Below are positions 1 through 64,000 of a stretch of 64,000 bases of DNA, piece by piece. The first letter of the stretch is position 1. Each line of letters begins with the position of its first letter. The DNA lies in the NCBI GenBank assembly GCA_013298805.1, contig JAAFIU010000001.1, positions 1 to 64,000 of the forward strand, given 5' to 3'. The notes under the pieces were generated by a model that ran no database searches, had not been told where the DNA came from, and saw only the letters and a list, made by a program, of their open reading frames with translations. This stretch comes from Cytophagales bacterium (GTDB lineage Bacteria; Bacteroidota; Bacteroidia; Cytophagales; Spirosomataceae). A program made the translations under genes and the position numbers.

Positions 1-1
1 C

Positions 2-361
2 GCTTTAGAAGCAACTGCTTTTCAGACTTTAGAAGTTTTGGAAGCGATGGAAAAGGATTCAGATATTGAAATTTCATCTTTACGAGTTGATGGCGGAATG
101 GTGGTAAATGAGACATTAATGCAGTTCCAATCGGACATGGTGGAAGTGCCAGTTGTTTGTCCCGCCATGATTGAAACCACCGCTTTGGGTGCTGCTTACG
201 CCGCAGGTTTGGCAGTTGGTTATTGGAAAGATTTGGAAGATTTAAAACAAAATTGGGGCATCGCTCACACGTGGAAACCCAACATGGAAGCTGATAAACG
301 CCATAAATTATATCATTACTGGAAAAAAGCCGTCGCTCGTAGTTTTGACTGGGAAGAGTAG
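2..361 (+). CDS. glpK: Glycerol kinase, C-terminal part (5' end outside window)
   Basis: Open in frame from nt 2 ([16 protein letters not shown]...); [25 protein letters not shown] and [16 protein letters not shown] are typical of the glycerol kinase C-terminus. Confidence 0.93.
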
Positions 362-553
362 CGTATTGGTGATTGAGTGATTATTTATTAATTATGAGTT
401 GTGATTTAGTGATTGTTTAGCGTCCGGTAATCACTCAATCACAATTCACTAAACCACTAAATGGAAAAATCACAATTCACTCAATCACCAAATGAAGATC
501 GAACTATCGCCGTGTTTTTTGCGTTAAATCTAAACCAATCAAAATAAAGAAAT

Positions 554-1048
554 ATGTTAATTCCTTTCGATAAAATGCCCGATTACGCCCGTGTATGGGT
601 ATATCAAGCCAATAAAAATTTGAGTGAAGCTGAGGTAAATTATATTCAGCAAAACCTCGAAAATCAAGTAAATCAGTGGGCGGCTCATGGGGCGGCTTTG
701 GTGGGTTCGGTACAGGTTTTACACAACCGTTTTGTCACTGTAGCAGTTGACGAAATGCACAATCAGGCTTCGGGATGTTCAATTGATGCCTCCACTCGTT
801 GGCTCAAAGATTTGGGAGCAGAAATGAACATTGATTTCTTCGACCGTTCAATTGCTTTTGTTGATAATGATGAGATAAAAACAGTCGAAATGTTGAAAAT
901 TAAAGCCTTAGTTTCGGAAGGGATTTTAACGCCAGATGCGCTAATTTTCAATAATTTAGTCCCAAATATTGGCGAGTTCAAAAACGCTTGGCAAATTTCA
1001 GCCGCTAATTCTTGGATGAAACGATATTTTCAAACAGCAACAGTTTAG
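554..1048 (+). CDS. Conserved Bacteroidetes hypothetical protein (homologues are often labelled 'ABC transporter ATPase')
   Basis: 164 aa ORF; no Walker A, signature or Walker B motif seen. Confidence 0.75.
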   Translation: MLIPFDKMPDYARVWVYQANKNLSEAEVNYIQQNLENQVNQWAAHGAALVGSVQVLHNRFVTVAVDEMHNQASGCSIDASTRWLKDLGAEMNIDFFDRSIAFVDNDEIKTVEMLKIKALVSEGILTPDALIFNNLVPNIGEFKNAWQISAANSWMKRYFQTATV

Positions 1049-1111
1049 TGTTTCGATAGTCGATGTTTGATGTTCGGACAAAAAATCACTAAATCACCAC
1101 TCATAAGAATC

Positions 1112-1630
1112 ATGTCCAAAATGAAATTTTGTCCACAATGTGGAAAACCTTTGGAAACGAAATTTAGAGACGGCAAAGACCGTATTCAATGTTTAGACCA
1201 AAGTGCTGACTGTGGCTATGTTTTCTGGAATAATCCTACGCCCGTAGTGGCTGCCATCGTTGAACACGAAGGAGACATTATTTTGGCTCGCAATGCCGCT
1301 TGGCCTGAGACTTGGTACGCTCTTATTACAGGGTTTTTAGAAGCTGGCGAAACGCCCGAAGAAGGTATTTTGCGAGAAGTAAAGGAGGAATTAAATCTTG
1401 ATGCCGAAATCGTGGAATTGGTAGGTTTATACGAATTTCACCGCATGAATCAGCTCATTATTGCCTATCATGTGCGGGCAACGGGCGAGATACAATTGAG
1501 CGAAGAATTGGTTGATTATAAACGACAAAAAGACCACGAAATTCGCCCTTGGCCAGCAGGAACAGGCAAAGCCGTCCAAGAATGGCAAGCAAAAAGAGGA
1601 ATTTTTAATGAGGTAATTTCTTTTAAATAA
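1112..1630 (+). CDS. NUDIX hydrolase with N-terminal zinc ribbon (NADH pyrophosphatase-like)
   Basis: CPQCG...C zinc ribbon and Nudix box GFLEAGETPEEGILREVKEELNL; ATG at 1112 fits better than the ORF-track start at 1067. Confidence 0.9.
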   Translation: MSKMKFCPQCGKPLETKFRDGKDRIQCLDQSADCGYVFWNNPTPVVAAIVEHEGDIILARNAAWPETWYALITGFLEAGETPEEGILREVKEELNLDAEIVELVGLYEFHRMNQLIIAYHVRATGEIQLSEELVDYKRQKDHEIRPWPAGTGKAVQEWQAKRGIFNEVISFK

Positions 1631-1734
1631 TGATGACTGAGTGGATAGTGAGTAAGTGATTTGTGGCTGAGTGGATAGTCACTCATTAAAATCTCAATTA
1701 ATCACTCAGTCACCCTTCACTCAGTCACCATTAA

Positions 1735-4203
1735 TTATCGTCTTTTTCTTCTATCTGAATCTCTTGAACTTGGGCGTTTTCCGCCTTTTGATGACCTCGA
1801 ATCACCTGATTTATATCTTGAATCTCTGCCTCTTGAGTCTTTCGATTTGCTTTTTCTCATTTTTTCTTCGCCACCTACCAAAATCAAATCCATACTTCTG
1901 CGAGCCAAATTACATTCTTTTACTTTTACCTGTAATTTATCGCCAAAAGTGAAAACTCGTCCGTTTCTTTGTCCGACAATTCTATAATTTTCACGGTCGT
2001 AATCGTAAAAATCGTCTTTCAAATCTACCATTCTGACTAATCCTTCCGAAGCAGTTTCCGTAATTTCTACAAAAATCCCGAACTCCGTAACGCCCGAAAT
2101 AATACCGTCCCAAACTTTTCCTTCGTCCATCAAACTCATGTATTCTACTTGTTTGTATTTGATAGAAGAACGTTCAGCTTCGGCAGCCATTTTTTCTTGC
2201 TCTGAACTGTGCTTGCAACGTTGTTCCCAAGAGGCACGTTCTAAAGGTTCGCCGCCGTCGAGATAATGCTGTAACATTCGGTGAGCCATCATGTCGGGAT
2301 AACGTCTGATTGGACTTGTAAAGTGCGAATAAAACGGAAATGCCAAACCAAAGTGACCAATTGGGTCGGTGCTATATTTTGCTTTTGACATGGTTCTAAC
2401 CGCCAAATTCTCCAAAATATTCTGTTCTGGTTTGCCTTCTACGTCGTGCATTAATTCATTGAAAGAAGCACTGATTTTACTGGTATCGGTATCAACGGTG
2501 TAGCCGAAACGCTTAGCAAAAGTTGAGAAATTTTTGAGTTTTTCTGGGTCTGGAGCGTCGTGAGTACGATAAACCATCGTATTTCTTGGCTCAGATTTCT
2601 TCAAATTAAAGACATATTCTGCTACTTTTTTATTGGCAAGTAACATAAACTCTTCAATCAATTTATGCGAATCAACACGTACTTTTTGATAAATTCCTAA
2701 AGGTTTTCCGTTTTCATCTAATTGGAATTTTACTTCAACAGTTTCAAAATTTACCGCACCTTTCGCAAAACGCTCATCTCGCAATTTATGAGCAAGGTGG
2801 TTTAAGATGTTGAGTTCTTTTTTGAAATTAAGGTCGTTGTTCGATATTTGATTTTCGATGTTCGGTTCAACCTCTTCAACCTTCTTCTTTCTACCTTTTT
2901 TCTTCGGCTCTTCCTCTATTGAATTATCCGCATTATTGGTCACTTTATCCTCAATACTATCAAGCAATGCCACATTATTAGTAAGAATATGGACATCATT
3001 ATTCTGCTCACTGTTTACTGCTAACTGTTCACTGTTCAATTGTTCCTGTGCTTCTTCGTAACTAAATCTTTTGTCCGAGTGAATAATAGTTCTTCCGAAC
3101 CATTCTTTCACGACTTGAGCATCGGGTGTAATTTCAAATACCGCCGAGAATGTCAATTTATCCTCATTTGGACGCAGCGAACATAATCCATTCGAGAGTT
3201 TTTCGGGTAACATCGGCACAACTCTATCCACCAAATAAACCGAAGTAGCACGTTGATAAGCCTCTTGTTCCAAATTAGATTCTGGCTTAACGTAATGCGT
3301 AACGTCAGCAATGTGAATGCCAACTTCATAATTACCATTTTCTAAGAATTCAAAACTCAAGGCATCATCAAAGTCTTTTGCATCAACGGGGTCAATGGTA
3401 AACGTGGTAATTTTTCTAAAATCACGACGCTTTTTGATTTCACTCGCAAGAATTTTTACGGGAATGGCATCTGCTTCTTTTTCAATGTTTTCTGGGAAAT
3501 GAATTGGCAATCCAAACTCTGCTAAAATGGCGTGCATTTCAGTATTATTCTCGCCTGATTTACCTAAAACTTCTTTGACAAAGCCTTCCATTTTACGCTC
3601 ACCTTCTGCCCATTTAGTAATTTTTACGATAACTTTATCACCGTGTTGAGCTTCTTTAAGGTCATTTTTAGAAACGAAAATATCGCCAAAAATCTTCTTT
3701 GAACTTGCCACAACGAAGGCATAATTGGGCATAATTTCGATTGTCCCAACCAATTCGGCTCGTCCTCTTTGTAGGATTTCTATTACTTCGCCTTCGGTAC
3801 GGTCTGAGCCTTTTTTCTTTTTTGCCCAAACTAATACTTTCACAATGTCGCCGTCGATAGCTCCGTTTAAATCACGAGCGTTGATGAGAATATCGCCTTC
3901 ACGACCTTCCACAATCACGAATCCGAAACGAACATTTACATGGTCAATGCGTCCTTCCACAAATTCTGTGGTGGTATCTGCTAAATAATGCCCGTCTGGT
4001 TGACGGATTAATTTTTTATCTTTTTGAAGCTCCGTTAATAAATCTCCAAAAATATCTTTTGTTTTGCGGTCACGAATGGCAAACGCTTTATGCACTTGGT
4101 TCAATGACCAAGCGGTATCTTCATTTAGCTGAAAGAATTCAAGAATTTCTGCCTTGATTCTACTTCTAAAATTTTGTTCTTTTGATGGTTTTAAATCTGT
4201 CAT
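1735..4203 (-). CDS. rnr: Ribonuclease R (RNB family exoribonuclease)
   Basis: TIDPVDAKDFDDALSFE, HIADVTHYV, YSHFTSPIRRYPDMMAHR, C-terminal S1 domain and basic tail. Confidence 0.95.
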   Translation of the reverse strand: MTDLKPSKEQNFRSRIKAEILEFFQLNEDTAWSLNQVHKAFAIRDRKTKDIFGDLLTELQKDKKLIRQPDGHYLADTTTEFVEGRIDHVNVRFGFVIVEGREGDILINARDLNGAIDGDIVKVLVWAKKKKGSDRTEGEVIEILQRGRAELVGTIEIMPNYAFVVASSKKIFGDIFVSKNDLKEAQHGDKVIVKITKWAEGERKMEGFVKEVLGKSGENNTEMHAILAEFGLPIHFPENIEKEADAIPVKILASEIKKRRDFRKITTFTIDPVDAKDFDDALSFEFLENGNYEVGIHIADVTHYVKPESNLEQEAYQRATSVYLVDRVVPMLPEKLSNGLCSLRPNEDKLTFSAVFEITPDAQVVKEWFGRTIIHSDKRFSYEEAQEQLNSEQLAVNSEQNNDVHILTNNVALLDSIEDKVTNNADNSIEEEPKKKGRKKKVEEVEPNIENQISNNDLNFKKELNILNHLAHKLRDERFAKGAVNFETVEVKFQLDENGKPLGIYQKVRVDSHKLIEEFMLLANKKVAEYVFNLKKSEPRNTMVYRTHDAPDPEKLKNFSTFAKRFGYTVDTDTSKISASFNELMHDVEGKPEQNILENLAVRTMSKAKYSTDPIGHFGLAFPFYSHFTSPIRRYPDMMAHRMLQHYLDGGEPLERASWEQRCKHSSEQEKMAAEAERSSIKYKQVEYMSLMDEGKVWDGIISGVTEFGIFVEITETASEGLVRMVDLKDDFYDYDRENYRIVGQRNGRVFTFGDKLQVKVKECNLARRSMDLILVGGEEKMRKSKSKDSRGRDSRYKSGDSRSSKGGKRPSSRDSDRRKRR

Positions 4204-4487
4204 TTTTTTGTTTTGGTTATTTAGGTGTTAGTGAAATCTTTTGTTGTTTTGTGCAACAGCATCAGTTGCTACTATCTCGCAAGGTCGCTATTTATTAGCC
4301 AAATTCCAAAATATCAAGGAATTGACGTTTTGAAAATGCCTATTTGTAAAACAAGAATGTTTCTGAAAATGAGTAAAGAATACTGTAATCCTGACAGCGA
4401 AATTCGCTGTCAGGATTTTGTAGCTATATGAATTCAAAAAGAAATGTGTACTGGAGAAGAGAAACAAGTCAATTTCGAAAGGAGCTT

Positions 4488-5066
4488 TTACGCCTTCCAA
4501 CGTTTTGCTACTTCCAAAGAATAGTCAATAAACGCTTTTACGGTATTTTCATAAATAGCATTTCCAAGTGAATCTGCATTTTCATCAAGGTTTTTATGCG
4601 TTTCGTGCGACTCATATATGCGTGGCGAAACGACTGAATATTGATTGCTGAAATTAATGATTTTGTTAATCACCGTTGTTAATTCTAAACAAGGAACTTT
4701 ACCGCCTCTTCCGCTCGACACACCCGCTAAAGCAAAGGTTTTATTGTTGAAAAGGTGTGCAAAATCTTTTGAACCTAATTGGTGAAGAGCATTTAGTAAA
4801 TCACCATTTACGGTAAAATTATATTCTGGCGTTACGAAAAATACTAAATCGGCTTTTTCCCAAGCTGAAATCAATTCGCTCTGAAAATCGGTTAAATCAT
4901 CTTTTTTTACTGTACCACGCCCAACCGATGGAATGTCATAATGATGAAAGTCAACAACGCTAACATCTTCATATCCAGACGCTTGTAATATTTTTTGAAT
5001 GTATTTTGAAAAGCGTAAAGAGTTGCTGTTGTGTCTTGGGGATGTGGCAATTACGGCAATGTTCAT
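4488..5066 (-). CDS. NADPH-dependent FMN reductase family protein
   Basis: Flavodoxin-like: MNIAVIATSPRHNSNSLRF, FVTPEYNFTVNGDLLNALHQLGS. Confidence 0.85.
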   Translation of the reverse strand: MNIAVIATSPRHNSNSLRFSKYIQKILQASGYEDVSVVDFHHYDIPSVGRGTVKKDDLTDFQSELISAWEKADLVFFVTPEYNFTVNGDLLNALHQLGSKDFAHLFNNKTFALAGVSSGRGGKVPCLELTTVINKIINFSNQYSVVSPRIYESHETHKNLDENADSLGNAIYENTVKAFIDYSLEVAKRWKA

Positions 5067-5401
5067 GTTTAAATATTAGTTTTTATTTAAGAATACTTAC
5101 AACCTGTTTAAACTTTCTCTTTCGGTTGGGCGCCCCCGGCTAAAACTATGTCTTTTAGAAACCTTTAAATTAAAATTTTATCATCGTAGCTCTGCTATGC
5201 TTCTAAAATTTCAATTTAAAAACTTCAAAAATACACTACTTTATATCTCAAAACAGAAAGTTTAAACAGGTTCTTAATGATAACCAAAGCCCGTACCAAA
5301 AAGTTACAGACCTTAAAACAAAAAGGAAGTCTTAGCACGGAGCAAAGACTTCCTTTTATGGTAAAACAGACCTTTATTTATGGTCTAAATTTATTCTAAG
5401 A

Positions 5402-8350
5402 TTAATATCCAAAAACCTCTTCCAAGGTCAATTTTTTAACTTCTCCGTATTTTTTTAGGTCTTCCAAGTTTACTTTTTTCTCCGAAGCCACAATACACAT
5501 ATTGTATGGTTTTTTGGCAAACTCTGTGTCTTGGAATTTCTTCAAATCTTCAATCGTTAATTTGTCCAAAGCATGATAAATCGCTTGACGCTCATCGCCC
5601 GAAACACCTTTGTCTTGATTATTCAAATACGTATTGATAATGTTATCCTGCGTGATTCTTTCGGTTTGATAATTCTTCTTCATACTGGCTTTCGCAGTTT
5701 CTACGTTTTTAGGAGATTCAGGGAAAACGTTCAATAATTCGTTCATTCCTGCAATAGATTCATGAATTTTATCGGCTTGCGTTCCTACATACGCTACCAT
5801 TCTATATTTTTCATCTTTAGTACTTGGTGTGAAATAGTACGCATACGTTGAATACGCCAAAGCTTTTGACTCACGGATAGTTTGGAAAACAATTGATGAC
5901 ATTCCTCCGCCAAAATAATTATTGTATAATTCCACGACTGGCGTTTCGGTTACGTTGTATTTAATGGTTGGACGAACCCAGTTGATTTCCGCTTGAACCA
6001 TGTCATAATCCGTAAATAATACAACTGGTTTTTCGGGCGAAGTTGCTTCAAAATTCGCAACAAGTGGTAAATTAGTTTTGAAAGTAGCTGCCGTTTTATG
6101 AATGCCCCCCACCGTAGAAGCTAAACTTTCCATTGTTTGTGGACCGTAATACACAATTGAATGTTTGTACGAAAACAAGTTTTGAAGGAAAGAAATCAAC
6201 TCCTCAGCCGTTAATGCTTTTAGTTCTGCATCGGTGAATTGTAAGGTATTTCTTGGGTTTTTCGCTCCAAAAGTTGCGTAAGCCGTCAAACCTTGAAGAA
6301 TTGCTCCTTTGTTCAATTTTGCATCATTTCTTTGTTTCAAAAGTCGGCCTTTCAATAATTCTAAAGCGGCATCGTCTTTTTTACATTTTGTCATCAAGTC
6401 TTCAAAAAGGCTTACGGTTTTAGCAAAGTTTTCGTTCAAACCAGATATTCCCAAGGTAATATGGTGGTCGGTATAATTTTGCGTAAAGCTACTTGCCAAA
6501 CGATAAAACTCCGTGCTGATTTGCTCAGCGTTCATTTTGTCCGTTCCCACGAACTGCAAATATTGTAAGGCAATTGGCAAAATTTTGCTGTTCCAAGTAC
6601 CCATGTCAAAACGGTACGACATTCTGAATAAATCGTTATCAGTATTCTGCACGTAAAATGCGTCCAAATTTCCGATTTTACCCATTTTCATGTCTTTCGA
6701 GAAATCTAACCATTTAGGTTCAATATTTGCCATTGGCGTTTCATTGACATCCTTCAAAAATGCAGATTGTGCCTCACGATTTACTTCAACTGGCGTAATG
6801 GTTGGCTTATCAACTTTAGTAATATTTGGGTCTGTTCCCTTGCGTTTGTAAACAATTACGTAGCCATCACCACAGTATTTTTTGGCAAAATCTATTACAT
6901 CTTGTTTCGTTACGCTACTCAAAGCATCATTTATGGCTGCCTCGTCATTCCAATTGGTTGCTTTTGATGAAATGAAACTTCCTAACAATCCATACGCCCT
7001 TGAAGTATTGTTTTCTAAACCTTGAATAGCAGTCAATTTATAGTTGGCAGCAATTGCTTTGATGATAGATTCGTCAAAATTTCCTGTTTTCAATTTGTCT
7101 AATTCTCCTAATAATAAGGCTTTTACATCGTCCAAACTTTGGTCTTTTTTAGGCGTTGCCGTCATCGACCAAGTTGAATAATCTTTGTTCCACTCTGGAT
7201 TTGAACTTGCTTTTAAAACTTTTTGGGCTTTTACTAAATTAAGGTCAATTAAGCCCGCTTTTGAGTTTGACATCAATTCATCCACAATTGTCCCAACGAT
7301 TTTTTCACGTTTGTTAGGGCTTCCCATCCAACGCCAAGAAATCGTAAGATTGTCAGGTGTTGGGCCAAAAACTTCACGTATGACTGGAGCAGTTATTGGA
7401 AGTTCAGGAGCGGGTTTATATTCAGGAACGGGTTTAGTTACCATGTACTTAAACGAAGCCTCAATTTTCTTGATGAGTTCATCAGAGTTGAAATCTCCCG
7501 CCATGATAATTGCCATGTTGTTTGGTACGTAATATTTCTTAAAATAGTTACGAATTTCAACCAACGAAGGGTTTTTTAAATGTTCAATCGTTCCGATAGT
7601 TGTTTGTTGTCCGTAATTGTGAGTTGGATAAAGAGCAGCGTTACGAGCTTCTGAAACCTTCCAATTGTCATTATCAAGACTACGGTTTTTTTCTTCGTAA
7701 ACTGCTTCTAATTCAGTATGGAAAATTCTGAGAATTGGATTACGAAAACGTTCAGCTTGTAATTTCAAGAAACGGTCGAGAGCATTGGCAGGAATATCTT
7801 CGGTGTAAACCGTTTGTTCGTACCACGTGAAGGCATTTGTACCTTGTCCGCCCATTGATGCCATCATTTTATCGTATTCGTTGGCAATGGCAAATTTGGC
7901 TGCTTCACCAGATTTCTGGTCGATTTCCTTGTAAATGGCTTTACGCTGAGTAGAGTCCGTAGTTTTGTTATACCTTTCGTAAAGAGCATCAATTTGGTCG
8001 AGCAATGGTTTTTCTTTTGCCCAGTCCAACGAACCAAATTTATCCGTTCCTTTAAAAAGCATGTGTTCTAAATAGTGAGCCAAACCCGTATTGGTGCGTG
8101 GGTCAGTATTTGAACCCGCACGAGTTGGAATCAGAGCCGCAATACGTGGTTCTTTGTGATTTTCGCTCAGAATAACCGTTAAACCATTCGTAAGCGTATA
8201 AAAACGGGCTTTCATGGGGTCATTACTCACGTACTTGTAGGTATATCCGCCCGAAGTGGCAGTTTTCCATTCGTAAGTTTTTTGAGCAAATGTTGATGAA
8301 ACACATAGTAAAAGAGCCAATACTAAGAATTGTAAACGTGATTTAATCAT
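5402..8350 (-). CDS. M16 family zinc metallopeptidase (insulinase/pitrilysin), secreted
   Basis: HYLEHMLFKG (HxxEH), two M16 halves, signal peptide after ATG at 8350 (MIKSRLQFLVLALLLCVSSTFAQ). Confidence 0.9.
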   Translation of the reverse strand: MIKSRLQFLVLALLLCVSSTFAQKTYEWKTATSGGYTYKYVSNDPMKARFYTLTNGLTVILSENHKEPRIAALIPTRAGSNTDPRTNTGLAHYLEHMLFKGTDKFGSLDWAKEKPLLDQIDALYERYNKTTDSTQRKAIYKEIDQKSGEAAKFAIANEYDKMMASMGGQGTNAFTWYEQTVYTEDIPANALDRFLKLQAERFRNPILRIFHTELEAVYEEKNRSLDNDNWKVSEARNAALYPTHNYGQQTTIGTIEHLKNPSLVEIRNYFKKYYVPNNMAIIMAGDFNSDELIKKIEASFKYMVTKPVPEYKPAPELPITAPVIREVFGPTPDNLTISWRWMGSPNKREKIVGTIVDELMSNSKAGLIDLNLVKAQKVLKASSNPEWNKDYSTWSMTATPKKDQSLDDVKALLLGELDKLKTGNFDESIIKAIAANYKLTAIQGLENNTSRAYGLLGSFISSKATNWNDEAAINDALSSVTKQDVIDFAKKYCGDGYVIVYKRKGTDPNITKVDKPTITPVEVNREAQSAFLKDVNETPMANIEPKWLDFSKDMKMGKIGNLDAFYVQNTDNDLFRMSYRFDMGTWNSKILPIALQYLQFVGTDKMNAEQISTEFYRLASSFTQNYTDHHITLGISGLNENFAKTVSLFEDLMTKCKKDDAALELLKGRLLKQRNDAKLNKGAILQGLTAYATFGAKNPRNTLQFTDAELKALTAEELISFLQNLFSYKHSIVYYGPQTMESLASTVGGIHKTAATFKTNLPLVANFEATSPEKPVVLFTDYDMVQAEINWVRPTIKYNVTETPVVELYNNYFGGGMSSIVFQTIRESKALAYSTYAYYFTPSTKDEKYRMVAYVGTQADKIHESIAGMNELLNVFPESPKNVETAKASMKKNYQTERITQDNIINTYLNNQDKGVSGDERQAIYHALDKLTIEDLKKFQDTEFAKKPYNMCIVASEKKVNLEDLKKYGEVKKLTLEEVFGY

Positions 8351-8479
8351 GGTGAAAGTAGATTTTAGATTAAGTTTTGAATGCAATAAAAAGATAAATC
8401 TGGAAAATAGATTATATATTTTGATAAACGGTATATTTCAACAAATGTTATTTAGGTAAAGTATAATAAATATTTTACT

Positions 8480-8517
8480 CTATTGATTTGATAGAGTAAA
8501 TAGAATTACTATATTTG
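8480..8517 (+). promoter_or_regulatory. Putative operator (CTATTGATTTGATAGAG, within a 10-bp inverted repeat 8474-8500) plus -7 box TATATTTG
   Basis: TTTACTCTAT-tgatttg-ATAGAGTAAA; TAnnTTTG match at 8510-8517; similar motif upstream of cysH. Confidence 0.55.
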
Positions 8518-8588
8518 TAAAAAAATTGAGTTGTACTCCAAAGTAGAGATTTAAACCTCAAAAAAAATCAATATAACAATTTTATACA

Positions 8589-9503
8589 ATGACCGTAGAA
8601 TCCCCTTCGCAATCAAGTGTTAATGACATTACAAAAAATAACATTTATTCTTCCAAATTACTCTGGATTGGTATTCCCGCTTTTTTATTGATTGGTCTTG
8701 CAAGTATTTTGATATACAATTATCACGCATTGTTTTCGGTCGATAAATTAGTTGCTGGTTTAAACCAAGACTTCTATATTTATTTGTTAATTGGTGTTTT
8801 CGCTCAGTTAGTTGACGGAACTTTAGGAATGGGTTATGGAGCAACTTCAACTTCGTTTTTATTGTCAGTTGGCGTTCCTCCTGCTATCAGTAGTACGGGT
8901 GTACACGTGGCCGAAATGTTCACAACGGGAGCTTCGGCACTTTCGCATTATAAATTCAAAAATATCAATAAGCGTTTAGTGACTTATTTATTAGTTCCAG
9001 GGGTAATTGGCTCGGTTGTGGGTGCTTATTTACTTTCGGATGTGATTGATGGGAAAGTAATCAAGCCATTCATTGCCGTTTATATGATTGTGTTGGCAGT
9101 TATGATTATTATTAAAGGTTTGAGAAACAATAATGTTAAAAAGAAAACCAAAAACTTAGGTGTTTTAGCCATTTTTGGTGGGTTCATGGATGCTGTTGGT
9201 GGTGGCGGTTGGGGACCAATCGTAACTTCTACGCTTATTGGGCGTGGTCGTGACCCACGCTATACTATTGGCTCGGTAAATGCGGCTGAGTTTGCCGTTT
9301 CATTTGCGAGTGGTATCACGTTTTTACTTTTTGAAGGAATTAATGGCTGGCAAGTAATTGCAGGTTTAATCGTCGGTGGGGTGGTTGCAGCACCATTCGG
9401 AGCATTTTTTGTCAATAAAATCAAAAGAAGACCAATGACGATTGTAGTTGGTTTATTGATTATTTATTTGAGTAGCAGAACCCTTTGGAAAACTTTCATG
9501 TAA
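8589..9503 (+). CDS. TSUP (TauE/SafE) family sulfite/sulfonate exporter
   Basis: Multiple TM helices, LVDGTLGMGYGATSTSFLLSVG and GGGGWGPIVTSTLI repeated-half motifs. Confidence 0.85.
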   Translation: MTVESPSQSSVNDITKNNIYSSKLLWIGIPAFLLIGLASILIYNYHALFSVDKLVAGLNQDFYIYLLIGVFAQLVDGTLGMGYGATSTSFLLSVGVPPAISSTGVHVAEMFTTGASALSHYKFKNINKRLVTYLLVPGVIGSVVGAYLLSDVIDGKVIKPFIAVYMIVLAVMIIIKGLRNNNVKKKTKNLGVLAIFGGFMDAVGGGGWGPIVTSTLIGRGRDPRYTIGSVNAAEFAVSFASGITFLLFEGINGWQVIAGLIVGGVVAAPFGAFFVNKIKRRPMTIVVGLLIIYLSSRTLWKTFM

Positions 9504-9519
9504 AATAACTTTTTAAACA

Positions 9520-9558
9520 AATCAAAGAGGGTTAGCATATTGCTAACCCTCTTTGATT
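9520..9558. terminator. Bidirectional terminator between convergent genes
   Basis: 18-bp perfect stem AATCAAAGAGGGTTAGCA / TGCTAACCCTCTTTGATT with 3-nt loop. Confidence 0.85.
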
Positions 9559-9568
9559 ATAAATAGCC

Positions 9569-11089
9569 TTAAATTTCCTCATAATTATCACTCATAATTT
9601 TTGCCGAAGAAAGAGCCAAAGGAATCCCGCCCCCAGGGTGAACGCTTCCCCCCACAAAATAAAGGTTTTTGATTTTTGAAGAGAAATTGGCGTGTCTCAA
9701 AAATGCCGCAAAACGGTTATTTGATGAGTTTCCGTATAAGGCCCCCTGTACTGAGGAGGTTTTTGATTCAATTGTTCTTGGGTCGAGAATCTCCTCACAT
9801 TCAATTAATTCTGCTATATTCTGACCTAAAATTCTACTGATTTTTTGTAGCACATTTTCTTTCGTCTGACGAATAATTTCATTCCAATCTTGCCCTTCAT
9901 TGGCAGGGGCATTTATCAACACAAACCAATTTTCGCAGCCTTCTGGAGCATCATCGGCTTTGTGTTTTGAGGTAATATTGATGTAAACCGTTGGGTCGTG
10001 ATAAATAGACTTCTTATCGAACATCGTCCTAAATTCTTCCTGATAATTATCGCTAAAAAAGATATTATGTAAACCCAATTCGGAAAATTGCTTTTTAATT
10101 CCCCAATAAAAAATAACCCCAGAACTTGATTTTGGCTGATTTAACAGGAAATTTGGATGCTTTTCGTTCGGTAAAAGTTTACGATACGTATGCGTTACGT
10201 CCATGTTGGAAACAACTGCATCGGTAGGTATGAGGTTATAGGTATGAGATATTTGGTCAAGAGTATTTTCTCCATTATTACTATCTCCATTTCTCCTTAA
10301 CTTTACCCCCTTCACTTTTCCATTTTCCACTACAATTTCCTCCACCTTCGTTTCATAATAAAATTTGACACCTAAACTTTCCGCCAATTTTACCAATGAA
10401 TCGGTGATAGAAACCATGCCTTTTTTGGGGAAAAATGCTCCGATATTGTACTCCAAATGTGGAATAATATTCAATGTGGCAGGCGTTTGGTAAGGGTCAG
10501 AGCCATTGTAAGTGGCATAACGATTGAAGAGTTGGACAATTTTCGGGTTTTTGAATAGCTTTTCATTAGCATCATTCATCGTTCCGAAAATGCCTAACTT
10601 AGGGAGATTCAAATACCCTTTCAAGGCTTTTCGAGATGTCCAAGTAGATAATTTATGCAGAGAATCTTGTAAAAATAGCCCGTCTAAAACCTCATATTTA
10701 AAGGCACTATCTTTCAAAAATTGCGTAATTTTTTTGGCAGGTTCGCCTGTAATTTGCTCAACTTCCTCAGCAAATTTTTGGGGTTCAGCCCATGCTGTTA
10801 GTCGAGTTTGGTCTTCCCAAAAATACCGACAAACTTCGGTAAGTTGTTCATATACAAAGAAATCAGCGGGATTTTTGCCTACTAACTCAAATAATTCATT
10901 GACTAAATTGGGAAGCGTAAAAAGTGAAGGGCCAGCATCAAAACGATAACCATTTAGGTCAAAGCTACTCAACTTTCCGCCTGCGTAGGAATTGGCTTCA
11001 TAAACCGAAACCTCAAAACCTTTATGAGCCAAACGAATAGCGGAGGCAATTCCCGCAATACCTGCCCCGATGATAGCGACTTTTTTCAT
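9569..11089 (-). CDS. CrtI/CrtD-family carotenoid desaturase (phytoene desaturase family)
   Basis: MKKVAIIGAGIAGIASAIRLAHKGFEVSVYEAN dinucleotide fold; C-terminal NLYFVGGSVHPGGGIPLALSSAK. Confidence 0.85.
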   Translation of the reverse strand: MKKVAIIGAGIAGIASAIRLAHKGFEVSVYEANSYAGGKLSSFDLNGYRFDAGPSLFTLPNLVNELFELVGKNPADFFVYEQLTEVCRYFWEDQTRLTAWAEPQKFAEEVEQITGEPAKKITQFLKDSAFKYEVLDGLFLQDSLHKLSTWTSRKALKGYLNLPKLGIFGTMNDANEKLFKNPKIVQLFNRYATYNGSDPYQTPATLNIIPHLEYNIGAFFPKKGMVSITDSLVKLAESLGVKFYYETKVEEIVVENGKVKGVKLRRNGDSNNGENTLDQISHTYNLIPTDAVVSNMDVTHTYRKLLPNEKHPNFLLNQPKSSSGVIFYWGIKKQFSELGLHNIFFSDNYQEEFRTMFDKKSIYHDPTVYINITSKHKADDAPEGCENWFVLINAPANEGQDWNEIIRQTKENVLQKISRILGQNIAELIECEEILDPRTIESKTSSVQGALYGNSSNNRFAAFLRHANFSSKIKNLYFVGGSVHPGGGIPLALSSAKIMSDNYEEI

Positions 11090-11162
11090 TTTTCATTTTG
11101 ACTTTATGTAGAGATAACACAAAATCATTTTTTTTGTTAAATTTTCAATTGTTATAAAATGC

Positions 11163-11242
11163 AGAATGCAGAACAAGGAATTAAGAATGTAGAAGTGGGT
11201 TTAACTAAACTTCTACATTCTCAATTCCTTGTTCTGCATTCT
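11163..11242. repeat. Long inverted repeat (34-bp arms, 1 mismatch), word-repeat type
   Basis: AGAATGCAGAACAAGGAATTAAGAATGTAGAAGT (11163-11196) vs ACTTCTACATTCTCAATTCCTTGTTCTGCATTCT (11209-11242). Confidence 0.95.
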
Positions 11243-11262
11243 AAAATCTATTTTTACAATTA

Positions 11263-12339
11263 CTAAAAAAACAGCCACTCCATCGCTTTTGGAAACTCTT
11301 TGCCCCATTGGTCTTCACTGTGTCCTCCTTCTGGGTCCAGAGAAATATGAATTTCTGTCTTTTTAACTCCTTGGCGTTCAAATGTTTGCTTTAACTTCTC
11401 AACATTTGGAATCATCGCCGTACTTTCTTGCCCTCCCGCATATACATAAATACGAGTGGGTAAGTGTGAAAGAAAATCAATAGCATCAAAATAAATATTT
11501 GGCGAAATCCAAAGTGATGGCGAGAAAATCATTAGTCGCCCGAACGCCTCAGGAAACATCAATCCCGCATAAATACTAATTAAACCACCCAAAGAACTTC
11601 CTCCAATCCCTGTTGATTCACGGTCGGGAATGGTACGATAGTTTTTGTCTATGTACGGTTTTAAGGTCTTAGCCAAAAACTGAGCGTATTTTCGTCCTTG
11701 TCCTTTCCCTAATTTTGGATTACTATAAGGCGAATATTCCACAAAACGTTCGTCACCACCGTGAGCAATGGCAACTACAATAACATCGCCGTGTTCACGA
11801 GCAGCTAAAACAGCTAATTGTTTATCAATTCCCCAATTCCCAAATTCAGAGCCATTACCAAATAGATTTTGGGCATCTTGCAAATAAATAACAGGATAAC
11901 GCTTAGTTGATTTTTCGTAATTATGGGGCAAAAGGATATAAACAGCACGTTTTTTACCTAACTGTGGTATTTCAAACTCATCAGAAATCAAACGAACTTC
12001 GGGCATGAGGTTTTCCGAAAGATTTGCTCCGTTCATTCTCCAGTGAGGGACAAAATCATGGAAAACACCCGTTTTGTTTTTGGCTACACGGTTTCCCGTT
12101 GAATTACCAAATTCATCTAATTCTACTTGATTCCAACCACCTTTTGTATATTTATATTCAATTGTATCAGGCAACTTTATATGCTCAGGGAATTTTAAAG
12201 CATACTTCCCATCTTCAACCTTATCCAATTTAAGTTCTTCTTTATCAGGCAACCAAGCGTTGAAATTGCCAGAGATATACACAGGGCGTTCATCTTCAAC
12301 GGGTGTGGTTAATTCAAAGTACAATATATTTTTACTCAT
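11263..12339 (-). CDS. Esterase (PF00756-type alpha/beta hydrolase) with N-terminal carbohydrate-binding-like domain
   Basis: GIGGSSLGGLISIYAGLMFPEAFG nucleophile elbow; N-terminal VYISGNFNAWLPDKEELKL resembles CBM48. Confidence 0.85.
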   Translation of the reverse strand: MSKNILYFELTTPVEDERPVYISGNFNAWLPDKEELKLDKVEDGKYALKFPEHIKLPDTIEYKYTKGGWNQVELDEFGNSTGNRVAKNKTGVFHDFVPHWRMNGANLSENLMPEVRLISDEFEIPQLGKKRAVYILLPHNYEKSTKRYPVIYLQDAQNLFGNGSEFGNWGIDKQLAVLAAREHGDVIVVAIAHGGDERFVEYSPYSNPKLGKGQGRKYAQFLAKTLKPYIDKNYRTIPDRESTGIGGSSLGGLISIYAGLMFPEAFGRLMIFSPSLWISPNIYFDAIDFLSHLPTRIYVYAGGQESTAMIPNVEKLKQTFERQGVKKTEIHISLDPEGGHSEDQWGKEFPKAMEWLFF

Positions 12340-12607
12340 TTAAGCTATCGTGGTTTTGTCAATCCGCAAAAGTACGCAATAAAATCTTTACGTTATCCTG
12401 CTTTTTACTTAAAACTCATTTTTAGAAATAAGGTTTTAAGATTTTTTTTATTGATGGACTAAAAACGCTATTGTTTGGGCGTTTGGCGGTATGAATGTTT
12501 GGGTATTTATTTGGAAATTTGTAGGGTGAAATACTTATTTGATTAGGGCTAATTTTCATGTACCTATTGCTTCATTACTTGGTCATTAAATTTTAAATGA
12601 AATTATC

Positions 12608-13333
12608 ATGCAAAAACAAGATTTTGAAACGATTATTAGGGAGCAATTATCATTATTTATAAGCCTTAAAGAAGAGATTTATAATCAGAAAGATTATGAT
12701 TTGGCAGTGAATCTGAGAGGAATAGAAAAGGGATTGATTGATATTCAGCGAATTATAGAAGAAAGAAAAAATGGCAAATCCACTTCGAGTGTAAAATTTC
12801 AACCTTGGGTCGGAAATAATTACGAAAATGAGAATCTCAAAATATTGGTTTTAGGGGAATCGCATTACGGTAATGCAGAGGAAAACAAAGAGACTTTCAC
12901 GCAGGATGTTATAAAATCTTGGGCTTTGAGAGAAGAAGGAAGTATTAAGTTTTTTACGACCATTGCTAAAATTTTATCAGATAAAACGGAAGTTTATTTA
13001 AGCGATGATAATGCAAAAGAATTTTGGCATAAGGTAGCATTTTATAATTATGTACAAGATTTTGTAGGAGAGGAAGCAAGAATGCGACCTACGGAATTAA
13101 TGTGGGAAGAAGCAAAACTGCCATTTATTCAGGTTGTTAATAAGTTAAAGCCTAACATAGTTGTTGTTTTGGGAAGTCATTTAGGAGAGTATATAGAGGA
13201 ATATGCAGACCAGTTTGAAAACACTATATTTTGTTATTGGTATCATCCTTCAACACCTCGATACTTTAAATACCAAAAATCATTAGAAGATTTTAAAATT
13301 GCGGTAGAAAAAGCAAATAAGAATAAAGTTTAA
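12608..13333 (+). CDS. Uracil-DNA-glycosylase-superfamily-like protein with N-terminal UVR-like coil
   Basis: ILVLGESHYGN, FYNYVQ, NIVVVLGSHLG, YHPSTP in UDG-like order; N-terminal SLKEEIYNQKDYDLAVNLRGIEKGL. Confidence 0.5.
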   Translation: MQKQDFETIIREQLSLFISLKEEIYNQKDYDLAVNLRGIEKGLIDIQRIIEERKNGKSTSSVKFQPWVGNNYENENLKILVLGESHYGNAEENKETFTQDVIKSWALREEGSIKFFTTIAKILSDKTEVYLSDDNAKEFWHKVAFYNYVQDFVGEEARMRPTELMWEEAKLPFIQVVNKLKPNIVVVLGSHLGEYIEEYADQFENTIFCYWYHPSTPRYFKYQKSLEDFKIAVEKANKNKV

Positions 13334-13348
13334 AACCAACTCGAAGCC

Positions 13349-13561
13349 ATGACATTCCACACACAACAAATCCAAACAGAGCAAGGTATTTTGATTGGAT
13401 TACCAGTATCAGAATGGGAAAAACTGATGAAAGAGTATAAAAAATTAAAAGAAAAGGAGGCATTTCAAAAAAGATTGACTTCTTCTTTTAAAGAAATAAA
13501 GGAAATTGAAGCTGGACGAATGAAAGCAACAACCTTGAAAGACTTTTTAAATGAGCTTTGA
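13349..13561 (+). CDS. Putative antitoxin partner of downstream RelE/ParE-like toxin
   Basis: 70 aa, overlaps next ORF by 11 nt. Confidence 0.6.
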   Translation: MTFHTQQIQTEQGILIGLPVSEWEKLMKEYKKLKEKEAFQKRLTSSFKEIKEIEAGRMKATTLKDFLNEL

Positions 13562-13886
13562 AATTATTGCTACTCGTGATTTTATGAAGCGAGCCAAAAG
13601 ATTATTAAAAAAATATCCTTCTCTCAAAACAGAATTAAGTACTTTACAGATAACACTTGAAGAAAATCCTTTTTTAGGGACACCATTAGGAGGTAATACT
13701 TTCAAAATTAGGCTCGCAGTGGCGAGTAAAGGAAAAGGCAAAAGTGGAGGAATTAGGGTAATCACCTACGTAATTATTCAAAATGAGAAAGTTTATTTGG
13801 CTGATATTTACGATAAATCTGAACAAGCAAATGTTACAGACAAAGAACTTGAAGAGTTAATTAAAGAAATAAAAAAACAAGAATAA
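13551..13886 (+). CDS. RelE/ParE-superfamily toxin-like protein
   Basis: FEIIATRDFMKRAKRLLKKYPSLK...NTFKIRLAVASKGKGKSGGIRVITYVI...VYLADIYDKSE. Confidence 0.75.
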   Translation: MSFEIIATRDFMKRAKRLLKKYPSLKTELSTLQITLEENPFLGTPLGGNTFKIRLAVASKGKGKSGGIRVITYVIIQNEKVYLADIYDKSEQANVTDKELEELIKEIKKQE

Positions 13887-13919
13887 TCAACCAAGAATAT
13901 AGAGAACAAATTTTTAAAT

Positions 13920-15320
13920 ATGAATAATCCAACAACCTTATTCGACAAAGTGTGGGACGCACACGTTGTTCGTAAAATCGAAGATGGTCCAGATGTATTT
14001 CTGATTGACCGCCACTTTATCCACGAAGTAACCAGCCCAGTTGCATTTTTAGGTCTGGAAAGTCGTGGCATTGGTGTCCTTTATTCAGAGCGTACTTTCG
14101 CTACTGCTGACCACAACACGCCAACCATTAACCAACATTTACCTGTTCAAGACCCTCTTTCTGCTAATCAATTGCAACAGTTGGAAACGAACTCGGCAAA
14201 ATACGGTATTTCTCACTGGGGATTGGGACATCAGAAAAACGGTATCGTTCACGTAGTTGGACCAGAAAATGGTATTACACTTCCAGGAATGACCATTGTT
14301 TGTGGTGACTCACATACTTCTACGCACGGTGCTTTTGGGGCAATTGCGTTTGGTATTGGTACTTCGGAGGTTGAGATGGTACTTTCTTCGCAGTGTATTA
14401 TGCAACCCAAACCAAAGAAAATGCGTGTAACTATCAATGGTAAATTGGGTAAAGGTGTTACGCCAAAAGATGTTACGTTGTATATTATCGCTCAACTTTC
14501 GGCGGCAGGTGCTACGGGATATTTCTGTGAGTATGCTGGTGAAGTATTCGAGAATATGTCAATGGAAGGACGTATGACAGTTTGTAATATGTCAATCGAA
14601 ATGGGTGCGAGAGGTGGAATGATTGCTCCAGACGAAACGACTTTCGCCTATTTGAATGGTCGTGAACAAGCTCCAAAAGGAGAAGCGTGGGATAGAGCAA
14701 TGGCTTACTGGAAAACCCTTAAAACGGATGAAGGTGCTACTTTTGACCTTGAATATACCTACAATGCGGAGGATATTGAACCACAAATTACTTACGGTAC
14801 AAACCCAGGTTTAGGAACAGGTATTTCTAAAAATATTCCTTTAGCAACTGACGTAATTGACGGTGAAGCAAGTTATAAAAAATCATTGGGTTACATGGGA
14901 TTTGCCGAAAACGAGTCAATCATCGGAAAACCAATTGATTATGTTTTCTTGGGTTCATGTACAAACGGGCGTATCGAAGATTTCCGTGCTTTCGCTTCAA
15001 TCGTGAAAGGTCGTAAAAAAGCGGATAACGTAACGGCTTGGTTAGTGCCAGGTTCGCACGTGGTTGAAGCTCAGATTAAAGAAGAAGGTATTTTGGATAT
15101 TTTGACAGAAGCAGGTTTCTTACTTCGTCAACCAGGATGCTCAGCTTGTTTAGCGATGAACGACGATAAAATTCCTGCTGGGAAATATGCCGTTTCAACG
15201 TCAAACAGAAACTTTGAAGGTCGTCAAGGCCCAGGTTCAAGAACGCTTTTAGCTTCTCCATTGGTTGCAGCAGCAGCAGCGGTTACGGGCGTGGTTACAG
15301 ACCCTCGACAATTCTTGTAG
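13920..15320 (+). CDS. leuC: 3-isopropylmalate dehydratase large subunit
   Basis: [63 protein letters not shown]. Confidence 0.97.
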
Positions 15321-15326
15321 GTTTTA

Positions 15327-15494
15327 ACCGCAAGGACGCAAAGACGCTAAAAAAATTAGAATCACCGCTAAGACGGGAGGGCGCTAAAAAAATAGAATCA
15401 CCGCTAAGACGGGAGGACGCTAAAAAAAATAAAATGAACTGCAAAGACAGGACATTAAAAATCTTGCGTCATAGCGTCCTTGCGGTAAAAAACT
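15327..15494. repeat. Word-repeat block ('CGCAAAGACGCTAA' family) with 36-bp tandem direct repeat and 13-bp terminal inverted repeat
   Basis: TAGAATCACCGCTAAGACGGGAGGRCGCTAAAAAAA at 15357-15392 and 15393-15428; ACCGCAAGGACGC 15327-15339 vs GCGTCCTTGCGGT 15474-15486. Confidence 0.9.
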
Positions 15495-15498
15495 AACC

Positions 15499-15885
15499 AT
15501 GTCAAAAGAAGAATATGAAAGAATAGCAAAAGAAGTATTTTTTGCTTCTTTGGAAGTTCATAAGATAATGGGGCCAGGCTTATTGGAATCTGTTTATGAA
15601 TTATGTTTAATGAAAGAATTACAACTCAGAAATATATTCTCTGAAAGTCAAGTATCAATTCCTTTAGATTACAAAGGTTTTTCATTATCGAAAGATTTTA
15701 GAATAGATATTTTGGTAGAAAAAGAGATTATTTTGGAGTTAAAAGCCGTGGATACATTACTTCCAATTCATGAAGCACAAATAATTTCATATTTAAAATT
15801 GGCTGATAAACGTTTAGGATTTCTAATAAATTTTAATGTCCTAATTATCAAAAGTGGTTTTAGAAGATTTGTAAATAATTACTAA
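15499..15885 (+). CDS. GxxExxY family protein (PD-(D/E)XK nuclease-like fold)
   Basis: MGPGLLESVYE (GxxExxY) and DILVEKEIILELKAV (D...ExK). Confidence 0.9.
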   Translation: MSKEEYERIAKEVFFASLEVHKIMGPGLLESVYELCLMKELQLRNIFSESQVSIPLDYKGFSLSKDFRIDILVEKEIILELKAVDTLLPIHEAQIISYLKLADKRLGFLINFNVLIIKSGFRRFVNNY

Positions 15886-15892
15886 TAAATTT

Positions 15893-16036
15893 CAATCGCA
15901 GAGACGGAAAAACGCTAAGAAATTAAAATAACCGTAAAGACGGAAGTACGCTAATTTATTTAAATTCTTGCGTCATAACATCTTTGCGGTGAAAAAACCT
16001 TGCGGCATAGCGTCCTTGCGGTTAAAAAACAAAAAA
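15893..16036. repeat. Second copy of the same word-repeat family between GxxExxY gene 1 and leuD
   Basis: CATAGCGTCCTTGCGGT at 16006-16022 identical to 15470-15486; CGCAGAGACGGAAAAACGCTAAG words. Confidence 0.85.
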
Positions 16037-16633
16037 ATGGCATACGATAAATTCACCATCCTTTCGTCCACTGCCGTTCCGATGCCTATCGAGAACGTGG
16101 ACACCGACCAAATAATCCCTGCTCGTTTCTTGAAAGCTACGAAGCGTGAAGGTTTTGGCGATAATTTATTCAGAGATTGGCGTTATAACAACGACGAATC
16201 TCCAAAGCAAGATTTCGTTTTGAACAACCCAACTTACTCAGGTTCAATCCTTGTAGGTGGTCGTAACTTCGGTTCGGGTTCAAGTCGTGAACACGCCGCT
16301 TGGGCCATTTATGACTACGGTTTCCGTTGCGTGATTTCAAGTTTCTTTGCGGATATTTTCAAAGGTAATTCATTGAATATCGGTATTTTACCAGTAACTG
16401 TTAGCCCAGAATTTTTAGATAAAATCTTCTTGGCAATTGAAGCTGACCCAAAAGCAGAAATCGAAGTAAATCTTCCAGAGCAAAAAGTGACCATTGTAGC
16501 ATCAGGCGAAAGTGAAGACTTTACCATCAATGGCTACAAAAAGAACAACATGCTCAACGGTTTTGATGATATTGACTATCTACAAAGCATGAAAGGAGAA
16601 ATTGCAGCATTTGCAGAGAAGAGTCTTTATTAA
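16037..16633 (+). CDS. leuD: 3-isopropylmalate dehydratase small subunit
   Basis: VDTDQIIPARFLK, GRNFGSGSSREHAAWAI; ATG at 16037 (ORF-track start at 15968 lies in the repeat). Confidence 0.96.
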   Translation: MAYDKFTILSSTAVPMPIENVDTDQIIPARFLKATKREGFGDNLFRDWRYNNDESPKQDFVLNNPTYSGSILVGGRNFGSGSSREHAAWAIYDYGFRCVISSFFADIFKGNSLNIGILPVTVSPEFLDKIFLAIEADPKAEIEVNLPEQKVTIVASGESEDFTINGYKKNNMLNGFDDIDYLQSMKGEIAAFAEKSLY

Positions 16634-16634
16634 G

Positions 16635-16705
16635 AAGTGATGAATGATGAGTGATAAGTGATGAGTTTTGCCATCATTCATCATTCATCATTCATCATTC
16701 ATAAC
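16635..16705. repeat. Word-repeat inverted repeat (TGATGAATGATGAGTGAT / ATCATTCATCATTCATC)
   Basis: Direct reading. Confidence 0.85.
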
Positions 16706-16710
16706 TAAAT

Positions 16711-18222
16711 ATGCGACACATAGAAATAATGGACACGACGCTTCGTGATGGTGAACAAACCAGCGGAGTGTCTTTCTCGGCTTCTGAAAAGCTAACGATT
16801 GCTCAGTTACTTTTGAAAGAAGTAATGGTGGATAGATTAGAAGTCGCTTCAGCAAGAGTATCGGCGGGCGAATTTGATGCAGTTAAGAAAATTACCGAGT
16901 GGGCGGCTGAAAATGGTTGTTTGGATAAAATTGAAGTTTTGACCTTCGTTGACGGTGAAACTTCGGTGAATTGGATGTTGGAAGCAGGTGCAAAAGTGAT
17001 GAATCTTCTCACAAAAGGCTCATTAAATCACCTAACGCACCAACTCAAAAAAACACCAGAACAACATTTTTCTGAAATTGCTCAGGTGATTGCTTTGGCT
17101 CGTTCTAAGGATATTTTGTGTAATGTTTATTTAGAAGATTGGAGTAATGGAATGCGTAATTCTCCCGAATATGTTTTTCAATATCTTGATTTTTTGACGA
17201 AAGAACCCATTGAAAGAGTGCTTTTGCCTGATACTTTGGGGGTTTTGACACCAAGAGAAACCTTTGATTTTTTGGATGCTATCGTAAAACGTTACCCAAA
17301 TACGCACTTCGATTTTCATGCTCATAACGATTATGATTTAAGCATTGCCAATGTCATGGAAGCTATTCGTGCGGGTGTTCAAGGCTTGCACTTAACCGTG
17401 AACGGCATGGGCGAACGTGCAGGAAATGCACCTTTGGCAAGTACCATTGCAGTAATCAATGATTTTATGCCCGAAGTGAAAACGACGGTAGTTGAAAAAT
17501 CTTTGTATTCGGTAAGTAAATTGGTAGAGACTTTTTCGGGTTTCAGAATTCCTGTAAACAAGCCAGTTGTGGGTGAAAATGTTTTCACGCAAACGGCTGG
17601 TATTCATGCGGATGGCGACAATAAAAAGAATCTTTATTTCAACAATTTAATGCCCGAACGTTTCGGACGATTGCGTCAATATGCTTTAGGAAAAACCTCA
17701 GGAAAGGCAAATATTGAGAAAAATTTGCAAGAATTAGGAATCACTTTAGCCGATGCCGATTTGAAAAAAGTAACGCAAAGAATCATTGAATTGGGCGACC
17801 GTAAAGAAGCCGTAACTCGTGAAGATTTGCCGTATATTATTTCGGATATTTTGGATAGCAGTGCCATTGAAGAAAAAGTTGTTGTCTTGAATTACGTTTT
17901 GACACATTCTAAAAATCTAAAACCTTCTGCCACTTTACAAGTACAAATTGGCGAAGAAATTTTTGAAGAATCTGCACAAGGAGATGGACAATACGATGCT
18001 TTTATGAATGCCTTGAAAAAGATATATTGTCAAAAAAATATCGAACTTCCACAACTGACGGACTATGCCGTAAGGATTCCACCAGGAGGAAAAACCGATG
18101 CCCTTTGCGAGACAATTATTACTTGGGCATATAATGGTAGAAGTTTAAAAACTCGTGGACTTGACTCCGACCAGACTGTTTCGGCTATCATTGCAACCCA
18201 AAAAATGCTGAATATTATTTAG
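16711..18222 (+). CDS. leuA: 2-isopropylmalate synthase / citramalate synthase family
   Basis: MDTTLRDGEQTSGVSFSASEKL, HAHNDYDLSIANVMEAIRAG, LHLTVNGMGERAGNAPL, C-terminal regulatory domain. Confidence 0.88.
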   Translation: MRHIEIMDTTLRDGEQTSGVSFSASEKLTIAQLLLKEVMVDRLEVASARVSAGEFDAVKKITEWAAENGCLDKIEVLTFVDGETSVNWMLEAGAKVMNLLTKGSLNHLTHQLKKTPEQHFSEIAQVIALARSKDILCNVYLEDWSNGMRNSPEYVFQYLDFLTKEPIERVLLPDTLGVLTPRETFDFLDAIVKRYPNTHFDFHAHNDYDLSIANVMEAIRAGVQGLHLTVNGMGERAGNAPLASTIAVINDFMPEVKTTVVEKSLYSVSKLVETFSGFRIPVNKPVVGENVFTQTAGIHADGDNKKNLYFNNLMPERFGRLRQYALGKTSGKANIEKNLQELGITLADADLKKVTQRIIELGDRKEAVTREDLPYIISDILDSSAIEEKVVVLNYVLTHSKNLKPSATLQVQIGEEIFEESAQGDGQYDAFMNALKKIYCQKNIELPQLTDYAVRIPPGGKTDALCETIITWAYNGRSLKTRGLDSDQTVSAIIATQKMLNII

Positions 18223-18268
18223 TATTTAAATCAATAGTGAAATAAAAATCTACATTAAAATCAAGATT

Positions 18269-18664
18269 ATGAAAGAGTTTACACAAACCACAGAACAAGA
18301 AGAATTAATAGGAAAAGCCATCGTAAATGCGGCATTCAAAGTTCATAAGGCTCTTGGACCTGGACTTTTGGAGAAAGTTTATGAAGTATGTATGGCTCAC
18401 GAATTGAAAAAATCAGGTTGGCAAGTAAAAAGGCAAATAGATATTCCGATTGCTTATGACGGTCTTGTGTTCGACGAAGGATTAAGACTTGATATTTTAG
18501 TAGAAGACTTAGTAATTGTTGAGTTAAAAGCTGTTGATTTAGTAAATCCTGTTTGGCAAGCGCAAGTGATGAGTCATTTAAAACTGACAAATAGAAAATT
18601 AGGATATTTGATAAATTTTAATGTGCCTTTAATTAAAGAAGGAATTAAAAGAATTGTAATGTGA
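18269..18664 (+). CDS. GxxExxY family protein (second copy)
   Basis: LGPGLLEKVYE and LDILVEDLVIVELKAVD. Confidence 0.9.
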   Translation: MKEFTQTTEQEELIGKAIVNAAFKVHKALGPGLLEKVYEVCMAHELKKSGWQVKRQIDIPIAYDGLVFDEGLRLDILVEDLVIVELKAVDLVNPVWQAQVMSHLKLTNRKLGYLINFNVPLIKEGIKRIVM

Positions 18665-18673
18665 TAACCCAAA

Positions 18674-18812
18674 GTTTTTTGCCACAAAGGCACAAAGACG
18701 CAAAGAAAATATAATATTATACCTTCGTGGCACACGAATAAATAAACTTAGAATCTTTGTGTCTTCGTGGCAAATAAACTTAGAGTCTTCGTGCCTTCGT
18801 GGCAGAAAAATA
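18674..18812. repeat. Word-repeat block ('GCCACAAAGGCACAAAGACGC / CTTCGTGGC' family)
   Basis: Left words GCCACAAAGGCACAAAGACGCAAAG; right CTTTGTGTCTTCGTGGC and CTTCGTGCCTTCGTGGC. Confidence 0.85.
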
Positions 18813-18827
18813 ATTAAAATAAAAAAA

Positions 18828-19898
18828 ATGAAAAAACATATCTTAGTAGTCCCAGGTGACGGAATTGGGCAAGAAGTAACAACCGTTGGTAAACAAGTTT
18901 TAGAGAAAATCGCAGCGAAATTCGGACATGAATTTACGTATGACGAAGCTCTTATCGGTCACGTAGCTATCGAGGCAACTGGCGACCCACTTCCAGAAGA
19001 AACATTAGTAAAAATGCGTGCTTCTGATGCCATCCTTTTCGGAGCGGTTGGACACATCAAATACGATAACGACCCACACGCAAAAGTTCGTCCAGAGCAA
19101 GGATTGTTGAAAATGCGTAAAGAATTAGGCTTGTACGCAAACCTTCGTCCAATCAAATTATTTGATGAATTGTTAGAAGCATCTTCTATCAAACCAGAAA
19201 TTTTGAAAGGAGCCGATATTCTTTTCTTCCGTGAATTAACGGGTGACGTTTACTTCGGAAAAAGAGAAAGAATCGACGAAGGAAATACCGCTTACGATAC
19301 CATGATTTATAGCAAATATGAAGTTGAGCGTATTGCACGTAAAGCTTTTGATGCAGCGATGACTCGTGGCAAAAAATTAATGTCAGTTGACAAAGCAAAC
19401 GTATTAGAATCAAGTCGTTTGTGGAGAGAAACTGTACAAGCAATTGCTCCAGAATATCCAGAAGTAGAGGTTACTCACCAATTTGTGGATTCTTGTGCGA
19501 TGATGTTAATTAAAGATCCAAAACAATTTGACGTAGTAGTTACAGGTAATTTATTCGGAGATATTTTGACGGATGAAGCCTCACAAATTGCAGGTTCAAT
19601 GGGAATGTTGGCTTCGGCTTCAATCGGTGATAGCACTGGTGTTTATGAGCCAATTCACGGTTCTGGACACGATATTGCGGGTAAAGGCGTAGCTAATCCA
19701 ATGGCTTCTGTTCTTTCAGCAGCATTATTATTAGATATTTCTTTTGGTTTGAAAGAAGAAGCAAATGCCGTAATTGCAGCAGTAGATGCAGTATTGAAAG
19801 CAGGTTTCCGTACAGGAGACATCGCTACAAAAGATACGCCAAAAGATATGATTTTGGGTACTGATGCGATTGGTGCAGAGATTTTGAGCAGAATATAA
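18828..19898 (+). CDS. leuB: 3-isopropylmalate dehydrogenase
   Basis: MKKHILVVPGDGIGQEV, FRELTGDVYFGKR, GNLFGDILTDEASQIAGSMGMLASAS, EPIHGSGHDIAGKGVANP. Confidence 0.97.
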   Translation: MKKHILVVPGDGIGQEVTTVGKQVLEKIAAKFGHEFTYDEALIGHVAIEATGDPLPEETLVKMRASDAILFGAVGHIKYDNDPHAKVRPEQGLLKMRKELGLYANLRPIKLFDELLEASSIKPEILKGADILFFRELTGDVYFGKRERIDEGNTAYDTMIYSKYEVERIARKAFDAAMTRGKKLMSVDKANVLESSRLWRETVQAIAPEYPEVEVTHQFVDSCAMMLIKDPKQFDVVVTGNLFGDILTDEASQIAGSMGMLASASIGDSTGVYEPIHGSGHDIAGKGVANPMASVLSAALLLDISFGLKEEANAVIAAVDAVLKAGFRTGDIATKDTPKDMILGTDAIGAEILSRI

Positions 19899-19911
19899 TT
19901 TTGTTTGAAAT

Positions 19912-19951
19912 ATAAAAACGCTGATGAGAGTATATTCATCAGCGTTTTTAT
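19912..19951. terminator. Bidirectional terminator
   Basis: ATAAAAACGCTGATGA / TCATCAGCGTTTTTAT, 16-bp perfect stem. Confidence 0.85.
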
Positions 19952-20818
19952 TTAGTATTGGTAAGTTGTTTTCGAAATACCAACTATTGTATTTGGACTG
20001 TATGATTTACCTGAAGTTATTAAAGTAAGTGGGTAACCTGTTTGAGCATCATACGTATATACATTATTGGTTTCTGTTGTTAAGATTCCCTGTTGATAAT
20101 TTTTAGAAATTAAAATATTATTTTTACTTTCAGAACCTACTGCACCTCCCAAGCCCGATAATCGGAACACCCATTTTAAATCTTTATATGGATTTGGTTT
20201 ATCATCATAAGTATATTCGTGAGTCAATACTTCAGGAGAAGCTCCTACATCTTTTAGAAAAACTTTAATTACATTACCCTTAGAATCATATTCATAACGA
20301 TTATAGGCATTTTGAGGTGTCTCTTTCTTAACTCCATTCTTGTCAGTATTCACAATGTTGACGACTGTATACTTAATTAATTGATTGTTTGCATTCAATT
20401 CAAGTTGAGAATAAACAGTTTGGGTACTGCTATACCTTGTTTCGATTTCATAACCATTGTTTGCCTTTTTCGCAATATTTTCAACTTTACTAAGTGTATA
20501 TCCATTTGGCCCCCCAATAGCAAAATCACTAACTAATTTATAACCTTCTAAAGCTTCTTCGGTAAGTATGTTATTGCTTATGGGGCCAGTTCTTGGTGGT
20601 AAACCATCCTCTTTAATAGTATCAATTTTTTGTAAATTACTGAGCTTTTCATTGTTGTAAACAAGCGAATATATACTCTTTACAGTCCTATTTGGAGTAA
20701 TCCCCTCGGTTGTAAACCCTTTTAAAACAGTAATAATTGGGGCAGGGTTAGGGTCTTTCTTTTTTTCACAAGACAGAAAAACTAAAATAGATAGGGAGCA
20801 CAAAATGAGTTTTTTCAT
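19952..20818 (-). CDS. Hypothetical lipoprotein
   Basis: MKKLILCSLSILVFLSCEKKK lipobox. Confidence 0.75.
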   Translation of the reverse strand: MKKLILCSLSILVFLSCEKKKDPNPAPIITVLKGFTTEGITPNRTVKSIYSLVYNNEKLSNLQKIDTIKEDGLPPRTGPISNNILTEEALEGYKLVSDFAIGGPNGYTLSKVENIAKKANNGYEIETRYSSTQTVYSQLELNANNQLIKYTVVNIVNTDKNGVKKETPQNAYNRYEYDSKGNVIKVFLKDVGASPEVLTHEYTYDDKPNPYKDLKWVFRLSGLGGAVGSESKNNILISKNYQQGILTTETNNVYTYDAQTGYPLTLITSGKSYSPNTIVGISKTTYQY

Positions 20819-20932
20819 AAAAGTGTATTTTGAATAGATAGATTATGAGAAAATGTAAAAGAGTGTATTTTACATAGATAAATTGACTGTAAAATATTGG
20901 AACGTAATTATAAATATAATAGCTATTATGGT

Positions 20933-20979
20933 ATGACTACCTGTAAATGACTAATTTTTAGTTATTTACAGGTAGTCAT
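20933..20979 (-). terminator. Hairpin, probable terminator of upstream minus-strand gene
   Basis: ATGACTACCTGTAAATGACTAA / TTAGTTATTTACAGGTAGTCAT (1 mismatch). Confidence 0.6.
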
Positions 20980-21012
20980 GTTGTCGGTTTTGACATTAAG
21001 TCTCCAATGAAT

Positions 21013-24000
21013 CTATTTCTTCCCCTCAAACCCACTCTCTTCCATCCATTCTTCAAACTCCCCAGGCGAATTCATTGCCGAAGGAATCATTACTCTTCTT
21101 GAACGTCTTTCAGGAGCTTTTATCTCGAAGTCTTTCTCTGATTTTACACCGTTTGCCGTTTCAAAAGTGATTTTGTACTTGCCAGCTTTGATGTAAAATG
21201 CTTTGTCTTCACCTTCTTCAACCTTGATAGCCTTATCGTCTTTTTTCTTGGTATCGTTTAAGTGTTTTTCGTAATCTTTCGCCACCGCAGGATTGATGGT
21301 ATAGTCCCAAATAACGGTATTTATTCCTGTTTCGCTATCATCACTTAATTCTTTCAAAACCAAGCCTTTGTCTGTCGCAATTGTTACTTTCGTTTTTCCT
21401 GCATTTTTGGTGAAAAAGGAAATTGGAAACTCTCTTTTTTCGGGTTCATCGTATTTTCTTGAAGCATCAATTCTGCCCCAACGTGGGTTCAAATTGATGG
21501 TTTTAATCGTGAATAAGTGCAAATCTTTATTCATTAACGAATCCGTTAATTGTTGAACCAAACTTACATCGGCAATATAAATTGAACGACCGTGTGTTCC
21601 TACAACTAATTCATTATCACGTGGATGAACGATTAAATCATGAACCGCTACCGCTGGCATATCGCCCGACATACGCATAAATGATTTTCCTTGATTCACG
21701 GAAATATACAAACTGTGGTCTGTGCCAACGTACAATAAATTAGCGTTTTTAGGGTCTTCTTTTACCACATTTACAGGTTCGGCAGGGAGGTCTTCGCCTA
21801 ATTTTTGCCAAGTTGTTCCATAGTCAGTTGAGCGATAAACATAACTGTTAAAATGGTCGTCACGGTAGCCGTTTAGTGATACATAAACTGTTCCTTCTGC
21901 ATGATTTGAAGTGTTTACTCTGCTCACCCATAAATTTTGTGGTAAACCATCCGAAATTTTCGTCCAAGTATAGCCACCGTCTTTTGAAATGTGGATTAAA
22001 CCGTCGTCCGTTCCTACGTATAAAAGCCCAAATTTTAGCGGAGATTCGTCAATTGTCGTAAGTGTTCCGAAAGGTACATCGCCTTCTTTTCCACCTTTTG
22101 TCAAGTCGCCCGAAAGTGCTTTCCAAGTCTCGCCTTTGTCCAAACTTCTGAAAAAGCGATTTCCGCCAAAATAAATAATGTCTTGATTATGTTTTGATAA
22201 TAGAATCGGACTTTGCCAGTTGAAACGGTTTTTTCCTTCGCCAATTTCTTGTGGCATTTGTAAATATTTCTGCGAACCAGTTAAGGTATTGACTTTAAAA
22301 TAATTCCCAAACTGAAAACCTGTGTAAACCGTCTGATTATCACGAGTATCTACGGCAATTTGCATACCGTCGCCACCCATAATCCGTTTGAAAGGGTACT
22401 GACCGCTGTCGTACCAATCATAATCTGGTTTGTTGGTTGAAGGGCCAAACCAAACGCCATTGTCTTGCAATCCACCGTAAACATTATAAGGTTTTGCCAT
22501 ATCTACTTGTACGGCATATAATTGCCCAACTGCTGGCGTATTGGCTTTAAACCACGTTTTTCCCTCGTCGTAAGTGATATTGATACCACCGTCATTCCCC
22601 AAAATTTGGTGCTTTGAGTTCGTTGGATTTATCCAAACAATATGGTGGTCGGCGTGTACATTGTCGGCATTCATCGACTTGAAAGTCTTTCCACCATCGT
22701 CAGATTTAATAATTTGAAAACCTGGAATCACAATTTTATCGGCATTGTCAGGAGCAACGAAAACTGTCCCGAAATAATAGCCATACGTATTAAAAACCCA
22801 GTCGAGATAATCTTTGTGGGTGCGTTTCCAAGATTTTCCACCATCTTCCGAACGATAAACTTCAGCACCAGTAATTGGTGTATCGAATAAATCATCATTG
22901 GCATTTTCAGTGAATTTCACAACGTCCATTACTTGGATTTTTCCAGCTTTGATGTCTGCTTTCAAACTTTTAGCCGTGTATTTTTCTGGAAAACGCTTCT
23001 CGTCTAAATATTCTGAAATTTGATTGTCTGATAAAACCAAAAATTGCTCTGCGTTCATGCTACGCAATTTTTTAGCGGTCAAAAGATTGTCTTCTTCTTT
23101 CTTTTTCCCATCGTCAGGACGATTCTTTTGATTGTCTAAAACGGCATAAACAATATTTGGATTTTGTGGAGAAATACCCACGCCCACACGACCGTTGCCA
23201 TCGCCTTGCGGGAAGCCCGAACCTTCACCTGTGATTAACGTCCAAGTATCGCCACCGTTGGTCGATTTATAAACGCCCGTTGTTTTTCCTGATTCTACGA
23301 AATTCCAAGCAGAACGTTTTTTATGCCACATCCCTGCATATAAAGTATTCGGGTTAATGGGGTCGATTGTGAGGTCGATTCCGCCTGTATTTTCATCAAT
23401 GAAAAGCGTTTGTTTCCAAGTTTTTCCGCCGTCAGTTGTTTTGAAAAGTCCACGTTCTTTGTTGGAAGAATAAAGACTTCCTACGGCTGCAACCCAAACG
23501 GTATTGGGGTCGGTTGGGTGCAAAATTACTTTCCCGATATGGTGCGTTTCATTCAAGCCTTTATGTTGCCACGTTTTACCACTGTCTTCGCTTTTGTACA
23601 TACCTATACCAGAATAGGACGAACGAGAAGAGTTTGATTCGCCAGTACCAACCCAAATCGTTTTGCCGTTGGTTTTCCAGTCCACCGCAATATCACCAAT
23701 GGTCATAACTGCCTCATTATCAAACAAAGGAGAAAAACTGATTCCATTATTTTCAGTTTTCCAAAGTCCACCCGAAGCATACGCCACATAGAATTGCGTT
23801 GGGTTTTGGTTATTTACGTCCACATCAACAACTCGTCCCGACATCACTGTTGGACCAACAGAGCGAAATTTAACGTTATTTACTAATGATTTGGCTTCTA
23901 ATGCTTTACGGATTTCGAGAGCTTTTAAACGTTCAGAAGCAGGCGTTCCTGTGAGTGATTGAGTAACAAGAGGAGCGGAGATTTCTTTTTTCTTTTTTTG

Positions 24001-24057
24001 AGCATTTGCCGAAAAAATCAGTGCCAAAGTTAAAAATAGTAAGTATGGTTTTTTCAT
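21013..24057 (-). CDS. Secreted VPS10/BNR-repeat (sialidase-like beta-propeller) protein
   Basis: Repeated S.DGGKTW / TTDGGKTWKQT Asp-box motifs; signal peptide after ATG at 24057 (MKKPYLLFLTLALIFSANAQ). Confidence 0.88.
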   Translation of the reverse strand: MKKPYLLFLTLALIFSANAQKKKKEISAPLVTQSLTGTPASERLKALEIRKALEAKSLVNNVKFRSVGPTVMSGRVVDVDVNNQNPTQFYVAYASGGLWKTENNGISFSPLFDNEAVMTIGDIAVDWKTNGKTIWVGTGESNSSRSSYSGIGMYKSEDSGKTWQHKGLNETHHIGKVILHPTDPNTVWVAAVGSLYSSNKERGLFKTTDGGKTWKQTLFIDENTGGIDLTIDPINPNTLYAGMWHKKRSAWNFVESGKTTGVYKSTNGGDTWTLITGEGSGFPQGDGNGRVGVGISPQNPNIVYAVLDNQKNRPDDGKKKEEDNLLTAKKLRSMNAEQFLVLSDNQISEYLDEKRFPEKYTAKSLKADIKAGKIQVMDVVKFTENANDDLFDTPITGAEVYRSEDGGKSWKRTHKDYLDWVFNTYGYYFGTVFVAPDNADKIVIPGFQIIKSDDGGKTFKSMNADNVHADHHIVWINPTNSKHQILGNDGGINITYDEGKTWFKANTPAVGQLYAVQVDMAKPYNVYGGLQDNGVWFGPSTNKPDYDWYDSGQYPFKRIMGGDGMQIAVDTRDNQTVYTGFQFGNYFKVNTLTGSQKYLQMPQEIGEGKNRFNWQSPILLSKHNQDIIYFGGNRFFRSLDKGETWKALSGDLTKGGKEGDVPFGTLTTIDESPLKFGLLYVGTDDGLIHISKDGGYTWTKISDGLPQNLWVSRVNTSNHAEGTVYVSLNGYRDDHFNSYVYRSTDYGTTWQKLGEDLPAEPVNVVKEDPKNANLLYVGTDHSLYISVNQGKSFMRMSGDMPAVAVHDLIVHPRDNELVVGTHGRSIYIADVSLVQQLTDSLMNKDLHLFTIKTINLNPRWGRIDASRKYDEPEKREFPISFFTKNAGKTKVTIATDKGLVLKELSDDSETGINTVIWDYTINPAVAKDYEKHLNDTKKKDDKAIKVEEGEDKAFYIKAGKYKITFETANGVKSEKDFEIKAPERRSRRVMIPSAMNSPGEFEEWMEESGFEGKK

Positions 24058-24275
24058 TTTTATGATTTTAGATTGATGACATAGTAAAGATAATTGGAAA
24101 GGTAATTTCTTGTTCATCTTATCAAATAATACTTTCATCTTCAATTATTTTGGTATTATTATAGCTATAAAAACAATAGTGAAAGCTAAAATTAGCTCTA
24201 TAATAATATTTGAAAAATACATAAATAATTTTATCTTTACTTAGATTATTTTTATACGTTTAACCAAATAGCATC

Positions 24276-24737
24276 ATGAAACTCTTATATAAAATTGGTA
24301 TTTTCTTATCAACTATAATGTTGAGTATGAGTTGTAGCAAACAAAACGTTACTTCAAATTCAAATAATAATAATTCAACAATGTATGGAGAAGTACAAAA
24401 CTCCAGAAATAATACAGGCTCAACCGTAGTAATAGAAGAAAACAATACAATGCAAAATGCTACGATGGATTATTACCTTCAACAGGTTGCTGGTGTAAAT
24501 ATTACAGGAACTGGAGCAAGTGCAACGGTTACTATTAGAGGAGTTAACTCGTTTGTTTCAAATATTGAACCGCTTTTCTTAATTAATGGCCAAGCAATGA
24601 ATAACTTTTCTACTGTTTACTATTTATGCAATGCTAATAACATAAAATCAGTAGCAGTTCTGAAAGATGCGGCCAGTTGTAGTCTGTATGGTTCTCGTGG
24701 TGCAAATGGTGTTATTTCAATTACTCTCAAAAAATAA
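24276..24737 (+). CDS. Lipoprotein consisting of an isolated TonB-dependent-receptor plug domain
   Basis: Lipobox MLSMSCSK; YLQQVAGVNITGTGASATVTIRGVNSF...EPLFLINGQ...IKSVAVLKDAASCSLYGSRGANGVISITLKK then stop. Confidence 0.8.
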   Translation: MKLLYKIGIFLSTIMLSMSCSKQNVTSNSNNNNSTMYGEVQNSRNNTGSTVVIEENNTMQNATMDYYLQQVAGVNITGTGASATVTIRGVNSFVSNIEPLFLINGQAMNNFSTVYYLCNANNIKSVAVLKDAASCSLYGSRGANGVISITLKK

Positions 24738-24840
24738 ACACATTATAAGCATTACAGATTATAAAATTGGCTTTGTAAACAGCAATCCTCTATTTCATTT
24801 ACTTACCTTTGCAAATAGAATAAAATGCAAAATCAAGCAA

Positions 24841-25221
24841 ATGAAAATCAAATATATATTACCAATAATAGTCTTGGCAACAGCCTGCACTAAACAACCT
24901 AAATTGGAGGGTTTAGACCTTGAAAAATGGAAAGCTGACAAAGGCGGTTGTTCAGGAGAACGCACTAAAAATATTGATAAGTTAAAATCTTTGAAAGAAG
25001 AAATAAAAGGTGTTAGTTCAAATGATATTGATGATTATTTGGGCAGACCTGACGTTCAACAATTAGCCGACCGTAACCAAGAATATTATATTTATTTTTT
25101 GGAAAAAGGAAAACATTGTGAAACGTTACAAGAAAAATCAGACGCTCAGTCAATGGTTTTACGTTTCTCAGCAATGGGAATGGCTACCGAAGTTACTTTT
25201 CAAAGAGGCGTTCCGAAATAA
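24841..25221 (+). CDS. Hypothetical lipoprotein
   Basis: MKIKYILPIIVLATACTKQ lipobox; ATG at 24841 preferred over 24667. Confidence 0.7.
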   Translation: MKIKYILPIIVLATACTKQPKLEGLDLEKWKADKGGCSGERTKNIDKLKSLKEEIKGVSSNDIDDYLGRPDVQQLADRNQEYYIYFLEKGKHCETLQEKSDAQSMVLRFSAMGMATEVTFQRGVPK

Positions 25222-25238
25222 CCTTGTTTCAAATAAAA

Positions 25239-25266
25239 AGTCCTCATGTATCTTAACATGAGGACT
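25239..25266. terminator. Hairpin between convergent genes
   Basis: AGTCCTCATGT / ACATGAGGACT. Confidence 0.7.
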
Positions 25267-25301
25267 GCAAATATTTGTTCAAAGTAAGGATTTTCAGTTT
25301 T

Positions 25302-25802
25302 TTAGAATTTAATTGGTAGCACATAATAAGAGGCTACTTCAATTCCTTGGATTTTTGCAGGATTCCAAGACCCCATTTTCTTCACTACTTTTATGGCTTC
25401 AGCACTTAATTGTGGGTCAGAGTTACCAACTAAAATATGAACTTTGCTGATTTCACCATAACGCTCAACCAGAAATCTCACTAAAATAGTTTCACCTTTC
25501 GAGCCTTTGGGATGAATAATATTTTGACTAATAAATTTTTTCAACCCATCTTGCCCATCAGGAAAAGAGGCTGGAAACTCTACATCATAATAAGTCGAAT
25601 CTCTGTCAACAACAATATTTTTGAAACGACTTTCTCTGGTTTTTTCTTTACTTACCAGCATATTCATTTCGCTATCATTATCTAACACACTTGCCACTAA
25701 AGCTTTTCCTTTTTCGGAAAAAGTCGTTGGCTCTAATATACTTTTTTGTGATTTACCATAAAATGCTACCAAAAGTAACATTGTCAGTATAACAATTCTC
25801 AT
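25302..25802 (-). CDS. TonB C-terminal-like (energy transducer) domain protein
   Basis: ETILVRFLVERYGEISKVHILVGNSDPQLSAEAIKVVKKMGSWNPAKIQG. Confidence 0.75.
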   Translation of the reverse strand: MRIVILTMLLLVAFYGKSQKSILEPTTFSEKGKALVASVLDNDSEMNMLVSKEKTRESRFKNIVVDRDSTYYDVEFPASFPDGQDGLKKFISQNIIHPKGSKGETILVRFLVERYGEISKVHILVGNSDPQLSAEAIKVVKKMGSWNPAKIQGIEVASYYVLPIKF

Positions 25803-26223
25803 GACTCTTATAAGTTTAAAAGTTTCAACAATTAAGCATTGAGAAACGTAACTACTTGGAAACAGGAAACAAGATTAAATTAAAACAAACCTTGATTCTC
25901 GACTTTCATGGCGGTTACGGTCAAGCAATCTTAAAGTGAAATTTTTTCTTACATCAAATCATCGCATATTAAAATAATTTACAACGTATACTTTTTTAAA
26001 AAGTATGCCCAATTTTTGTTTGGTTTACAAAGATATAAAATTAGAATTCATAAATGCAAACATTTAACAAAAAAAATATTTAAACACTTATCACCCTAAA
26101 AAACAGACAGTTAAGTATTTTTATCTAAATTCATTATTGAATTAAAAAACAAAATTGAATTAAAAACAAAACAAATAAGGTTGTTTAAAATACAAAATAT
26201 TCATATCCTGAGTTTATACAAAG

Positions 26224-26270
26224 AAAAAGCGTATTTAAAACAGCTAAAACCTGTCGTAAACACGCTTTTT
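26224..26270 (-). terminator. Hairpin with A/T tracts downstream of 26312-26656
   Basis: AAAAAGCGT ... ACGCTTTTT. Confidence 0.55.
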
Positions 26271-26311
26271 TGATAAAAAATCAATGTTTTCACTTAGATT
26301 TTTCTAAGAAA

Positions 26312-26656
26312 TTAATCTCCATCCAAAAACCATCCTAACATTGTTGAAAGAACAGAAAGTCCGAAACTGAAAATTAATGGAGGAACAAACCCCTCAACAG
26401 TAAATCCTTGTATAAAGTGAGCCACAACGTAAACCACAATGACATTGATTACTAATAAGAATAGCCCAAGTGTAAGAATTGTAATGGGGAAACTGATAAG
26501 TTTTAGAATTGGCTTCACAAAAGTATTGGCAAAACCCATTGCTAAAGCCACAAAAATTGAAGTCTCGAAACTATCAATTTTTATCCCAACAATATACTTT
26601 GTTCCAAACATTATTACTACGGCGATAATTAAGTATTTGATGATAAAATTTACCAT
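26312..26656 (-). CDS. Phage holin family 4 / YvlD-like membrane protein
   Basis: Four hydrophobic segments; ALAMGFANTFVKPILKLISFPITILTLGLFLLVINVIVV. Confidence 0.75.
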   Translation of the reverse strand: MVNFIIKYLIIAVVIMFGTKYIVGIKIDSFETSIFVALAMGFANTFVKPILKLISFPITILTLGLFLLVINVIVVYVVAHFIQGFTVEGFVPPLIFSFGLSVLSTMLGWFLDGD

Positions 26657-26670
26657 AATTTTTGAAGGGT

Positions 26671-27267
26671 TTATTTATGTCTTTCACGAAGTACGTCAAT
26701 AATTTCGTCAAAATCAATACCTCTTTGTTCGAGCAAAACTAAGTAGTGAAACAACAAATCGGCGGCTTCTCCTTTGAATAAATCATCGTTTGAATCCATT
26801 GCTTCAATCACTAATTCAACGGCTTCTTCTCCTACTTTTTGAGCAATTTTATTCGTTCCTTTCTCGAAAAGACTGGCAGTATATGATTTTTCAGAAGGCT
26901 TATTCTTTCTATCACGAATAACGGCTTTCAAGTGATTCAACCAACCTGCTTGTCCAGGTTCGTTGGCTTCATTCCAACAAGTATCCGCACCTGTATGGCA
27001 CGTTGGTCCATCAGGATTAACTTTAATTAAAAGCGTATCTTCGTCGCAATCGTTAGCAATACTTACCACACGAAGAAAATTATTTGACGTTTCGCCTTTC
27101 GTCCAGAGACGTTGTTTTGAACGACTAAAAAACGTAACGATTCCGTCTTTCTGAGTTTTTTCAAAAGCCTCTTGGTTCATGTACCCAAGCATCAGCACTT
27201 TGTCTGTTTTGGCATCTTGAATGATGGCAGGAATTAGTCCCGCTTGTTTATTGAAATCTATATTCAT
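26671..27267 (-). CDS. hisIE: Bifunctional phosphoribosyl-AMP cyclohydrolase / phosphoribosyl-ATP diphosphatase
   Basis: VLMLGYMNQEAFEKT, FFSRSKQRLWTKGETS, CHTG..TCW; C-terminal GEEAVELVIEA. Confidence 0.95.
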   Translation of the reverse strand: MNIDFNKQAGLIPAIIQDAKTDKVLMLGYMNQEAFEKTQKDGIVTFFSRSKQRLWTKGETSNNFLRVVSIANDCDEDTLLIKVNPDGPTCHTGADTCWNEANEPGQAGWLNHLKAVIRDRKNKPSEKSYTASLFEKGTNKIAQKVGEEAVELVIEAMDSNDDLFKGEAADLLFHYLVLLEQRGIDFDEIIDVLRERHK

Positions 27268-27309
27268 ATTAATTAAAACCCTTAAAGGTTTTGTTATTAC
27301 TTCCTTTAA

Positions 27310-28065
27310 TCATAATCTTATCGCAACACCTTTCTCTTTCAAATAAGTCTTCAAATCAATAATATCTATTTCTTTGAAGTGAAAAATACTGGCAGCAAGT
27401 CCTGCGTCGGCTTTTCCTTCTGTAAAAACATCGTAAAAGTGTTCCATTGTTCCTGCCCCACCCGAAGCAATAATTGGAATGGATGAATTAGCTGAAATAA
27501 TAGACGTTAGCTCATTGGCAAAACCGGCTTTTGTACCATCGGTATCCATTGATGTCAAAAGGATTTCTCCTGCTCCTCTATCTTCTACTTCTTTTGCCCA
27601 CGCAATGGTACGTAATGCTGTTGGCTTACGTCCGCCGTGTGTGTGTACGACGTGTTCATTTTCAACAAAACGTGTATCAATGGCTACAATGATACACTGC
27701 GAGCCAAAATTTAGTGCCAATTCATCAATTAATTCTGGTCTTCTAACTGCCGATGAGTTGATAGAAACTTTATCTGCCCCTGCATTTAATAAAGCCGAAA
27801 CGTCGTCAACTGATGAAATACCACCGCCAACGGTAAAGGGTATATTTACGTGTCTGGCTACATTTCTGACTAAATCAATTAACGTTTTACGATTATCAAC
27901 GGTAGCGGTTATATCCAAAAACACCAATTCATCAGCTCCTTGTTCCGCATAAATTGCCCCCAATTCTACGGGGTCACCTGCATCACGAAGATTGACGAAA
28001 TTAGTACCTTTTACGGTTCTGCCATCTTTGATGTCGAGGCAGGGGATTATTCTTTTTGTAAGCAT
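27310..28065 (-). CDS. hisF: Imidazole glycerol phosphate synthase subunit HisF
   Basis: [26 protein letters not shown] at 28065 (ORF-track start lies in a word repeat). Confidence 0.96.
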
Positions 28066-28069
28066 TATA

Positions 28070-28104
28070 ATAGGCAATAGGCGGTAGGCAATGGGCAATA
28101 AGCA
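28070..28104. repeat. Word repeat 'GGCAATAGGCGGTAGGCAATGGGCAATAAGC'
   Basis: Direct reading. Confidence 0.7.
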
Positions 28105-28150
28105 AAAATTTTATTTTTAGCGTATCGAATAAAGCATACTGCACACTGCA

Positions 28151-28873
28151 TTACTTGTTAAACTCTGCCAATTGTTTCAAGGTAATTCTTCCTTCATAAA
28201 TGGCTTTCCCGACGATTACTCCGAAGATATTCATGTCGTTCAACTTCACAATATCGTCAAAAACGGCAACGCCACCACTGGCAATAATTTGTAAATCAGG
28301 GAACTGGTCTTGTAAATTTTGGTATAAATCAAAACTTGGGCCTTGCAATAAACCATCTTTGGCAACATCCGTTGAGATGGCATACTTTGCTCCTTTTTCT
28401 ATATATTCACCCACGAAATCGTAAATTGATGTCGTAGTAGCTTCTTCCCAACCCGAAATAGCAATTTTTTCATTACGAGCATCTGCTCCTAAAATAATTT
28501 TTTCTCCTCCGTAACTTTTCAACCAACCTTCAAATAATGCTGGATTTTTTACGGCTACACTTCCGCCTGTCACTTGTTTTGCACCAGAATTAAACGCAAT
28601 TTCAATCATTTCGTCTGATTGTACGCCACCTCCAAAATCTATGTGGAGATTGGTATAAGTTGCAATTCTTTCAAGCACTTTATGATTTACAATTTTCTTT
28701 TGCTTTGCTCCGTCCAAATCCACTAAATGTAGGCGAGAAATTCCTGCATCTTCAAAAGATTTTGCAACCTCCAAAGGGTCTTCGTTATAAATTGTTTTTT
28801 GGGAATAATCGCCTTGAGTTAGACGGACACATTTGCCGTCTATAAGGTCAATGGCTGGGATAATTTGTATCAT
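28151..28873 (-). CDS. hisA: ProFAR isomerase
   Basis: MIQIIPAIDLIDGKCVRLTQGDY, HLVDLDGAK. Confidence 0.96.
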   Translation of the reverse strand: MIQIIPAIDLIDGKCVRLTQGDYSQKTIYNEDPLEVAKSFEDAGISRLHLVDLDGAKQKKIVNHKVLERIATYTNLHIDFGGGVQSDEMIEIAFNSGAKQVTGGSVAVKNPALFEGWLKSYGGEKIILGADARNEKIAISGWEEATTTSIYDFVGEYIEKGAKYAISTDVAKDGLLQGPSFDLYQNLQDQFPDLQIIASGGVAVFDDIVKLNDMNIFGVIVGKAIYEGRITLKQLAEFNK

Positions 28874-28914
28874 TTTTGGATTTCGATGTTCGAGGTTTGA
28901 TGTTCGGGTTGAAA

Positions 28915-29135
28915 CCGAAAATTAGTAGCAATTAGCATAATTTTGCAAAGTTCCAGAGGGACGAAATATTGGTAAAAATGGATTATTTCACCGCAATAAA
29001 GCCCCCATCGGAGCGAAATATTAGCAAAGTTATTATAACAAGTTTCACATTTCGCCCCGATGGGGCTTTTATAACAAAACTCATTCACACTCCTGCTACC
29101 AACATATTGCCCCGCTGGGGCTTAAATCGTACTCA
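28915..29135. repeat. GC-rich palindromic repeat cluster ('GCCCCATCGGGGCGAAATATT' family)
   Basis: AGCCCCCATCGGAGCGAAATATTAGCAAA; ATTTCGCCCCGATGGGGCT; ATTGCCCCGCTGGGGCTT; partial unit AGAGGGACGAAATATTGGTAAA. Confidence 0.85.
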
Positions 29136-29317
29136 TTTTTTTTTGGTATGATAATTCCTCTCGCTTCATTTTTCTTACGAAGTCTGGTTTTAATTTCTTG
29201 AAATTCAAGCGTTTTAGCAAAGGCTATACTCTCAACTTCATTTGCTTTCTTACGTTCTTGCCATTGTTTTAAGAAATCATTTGACTTCGTAACAGTCTGA
29301 TTTGCTTTATATTCCAT
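29096..29317 (-). CDS. Small hypothetical protein, C-terminus encoded by the adjacent repeat
   Basis: 73 aa ORF; YDLSPSGAICW tail derives from GCCCCAGCGGGGCAATATGTTGG. Confidence 0.45.
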   Translation of the reverse strand: MEYKANQTVTKSNDFLKQWQERKKANEVESIAFAKTLEFQEIKTRLRKKNEARGIIIPKKNEYDLSPSGAICW

Positions 29318-29348
29318 ATCCCTTGTATCTGTTTTTGAAAATTATTTC

Positions 29349-29768
29349 CTAATTGCAATTCTTACAAATACCCTGCACTAATAAATTTGTCTCAATTCGT
29401 TGATAGCCTTCGGGAAGAATAATACTTGGAATGGTCACGTGGTCTAAACAGGTCGTTAGCCCACAAGCTGTACATTTAAAATGTACGTGGTCGTGATGAT
29501 GCTGATGGTCTTCTGAATGACAATTGTCTTTACAAATGGCATATTTTACGCCGCCTTCATCATCTAAAACTTTATGAATAATCCCTTTGTCTAAGAATGT
29601 TTTTAACGTTCGGTAAACGGTTACTCGGTCAAACTGTTCGGTTAATTGTCCTTCCACATCTGCATGAGCGAGTGCATGAGGCTTGCTCATGAATACCTGC
29701 AAGATTTCCTCCCGACAATCTGTTTGACGGAGTTTATAGTCTTTGAGTATGGTTTTTACTTCGCTCAT
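29349..29768 (-). CDS. Fur family transcriptional regulator
   Basis: RVTVYRTLKTFLDKGIIHKV, HVHFKCTACGLTTCLD, CKNCN. Confidence 0.9.
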   Translation of the reverse strand: MSEVKTILKDYKLRQTDCREEILQVFMSKPHALAHADVEGQLTEQFDRVTVYRTLKTFLDKGIIHKVLDDEGGVKYAICKDNCHSEDHQHHHDHVHFKCTACGLTTCLDHVTIPSIILPEGYQRIETNLLVQGICKNCN

Positions 29769-29844
29769 TTTGGGTTAGATTATATTTTTTGAGTCTGGAT
29801 ACTCTGTGTGATTCAAGTCTGAAAGCTGGAACCAGTAGCAAAAT

Positions 29845-30330
29845 TTACTCCCACATACAACTCACAATTATCTCATTATCGACGGCATATTTCAATGAAA
29901 CTTCAAGTTCTTGTAATTTAATTTTTTCAACATTATAAGTGTCTATATCATATTCAGAGTAAGAATTTTTAATTCTATCAATAGAATTATTGAGAGCTGA
30001 AATAACTTCTAATATCTGTTTAGGTGCGAACATAACAATATAAGTTTTACCATCTATTTCGAAAAACCCCTCTTCATCGAATAAACTGGTTGCAGAATCG
30101 TAAAAAGATAGTCCCTTCGGGTCTATTCCCCACTCGTACAAACTCATATTATCATTTCTTATAATATTTAAACAAACAATCCCCCCTCTAAAACCAATAA
30201 ACTTCAGATCTCTAATTGAATCTTGTTCAATACCTTGATTATCAACTTCAAATAATCCTAATGGTATAACTTGACCTGTAACAAATTTTGAATTCTGACT
30301 GTAAAACGAAAAACCGAATGAAGCACTCAT
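29845..30330 (-). CDS. Hypothetical protein; start codon lies in the target duplication of a MITE
   Basis: ORF continues 18 nt upstream into the MITE (MRLPCI-MSASFGF...). Confidence 0.6.
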   Translation of the reverse strand: MSASFGFSFYSQNSKFVTGQVIPLGLFEVDNQGIEQDSIRDLKFIGFRGGIVCLNIIRNDNMSLYEWGIDPKGLSFYDSATSLFDEEGFFEIDGKTYIVMFAPKQILEVISALNNSIDRIKNSYSEYDIDTYNVEKIKLQELEVSLKYAVDNEIIVSCMWE

Positions 30331-30334
30331 TATA

Positions 30335-30507
30335 CAGGGCAAACGCATGAGATTACTTTTATTTGGTTCAAGAAAAAATAGCTTGATTGGAAACCTTTAT
30401 AAAATGGAAATTTGACTACTTTGTATCGTCATTAAAAACTTTCCTCCAAATAATATTTGGAAATCTTTACCAAAAAGAGATAAATTATCTCTCATGCGTT
30501 TGCCCTG
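30335..30507. mobile_element. 173-bp MITE / non-autonomous IS derivative with 18-bp perfect TIRs
   Basis: TIR CAGGGCAAACGCATGAGA (30335-30352) and TCTCATGCGTTTGCCCTG (30490-30507); flanking 9-bp duplication CTCATTATA at 30326-30334 and 30508-30516. Confidence 0.92.
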
Positions 30508-30556
30508 CTCATTATATCAATAGTTTAATTTTGATTATTATCTGATTAAGAAGTTT

Positions 30557-30587
30557 ATAAGAGTAACTCGTTATGAATTACTCTTAT
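30557..30587 (-). terminator. Hairpin downstream of 30602-31042
   Basis: ATAAGAGTAA / TTACTCTTAT. Confidence 0.55.
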
Positions 30588-30601
30588 TCCCCTCTAAAAT
30601 A

Positions 30602-31042
30602 CTAAAATAATTTATCCCAAGGAATACGACTCAATAAAAGTACAAGTCCTAAACCGAAGAAGATTAAGGCATTTTTGTGTCTTACCGCTGAATCAATGGC
30701 TCTTTTATTTTTAGAGTAACCAACTGTGATTAAAGCAATTGCAATGATATTCGTTAAAATATGTTCAACTGCAATTTTACGATATTCCGCAATTTTCATT
30801 ACTTCTGAACCAAATTCTGTAAAAGCTTTTAATCCGAAAGGACTTAAAAATAAATATAAAACCAAGCCAATTAATAATTGTGTGTGGTTCGAAATCAAGA
30901 AGAAAAGACCCAATTTTCGGTCAGTTTCTGTGAATGCTGATTTTGAACTAAGACCCATTGCGGCTCTTACCAAAACAGCCAAACCTAATATCATCACAAC
31001 GAAGAAAAGTGCCTTGTGAATAAGTTGAAAAATTTCGTACAT
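30602..31042 (-). CDS. Four-TM membrane protein (homologues often labelled 'cytochrome B')
   Basis: Hydrophobic segments, conserved H in HKALF and NHTQLLIG. Confidence 0.6.
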   Translation of the reverse strand: MYEIFQLIHKALFFVVMILGLAVLVRAAMGLSSKSAFTETDRKLGLFFLISNHTQLLIGLVLYLFLSPFGLKAFTEFGSEVMKIAEYRKIAVEHILTNIIAIALITVGYSKNKRAIDSAVRHKNALIFFGLGLVLLLSRIPWDKLF

Positions 31043-31141
31043 AATATTGGGGATTTTGATTTATTATTTTTTTTCAAAGATACTAAACAATGCCTTCGAT
31101 TATGATGTAATATTACAAAAACATCAAAACTCAACAAACAC

Positions 31142-32800
31142 ATGAAAAAACGTTTACTTCTTCCTGCCCTTTGTCTGGTTAGTATGGCAATGGGTGCATT
31201 CATCACAAAAAGCATTGAAAACCAAACCCTTACCGTAGAAATTGTTAAAAATGCCGAAAAAATTATGGGCTTAGAATTCACGCCCGCCGAGGCAGATTCA
31301 ATGCTTATAGAATTAACGGATACTCGCAAAAATTTTGAGGACATTCGCAAAGTAGAACTCAAAAATGAAGTTTCGCCCGCTCTGCTTTTCAATCCACTTC
31401 CTGTGGGTTTTGAATTTGAAAAAGGTAATTCGACTTTTAAGGCTTCTGTTTTAACGAGCGTTTCGCTCCCAAAAGACAATAATGACTTGGCTTTTTATAG
31501 TGTCAGACAATTAGCGGAGTTGCTTCGTACTAAAAAAATCTCTTCCGTAGAATTGACCAAGTTCTTTTTGGAAAGACTCAAAAAATATGATACTCAACTC
31601 CAATGCGTTGTAACGCTTACTGAAGATTTGGCTCTTGCCCAAGCCGCCAAAGCGGACGCAGAAATTGCCGCAGGGAAATATCGTGGATTATTACACGGAA
31701 TTCCTTACGGAGCAAAGGATTTATTAGCAAAAAAAGGTTATAAAACAACTTGGGGTTCAGTGCCTTACAAAGACCAAGTGCTTGATTACGATGCCGTTGT
31801 GGTAGAAAGATTAGAAAAAGCAGGAGCCGTTTTATGTGCAAAACTTACGTTGGGAGAATTAGCTTGGGGCGATGTTTGGTTTGGCGGTATGACCAAAAAC
31901 CCTTGGAATTTAAAACGTGGTTCTTCGGGTTCTTCGGCGGGTTCAGCATCGGCAGTTTCGGCGGGGCTTTTACCTTTTGCCATTGGTTCTGAAACTTTAG
32001 GTTCTATCGTTTCTCCTTCGTCAGAATGTGGCGATACAGGCTTGCGTCCAACTTTCGGGCGTGTTCCTCGCACTGGGGCAATGGCATTGAGTTGGTCGAT
32101 GGACAAATTAGGGCCCATTTGTAGAACCGTTGAAGATTGTGCCATCGTTTTCAACAATATTTACGGAAAAGACGGAAAAGATTTAACCGTAATGGACGCT
32201 CCTTTTCAATTTGACGGCAATAAAAAAGACTTGAAAGGCATCAAAATTGGTTATTTGAAGAATGATTTTGAAGGAAAATATCCAAACAAAAAACAAGACT
32301 CATTAACACTGGTGACAATGAAAAAATTGGGAGCAGAATTAATCCCGATGGAATTACCAAGTTTGCCTTCTAATGACATTAGTTTTCTTTTAACGGTAGA
32401 AGGAGCAGCCGCTTTTGATGATTTAACTCGCTCAGGAAAAGATGATTTAATGATTCGTCAAATTAAAAATGCTTGGCCAAATGCGTTCAGAGCTGCTCGC
32501 TTTGTGCCTGCGGTCGAGTACATACAAGCCAATCGTCACCGTTCGTTATTGATTCAAGATTTCCATAAAAAATTAGGTAAAATTGATGTGTATTTATCGC
32601 CAGCCTTTGCGAGTAAAAACTTAACAATGACGAATTTAACGGGACACCCTTGCGTGGTTTTACCAAACGGATTCCGTCCAGAAGGTCGCCCGACGAGTAT
32701 TACATTTATGGGTAAATTATTCGGAGAAGGGAAATTACTACAAGTAGCCAAAATCTATCAAGATGCTACCGATTTTCATTTGAAACATCCAAAATTATAG
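31142..32800 (+). CDS. Amidase signature family protein
   Basis: GIPYGAKDLLAKKGY; NPWNLKRGSSGSSAGSASAVSAGLLPFAIGSETLGSI. Confidence 0.92.
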   Translation: MKKRLLLPALCLVSMAMGAFITKSIENQTLTVEIVKNAEKIMGLEFTPAEADSMLIELTDTRKNFEDIRKVELKNEVSPALLFNPLPVGFEFEKGNSTFKASVLTSVSLPKDNNDLAFYSVRQLAELLRTKKISSVELTKFFLERLKKYDTQLQCVVTLTEDLALAQAAKADAEIAAGKYRGLLHGIPYGAKDLLAKKGYKTTWGSVPYKDQVLDYDAVVVERLEKAGAVLCAKLTLGELAWGDVWFGGMTKNPWNLKRGSSGSSAGSASAVSAGLLPFAIGSETLGSIVSPSSECGDTGLRPTFGRVPRTGAMALSWSMDKLGPICRTVEDCAIVFNNIYGKDGKDLTVMDAPFQFDGNKKDLKGIKIGYLKNDFEGKYPNKKQDSLTLVTMKKLGAELIPMELPSLPSNDISFLLTVEGAAAFDDLTRSGKDDLMIRQIKNAWPNAFRAARFVPAVEYIQANRHRSLLIQDFHKKLGKIDVYLSPAFASKNLTMTNLTGHPCVVLPNGFRPEGRPTSITFMGKLFGEGKLLQVAKIYQDATDFHLKHPKL

Positions 32801-32810
32801 TATCGCAGGG

Positions 32811-32852
32811 AACATTCCTGTGCTGAATAAAGCTACAAGGCACAGGAATGTT
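32811..32852 (+). terminator. Hairpin downstream of amidase
   Basis: AACATTCCTGTGC / GCACAGGAATGTT. Confidence 0.65.
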
Positions 32853-32940
32853 TCTATAATACTTCGAATATTCATTAACAATTTTTCGTTGATTCTAAAA
32901 TGATTGTAAAACAAATTTTAAAATAACTAATTCCGTTCCG

Positions 32941-32948
32941 TAACTTTG
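32941..32948 (+). promoter_or_regulatory. -7 box TAACTTTG (TAnnTTTG)
   Basis: 40 nt upstream of ATG at 32988. Confidence 0.5.
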
Positions 32949-32987
32949 TCAAATACAAAACCCACAAGGAGAATAGACTCTATTACA

Positions 32988-33548
32988 ATGCGATTTTTAA
33001 AAACCACTATAATTTTAACTATTTTATTGACTTTCAATACTTTAGCTCAAAAAAATAAAAATACTGCTCTCAATTCAGCCGACCAATTTCCGAATCCAGC
33101 CAAAACACCAAATCAACTATTTTATATTCAACGTAGCTCGAATATAAACGTCGTAGTTTATGATGCAAATTTAGGAGCTGATAAAAAATTAGACCCCAAA
33201 AACCCTGTTCATACTTACTGGCTTCTCTATACAAACGGGGGTAAAAAACAAGAACTTACGGGTATTCAACGTTCTTTGGCGTATGGTTTACACACAAAGC
33301 CAATTGTTGGAGAACCTAATAGTTATGACGGATATTTTTTCGCCTATCGTAAACGTAGATTTTTGGTAAAACAGAATACAAAAGGCGAACCTATCGCTTT
33401 ATTCCCAATTAACGGAAAAATGCAAATATTAGAAAAAGTATTTGTAAAAGTAGATGAAAGTGGCATGATGCCTTCGGTAGTTTATATCGAACTTTGGGGA
33501 CGTGATGTCAACACGGACAAAGAAGTTTATGAAAAGTTTAAGCCTTAA
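32988..33548 (+). CDS. Secreted hypothetical protein (DUF4833-like)
   Basis: Signal peptide MRFLKTTIILTILLTFNTLAQ; NPVHTYWLLY..GKKQELTGIQRSLAYGL. Confidence 0.65.
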   Translation: MRFLKTTIILTILLTFNTLAQKNKNTALNSADQFPNPAKTPNQLFYIQRSSNINVVVYDANLGADKKLDPKNPVHTYWLLYTNGGKKQELTGIQRSLAYGLHTKPIVGEPNSYDGYFFAYRKRRFLVKQNTKGEPIALFPINGKMQILEKVFVKVDESGMMPSVVYIELWGRDVNTDKEVYEKFKP

Positions 33549-33699
33549 AAACCTCCTATCCATTCAATATCCCTTTGAACACATAAAAACAATTTTCAAA
33601 ACTGAATAATTTATTTTTGAGTTATAAATACGAGTAAAGAGTAAGTAAAATACAACTACTATTGCTCTTTAATTTGTACAACCAAAACTTAAAAATAAT

Positions 33700-35475
33700 A
33701 TGTTACAGTTTCTGAAATATGTCTTTGCAACCATCGTAGGATTATTCCTATTTACTATTATCGGCTTTATTATTCTTGCGGGCATTGGTGCAGCCATAGG
33801 CTCTTCGAGCGACGCAACTTCTCTGAAAGATAAATCTGTTTTAAAATTAGACCTCAATCGTCCAATCGTAGAAAATGCTTCTGACGATGAAAATCCCTTC
33901 AAAAACTTAGGTGGTCCTTTTGCTGATGGTGCAGAAGATATGGGCTTAGTTCAACTCAGAGATGGTTTGAAACGTGCCGCAGCCGATAGTCACATCAAAG
34001 GAATTTACTTACAAGCAAATTATCCACAGGCGGGATATTCTACTTTGGAAGAAATTCGTAACGCTCTTATCGAATTCAAAAAATCAGGCAAATTCATTTA
34101 TAGTTACGGAGAAATGTTCTCAGAAAAAGGATATTACGTAACCTCTGTTGCGGATAAAATCTATTTGAATCCATCGGGTGGAATGGATTTTAATGGTATT
34201 AGTGCTGAGGTGAGTTTCTTTAAAGGAGCGTTGGATAAATTAGAAATCAAACCCGTTATTTTCCGTGTGGGCGAGTACAAATCAGCCGTTGAGCCGTATT
34301 TACGTGAAAATATGAGTGATGCTAACAAAGCACAATACAATTCTCTTTTAAATTCATTAAACGACCATATTTTTGCCCAAATCGCCAAGTCAAGAAATAT
34401 TCAAGTGGCTGATTTAAAGAAAGTTGCTGACGAGTTAACCGCTTATAAACCACAAGGTGCTTTAACTTCTAAATTGGTAAGTAACGTTGGTTATTACGAC
34501 GAATTTGAAACTGCGTTGAAGAAAGAAGTAAAAGTTGACGAAGATGATAAAATTGAATTTATGAGTTTAAGCAAATTCCTGAAAGCTGAATCGGCAATTT
34601 CTTACAATGATTCTGATAACAAAATTGCAGTAATTGTGGGCGAAGGTGCAATTGTTGGAGCAAAAGCCGATAAAGGAAATATTGGTTCTGACGACTGGGT
34701 TGCCGAACTTCGTAAAGCTCGTGACGACAAAAAAGTAAAAGCAATCGTTTTAAGAATTGATAGTCCAGGAGGTTCAGCTTTGGCTTCTGATGTGATGTGG
34801 AGAGAAGTTGAATTAGCCAAAAAAGTGAAACCTGTGATTGCTTCAATGGGCGACTATGCGGCTTCTGGTGGATATTATATGGCAATGGCTGCTGATGAAA
34901 TTGTGGCTCAACCAACTACGATTACGGGTTCAATCGGGATTTTTGCTCAGTTTTTTAATTTTGAAAATTTCTTGAAAAATAAATTAGGTATCACCAATGA
35001 CCGTGTGAATACCAATGCTCACTCAGACTTCCCAACGGTTACACGTGAAATGGATGAATTTGAAAAAGCGTGGTTTCAGAAAAGCATAGAAAACGGTTAT
35101 GAAACCTTTACTTCAAAAGCGGCAAAAGGTCGTAAAATGAGTATTGACAAGTTAAAATCGCTTGCGGGCGGACGTGTTTGGTCTGGTATTGAAGCAAAAC
35201 AAAACGGCTTGGTTGATGAATTGGGAGGATTGGAAGATGCCGTGAAAATTGCAGCTAAGAAAGCTAAATTGAAAGATGGAGACTTCAAAACAAGGTTTTA
35301 CCCACAACCTAAAAACTTCTTTGAAGAGCTTTTCGACAAAAAAGGCGATGAAGCAGAAGCAAAAATCTTACAAGCACAATTCGGAGATTTAGCTCCTTAC
35401 GTAAAACAATTGAAAGACTTAAAAGCACGTGAAGGCGTAATGATGTTAATGCCAGAAGTGATTGAGTTTAAGTAG
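33700..35475 (+). CDS. sppA: Signal peptide peptidase SppA, 67K type
   Basis: IVLRIDSPGGSALASDVMWREVELAKK, MGDYAASGGYYMAMAAD. Confidence 0.94.
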   Translation: MLQFLKYVFATIVGLFLFTIIGFIILAGIGAAIGSSSDATSLKDKSVLKLDLNRPIVENASDDENPFKNLGGPFADGAEDMGLVQLRDGLKRAAADSHIKGIYLQANYPQAGYSTLEEIRNALIEFKKSGKFIYSYGEMFSEKGYYVTSVADKIYLNPSGGMDFNGISAEVSFFKGALDKLEIKPVIFRVGEYKSAVEPYLRENMSDANKAQYNSLLNSLNDHIFAQIAKSRNIQVADLKKVADELTAYKPQGALTSKLVSNVGYYDEFETALKKEVKVDEDDKIEFMSLSKFLKAESAISYNDSDNKIAVIVGEGAIVGAKADKGNIGSDDWVAELRKARDDKKVKAIVLRIDSPGGSALASDVMWREVELAKKVKPVIASMGDYAASGGYYMAMAADEIVAQPTTITGSIGIFAQFFNFENFLKNKLGITNDRVNTNAHSDFPTVTREMDEFEKAWFQKSIENGYETFTSKAAKGRKMSIDKLKSLAGGRVWSGIEAKQNGLVDELGGLEDAVKIAAKKAKLKDGDFKTRFYPQPKNFFEELFDKKGDEAEAKILQAQFGDLAPYVKQLKDLKAREGVMMLMPEVIEFK

Positions 35476-35489
35476 GATTCCTTAAAATA

Positions 35490-35688
35490 GAATAGACCAC
35501 GGATGGATGATACAGATTTACACAGATTTTTTTAATTTTATCCGTGTAAATCTGTAAAATATCTCTAATCTGTGGTCTATTTTCGTTTGCCACAAATTCT
35601 CCATAGTTCCAAAACTAAATTATACCGATTTTAAACCTCATCCGTGTGAATCCGTAAAATTCGTAAAATCTGTGGCCTATTTTTTCAT
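35490..35688. repeat. Word-repeat block ('ATCCGTGTAAATCTGTAAAAT' family)
   Basis: ACAGATTTACACAGAT; ATCCGTGTAAATCTGTAAAAT; ATCCGTGTGAATCCGTAAAATTCGTAAAATCTGTGGCCTATTTT. Confidence 0.85.
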
Positions 35689-36464
35689 TAAAACTTCACC
35701 CCAAAATCTAAATAAAACGCTCCGTTTTTTGTAATTAAATCGCCAAAAGTTTTATTTCTATTGATTTCAACGAAACCTCTTTGATATTGAAGTCCAAAGA
35801 AAAAAGCGTCCCCTCCCCTACTGATTGATTTTTCTCCGCCAATTCCTAACAATAATCCAACGTCGCCAAAACCAAAAATACTTTGTGAACTTGCCAAACG
35901 CTCCTGATATTGAAAAAGGGCATTTCGAGATTTGTCTAAGGCTTTTTCTGCAATTTTTATATCTACCGTTCCTCCAAATTGGAGAAAAACAGGTGTATTG
36001 TCTAAAATATTATCACTGAAAATTTTCATGGTAAGTGGCAACTGCAAATACTGCAAATTAAAATTGGCTTCTGTTCCCTTCTGTTCATCAGCGGTCAAAG
36101 GCGTTGTTTTAAAAAGCTCATTGTCATAAAAATTACTGTGCATTGAATAATTTACGCTCTTGACAGTGTACCAAAGTCCTGTACTAAAAGCGTATTTATC
36201 GGTAATATAAAAATCGGCAATTGGGCCTAAACTTAAACGAATATTCCCTCCATTCGAGTCAAACCCTCTGAAGGTTTTAGAAGCATCCACATAATTGACA
36301 ACAATCCCTGGCGAAAACCTAAAGCCCATTTTTAGTTTATAGAATTTACTAAAAAAATTGCTCCCATAATTACCTCTATAATTACCTCCATAATTATACC
36401 CTTGTGAAAAACCATCAAATCCTATCAACAGAATAAAAAGGCTTAGAAATACGTTATTCTTCAT
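35688..36464 (-). CDS. Outer membrane beta-barrel (PorT-like) protein
   Basis: Signal peptide; GFRFSPGIVVNYVD, terminal YLDFGVKF. Confidence 0.7.
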   Translation of the reverse strand: MKNNVFLSLFILLIGFDGFSQGYNYGGNYRGNYGSNFFSKFYKLKMGFRFSPGIVVNYVDASKTFRGFDSNGGNIRLSLGPIADFYITDKYAFSTGLWYTVKSVNYSMHSNFYDNELFKTTPLTADEQKGTEANFNLQYLQLPLTMKIFSDNILDNTPVFLQFGGTVDIKIAEKALDKSRNALFQYQERLASSQSIFGFGDVGLLLGIGGEKSISRGGDAFFFGLQYQRGFVEINRNKTFGDLITKNGAFYLDFGVKF

Positions 36465-36593
36465 ATTTTTGTGTTAGTAAGATTAGCGTTGAGCTTTACA
36501 CCCAAAGCTAATGGTTAAAAATCTATTCAAATAAAAATACAGTAACTCTTTAAACTACCGCCTTTTGCGTACTGTATAAGGCACAAAGCAACA

Positions 36594-37613
36594 ATGAAAT
36601 ATTCGTTTTTTTTACTTTTGACGTGCCTTGTATGTGCCTGTACACAAGACAACCAAACCAGTTCCGACCCCGATGTTAATAACGTAAAAGTTACGGTAAA
36701 TATTCAGAGGCTTGATAAAGAATTATTTGCCTGTAAAAGCAAAGACGAAATATTAGCTTTATTCAAAAAGCAACCAGCCTTTTTTAGTAATTATTTCCAA
36801 ATTCCTCTTGAGGGTTTTGAAAAATTAGCCGACCAACTTTTACCATTAATTCAGAATCAAGGCTTGCGTGAATTCTATAATCAATCGCAAGAAGGGGGCT
36901 TCTTTGGTAATCAAAATCTGGAAAATGACTTTCGTTCCGCCTTCCAACATCTCAAATATTACTATCCTGATTTTAAAGAACCCAAAATCTATACCATTTT
37001 TTCAGGGTTCTTCGGACAAGGCACATTACCCAACCGAGAATTGATGGTTTCGGATACCGCTATTTATATTGGCTTAGATTATTTCCTGGGAAAAAAAGGA
37101 AGATTTTTACCTGATATTTATGATTATCAATTACGAAAAGCCACTCCCGATGCCATTGCACCGCTCAGTATTTTGTTGCTATCTCAAAAATATAATCTTA
37201 CCAATCCAAAAGATAAAACCTTATTGTCTGACATGGTTTGGTACGGAAAAAGTTACGTCTTTGCTCATACCATGCTACCCGAAAAAGCAGATACTTTATT
37301 CATCGGTTATTCTGGCGAACAGTTGGCGGGAAGCTACGAGTTTCAGAAAAACATTTGGGCTCATTTTATTGACAATCAACTACTTTACAACACCCAAGAC
37401 CCCATAAAAGCTAAATACGTTGGCGAACGCCCCCTAACTCCTGAGATTGGGAAAGACTGTCCTGGAAGTATTGGAAGGTGGTTAGGTTGGCGAATTGTAG
37501 GTAAATATTTTGATGAAAATGAAAATCTTAAAATTCAAGATTTGATGAAGCAAACCGATGCTCAAAAAATCTTTGAGGCTTCCAAATACAAAGGTTTACC
37601 TGATGATGAGTAA
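36594..37613 (+). CDS. gldB: Gliding motility lipoprotein GldB
   Basis: Lipobox LVCACTQ; RLDKELFA, YTIFSGFFGQGTLPNRELMVSDTAIYIGLDYFLG. Confidence 0.85.
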   Translation: MKYSFFLLLTCLVCACTQDNQTSSDPDVNNVKVTVNIQRLDKELFACKSKDEILALFKKQPAFFSNYFQIPLEGFEKLADQLLPLIQNQGLREFYNQSQEGGFFGNQNLENDFRSAFQHLKYYYPDFKEPKIYTIFSGFFGQGTLPNRELMVSDTAIYIGLDYFLGKKGRFLPDIYDYQLRKATPDAIAPLSILLLSQKYNLTNPKDKTLLSDMVWYGKSYVFAHTMLPEKADTLFIGYSGEQLAGSYEFQKNIWAHFIDNQLLYNTQDPIKAKYVGERPLTPEIGKDCPGSIGRWLGWRIVGKYFDENENLKIQDLMKQTDAQKIFEASKYKGLPDDE

Positions 37614-37701
37614 ATACTTGGTAAAAGTAGATAGCTTCTGATTGCATTTTATACGTTTTTTTTCATATTTGTAGCACAAGAATAAACTTCAAAAAACCAC
37701 T

Positions 37702-38700
37702 ATGCAAAACGCACCCTTTAAGGCTCTTCAAATTTCAGAAAATACTGAAAAACAATACCTTAGAAATATTATTGAACGCCAAGTTTCAGATTTACCAGTA
37801 GGAGAAGTTTTGGTAAAAGTTCATTATTCAACGCTCAATTACAAAGACGCACTATCGTCGATTGGAAATAAAGGCGTTACTCGAAATTATCCGCATACCC
37901 CAGGCATTGATGCCGCTGGCGTTGTTGAAGAGAGTGATTCGCCAGATTTTAAGGTTGGTGATGAAGTAATTGTCACCAGTTATGATTTGGGCATGAATAC
38001 CTCAGGCGGATTAGCCGAGTACATTCGTGTGCCTGCTCGTTGGGTTGTTCCCATGCCCACAGGTCTAACAATGCGTGAAGCCATGATTTACGGAACGGCA
38101 GGTTTCACCGCAGGATTGTGTATTAATGCCTTGATAAATAACGGTTTATCTCCCGAAAAAGGCAAAATATTAGTCACTGGTTCAACGGGAGGTGTAGGCA
38201 CTTTATCGGTAGCTATCTTAAAAAAAATGGGTTTTGAAGTGACTGCCGTAACAGGAAAACCCGAAGCCGCTGAGTTTTTAACGAAAGTTGGAGCGAGTGA
38301 AATTGTTACGAGAGAGGCTCTTGACGACCAGTCGGGTCGCCCGATGTTGAAGTCGGTTTATGCAGGTGTGGTTGATACCGTTGGCGGAAATATTTTAGCC
38401 ACAGCCTTAAAATCTTTAGTTTATGGCGGAGCGGCAGCGGCTTGCGGTTTAGTAGCTTCACCCGATTTACACACCTCTGTTTTTCCCTTCATTCTTCGTG
38501 GAAATGCCCTTTTGGGTATTGATTCCGCCGAATGTCCGATGACATTACGTAAAGAAATTTGGCAAAAATTAGCTTCCGATTGGAAACCAGCGGATTTAGA
38601 ATCGTTAGCCACAGAAATTAGCTTAGAAGAAGTTCCTGCAAAATTAGACTTAATCTTGAAAGGTGGAGCTTGGGGAAAATCATTAGTAAAGTTGCGTTAA
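37702..38700 (+). CDS. YhdH/YhfP family quinone oxidoreductase (acrylyl-CoA reductase-like)
   Basis: LNYKDALSSIGNKGVTRNYPHTPGIDAAGVV, VTGSTGGVGTLSVAIL. Confidence 0.92.
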   Translation: MQNAPFKALQISENTEKQYLRNIIERQVSDLPVGEVLVKVHYSTLNYKDALSSIGNKGVTRNYPHTPGIDAAGVVEESDSPDFKVGDEVIVTSYDLGMNTSGGLAEYIRVPARWVVPMPTGLTMREAMIYGTAGFTAGLCINALINNGLSPEKGKILVTGSTGGVGTLSVAILKKMGFEVTAVTGKPEAAEFLTKVGASEIVTREALDDQSGRPMLKSVYAGVVDTVGGNILATALKSLVYGGAAAACGLVASPDLHTSVFPFILRGNALLGIDSAECPMTLRKEIWQKLASDWKPADLESLATEISLEEVPAKLDLILKGGAWGKSLVKLR

Positions 38701-38704
38701 AGGT

Positions 38705-38741
38705 TTTAAGTAGGACAGGTTAGAAGCCCGTCCTACTTAAA
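38705..38741 (+). terminator. Terminator hairpin
   Basis: TTTAAGTAGGAC / GTCCTACTTAAA. Confidence 0.75.
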
Positions 38742-38886
38742 TCACACCACTAAATAGTACCGAGGGAATTTATTCAACAACTTTTTAGTTATGGTATCAT
38801 ATTGACTATAAAGTTCTTACAAGAAGTATTAACTTTGTACGATTATTGCTAATCTTTGTTTTATTTAACTCACCAAAATACCACCG

Positions 38887-39087
38887 ATGAAAAACACTCC
38901 AATTATCTTAACGCCAGAATCTGTCGAAGCGTTAGTAACCAGTATAGCTGAAGAATTATTAAAAGGTCATAACACGTATAAATCTGAAACAGCAGCATTG
39001 AGAAAGAAAATCAAAATAGGGATGTTAAGAACACTTTCTTATCAAGAACTTTCAAAAAAACAGCACAAATTAACGACAATTGCCTAA
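38887..39087 (+). CDS. Small hypothetical protein
   Basis: 66 aa; TAACTTTG -7 box at 38830-38837. Confidence 0.5.
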   Translation: MKNTPIILTPESVEALVTSIAEELLKGHNTYKSETAALRKKIKIGMLRTLSYQELSKKQHKLTTIA

Positions 39088-39319
39088 GTAGATGAAGTCC
39101 GAGCTTTACCGCCATAAAGTTCTTAATAAAATTACCTCACTACAACATCAAGTTTGTCTTGCAGTATTTGATATTTTATTGTGGACTCCTTCCCCCATTA
39201 TTCATATAATCTAACTTTACATCAATAAAATTATAGATTTTTTTAGGTAAAATAAGGTATCTTTATTTTCTGTTTCATTCAAAAGAGTGAATTTGTTAAA
39301 TATCCCCTAAAACAATCTC

Positions 39320-40618
39320 ATGCAGCAGCCAACCACTATTCTGGACTCCCAGAAGTTATCAAACTTACAATTATCCACTATTTTAATCTGTTTTTTAATG
39401 AATATGCTCGACGGCATGGACGTGATGGTTATCTCATACGTTGCCCCACACATTTCGTCAGCTTGGTCAATTAGCCCACAGTCCTTAGGCATTGTTTTTA
39501 GTGCTGGATTATTAGGAATGTCAATTGGAGCCATGTTTTTAGCCCCTTTTGCTGATAAAATTGGACGCAAAACCATGATTTTGATTTGTGGTTTATTGAT
39601 GGGAATTAGCGTTTTTTCGACGATTCTTGCCAATTCGGTAGAAGCATTAATATTTTTTAGAGTTATCAGTGGTTTGGGTATTGGCGGAATGTTGGCAAGT
39701 ACCGCTACACTCACCGCTGAGTATGCACCAAAGCAAAAGAAGGATTTTTGGGTAAGTTTTGTGATGGCAGGCTACCCAATTGGGGCAGTATTATCGGGTA
39801 TGGTAGCGGCAAAAGTAATTCCAGTGTATGGCTGGCAAACGATGTTTCAAATAGCAGGAATTTCTACCTTGTGTACCCTGCCAATCACGTACTTTTTCTT
39901 GGCGGAATCACTTGATTTTTTACTCAAAACTCAACCTCAAAATGCTTTAAACAAAGCCAATTCAATTTTGAAGAAAATGTCATTACCAATATTAGTAAGT
40001 TTGCCGAATATTAGCAGTGAGTCAAAAATTAAAGTTTCGGTAACTTCTCTACTAATACCTGAAACTAAAACAGCAACCATTCGCCTTTGGATTGCCATTT
40101 TTATGGCTTTTGCCAGTTTATATTTTCTCACAACGTGGATTCCGAAGTTGGCATCAGCCACAGGTTTATCGGTCGAATTAGCCATTTATGCAGGAACAAT
40201 TTTTAATTTAGGAGCATTTTTAGGCATTGTTTCTCAGGGGTATTTATCCAGTAAATTTGGCTTAAAGAGGACTATATTTGGCTTTTTGGTGGTAACCGCA
40301 TTTTTGATGTTAATTTTTGGATTCTTTTCGGGTTCGGTAATGACTTTAATCCTTTTTGGACTGATTGGCTTCGGTATTCAAGGCGGTTTTGTGGGATTAT
40401 ATTCGGTAGCGGCTCGTATTTATCCAACCGAAATCCGTAACACAGGCGTAGGTTGGGCAGTTGGAGCAGGCAGAATTGGGGCAATTGTAGGGCCACTTTT
40501 AGGAGGTGTCTTAATTGGCTTGGGGCTATCAATGTCAATTAATTTCATCGTTTTTGCCGTTCCTACACTCATCGGTGGTATTATTACGTTATATATTTCG
40601 TGGGATGAACTTCGTTAA
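39320..40618 (+). CDS. MFS transporter (AAHS-like)
   Basis: MLDGMDVMVISYVAPHIS, GAMFLAPFADKIGRKTMI, GYPIGAVLSG. Confidence 0.88.
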   Translation: MQQPTTILDSQKLSNLQLSTILICFLMNMLDGMDVMVISYVAPHISSAWSISPQSLGIVFSAGLLGMSIGAMFLAPFADKIGRKTMILICGLLMGISVFSTILANSVEALIFFRVISGLGIGGMLASTATLTAEYAPKQKKDFWVSFVMAGYPIGAVLSGMVAAKVIPVYGWQTMFQIAGISTLCTLPITYFFLAESLDFLLKTQPQNALNKANSILKKMSLPILVSLPNISSESKIKVSVTSLLIPETKTATIRLWIAIFMAFASLYFLTTWIPKLASATGLSVELAIYAGTIFNLGAFLGIVSQGYLSSKFGLKRTIFGFLVVTAFLMLIFGFFSGSVMTLILFGLIGFGIQGGFVGLYSVAARIYPTEIRNTGVGWAVGAGRIGAIVGPLLGGVLIGLGLSMSINFIVFAVPTLIGGIITLYISWDELR

Positions 40619-40659
40619 TTTATCAAAGTAAAAACTGTATTTCCAATTCCAATAAAACC

Positions 40660-42030
40660 ATGCAAAGAAGACTTTACCAAGGAATTACCATACTTGTGGG
40701 AGCATTGCTCACTATTTCGGCTTGTACCAAAAAATCCATTGATGATACAACGCCTGTGGCTGTGTCAAGTTTTGGTTTGATGCAAGATAGAATTCTTACG
40801 CCAACCTGTGCCACTTCAGGCTGCCATGCGTCCATGTCTGATGCTACTTTCAAACAACACGGTTTGGTTTTGGAAAAATCGGTAGCTTATGAAAACTTGG
40901 TGGGCGTTGTACCTTTTAATGCCCTTTCAAAAGCGGATGGACATTTACGGGTGAAAGCCTATAAATCATTAGAAAGCCTTTTGTATCATAAACTCAATTG
41001 GGACGCATCGCATCACGGGGGCAAACAATACGGTTCACCAATGCCCTTGGGAAGTACGGCTTTGACCGTTGGGCAAATTGAGTTTGTCCGTCGTTGGATT
41101 GAGGCAGGAGCTCCTAAAACTGGCGAAGTGGTTGATGCAACACTTTTGGATGATAAAACGCCAAGTGTTTCGACTAATGATGATTTCAAGGCAATCGGAA
41201 CACCACAGTCAGAAGGAGTTGACGGTTATCAGTTGAAAGTTGACAAATTTACAGTTCAGCCCAATTTTGAACGTGAACTATTCGTAAGAAGAAATATTGG
41301 CAATACGGCAGATATTTATGTCAATCGAATCAAATTACAATCTCGCCCCAATAGTCACCACATGGTTTTGTATGATTTTAGAGACAGAACGACCTTACCA
41401 ACAATCGACCAAGTAAGAGATTTACGAAATACAGATAACAGCCTAAATATTTTTACAGCTCTACAAATGTCAAACCATATTTTCTTGGGTGGCGGTACAC
41501 AAGCAAATCAAGAATATACATTTCCAGAAGGAACAGCACTCTTATTACCTGCTAATTATTCGGTTGATTTAAACCCACATTATTTCAACAAAACCAGTAA
41601 TAGTCTTTACGGTGAAAATTACGTCAATTTATACACAATCGACAAAACGAAGGTGAAAAATGTGGTAAAAACCATTGATTTCAACAATACGAATTTTAGT
41701 TTACCCGCCAATACAAAAACAACCATTACCAAAGATTTCACTTTTAGCAAGAATGTAAAAATCGTGATGCTAACCTCGCACACGCACAAATATGGAGAAA
41801 AGTATGTGATTAAAATTTTCGGAGGTGCAAGAAATGGAGAAGTAATTTATGAAAACGCTGACTGGGAACATCCCGCAACGATAAACTTCATTACACCAAT
41901 ATCTTTAAACAAAGGCGAAGGACTAACTTCGGTGGTAACTTACAATAATACTTCAAGCCAAAAAATATCATTCGGATTAACTTCTGATGATGAAATGGAC
42001 ATTATTTTTGGGTATTATTATGAGCAGTAA
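40660..42030 (+). CDS. Lipoprotein with CX4CH cytochrome-like N-terminus and PHM/DBM-like copper monooxygenase region
   Basis: Lipobox ISACTK; TCATSGCHA; NSHHMVLYDF; MLTSHTHKYGEKYVIKIF. Confidence 0.6.
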   Translation: MQRRLYQGITILVGALLTISACTKKSIDDTTPVAVSSFGLMQDRILTPTCATSGCHASMSDATFKQHGLVLEKSVAYENLVGVVPFNALSKADGHLRVKAYKSLESLLYHKLNWDASHHGGKQYGSPMPLGSTALTVGQIEFVRRWIEAGAPKTGEVVDATLLDDKTPSVSTNDDFKAIGTPQSEGVDGYQLKVDKFTVQPNFERELFVRRNIGNTADIYVNRIKLQSRPNSHHMVLYDFRDRTTLPTIDQVRDLRNTDNSLNIFTALQMSNHIFLGGGTQANQEYTFPEGTALLLPANYSVDLNPHYFNKTSNSLYGENYVNLYTIDKTKVKNVVKTIDFNNTNFSLPANTKTTITKDFTFSKNVKIVMLTSHTHKYGEKYVIKIFGGARNGEVIYENADWEHPATINFITPISLNKGEGLTSVVTYNNTSSQKISFGLTSDDEMDIIFGYYYEQ

Positions 42031-42034
42031 TTTT

Positions 42035-42142
42035 TTTAGAGAATAGAGTTTAGATTTTAGAAGTTACAACTCGTTAATCTAACATCTATTCTCTAATCAC
42101 TGTCATCTAATATCTATTCTCTAACCTCTATTCTCTAAAATT
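42035..42142. repeat. Word-repeat block ('TCTATTCTCTAA' family)
   Basis: AGAGAATAGAGTTTAGATTTTAGA; ATCTATTCTCTAATCACTGTCATCTAATATCTATTCTCTAACCTCTATTCTCTAA. Confidence 0.85.
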
Positions 42143-42854
42143 ACTGTTTATGAATATCAGAACCACCCGTAGAGCTTGATTTCACGACCCTTGCACCGCC
42201 TTTGTGATAAACATCACTACCACCAGTGGCAGAAATACTGATTTCTTTTTCAGCCCAAACGTAAGCATCTGAGCCACCCGTTGACGAAACAGTACAAAAA
42301 TTGGTACGTAAGTTACTCGCTTTCAAGTCGCTACCACCCGTTGATAATGCTTTGAAAACCGTAGCAGTTCCTGATAAAATTACGTCAGAACCACCCGTTG
42401 TAGAACAAGTCAATTCATCGGCATCTAATGTCAATCTTATATCTGAGCCTCCAGTTGCTTTCAATTCCAAGTTAATTAAATCTAATTTCCCTTCGGTATA
42501 AACATCCGAGCCACCCGTAGCGGAAAGAACATTGAGGTCTTTTATGGTTACATACACTCGCATCGCTTTTGACTTTTTCCATTCAAAATCAAACCAATTT
42601 TTTGAAGACTCTACGTAGATTTTCAAAATCCCCCCTTCATTGTCGGTAATAATTTTATCCATTCTATCTTTATCTGCTACCACTTTCACCGATTCAGTTG
42701 AGCCTTGTTTTAAATACAAATCTATTCCGCCAGAAATATGAATACCCTTAAAGTTTGAAATCTTACGAATTTCCTCAGAATTCTGAGCGTAAATATTTGA
42801 AAAACAAATACTTAATAAAAATAAAACACCGATTGACTTGAATAATGCTTTCAT
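42141..42854 (-). CDS. DUF2807 / GIN-domain (head) secreted protein
   Basis: IHISGGIDLYLKQG; seven TGGSD turns. Confidence 0.85.
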   Translation of the reverse strand: MKALFKSIGVLFLLSICFSNIYAQNSEEIRKISNFKGIHISGGIDLYLKQGSTESVKVVADKDRMDKIITDNEGGILKIYVESSKNWFDFEWKKSKAMRVYVTIKDLNVLSATGGSDVYTEGKLDLINLELKATGGSDIRLTLDADELTCSTTGGSDVILSGTATVFKALSTGGSDLKASNLRTNFCTVSSTGGSDAYVWAEKEISISATGGSDVYHKGGARVVKSSSTGGSDIHKQ

Positions 42855-43069
42855 AATTTTATGTGCTTTGCACGGTTTTTGTTTGGAAGTTTAGGGCTTA
42901 GGAAGCTCCTCTTGAAATTAGGTTAAGTTTTTTCTGGAAGTTTGCAATTAACCATTATTTCCAAAGACCTAATTTTAATAACAAGATGCCGTCTATCAAA
43001 GAAAGGTTGCACAAACATCTCCGAAACAATGTTAAAATTTTCAGAATTAAAATAGACCTCCTTGCTTAG

Positions 43070-43207
43070 AGACTCCGCAATAGAGAGACATCGTTGTTTG
43101 GGAGTCTTCAGGTCATTTTCCCTAACGAAAAGATAATCAGCGTTTATTTACCGAATCAAGAAAAAGCAGCATACAAGTTATTGAAACACTTTGAGGAAGG
43201 AGAGTAA
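43070..43207 (+). pseudogene. Possible coding remnant (...SLQVIFPNEKIISVYLPNQEKAAYKLLKHFEEGE*)
   Basis: Short in-frame protein-like stretch without an obvious start. Confidence 0.3.
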
Positions 43208-43265
43208 GTCAAAGTGAATGTTTTGGAAGATTTAGTGATAGATTTAGATGATATTTTTGATTAGT

Positions 43266-43646
43266 TTACAAATCATAGGGATTGACAAACGCCAAACCCT
43301 CAATTCCTTCAAAATCTTTCGTGTTTCTGGAAATCAGGGTCAAACTATTGACTAATGCCGTAGCAGCTATAAGTGCATCAGGAAGTTTAATTTTATAATT
43401 TTGACGAATATTTATCGTCTTATCAATTAGACTTTTATTAGCATCGTGTACAATTGAAAATGCCACAAATCTTTCTAATAACTCGTATTCTTGAGAAGAA
43501 ATATTTTTAGTGGCGAACAACTCAATATTGGTAACGATTGATATTTCAGGATTAATTACTAACAATAGATTTCTCCCATTTTCAGGCATTTTTCCATTAC
43601 AGAAATCAATCACAGCATTGGTGTCAATTAAATATCTCTTTCCCAT
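43266..43646 (-). CDS. PIN domain (VapC-type) toxin
   Basis: YLIDTNAVIDFCNG, LPDALIAATALVNSLTLISRNTKDF. Confidence 0.9.
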   Translation of the reverse strand: MGKRYLIDTNAVIDFCNGKMPENGRNLLLVINPEISIVTNIELFATKNISSQEYELLERFVAFSIVHDANKSLIDKTINIRQNYKIKLPDALIAATALVNSLTLISRNTKDFEGIEGLAFVNPYDL

Positions 43647-43858
43647 TCTTCTCTCATTATTTGTGTAGTCTCATGAAGCTTTTTCGCAGATTCATCCGAA
43701 AGCTTACCCCAAAAATCAGCCATAGTAACTTTCTTAGGTAATTCTTCCACTATTTCATCAACAGCATAAAGAAGAACCTCTATTTTCTTCCCAATGTATT
43801 TCTGAGGAATTGACAATAAAATGTCAGTTTGGAGAGGAGTTATACTTGTACGTGTCAT
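43628..43858 (-). CDS. Antitoxin of the VapBC-type pair
   Basis: 76 aa, overlaps PIN gene by 19 nt. Confidence 0.8.
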   Translation of the reverse strand: MTRTSITPLQTDILLSIPQKYIGKKIEVLLYAVDEIVEELPKKVTMADFWGKLSDESAKKLHETTQIMREEWERDI

Positions 43859-43882
43859 CTTTTACAAAGTTTTAGTTAAAAC

Positions 43883-43918
43883 AAAATCACTCTCCCAAAT
43901 CCATGAAAGAGTGATTTT
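43883..43918 (-). terminator. Terminator of cysN
   Basis: AAAATCACTCT / AGAGTGATTTT. Confidence 0.75.
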
Positions 43919-43949
43919 ATAACAAATATAATAATTTTAGAATTCCCTC

Positions 43950-45194
43950 CTACAAAACAAATCCAACACCAACCGTTGAATTAGTTTGGTCATCTATTAA
44001 AATAAATGCTCCGTTGGCAGGGTTATCTGCGTATTTATCGGCAAAAATTGGCTTAGCTGTTTTGATAATAATATCGCCAATTTCGTTCAGTTTCAATTCT
44101 GTAACTCCTGCTTCAATCGTTTCTTGATTTACTACGTCAATTTTTGAACTCAATGAAACAACTTTGGCTTTTGAGTCATTGATGCCGTGTTGTAGCATAT
44201 ATGTTTTGCCAGAAACTAATGGTTGTGAATCCATCCAGCAAATTCTTGCCGTAATTTCTTTCAACTGGCTTGGCTGATTGTGTGCTTTTACCAACATATT
44301 TCCACGAGATACATCCACGTCAGTTTCTAAGGTAATCACTACCGATTCCTTAGCTCCTGCGGTTTGTAATTGCGTACCGAATTTCTCGATGGTGGCAATT
44401 TTTGAAGTTTGTCCCGTTGGTAAAACCGTTACTTCTTCGCCAACTGAGAATGAACCCGAGGCAATTTTTCCTGCGTAACCTCTATAATCGTGGAATTCTT
44501 CCGTTTTGGGTCTTACCACAAACTGCACAGGGAAACGAGCTGGCTTTTTGATTTCGTCAAAAGAAGTCGATTCTAATTCTGCTAATAAAGGCTGACCAGC
44601 GTACCAAGGCATTTCAGTTGCTTGAATCGAAATATTTTGTCCGTACAAAGACGACATTGGAATAAACGTAACTTCCTGTCCATCAAAAGAAACTTTATCA
44701 GCAATGGCTTGAATATCAGCTTTGATTGCGTTGAATTTTTCTTCCGAATATCCCACTAAATCCATCTTGTTTACACACACGATCACTTTCGGAATGCGTA
44801 ACATAGATGCGATGAAAAAGTGACGATAAGTTTGTTCCAAAACCCCATTACGAGCGTCAATCAAAATCATGGAAACCTTTGTGTTTGATGCTCCCGTAAC
44901 CATGTTACGAGTGTATTCAAAGTGACCTGGGGTATCCGCAATGATGTATTTGCGTTGTGGCGTTGAAAAATAAATATTGGCTACGTCAATCGTGATGCCT
45001 TGCTCACGTTCGGCGATAAGTCCGTCAGTTAATAAAGAAAGGTCAAGAAAATCTAAGCCTTTACGTTTTGAAGCCATTTCTAATGCTTCAATTTTATCTT
45101 TAGTGATTGACTTTGTTTCGTATAAAAGTCGTCCGATTAATGTGCTTTTGCCATCATCTACCGAACCAGCGGTTGCAATTCTTAGTATATCCAT
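43950..45194 (-). CDS. cysN: Sulfate adenylyltransferase subunit 1 (GTPase)
   Basis: ATAGSVDDGKSTLIGRLLYETKSI, DTPGHFEYTRNMVTGAS, NKMDLVGY; ATG at 45194. Confidence 0.95.
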   Translation of the reverse strand: MDILRIATAGSVDDGKSTLIGRLLYETKSITKDKIEALEMASKRKGLDFLDLSLLTDGLIAEREQGITIDVANIYFSTPQRKYIIADTPGHFEYTRNMVTGASNTKVSMILIDARNGVLEQTYRHFFIASMLRIPKVIVCVNKMDLVGYSEEKFNAIKADIQAIADKVSFDGQEVTFIPMSSLYGQNISIQATEMPWYAGQPLLAELESTSFDEIKKPARFPVQFVVRPKTEEFHDYRGYAGKIASGSFSVGEEVTVLPTGQTSKIATIEKFGTQLQTAGAKESVVITLETDVDVSRGNMLVKAHNQPSQLKEITARICWMDSQPLVSGKTYMLQHGINDSKAKVVSLSSKIDVVNQETIEAGVTELKLNEIGDIIIKTAKPIFADKYADNPANGAFILIDDQTNSTVGVGFVL

Positions 45195-45199
45195 TTTAT

Positions 45200-45271
45200 T
45201 GATTGTGGATTTTCGATTTTCGATTTCGGATTTCAGTAAATCGAAAATCCGAAATCGAAAATCCGAAATCA
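45200..45271. repeat. Word-repeat block ('CGATTTTCGATTTCGGATTT' family)
   Basis: GGATTTTCGATTTTCGATTTCGGATTTC / CGAAAATCCGAAATCGAAAATCCGAAATC. Confidence 0.85.
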
Positions 45272-46225
45272 AAAGTATCCTTGTTGTTTACGTTTTTCCA
45301 TGGCAGCTTCCGAGCGTTTGTCGTCGATTCTGGCACCACGTTCTGAGATTTCGGCAGAAAGGATTTCGCCAATAATGTCATCTAATTCAACCGCTTCTGA
45401 AGCTACGGCAGCGGTACAAGTCATATCGCCAACGGTACGAAAACGAACGGTTGCTTCGAAAGGAATTTCGTCAGCGTCTTTGTTAAGATGTTCAGAATCA
45501 GCCCATAACATACCATCACGCTCAATTACTTGACGTTGGTGAGAATAATAAATTGACGGAATCGCCATTTTTTCCTCTTTGATATAATTCCAAACGTCTA
45601 ATTCTGTCCAGTTTGAAATCGGGAAAACTCTTACATTTTCACCAATCGCAATACGTCCGTTCAACATATCAAATAATTCTGGACGTTGACGTTTTGAATC
45701 CCACTGACCGAAGTCATCACGAACCGAGAAAATACGTTCTTTGGCACGAGCTTTTTCTTCATCACGTCTTGCACCACCGATACACGCATCAAATTTGAAT
45801 TCTTCGATAGCATCCAAAAGTGTGACCGTTTGTAGGGCATTTCTTGACGCATATTTACCTGTTTCTTCTTTTGCCTTTCCTTGATTGATAGAATCTTGCA
45901 CATATCTCACAATCAGTTCAGCACCTGTTTCTTTGGCAAGCCAATCACGGAATGCTACGGTTTCTGGAAAGTTATGTCCTGTATCCACGTGAACCAATGG
46001 AAAAGGAATTTTACCTGGATAAAATGCCTTTTGAGCCAAACGAACAAGGGTAATTGAGTCTTTTCCACCCGAAAAAAGTAGAGCGGGTTTTTCAAACTGT
46101 GCCGCCACCTCACGCATGATGTAAATGGCTTCATCTTCAAGTTCACGAGGAAAAAATCCGTGCTTTGGAAGTTGTGAAATCTCTGTATTAACTTCTTGGT
46201 TTATTTCTAATGTATTCATATTCAT
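45269..46225 (-). CDS. cysD: Sulfate adenylyltransferase subunit 2
   Basis: LFSGGKDSITLVRLAQKAF, CIGGARRDEEKARAKERIFS. Confidence 0.95.
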   Translation of the reverse strand: MNMNTLEINQEVNTEISQLPKHGFFPRELEDEAIYIMREVAAQFEKPALLFSGGKDSITLVRLAQKAFYPGKIPFPLVHVDTGHNFPETVAFRDWLAKETGAELIVRYVQDSINQGKAKEETGKYASRNALQTVTLLDAIEEFKFDACIGGARRDEEKARAKERIFSVRDDFGQWDSKRQRPELFDMLNGRIAIGENVRVFPISNWTELDVWNYIKEEKMAIPSIYYSHQRQVIERDGMLWADSEHLNKDADEIPFEATVRFRTVGDMTCTAAVASEAVELDDIIGEILSAEISERGARIDDKRSEAAMEKRKQQGYF

Positions 46226-46265
46226 TAAACTAAAAATTCTTAAAATTTCAAAGATGTTGTTAGGT

Positions 46266-46307
46266 GTGTCACGGTTTGCGATGGGTAGTGCGAGAGACCC
46301 GTGGCAC
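46266..46307. repeat. REP-like hairpin flanking RAYT (3' side)
   Basis: GTGTCACGG (46266-46274) / CCGTGGCAC (46299-46307), 1 mismatch. Confidence 0.65.
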
Positions 46308-46402
46308 GCTTTGCCAATAAATAATTTTACGCCTTTTATATTGAGGGGTTATGCTCTTTGCTAATTTTTCAATTAAACCGTCATACCTCAAAAAATATCT
46401 AA

Positions 46403-46993
46403 TTACCAAATCTCATTTAACTTATCTGGAGAAATAATTCTGTAAGATTCTTCATAAAAAACGTCCCAATTCAAATCTAAAAGCTTTTGAGCTAAATCTT
46501 TATTACAAAGTGTCCCATTTCTCTGACCTATATAATCTTTAAAAGAGGACATTTCCCAATCTTCCATTTTTTCTACCAATTTTGCAGAATAAGGATTTTG
46601 GTGAATGTAATTAAAGCAAATAAAGGGGTAATCTTTTCCTGAAGATTTTATCAATTCTTTTGCTTTTGTATTTTGAGTAAAAAGCGACCCAGTTCTCCTA
46701 TATCTTCGATTAATAGCTTGACTATATGTACTTAATAAATTCTTGATTCCATCGGCAAATATTGATATTTTCAATCCTCCTTGTTCTTTTATTTCGGCAG
46801 TTCTCTCATCTGCATAAATCATTAAATGGAAATGATTTGGCATCAAACAGTAAGCTAAAATTTCACAATTAGGGGCTAAGTATTTTCGTATTCTTATCAA
46901 AAAGTCAAGGGCATTTTCTTTTTCAAAGAATATCTTCTGCTTATTGTTACCTCTGTTATAAATATGATATAATTGATAGGGGACTATTTTCAT
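46403..46993 (-). CDS. REP-associated tyrosine transposase (RAYT, Y1_Tnp / IS200-like)
   Basis: YQLYHIYNRGNNKQKIFFEKEN; YCLMPNHFHLMIYAD (HxH); QNPYSAKLV. Confidence 0.9.
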   Translation of the reverse strand: MKIVPYQLYHIYNRGNNKQKIFFEKENALDFLIRIRKYLAPNCEILAYCLMPNHFHLMIYADERTAEIKEQGGLKISIFADGIKNLLSTYSQAINRRYRRTGSLFTQNTKAKELIKSSGKDYPFICFNYIHQNPYSAKLVEKMEDWEMSSFKDYIGQRNGTLCNKDLAQKLLDLNWDVFYEESYRIISPDKLNEIW

Positions 46994-47057
46994 GATTTGA
47001 AAATTTGTAGTATTAACGTATCAAGTTTATATTAAAATGTAGATAACTATTCCCTTC

Positions 47058-47109
47058 TTTGTCGTGCCACGGTCTTAGCTTTTGCCCACTCAAACCGTGG
47101 CACGACAAA
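47058..47109. repeat. REP-like hairpin flanking RAYT (5' side)
   Basis: TTTGTCGTGCCACGGT (47058-47073) / ACCGTGGCACGACAAA (47094-47109), 16-bp perfect. Confidence 0.85.
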
Positions 47110-47118
47110 AACGAAAAA

Positions 47119-47799
47119 CTAACTATGTAACCCACATTCTTTTTGTGAAGCTTCCCACGACCAACGTCCTGCTCTTGGATTTTCACCTTCTTGGATGGCA
47201 CGTGTGCAAGGTAAACAGCCAATTGAAATAAATCCTTTGCGGTGAAGTGGGTTATCTGGTACTCGATTAACTTTCAAATAATCAAGCACTTGCTCGTAAG
47301 TCCAGTGAATTAATGGATTGTATTTTATTACTTTATTGCCTTCGTCCCACTCAACAATCTTCATGTCGGCACGGTTGTCAGACTGTTCCGAACGCAAACC
47401 TGTAATCCAGATTTCAGCACCTGTCAAGGCTCTTTTCAGAGGTTCAATTTTACGAATAAAGCAACATTCTTTGCGATTTTCAACAGAAAAATAAAAACTG
47501 TTGAAACCTTTTTCCTTTACCAACGCTTCTACTCTTGCAGTATTGGGGAAATATGTTTCAAACTCTTTTTTATATTTCGTTTTGGTAGAATCCATCAACT
47601 CGTAAGTTTCTTGAAAAAGACGACCAGTATCTAAAGTAAAAACTCTGATATTCAAATCATTGCGAAAAATGGCATCTGCAATAACTTGGTCTTCTTGTCC
47701 AAAAGACGTTGAGAAAACAACATTTTTGTAATTTTCAGTGATGTATTTTAGACCATCTTCTAATGAAAGATTATCCAATTTTTCGATTAACGCTTGCAT
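47119..47799 (-). CDS. cysH: Phosphoadenylyl/adenylyl-sulfate reductase
   Basis: VVFSTSFGQEDQVIADAIF, WITGLRSEQSDNRA, CCFIRKIEPL, SIGCLPCTRAI...ECGLHS. Confidence 0.94.
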   Translation of the reverse strand: MQALIEKLDNLSLEDGLKYITENYKNVVFSTSFGQEDQVIADAIFRNDLNIRVFTLDTGRLFQETYELMDSTKTKYKKEFETYFPNTARVEALVKEKGFNSFYFSVENRKECCFIRKIEPLKRALTGAEIWITGLRSEQSDNRADMKIVEWDEGNKVIKYNPLIHWTYEQVLDYLKVNRVPDNPLHRKGFISIGCLPCTRAIQEGENPRAGRWSWEASQKECGLHS

Positions 47800-47882
47800 A
47801 TTTATTGAAAATGAATGCTATACAAAGTTTATTTTTTGCTTTTTGAAACAGAACTTTTCACGTTCTAAGCTAATTTTTTCTG

Positions 47883-47913
47883 CAAAGATAGATAAAGTCT
47901 ATTGAATTAGTAG
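47883..47913 (-). promoter_or_regulatory. Putative operator CTACTAATTCAATAGAC plus -7 box TATCTTTG upstream of cysH
   Basis: Read on minus strand; compare 8480-8517. Confidence 0.5.
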
Positions 47914-48022
47914 TTTTAAAGAAAAATTATTTGCTGACAATATAGGTTTCAGTAAATAATTATTTATTATCTTTAAATAAATCCTTACATTATTTATCAG
48001 CATACCTAAATCATAAAATATT

Positions 48023-48718
48023 ATGAATCAAGGACTTGCAGCCTACTTCGAGAAAACAGAAAGCCATAGCCGTGTTTCGGACATGAATTTAAAGGATTTA
48101 AAAAATCTGGTACGTCAGGGGGAAGGCTCGACGCTCGAATTTAAACTAAAAGTGAATCATCCCGAAAAAATCATCCGTGAAATTGTTGCATTTGCCAATA
48201 CGAAAGGTGGAAAGCTTTTAGTGGGTGTTGGTGATGACAAAACAATTCCAGGTTTAAAGTTTGTGGATGAGGAAGAATACATCCTTGTTCGTGCCATTGA
48301 ACGAAATTGTTTCCCTGCTTTGCATTATGAAATAGAAAGAGTAGCCATTACTGATGAACGTGACGTATTAGTATTTAATATTCCCAAAAGTACCGATAAA
48401 CCACATTTTGTTCAGCTCGAAAACGAAGAAAAAGGCAAAGCTTATGTACGAGTAAAAGACCGTTCAGTGCAAGCAAGTCGTGAGGTTAGACAAATTCTCC
48501 GTCGTGAAAATGAGGAAGGAATCAAGTTTACCTACGGAGATAAAGAAAAGGTTTTGATGGAATATTTAGCTGAAAATCAAAAAATTACGATTGATAAATT
48601 TTCAGAAATTGCCAAAATTCCGCTTTGGTTAGCTTCAAGAACATTGGTTTTATTGGTTCTGAGCAACGTAATAAAAATACAACCTGATGAAGTGATGGAT
48701 TGGTATTATTTAATTTGA
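48023..48718 (+). CDS. AlbA_2 / Schlafen-like ATP-binding domain protein
   Basis: EGSTLEFKLKVNHPEKIIREIVAFANTKGGKLLVGVGDDKTIPGL. Confidence 0.88.
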   Translation: MNQGLAAYFEKTESHSRVSDMNLKDLKNLVRQGEGSTLEFKLKVNHPEKIIREIVAFANTKGGKLLVGVGDDKTIPGLKFVDEEEYILVRAIERNCFPALHYEIERVAITDERDVLVFNIPKSTDKPHFVQLENEEKGKAYVRVKDRSVQASREVRQILRRENEEGIKFTYGDKEKVLMEYLAENQKITIDKFSEIAKIPLWLASRTLVLLVLSNVIKIQPDEVMDWYYLI

Positions 48719-48730
48719 AATTACTTACTC

Positions 48731-48750
48731 ATCGGACAAGGCTGTCCGAT
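48731..48750. terminator. Hairpin between convergent genes
   Basis: ATCGGACA / TGTCCGAT. Confidence 0.6.
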
Positions 48751-48758
48751 GCTACAAG

Positions 48759-49412
48759 CTACTTTTTCTCATAATAAGGAGTCATTTCTGGGACTTCGAT
48801 AACGGGTGGTTTCCAGAGGATTTTTTTACCAAATTTGAACGTTATCCCTGCATTTAAACTCACTAAATTATTATAGCCTTCTGAGTACGCAATTCCTGTG
48901 TATTTTACTTTTACGAAAATCCCCAAACGGTCAACATATTCTTGAAAATGAATGCCCAAACTTGGCGAAAAACCCCAATTCAATCTTGTTCCAGTTTCTA
49001 AAGGTGGTACATAACTCCGATAAACTTCATTGATTTGAGAATCGTATTTTGTATAAAAAGCTCCTGTTTCAAGTCCTAAAAAGGGTTTTATCAAAGTCTT
49101 GCTTAAAAGGTAATACTCCCCTCCTACCGTCAATGGTACAACGGTTTTGTAAGAATACCCAAAAACTTTTGAGGAATAATCGTAATTAGAAACTGCCACC
49201 AAAGCCAAACGCATATCGTAAGCTCCCATGGTTGCCGTCGTTCTGAATTTATCGGAAAGGTGTTTTCTTAAACTCAGTTCAAAGCCCGAACCCGCAAAAT
49301 TAGCTTCATGTCCAAAGTCTTTTTCAACGGCATAACTAAAACTGGTACTGACCTGAATTTGGGCAGTTGTGACAAAGGGAAAGAGTAAACAGATGAGTAT
49401 CAGTTTTTTCAT
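48759..49412 (-). CDS. Outer membrane beta-barrel hypothetical protein
   Basis: Signal peptide, alternating beta pattern. Confidence 0.6.
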   Translation of the reverse strand: MKKLILICLLFPFVTTAQIQVSTSFSYAVEKDFGHEANFAGSGFELSLRKHLSDKFRTTATMGAYDMRLALVAVSNYDYSSKVFGYSYKTVVPLTVGGEYYLLSKTLIKPFLGLETGAFYTKYDSQINEVYRSYVPPLETGTRLNWGFSPSLGIHFQEYVDRLGIFVKVKYTGIAYSEGYNNLVSLNAGITFKFGKKILWKPPVIEVPEMTPYYEKK

Positions 49413-49504
49413 ATCTTCTATGGGCTTAGCACATATACAAAACGAATATAAGAAAAAAATGTTTACGGTACTGGTTTGATTGTCAATTAATTAAGACATT
49501 AAAA

Positions 49505-49587
49505 AATACTGTAGCTCGAAGTGGTACTTCGAGAATGGAGTCCGATTGGACATAGATTCTCGAAGTACCACTTCGAGCTACAGTATT
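49505..49587. repeat. 32-bp perfect inverted repeat whose arms are themselves palindromic
   Basis: AATACTGTAGCTCGAAGTGGTACTTCGAGAAT (49505-49536) / ATTCTCGAAGTACCACTTCGAGCTACAGTATT (49556-49587). Confidence 0.95.
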
Positions 49588-50648
49588 TACTTTAAAACAT
49601 AAGCCAAAGATTCTTCATTTTCCGTAATCCAATCGGTGATTTCTTGCACGATTTGTTTCATTGAAATTTCTGGTTTCCAGCCTGTCAAAGCCGTAACTTT
49701 TGAATTATCGGTCACGTACAAAGGAATATCCGCCGCACGGTTTTCAGTAACTGGCGTAATTGGAATAGTCTTTCCTGTTACTTCCTGACAAATTTTTGTC
49801 AATTCTTGCAATGAAGCACTTACTTCTACGCCACCGCCTACATTCAAGATTTCACCGTTCACAACATCAATATTATGTAACTGAAAATCAACGAGTTTGT
49901 ACAAATCTTTCACGTGTAGCATATCACGAGTTTGTCTGCCCGAACCACCGTACCCGATATACGCTAATTTCTGCTCCCAGTAATGTTTTGCCACCCACAG
50001 CACCATAACGCCTTGGTCGATTTTACCCATTTGCCAAGGTCCAGTCAATACGCCACAACGATTGATAACGGTTTTCATACCATAGAATTCGTTGTATTCG
50101 TGAATCATTAACTCCGAAGCCAATTTAGTTGCTCCGTACAAAGACCTCGCACCGTCCAATGGAAAATCCTCGGCAATTCCTTTGGCAGAAACACCTCTAA
50201 CGGGTTGATTATCCGTCAAAGCAAAACGAGTTTCTTGCTCTTCGTAATTCAGTTTTTCAATGGCTTTGATGGGATAAATACGGCTCGTTGAAAGGAAAAT
50301 AAAACTCGCACCGCACTTTTTGGTATAATTCAAGCAATTGATTGTTCCGACCAAATTAGTATTTATCAAATAATCAGGCGTTCCGTCTAATCCTGCTAAA
50401 ACCGAAGGTTCAGCCGATGCCTCAATGACAAAATCTACTTTTGGAAGAGCGTCAAAATCTTCTTTATTACGAATATCTCCGTGAACAAAAACTGCCCCAG
50501 CTTTCGCCAAACGAGGCAAATTGAGTTCAGAACCTTTACGTTTGAGGTTATCCAAACAGATAACTTCGTAAGTTGGATAATTACTTTTAATGTTGATGGC
50601 AAGTGCCGAACCGACAAAACCCGCCCCGCCTGTTATTAGTATTTTCAT
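49587..50648 (-). CDS. NAD-dependent epimerase/dehydratase (extended SDR)
   Basis: MKILITGGAGFVGSALAINIK, SLYGATKLASELMIHEY. Confidence 0.9.
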   Translation of the reverse strand: MKILITGGAGFVGSALAINIKSNYPTYEVICLDNLKRKGSELNLPRLAKAGAVFVHGDIRNKEDFDALPKVDFVIEASAEPSVLAGLDGTPDYLINTNLVGTINCLNYTKKCGASFIFLSTSRIYPIKAIEKLNYEEQETRFALTDNQPVRGVSAKGIAEDFPLDGARSLYGATKLASELMIHEYNEFYGMKTVINRCGVLTGPWQMGKIDQGVMVLWVAKHYWEQKLAYIGYGGSGRQTRDMLHVKDLYKLVDFQLHNIDVVNGEILNVGGGVEVSASLQELTKICQEVTGKTIPITPVTENRAADIPLYVTDNSKVTALTGWKPEISMKQIVQEITDWITENEESLAYVLK

Positions 50649-50698
50649 TTATTATTTGTTACAAAAGTTCTTATTTTTAATTTCTTTTTTATCAAGAC

Positions 50699-50814
50699 GT
50701 GAAGCGGGGGACTCGAACCCCCATAACCCTCAATCCTAAAAAGTTAAATATTTTTTCTAACAGTTCTCTATTCTAAAGCAAAGGCAGCCTTTCTTCACAC
50801 GAGGGTTGCTTCAC
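50699..50814 (-). ncRNA. tRNA-like element: canonical T-arm and 7-bp acceptor helix, no recognisable D or anticodon arm
   Basis: Minus strand: GTGAAGC-AACCCTC ... GAGGGTT-AT-GGGGG-TTCGAGT-CCCCC-GCTTCAC. Confidence 0.45.
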
Positions 50815-51119
50815 GAATAGCCATTTTTAATCTTCCCATAATCTCTGATTTTAAAAGTTCAATTACAATTACTACTACTGCAAAGAATACAATCATAGCT
50901 AAGTCAGACAAACCATCAGTTAAAATATTAGCTTTATTACATAGGCTCTTTTATATTGTTGATAGTGTATTTATTATTCACAACTAATTCATTTCTCAAA
51001 GTTCTTTGAAGTTCAAGCACATATCCTTTGAGATAATTTTCCTGCAAGGTCTGTCTGAAAATCGTATTTATTCAATTCTTCTTTAGTACAATGTTTACTT
51101 ACAATCAGTTTTTGGTATT

Positions 51120-51452
51120 TCACATATTTAATTTTCCTTCAATCATTTCTGTTTTTTGTTTAGCTTTATTTTTATCTACAATCTTAAAAACTGTGATAGA
51201 GGTCAAAACAGCTAAACAAATTCCAATGATAGTCTCAGTATTCATTTTAAAAAACAATGAAATAATTATTTGTAGAAATGTTGCAATACTATAAAATAAA
51301 ATCATAAAAATATCACCTCCTGACTTATTATGAGCAAATATCAGTAATAACATAAATACAAGCGTGTTAATGGCAAAATGCTTTAGTATATGTAAAATTG
51401 ATTTTTGCATGATTATAGTATGAAAAGTATTTGAATTTGAGAAATTCATCAT
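51120..51452 (-). CDS. Hypothetical membrane protein
   Basis: 110 aa with three hydrophobic segments. Confidence 0.5.
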   Translation of the reverse strand: MMNFSNSNTFHTIIMQKSILHILKHFAINTLVFMLLLIFAHNKSGGDIFMILFYSIATFLQIIISLFFKMNTETIIGICLAVLTSITVFKIVDKNKAKQKTEMIEGKLNM

Positions 51453-51484
51453 ATATTCTCAATACCTTTTTGAAAAAATATTTA

Positions 51485-52807
51485 TCATAACTTCCCATCC
51501 TTCATCTTCGCCAATGCTTCTTCGTATTTAAAAGTCAAACCTTTCAAGGTTTTGGCTAAATTTAAGGCTTTTTCTTCGGCGGCAATCGCTTCTGACCTGA
51601 TGCCCATTTTGTACAATAAATGTGCGTAGGTATTCCAATAATCGGGTGTTTCGTCGATCTCGTTGGCTCTTTTTGACCACATGATCGCTTTTTGCAGAAC
51701 GGCTTTTTCGCTTACATTTTTATAAAATTCATCTGCCAAACCATCTAAATCCGACGCAAAGTTAATACTTGCGTAGCGACTATGCAGTTTTTTCATGGCA
51801 TCAAATCTTACTTTCCCAATTTTCAATGAATCTTGTTTCCCTGTACGATACGGCAACATAAACTCTTGAAAATGAGCTAAATTCTGTTTATTCAATTCTT
51901 CTTTTGAAACATTCATCAAATATTTATCGGCTAAATTCTGAGCTGTTTCTATATATTTGGGCGTATTATTCGTGGATTTATAAAACTCCATGCGGTAACG
52001 CTCATTTTGTCGACCTGCTTCAATTGAATTAAGTTTTAGGTTTAAACCTGCCAACTTTTCCAATAAATCTATATTCTTAGTTCTTAAAGCATTACGAAAA
52101 TATTCCATCATGGTAGTAGCAACAGATTCGAGCGTTGAGATGCCATATTTTTTAAAAACCGCCTGATTTTGGAGCAATTCAATCGCCTTGCCGTTCAGTG
52201 TAAATGTATTTTCAGAAAGGAGTTTCAAGGTCTTTTCGGAGGTTTGCTCAGCCGTCGGAATTGCCAATAAATACTGCTCCACCAATTCCCGATTATCCAT
52301 GACCATTGCATGACGTTTATTGATAAAATCCGCCAAGAAATTAGCATCTCTTTTTCCTGCTCGATATTGAGTTTCGTAGTCTTCCAAACGTCCTTCTCGG
52401 TACTGATTCAAAGCATTATCCACCGATTTTAAAAATTCAGACACGGGCATATAACCTGCATCTGTCAATAAAACATTTTGATTTTTATCTGCCCAAACCA
52501 AAAACGGATAAGCACTCACTTCAAATTTACGAGCCAAGTTTGGCCCTTCGCCTTTTTCTGCGTCAATTTTGAAATTGATAAAATTGGCATTCATTTTTTG
52601 AATGACTTCGGGTTTGGAATAAACCTTTTGTTCCAATTGCTTACAAGGGCCGCACCAAGTTGTGAAAAAATCAATAAAAATGGGTTTATTTTGGGCTTTT
52701 GCTTTGGCAACGGTTTCTTGCCAAGAACCTTTTTCAAAATTGATTTCTTGGGCTTGAGTCGAGAGAATCGTGAAGGATAAAAATATGGTTGTGAGGATTT
52801 TTTTCAT
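51485..52807 (-). CDS. Thioredoxin-family protein with C-terminal TPR-like region
   Basis: PIFIDFFTTWCGPCKQLEQKVYS. Confidence 0.88.
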   Translation of the reverse strand: MKKILTTIFLSFTILSTQAQEINFEKGSWQETVAKAKAQNKPIFIDFFTTWCGPCKQLEQKVYSKPEVIQKMNANFINFKIDAEKGEGPNLARKFEVSAYPFLVWADKNQNVLLTDAGYMPVSEFLKSVDNALNQYREGRLEDYETQYRAGKRDANFLADFINKRHAMVMDNRELVEQYLLAIPTAEQTSEKTLKLLSENTFTLNGKAIELLQNQAVFKKYGISTLESVATTMMEYFRNALRTKNIDLLEKLAGLNLKLNSIEAGRQNERYRMEFYKSTNNTPKYIETAQNLADKYLMNVSKEELNKQNLAHFQEFMLPYRTGKQDSLKIGKVRFDAMKKLHSRYASINFASDLDGLADEFYKNVSEKAVLQKAIMWSKRANEIDETPDYWNTYAHLLYKMGIRSEAIAAEEKALNLAKTLKGLTFKYEEALAKMKDGKL

Positions 52808-52830
52808 TGGGATTTTTACTTGAAGGTTAG

Positions 52831-52938
52831 AACACGGATTTAACAGATGCTTCGCAACACGGATTTAAAAGGTTTTTTAGAAACTATTATTATAAAAAAT
52901 CATAATCTGTGTTGCGAAGCATCCGTTTAATCCGTGTT
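52831..52938. repeat. Word-repeat inverted repeat ('AACACGGATT' family)
   Basis: AACACGGATTTAACAGATGCTTCGCAACACGGATT / AATCTGTGTTGCGAAGCATCCGTTTAATCCGTGTT. Confidence 0.9.
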
Positions 52939-52945
52939 CCAAAAC

Positions 52946-53455
52946 CTACGCTCGCCATTTATCAATTTGCTGTGGCACCACGTCAATTGCTTTTTCAATA
53001 ACTTTTGGAGCGAGTGGTTTTACGATTGGGTAAAGATAAGTATTTTCTGTTTCTTTCGGAGGGAGTTTTATGCCAATGGAAGACGTAAGCCAAAGAAAAA
53101 TACTAATCCCGAACGCCCACGTAAATGCCCCTACAATTGACCCTGCGAGCGAGTCAAAACTGCCAAAAACAGTATAGCGAATGGATTTTCTGAGCATCCA
53201 ACCTAATTTATTAATCAGAAAAACAATAGGGAAAAATACCGCTCCGAAGCCAATATACGGCATGAGTCTTTCGGTCAGGCGATTGCTAATAAAAGGAGAA
53301 ATCCAGTCGGTAGCATAACCTAAAACTCGAAAACCAATAATGACTGATACCACGAAAGCAGCAATAGAAATTACCTCGATGATGATGCCTCGTTGGTAGC
53401 CAATATACGCTCCCCAGAGTGTTGGGAGAAGGATTAGAATGTCGATTAATTTCAT
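52946..53455 (-). CDS. CvpA family membrane protein
   Basis: LIDILILLPTLWGAYIGYQRGIIIEV; ATG at 53455 (ORF-track N-terminus is repeat). Confidence 0.85.
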   Translation of the reverse strand: MKLIDILILLPTLWGAYIGYQRGIIIEVISIAAFVVSVIIGFRVLGYATDWISPFISNRLTERLMPYIGFGAVFFPIVFLINKLGWMLRKSIRYTVFGSFDSLAGSIVGAFTWAFGISIFLWLTSSIGIKLPPKETENTYLYPIVKPLAPKVIEKAIDVVPQQIDKWRA

Positions 53456-53536
53456 GTGGTGATGAATTATGAATGATGAGTGATGAGTAAAAAGTGGACT
53501 CAATAACTCATCACTTATAACTCATCTCTCATCATT
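53456..53536. repeat. Word-repeat inverted repeat (same vocabulary as 16635-16705)
   Basis: GATGAATTATGAATGATGAGTGATGAGT / ACTCATCACTTATAACTCATCTCTCATCATT. Confidence 0.85.
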
Positions 53537-53540
53537 AAAA

Positions 53541-53996
53541 CTACGCCAAAAGTGCTTTAACCATCGCAGAAACGACTTTTCCGTCGGCTAAACCAGCTAA
53601 TTCTTTGGTAGCAACTCCCATCATTTTGCCCATATCCGACGGAGCAGAAGCACCCACACGAGCTTTGATTTCTTCTAATTTTGCTTTCAATTCATCTTCC
53701 GTTAATTGCTTTGGTAATAATTCTTCGATGATTGTCAATTCGATTTGCTCTTTTTCAGCTAAATCAGTACGTCCTTGAGCAACAAAAATTTCTAAAGAAT
53801 CTCTACGTTGTTTGGCAGCTTTTGTTAAAAGTTTCAATTCAACATCTGCTGACAATTCCCCTCCTGATATATTTGTTGCGGAAGTTTCTTCCAATAAAAT
53901 CAATGATTTGATAGCACGAAGTGTACGAAGACGGTCTTGGTCTTTGGCACGCATAGCATCTTTAATGCTATTGTCGATATTAGTTTTTAAAGACAT
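53541..53996 (-). CDS. GatB/YqeY domain protein
   Basis: IKDAMRAKDQDRLRTLRAIKSLI, MGKMMGVATKELAGLADGKVVSAMVKALL. Confidence 0.92.
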   Translation of the reverse strand: MSLKTNIDNSIKDAMRAKDQDRLRTLRAIKSLILLEETSATNISGGELSADVELKLLTKAAKQRRDSLEIFVAQGRTDLAEKEQIELTIIEELLPKQLTEDELKAKLEEIKARVGASAPSDMGKMMGVATKELAGLADGKVVSAMVKALLA

Positions 53997-54180
53997 TTTA
54001 TAAAAAGTTCTAAGTTTTACGTTCTGTGTTTTGTATTTGCCCTTAACTTTGGGACATTCAGAGAACATCAAATTGTTATTCTGTGTTCACAAAGATAATA
54101 AAACCGTTATTGGTTATTGGACATTGGTTATTAGTATTTTCACTAACTCCTAAACCCTAACCACTAACACCTTAAATATT

Positions 54181-54903
54181 ATGACTAAATTAAGCGTAAA
54201 TATCAACAAAATAGCGACCCTTCGTAACTCACGAGGTGGCGACAATCCAAATGTTGTAAAAGTAGCCTTGGACTGCGAGCGTTTCGGTGCGGAAGGAATT
54301 ACCGTACACCCACGCCCTGACGAACGCCATATTCGTTACCAAGACGTGTATGATTTGAAAGAAGTCATTACAACTGAATTTAACATCGAAGGAAACCCTA
54401 CCGAAGCTAAATTTGTGGAATTAGTGCTTGCCAATCGTCCAACCCAAGTAACGCTTGTACCCGATGCTTTAGGTGCGGTTACTTCCAATGCAGGTTGGGA
54501 TACCATAAAATATAAAAGCCTTTTACAAGACCTGATTGCCCAATTTCAAGAAGCAGGAATCAGAACGTCAATCTTCGTGGATGCCGACCCACGTATGGTA
54601 GAAGGAGCGAAAGAAACGGGAACGGACAGAATAGAATTATACACCGAACCGTATGCCGAAAACTATTTCAAAAATCGTGAATTGGCCATAAAGGATTTTA
54701 TAGTAGCCGCTCAAAAAGCCAATGAATTAGGCTTAGGCATCAATGCAGGACACGATTTGAGTTTGGATAATTTGCGTTATTTCCAACAAAATATTCCCAA
54801 TCTCTTAGAAGTTTCCATTGGTCACGCCTTGATTTGTGATGCGTTGTATTTAGGTTTGGAGAATACGGTTCAGTTGTATTTGCGGGAGACGAAGACGGAG
54901 TAG
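54181..54903 (+). CDS. pdxJ: Pyridoxine 5'-phosphate synthase
   Basis: [56 protein letters not shown]. Confidence 0.96.
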
Positions 54904-54922
54904 TTTTTAAAATATCAACCAA

Positions 54923-57271
54923 ATGATTTTCAAATACTTCCAACAGAATTACCCCCCATTCCTAAAAAGAATTTTTCAATATAAAGCCGTAAGAGTTATT
55001 TCTTACGGCTTGTTGCTTTTCATTGCCTTAGATTTCATTTTTCCCTTCAAAGTTCAACCCAATTATTCTACCCTAATTACTGATTCGGAAGGGAAAGTGC
55101 TTCATGCTTTTTTGAATAATCAAGATAAATGGCGAATGAAAACGGAGCTTTCGGAGATTACGCCAACGCTCGAAAAAGCCATTGTTTATAAGGAAGACCG
55201 TTGGTTTCGTTGGCATTTTGGGATAAATCCATTTGCTGTTATGCGGGCGGGCATACGTAATGTATTCACGGGCAGGCGAACTTCTGGGGCCAGTACAATC
55301 ACGATGCAAGTGGTGCGATTATTGAATCCCCAAAGTAGAACGTATTTCAATAAAATCATCGAAATTCTGCGTGCTTTTCAATTGGAAGTGCATTATTCCA
55401 AAGATGAAATCCTACAATTTTACCTAAATCTTGTGCCTTTCGGGTCGAATATCGAAGGCATAAAATCAGCTTCTATTTTGTACTTTCAGAAATCGCCCGA
55501 TGTATTGAGTTTGGCGGAGGTGATGGCTTTGGCAATTATTCCAAATCGTCCTTCAAGTTTGCGTTTGGGAATTAATAATGACTTTATTTTGAAGGAAAGA
55601 AATCGTTGGCTGAATGAATTTAAAGAATCAGAAGTATTTCATAATCAGGACATTGACGATGCTTTGAGCGAACCTTTAAACGTTCAAAGACACGAAGCGC
55701 CCAAACTTGCCCCGCATCTTTCTCTACGACTAAAAAACGAGTATCCGACCGAGGCAAATATCCATTCTTCGTTGATTCGGAATAAGCAATTGACCATTGA
55801 GAAAATTGTACAAAACTACGTGAGTCGGCTTTATGCCATGAATATTCATAATGCTGCGGTGATGGTGATAAATAACCAAACCCACCAAGTGGAGGCTTAT
55901 GTGGGTTCAGCAGATTTTAATAATCCCGTGGACGGCGGACAAGTGGATGGTGTGCGAGCGATTCGTTCACCAGGAAGTACGCTTAAACCACTTTTATACG
56001 CCACCGCTTTCGACAAAGGAATTATCACGCCCAAAACCACGATTAATGACGTTCCAACTAATTTTGGTGGTTTTGAACCTGAAAATTTCGATAAATTATT
56101 CCACGGAAAAATTACGATTGAATACGCTTTGGCAAATTCGCTAAATATTCCTGCCGTGAAATTATTGAAGGAAATTTCAACGCCCGTTTTGGTGGACAAA
56201 CTCAAAAAAGCGGATTTTCAAGCGGTAAAAAAGAATTCTTCAAAATTAGGATTATCCTTAGTTTTGGGTGGTTGTGGCGTAACTTTAGAAGAATTGACAA
56301 ATCTATTTTCAAGTTTTGCGAATGAGGGACAATTTCAGAAGGCGAAATATTTAATTGACGGCAATCATTCACAACTCACAACTCACAATTCAGAACTAAT
56401 AAGTCCTGAATCCACCTACCTAATCAACCAAATCTTAACCCAAATTACTCGTCCAGATCTACCCAACAACTACGCCTACACGTACCGAATGCCTAAAATT
56501 GCCTGGAAAACGGGAACATCTTTCGGTAAAAAAGACGCTTGGAGTATTGGCTATAATGCCAAATATACGGTTGGGATTTGGGTGGGAAATTTCTCGGGTG
56601 AAGGCGTTCCAGAACTTTCGGGAGCCAATATCGCCACGCCACTTTTATTCGACATTTTCAATACGATTGACTATAACTCCTCCTCAAAATGGTTTAAATC
56701 ACCCGAAAATATGGCGATGAGAAAGGTTTGTGCTGAAAGTGGAGACGTTCCTAATGAGTTCTGTATCAATCAAATAACGGATTATTATATTCCTAGTGTT
56801 TCTAAAATGACCTTATGTACGCACGCTAAATATGTGTATGTAAGTGCGGATGAGCGAATGAGTTATTGCTCGCATTGTATGCCTGATAGCGGGGCGGTCA
56901 GAAAGATTTATCCAAACCATGCTCCCGAGTTGGTAAGTTGGTTTGAAACCAAGCATATTCTTTACACTAATATTCCCCCGCATAACCCAAAATGTGAAAG
57001 AGTTTTTGCCGAAAATGCTCCGCAAATTGTTTATCCAGTGGATGGTTCAGAATATATTTTGGATAAAAACGATACGCAAAAATTGATGCTAAATGCCCAA
57101 GTTAGAAATGACGTGAAGGAAATTTATTGGTATATTAACGATAAATTACTACAAAAAGCAACGCCTAATACGCCCATATTTTTTATTCCAGAAACAGGAA
57201 AAATCAAGATTTCGTGTAGTGACGATAAGGGTAGAAATACCGATATTTTTGTGAAGGTGAAGTGGGAGTGA
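54923..57271 (+). CDS. pbpC: Penicillin-binding protein 1C (glycosyltransferase/transpeptidase)
   Basis: EDRWFRWHFGINPFAVMRAG, SGASTITMQVVRLL, RSPGSTLKPLLYATAF, KTGTSFGKKDAW; C-terminal BiPBP_C-like domain. Confidence 0.94.
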   Translation: MIFKYFQQNYPPFLKRIFQYKAVRVISYGLLLFIALDFIFPFKVQPNYSTLITDSEGKVLHAFLNNQDKWRMKTELSEITPTLEKAIVYKEDRWFRWHFGINPFAVMRAGIRNVFTGRRTSGASTITMQVVRLLNPQSRTYFNKIIEILRAFQLEVHYSKDEILQFYLNLVPFGSNIEGIKSASILYFQKSPDVLSLAEVMALAIIPNRPSSLRLGINNDFILKERNRWLNEFKESEVFHNQDIDDALSEPLNVQRHEAPKLAPHLSLRLKNEYPTEANIHSSLIRNKQLTIEKIVQNYVSRLYAMNIHNAAVMVINNQTHQVEAYVGSADFNNPVDGGQVDGVRAIRSPGSTLKPLLYATAFDKGIITPKTTINDVPTNFGGFEPENFDKLFHGKITIEYALANSLNIPAVKLLKEISTPVLVDKLKKADFQAVKKNSSKLGLSLVLGGCGVTLEELTNLFSSFANEGQFQKAKYLIDGNHSQLTTHNSELISPESTYLINQILTQITRPDLPNNYAYTYRMPKIAWKTGTSFGKKDAWSIGYNAKYTVGIWVGNFSGEGVPELSGANIATPLLFDIFNTIDYNSSSKWFKSPENMAMRKVCAESGDVPNEFCINQITDYYIPSVSKMTLCTHAKYVYVSADERMSYCSHCMPDSGAVRKIYPNHAPELVSWFETKHILYTNIPPHNPKCERVFAENAPQIVYPVDGSEYILDKNDTQKLMLNAQVRNDVKEIYWYINDKLLQKATPNTPIFFIPETGKIKISCSDDKGRNTDIFVKVKWE

Positions 57272-57326
57272 TACAATGAGTGATTCGGTGAATTGAGTGA
57301 TTGAGTGCGGACTCTTAACGCTCACG

Positions 57327-57364
57327 AAAAAAATAAGCCCCTGAAAATCAGGAGCTTATTTTTT
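57327..57364. terminator. Bidirectional terminator
   Basis: AAAAAAATAAGCCCCTGA / TCAGGAGCTTATTTTTT. Confidence 0.8.
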
Positions 57365-57369
57365 ATAAT

Positions 57370-59685
57370 CTATTTAAAAAACTTCAATTTCACCACTTCT
57401 TTCTCCGTCAAGAATCTCCAAGAACCACGTGGGAGGTCTTTTTTGTTCAATCCTGCAAAAGTGGTACGGTCAAGTTTTAGCACTTCGTAACCTAAAGATT
57501 CAAATAAACGTCTAACGATACGGTTTCTTCCTGAGTGAATTTTGATACCAACTACCATTCCATCGGGCGTAACCATACCTAATTCATCCGCTTTAAATTC
57601 ACCATCTTCGAGTTTAACCCCTTTCAAAATCTCTTCGTAATGTTCAGTTGTCAAAGGCTTATCAATTTCAACTTGATATAATTTTTCAATTTCGTTTGAA
57701 GGATGCGTCAACTTATCCGCCAATTCTCCATCATTCGTCAAAAGTAACAAACCTGTTGTATTTCTGTCCAAACGACCTACTGGATAAATACGTTCTTCAC
57801 AAGCATTTTTCACCAAATCCATTACCGTTTTGCGGTCATCTGGGTCTTCAGTTGTGGTGATAAAATCTTTGGGTTTGTTAATTAAAACGTACACCATTTT
57901 CTCACGACTCAACTTTTTGTTTCCCATTTTTACCACATCACCAGGCTGAACTTGATAGCCCATTTCAGTAATGATTTCTCCGTTTACTTTTATCTCGCCC
58001 GATTTGATTATATCATCAGCTTCACGACGTGAGCAAACACCAGCATTGGCAATAAAGCGATTCAAACGAATTTCAGCACTATTTTTCTTTTCAGATTCTG
58101 AAATTTTCTTCTGAACTTTCTTCGGAGCAGTATCTTTATAATGTCCAATTTTATAAGTTGGAGTCCATTTGTCAGATTCTTCTACTGGTCGGTGAGCTTT
58201 GAAAAGGTTTTTTCCTCCAAAATTTGCTTTTGCCGAACCAAAAGTCTTTTCCGGCTTATCGTTGCCCTCTATTTTTTTTTTTTCGTCAAAAGAAGGTCTT
58301 TCTCCAGTGGCATTCGGACGAGGTTTATTAAAATCTCCTTTGTCGAAACGTTTTGCCACAGGCTTTCTTTTATCAGCTCCCGAGTCTCTTCTTCCCTCAA
58401 AAGGTCTTTTTTCATCACTATTAAACTCCCTTCTTTCTGGACGTTCGCTATTAAATTCTCTTCTCTCTGGACGTTCGCCATAAGGTTTACGTTCGCCTGA
58501 GTTGAATTCTCTCTTTTCCCCGTAAGGCTTTCTTTCGCCTGAATTAAAGTCTCTCTTCTCCCCGTAAGGTTTACGCTCACCTGAGTTGAAATCTCTCTTT
58601 TCCCCATAAGGTTTACGCTCACCTGAGTTAAAATCTCTTTTCTCTCCGTAAGGTTTACGCTCGCCTGAGTTAAAGTCTCTTTTTTCCCCGTAAGGCTTAC
58701 GCTCGCCTGAGTTAAAATCTTTTCTCTCACCTCTATTCTCTGAACGTTCGCCATAAGGTTTACGCTCGTCAGAATTAAATGGTTTTCTTTCTGGGCGTTC
58801 GCTATTAAATTCTCTTCTCTCTGGACGTTCCCCGTAAGGCTTTCTTTCGCCTGAGTTAAAATCTTTTCTCTCGCCTCTATTCTCTGAACGTTCGCTGTAA
58901 GGTTTACGCTCGTCAGAATTAAATGGCTTTCTTTCTGGACGTTCGCTATTAAATTCTCTTCTCTCTGAACGTTCCCCGTAAGGCTTTCTTTCGCCTGAGT
59001 TAAAATCTCTTCTCTCGCCTCTATTCTCTGAACGTTCGCCGTAAGGTTTACGCTCGTCAGAATTAAATGGCTTTCTTTCTGGACGTTCGCTATTAAATTC
59101 TCTTCTCTCTGAACGTTCCCCGTAAGGCTTTCTTTCGCCTGAGTTAAAATCTCTCTTTTCGCCGTAAGGTTTACGCTCGCCTGAGTTGAAATCTCTCTTC
59201 TCACCGTAAGGCTTTCTTTCGCCTGAGTTAAAATCTCTCTTTTCTCCGTAAGGTTTTCTTTCACCCGAGTTAAAATCTCTTTTCTCACCGTAAGGTTTAC
59301 GCTCACCTGAGTTGAAATCTCTTTTCTCGCCGTAAGGTTTTCTTTCACCTGATTCTGAACGATCGCCATAAGGTTTACGCTCACCTGAATTGAAATCTCT
59401 CTTCTCACCGTAAGGCTTTCTTTCGCCTGAGTTGAAATCTCTCTTTTCGCCGTAAGGTTTTCTTTCGCCCGAGTCTGGACGTTCGCCATAAGCTTTACGC
59501 TCACCTGAGTTAAAATCTCTTCTCTCTCCTCTGTTCTCTGAACCTCCTCTATTCTCCCCTTCTCCGCCGTAAGTCTTTCTTGTAGGCACTTCACGTCCTA
59601 ATTCACGGTTTAATTCATCTTTTCTTTGACGAGTTTGTTCTCTTCTCTCAAAGTTCAAATCTTCTTTTTCGATTCGCTTTCTCAT
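57370..59685 (-). CDS. RsuA/RluB-family 23S rRNA pseudouridine synthase with very long repetitive charged N-terminus
   Basis: C-terminal RLNRFIANAGVCSRREADDIIKSGEIKVNG and GRLDRNTTGLLLLTNDGELADKLTHP; N-terminal 14-aa repeats GEKRDFNSGERKPY. Confidence 0.93.
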   Translation of the reverse strand: MRKRIEKEDLNFERREQTRQRKDELNRELGREVPTRKTYGGEGENRGGSENRGERRDFNSGERKAYGERPDSGERKPYGEKRDFNSGERKPYGEKRDFNSGERKPYGDRSESGERKPYGEKRDFNSGERKPYGEKRDFNSGERKPYGEKRDFNSGERKPYGEKRDFNSGERKPYGEKRDFNSGERKPYGERSERREFNSERPERKPFNSDERKPYGERSENRGERRDFNSGERKPYGERSERREFNSERPERKPFNSDERKPYSERSENRGERKDFNSGERKPYGERPERREFNSERPERKPFNSDERKPYGERSENRGERKDFNSGERKPYGEKRDFNSGERKPYGEKRDFNSGERKPYGEKRDFNSGERKPYGEKRDFNSGERKPYGEKREFNSGERKPYGERPERREFNSERPERREFNSDEKRPFEGRRDSGADKRKPVAKRFDKGDFNKPRPNATGERPSFDEKKKIEGNDKPEKTFGSAKANFGGKNLFKAHRPVEESDKWTPTYKIGHYKDTAPKKVQKKISESEKKNSAEIRLNRFIANAGVCSRREADDIIKSGEIKVNGEIITEMGYQVQPGDVVKMGNKKLSREKMVYVLINKPKDFITTTEDPDDRKTVMDLVKNACEERIYPVGRLDRNTTGLLLLTNDGELADKLTHPSNEIEKLYQVEIDKPLTTEHYEEILKGVKLEDGEFKADELGMVTPDGMVVGIKIHSGRNRIVRRLFESLGYEVLKLDRTTFAGLNKKDLPRGSWRFLTEKEVVKLKFFK
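58420..59560 (-). repeat. Intragenic 42-nt tandem repeats with a higher-order (~144 nt) unit
   Basis: GEKRDFNSGERKPY arrays and about three copies of GERSERREFNSERPERKPFNSDERKPYGERSENRGERRDFNSGERKPY. Confidence 0.9.
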
Positions 59686-60037
59686 TTTTTTGTTTGTTAA
59701 AATATTGCAACATCACTGCTGTAAATAATCACGATTGTAAATCAAAAAAACAGGTTGTATTTATTAGTTAAAAACCTAAATTTCAATGATTTAACAATTC
59801 CATTTCTTTAAATGGCTTGCAAAGGTACAATAATTTTACAAATAACATACAAATTTTAAAAGTACAATTTCAAATGCAGAAATTATTCCGTCAGAGATAA
59901 AAGAGGTTTCTTACAAAACACTAAAGAATTTACATCAAAACCTGATAATAAATGACGATTTTGTATATTTACTACATCATTAATTCATTAACACAAAAAG
60001 GAGTATTTTTCTTTTGAGAAATAATACGCAACATGGT

Positions 60038-60568
60038 ATGAAGTCACTTTTATCTCTATTCATATTTTTTACTTTCTTTGTCAAAATGGGTGGATATTAC
60101 GCCTTTTTGATGGTGGAGAGAGAAAATATCAGAGAGGAAATTGAACATAAAATTGTCCAATCTATTCCAAAATCTGCCCTTAAATGTATTATTGCCAATC
60201 CAGAAAATACTGCTAAAATTGAATGGCGACGCTCCCAAAAAGAGTTTAAATTTGAAGGTGAGTTATACGATATTGTTTTGGTAGAAATGCACAATGGAAT
60301 AGCCTATTATTTTTGCATTAATGACAAAGCTGAAACACTTTTAGAAACAAAAATTGATAATTTACTTGAACACCAAGCAGACCATTTACCGTTTAGCGAC
60401 CATTCTAAGCACTTCTTGACTTTGCTTTTAGAACCTATTACAATTCATCAAATTCCGTATTATTTTTTCAATAATTTCGCCGCCGAATACAAATCAAACT
60501 TTCCTCAAATTTTAATCGCTCTTAGCTCAAGCATTTTGTTTGAAAGAGAACAACCTCCGCAGTTTTGA
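60038..60568 (+). CDS. Conserved hypothetical protein upstream of TonB receptor
   Basis: N-terminal hydrophobic segment MKSLLSLFIFFTFFVKMGGYYAF. Confidence 0.6.
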   Translation: MKSLLSLFIFFTFFVKMGGYYAFLMVERENIREEIEHKIVQSIPKSALKCIIANPENTAKIEWRRSQKEFKFEGELYDIVLVEMHNGIAYYFCINDKAETLLETKIDNLLEHQADHLPFSDHSKHFLTLLLEPITIHQIPYYFFNNFAAEYKSNFPQILIALSSSILFEREQPPQF

Positions 60569-60905
60569 ATGGGGTATTGGTTATTGGAATTTAGTTATTA
60601 GTTGAATTAAATAGGTTCATTAGAAGTGAGTTTCTTTAACAAATTGACTAATAACTACACACAATCGCTTAACTCTTATCCTTCCTAAAAGCATCCTAAT
60701 TATTTTAGGTTGCTGATTTTCTTATCGTCAAAATTATGGTTCGTCTATGATTCATAGTCGTTGGACTAATGTGCGTTTCTCATAAAAACACGAACCTTAA
60801 TAACCTGAAAAGTTTGTAGCGATGTATCGCTACAATTACGCAAGAGCATAATAACTGTTGGGTTATTCGCTCTTCGCAAATCGCTTTTCGCTCAAAAAAA
60901 ATTCC

Positions 60906-63077
60906 ATGAAAAAAATATTTATACTCTCATATTTAATCCTGAGTGCTGGATTTGCTTTTGCCCAAGATTCAACTATTAAAGCCCTTGATGAAGTTATCGT
61001 CAGAGAAAAACGCAGAACAGCCAAAGAAAGAGGCGAATTTAAGCGTCACGCTCAAACCGTTGAAGCTCTTACCGAAGAAGAACTCAATAGAAATAACCCT
61101 GCTTTTATTGAACAAAGTTTAGGAACAATGGCAGGTGTACAGGTAGATAAACGTACACAATTGGGCGGACAACGTTTAGTCATTAGAGGCTACGGAAACG
61201 ACCAAAAATTCAATAACTGGGGGGTTAAAGCTTATTACAACGGTGTGCCTATCACAACGGCAGAAGGCGTAACTGTTTTAGACGATATTGACTTTTCGTT
61301 AGTCAATAATATAGAAGTAGTAAAAGGCCCTGCGGCAACCATGTACGGTGGTGGCGTTGGTGGAGTTGCTCGTTTTTACATGAAATCATCGGAAGATAAA
61401 GGCGTTTCATTAACCGAAAAATCCTCATTTGGTTCATTTGGATTATTTCAGTCAAATACTCGTTTAGATGTGGTTGATGACAATTCAGCTATAGCTTTAA
61501 GTTTTGGACATTTGCAGTCGGACGGGTATCGTCCACGTGGGGGTAGCCTTAAAAACTTCTTGACCTTTTTCGGCGAGTTCAAACTAAATAAAAAACAATC
61601 AGTAACCGCTTATATGAGTCATAATTTCTCGCTTGAAGGCGTTACAGGGCAAGTTTCTTACGCTGATTATTACGCAGGAATTGACAACGGAAATGCGGCT
61701 TACGCCAAGAAAAATGCAAGAAATGAGTTTTTAACGACTCGTTTTAGTCTCACGCATGATTATAAATTCAGCAATACATTTAGCAACCGTACTGCAGTAT
61801 TTTATTTTACGCAAGACCTCAAAAACGTATCGGCAGGAGCAGATGGAAACAGTCAAAGTCCAAGTTTGGGCTTACGCTCAACTTTCTCTTGGAAGACAAA
61901 TTTATCGGACAAAGTAAGCAACGACTTTAGTTTCGGAACAGAAATTCAACAATCACGCTCATTGGCTTCAAGTTACCGTTTCTTAGGAACAGACGATGCC
62001 AATCCACTGAAAGTTCAAGACATTTCTAAAGGTTCGTACTTTAAGACTTTGACAAACCAATACGCTTATTTCTTTCATAACAGAATGACCTTCAATGAAT
62101 TAGACTTGTCTTTAATTATTGGTTTAAGTGCTAATCAGATTAATTATACTCGCTTAGATTTATTGGCTAATCAAGGCTTAATTACGGGCTATAACAAAGA
62201 TTTATCATTTGAAAAAAGCTTTGAAACTTCATACAATCCACACATTGCTTTACAGAAGAATTTCAAAGACCAAATCATTAATGTAAGTTATAGCGAAGGA
62301 TATAATGCCCCGACGGCATCAACTTCGTTTATCGGAACAATCAACAAAGTCAATGATAATTTGCTACCTGAAAAAGCAAAAATGTTTGATTTGGGAATTC
62401 AAGGTTTATTATTCAGAAATCGTTTAGATTACCAAGTTTCTTTGTTCAACATTGACATTACTAATAAATTAACGCAATTGTCGGGCGTAAACCCTGCTGG
62501 TGGAACATATACGTATTTCGCTAATACAGGCAATCAAAGCAACTCAGGTTTGGAATTAAGTTTAGGTTATTTAATTGTTCCAAAAACTAAATCATTCTTC
62601 AAGAAGATTGAGCCGTTTTTCAATTACTCAAACTACAACTTCAAATACAGCGATTTTAAAACAAAATTTGGTAGTGACATTGTTGATTACTCTAACAAAC
62701 AAGTGGTGGGTGTTCCTAAAACAAAATATACACTTGGCTTAGACATTGTGACCAAAGCAGGTTTGTACCTAAATAATACCTATAATTTTATGGGAGATGT
62801 TTATACTGATTTTGCGAATACCAACAACGTAAAAGGATATGCTTTGTTGAACAGTAAGATTGGCTATAAATACACAGGAAAGAAAGTAGATTTTGACGTT
62901 TATTTTGCAGGAAATAATTTAACCAATCAAATTAATTATACCTTCTTATTCTTAGGAAATAACATCAACGACTCAGACCCTGGAAATAATTATCCAGCAG
63001 GCGTAGCAACCGACGTAAACCCAGGTCCAAGCAAGGCTTATTATTTTGGCGGGGTTAATGTGAAGTTTAAGTTTTAG
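60906..63077 (+). CDS. TonB-dependent receptor
   Basis: TonB-box-like region, plug GQRLVIRGYGND...VEVVKGPAATMYGGGVGGV; terminal YYFGGVNVKFKF; ATG at 60906. Confidence 0.93.
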   Translation: MKKIFILSYLILSAGFAFAQDSTIKALDEVIVREKRRTAKERGEFKRHAQTVEALTEEELNRNNPAFIEQSLGTMAGVQVDKRTQLGGQRLVIRGYGNDQKFNNWGVKAYYNGVPITTAEGVTVLDDIDFSLVNNIEVVKGPAATMYGGGVGGVARFYMKSSEDKGVSLTEKSSFGSFGLFQSNTRLDVVDDNSAIALSFGHLQSDGYRPRGGSLKNFLTFFGEFKLNKKQSVTAYMSHNFSLEGVTGQVSYADYYAGIDNGNAAYAKKNARNEFLTTRFSLTHDYKFSNTFSNRTAVFYFTQDLKNVSAGADGNSQSPSLGLRSTFSWKTNLSDKVSNDFSFGTEIQQSRSLASSYRFLGTDDANPLKVQDISKGSYFKTLTNQYAYFFHNRMTFNELDLSLIIGLSANQINYTRLDLLANQGLITGYNKDLSFEKSFETSYNPHIALQKNFKDQIINVSYSEGYNAPTASTSFIGTINKVNDNLLPEKAKMFDLGIQGLLFRNRLDYQVSLFNIDITNKLTQLSGVNPAGGTYTYFANTGNQSNSGLELSLGYLIVPKTKSFFKKIEPFFNYSNYNFKYSDFKTKFGSDIVDYSNKQVVGVPKTKYTLGLDIVTKAGLYLNNTYNFMGDVYTDFANTNNVKGYALLNSKIGYKYTGKKVDFDVYFAGNNLTNQINYTFLFLGNNINDSDPGNNYPAGVATDVNPGPSKAYYFGGVNVKFKF

Positions 63078-63088
63078 GTGACAAAACA

Positions 63089-63122
63089 AAAAAGCCTTAA
63101 ATCGTGTGATTTAAGGCTTTTT
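63089..63122. terminator. Bidirectional terminator
   Basis: AAAAAGCCTTAAATC-gtgt-GATTTAAGGCTTTTT, 15-bp perfect. Confidence 0.9.
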
Positions 63123-63221
63123 GCTCCCTCTCCTGGGGAAAACACCTCTCTGATAATCAATCAGTTATGAGATAGTGGTAAAACAAATGGTAAAACAAGT
63201 GAGATTGAAAAAATTGCTTAT

Positions 63222-64000
63222 CTACGACTCTTCAAAACCTCTTTTGATTTGATGAAGCAATCTCACATTATCCTCAACCGTATTCTTAAAATATTCGACC
63301 ATGACAATTGCCATATTACTGTTGGGTGCATCATTGGTATTGCGTTCCAAAATACTGATTACTCTATCTTGTAATTTGGGATTACGTTTGGCAATTTTCT
63401 TAATTTCCCTTCCCATTACTCTGGCTGCCAATTCTTTTAGTTCAAACTCTTCCTCTCCAAATAAATCCAAATGATTGTTATATATTTCTTCATCGTACAT
63501 ATCAAAGAAATGATTTAGAATATCGCTAATGTCTTTAATATCATCTCTTCGATATTCTGGTCTATCATCAAAAGCTATCATTTTCAGCAATACGATTCCT
63601 GGCAATGTACAGAATTTGAATTGATGTTCACCTTCCAAATTCAATTCGGGTAAACCTTCTTCGTAGATTTCTGTAAAACCTTGCAATGAAATATTCGTCA
63701 AGCCTATTCCGTTAGTTGAAACTCTACCACTTTCATCTTCAATCGCTCCAAAAGGCAGTAAATCTACCTGAGTTCGTCCTTTCCAAATCAGCACAAAGTT
63801 GTTTCCTTTGTACGGAAAAAAGCCTTCTTCGTTGATTAAATGCTCTCTCAGTTCTTCATAAGTGGCAATATTATTGATGAATACAGCAAAGTCAATGTCT
63901 CCTGTGGTTCTGCGAGGTTCAATTTTGTTGATACCACTCATCCAAACATCACGAGCCACCGCACCTACTAAATAGAAATCAACTTTATTTTTTGTTAATC
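63222..64000 (-). CDS. Nucleotidyltransferase (AbiEii-like) protein, 5' end beyond window
   Basis: Frame open to the window edge (...LTKNKVDFYLVGAVARDVWMSG); RRTTGDIDFAVF (DxD). Confidence 0.7.
   Translation of the reverse strand, partial: LTKNKVDFYLVGAVARDVWMSGINKIEPRRTTGDIDFAVFINNIATYEELREHLINEEGFFPYKGNNFVLIWKGRTQVDLLPFGAIEDESGRVSTNGIGLTNISLQGFTEIYEEGLPELNLEGEHQFKFCTLPGIVLLKMIAFDDRPEYRRDDIKDISDILNHFFDMYDEEIYNNHLDLFGEEEFELKELAARVMGREIKKIAKRNPKLQDRVISILERNTNDAPNSNMAIVMVEYFKNTVEDNVRLLHQIKRGFEES

Follow-up and report, generated by a model that had tools for sequence, protein, structure and literature searches.

A 173-bp MITE (31% GC) in the genome of a Cytophagales bacterium is very probably a recently transposed, non-autonomous element of the ISAs1 type, presumably mobilised in trans, that was inserted over an orphan gene's start codon. 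It occupies positions 30335-30507 of the window, the whole stretch of 64,000 nucleotides that was analysed. The features of the element and its target are as follows.

30335-30507, no strand assigned: MITE, non-autonomous, with ISAs1-type TIRs; five identical genome copies, each with its own 9-bp duplication
30335-30352, plus strand: left 18-bp TIR, CAGGGCAAACGCATGAGA; the reverse complement carries an upstream ATG (MRLPCI-)
30490-30507, minus strand: right 18-bp TIR, a perfect inverted copy of the left one, read from the sequence
30326-30334, no strand assigned: gene-side 9-bp target duplication, CTCATTATA, including the start codon of the ORF
30508-30516, no strand assigned: gene-distal 9-bp target duplication, CTCATTATA, including the second copy of the likely native start codon
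29845-30330, minus strand: orphan ORF of 161 aa, no family match, with its ATG within the duplication
30397-30495, minus strand: 32-aa frame within the element (MRDNLSLFGKDF...SIL*), probably incidental
30492-30512, minus strand: six-codon frame MSRANA*, opened by the displaced native start and stopping inside the TIR, read from the sequence

The initial annotation had described perfect 18-bp TIRs bounding a 173-bp element with perfect 9-bp flanking duplications, and all of these are present in the sequence. Its placement of the ATG of ORF 29845-30330 inside the duplication also holds, the gene-side copy reading TATAATGAG on the minus strand, and the in-frame upstream ATG attributed to the TIR is there, giving MRLPCI-M.... 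Between the TIRs lies an AT-rich interior of 137 bp. When up to three mismatches were allowed, these two TIRs were the only matches in the window, at a chance expectation of 0.03. The coding content of the element amounts to the 32-aa minus-strand frame, which is probably incidental; its second ATG and the ribosome-site-like stretch are not conserved in related elements.

Evidence for mobility comes from the remainder of the genome. The search for the TIR proposed in the initial annotation revealed four further copies of the element as well as ISAs1-like IS ends at contig ends. A TIR found only at this site, which had been considered there as an argument against an insertion, is thus not what the genome contains: five copies carry it, and 13 IS contig ends carry a TIR identical to it in 16-17 of 18 positions. 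The five copies of 173 bp are 100% identical, although short-read assembly may partly have evened out differences in their interiors. They are flanked by CTCATTATA, AATTTGTAC, GAATGGACT, GAAAGACCT, and ATTTTTTTC, all perfect duplications of 9 bp and all different. Five identical copies with their own perfect duplications exclude chance or a one-off palindrome, and since the duplications match at all five copies, chimeric assembly joins are ruled out. Of the other copies, the C117 copy has a thymidine kinase gene on one side and an Mpo1-like gene on the other, the C220 copy lies within an inverted repeat separating two convergent genes, the C243 copy precedes a gamma-glutamyltranspeptidase gene, and the C388 copy is inside a large ORF without Pfam match. 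The C220 site is empty in the congener G007, where the hairpin is whole (TAAAAAAGCAGAATGGATTTCCATTCTGCTTTTTT; L087:1897-1931), and at the C117 site, the aligned sequences of G007, G005, G004, G003, and G001 lack the 173 bp of the element. The claim of a recent insertion is therefore well supported by the identity of the copies, their perfect duplications and the empty alleles in sister species at two of the four other sites.

Two of these insertions have features of their own. The inverted repeat interrupted by the C220 copy (L010:2055-2227, corresponding to G000:C220:7654-7826) resembles a two-way terminator. The C388 copy (L012:2012-2184, corresponding to G000:C388:4711-4883) is situated about 50 codons past the ATG of a large membrane-like protein; the insertion adds 182 bases, and the reading frame should be broken.

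The target ORF appears to be confined to this species. A run of 161 open codons has a chance of about 3e-7 at the composition of the ORF, and searches of Pfam, NCBIfam, records of phages and plasmids, and 396 genomes from the phylum revealed no homologues. One viral contig with a 30% local match was treated as a chance hit; the match was centred on DNMSLYEW, the seed peptide by which it had been retrieved. The ORF is absent from all seven congeners tested. Accordingly, no empty-site allele for this particular copy was found in these seven genomes, which lack both the target ORF and the sequence flanking it. In congeners, a Fur-like gene (29349-29768) is a near neighbour of the gene at 30602-31042, with neither ORF nor element between them, and about 110 bp separate the two genes in G007. 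From this arrangement, the ORF looks like a species-specific gain into which the MITE was inserted later. Window positions 29769-30601 form a species-specific stretch containing the orphan ORF, flanked by genes that are near-adjacent in congeners with an assembled junction. If the element is removed and the flanks are joined, a TAA stands in frame five codons before the ATG, so that this ATG within the duplication is likely to be the native start.

The partner element, left unnamed in the initial annotation, can now be assigned on the basis of its ends, probably to the ISAs1 family. ISAs1 elements usually end in CAGGG and produce duplications of 8-10 bp. Thirteen contig ends of the same genome carry a sequence with the terminus TAGGGCAAACGCA[T/C]GAGA and break about 105-125 bases inside it, presumably due to the IS being repeated. 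All other TIR matches in the genome with up to two mismatches are such contig ends, of which ten are right ends of ISAs1-like character and three are left ends; a search for more left ends returned the same three only. Ten of the 13 code for the C-terminal 32-33 residues of an ISAs1-like transposase, with 66-67% identity to the transposase of G020, a genome of another genus of the same family. Two left-right pairs of IS ends share 9-bp flanks, GATTGCTAC and AATTTTTGA, respectively, indicating that the resident IS makes 9-bp duplications in this genome. A search with the NF033564 profile for a full ISAs1 transposase in the same genome matched nothing, the IS interior being unassembled and the ends alone present; from these contig ends we infer an intact partner IS in this strain.

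An intact IS of 1167 bp is available for comparison in G020. Its 18-bp TIRs match each other in 18 of 18 positions, it is flanked by the 9-bp duplication TATAAAGAT, and it encodes a transposase of 364 aa (NF033564 transpos_ISAs1, E=1.2e-99). The TIR of the MITE is identical in 17 of 18 positions to that of the G020 IS and to the left ends in its own genome, and in 16 of 18 to the right ends there. The terminal base is T in the IS and C in the MITE, and the right end of the IS has one further difference. Similarity between MITE and IS is limited to this terminal region, 17-18 bp, or up to 26 bp in the case of the right end of the G020 IS. The MITE, the G020 IS and the two IS insertions in its own genome have a duplication length of 9 bp in common. 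The MITE thus resembles ISAs1-family IS (NF033564) in TIR sequence and duplication, but it has no transposase and shares with them the ends alone.

According to the proposed mechanism, resident ISAs1-family IS would supply a transposase that recognises in trans the shared TIR, [C/T]AGGGCAAACGCA[T/C]GAGA, and mobilises the 173-bp element. Insertion at a staggered cut followed by repair would yield the 9-bp duplication. As the nine duplicated bases span the start codon of the gene, an ATG is now present on both sides. The gene-side ATG still begins an intact ORF; the distal ATG, joined to the native leader, opens a six-codon frame only. In read-through transcripts, the TIRs would fold to a stem of 18 bp whose end lies five bases short of the ATG, and translation should be lowered. 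Trans-mobilisation by ISAs1 we infer from the sequences compared, and the effect of the element on the gene from predicted folding.

The element could also have arisen by internal deletion from a single specific ISAs1 copy, with promoter and transposase start retained. The TIRs match ISAs1, and GGAGGAAAG...ATG on the minus strand looks like a ribosome site followed by a start. Such an origin is nevertheless unlikely, because similarity to the IS does not extend beyond the terminal region described above, the 32-aa frame is unlike the start of the IS transposase, and the second ATG is absent from related elements. That the mover was instead the transposase of another IS family making 9-bp duplications, for example of the IS5/IS903 type as with MITEAba12, would be consistent with such duplications being made outside ISAs1 as well (PMC6382973). 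This must be regarded as highly improbable, since the remaining TIR matches in the genome with up to two mismatches are contig ends, ten of them ISAs1-like right ends, including two left-right pairs sharing duplications, and the search of the genome yielded no IS of another family bearing this TIR. The TIR also differs from those of MITEAba12 and ISAba12, and no IS5-family element with this TIR was found.

MITEAba12 from Acinetobacter, 113 bp long with the 16-bp TIRs of ISAba12 (PMC6382973), is similar in design to the ISAs1-type MITE. Both are short and non-coding, are flanked by 9-bp duplications, have TIRs near-identical to a co-resident IS with similarity to it only there, and may sit in or beside genes (PMC6382973). 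Their TIR sequences are unrelated, however, and mobilisation was observed for MITEAba12, whereas it is proposed here. MITECca01 of Cardinium is likewise linked to an IS and belongs to the same phylum, and its upkeep by intact parental IS copies has been supposed, but it is connected to the IS982 family and is about 240 bp long (PMC9769881). In Porphyromonas gingivalis, also a member of the Bacteroidota, the TIRs of BrickBuilt, MITE239, MITE700, and MITEPgRS match resident IS; these MITEs were matched to IS5-family elements, and their TIRs differ from the one described here (PMC4596501).

As to expression of the orphan gene, reduced translation appears likelier than activation, because the native start opens MSRANA* and because the ribosome-binding region would be buried in the TIR stem in read-through transcripts. 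The gene-side ATG comes directly after the TIR. For the bases -20 to -5 before it, the predicted unpaired fraction drops from 0.63 in the empty arrangement to 0.00 with the element, if it is transcribed through; assumed transcripts were used for folding. Activation would be expected if the element were a portable promoter and start-codon donor, kept because it turns on the orphan gene, whose translation would then begin at the TIR ATG (MRLPCI-M...). The TIR does provide this ATG in frame, and outward promoters are found in other bacterial MITEs, such as Correia elements and MITEAba12 (PMC10969869). The minus strand within the element, however, showed no TANNTTTG promoter of the Bacteroidetes type, just sites with one mismatch that lacked an accompanying TTTG, and no sigma-70-like site; the TIR ATG is itself buried in the predicted stem, and the copies elsewhere, between or inside genes, have no orientation in common. 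A role of this kind is quite unlikely. Very improbable, too, is that insertion at the start codon turned the orphan leader into a structured switch in which the TIR stem gates the real start. The stop of the six-codon leader frame overlaps the start of the 32-codon element frame, and if a switch did exist, the element would be a portable translational regulator and not a plain knock-down.

In a limited search of the open literature, no ISAs1-linked MITE already described was found. The element represents an additional MITE family, present in a few genomes of one Cytophagales family and paired with a named IS family, ISAs1, and the site is a tidy natural case in which the target duplication keeps the start codon while all upstream sequence is replaced. 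About 0.6% of random 9-bp insertions are estimated to cover a start codon (approximately 4500 genes x 7 positions / 4.87 Mb), and at this rate the coincidence is mild. The mobile element is of an ordinary type, if neatly placed, and the wider consequence is modest.

Related elements with 73-79% identity are present in G013, G035, G001, G003, and G163, and partially in G004, all from the same family. The 173-bp element of G013 is 79% identical and has a perfect 9-bp duplication, GCCGCGCTC; the flanks of the others look decayed. A 22-base pattern searched among 85,462 species genomes was detected in three contigs only, from two Cytophagales MAGs, and the element was not found in viral contigs and plasmids. 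The MITE family is old, narrowly spread and recently active in at least two genomes. In G005 and G035 (L033 and L036, around 1501-1531), a 31-base stretch upstream of a lipoprotein-like gene resembles element positions 77-105. The gene that these matches immediately precede is unrelated, and they were set aside; their likeness is probably due to chance or to a shared promoter-like motif.
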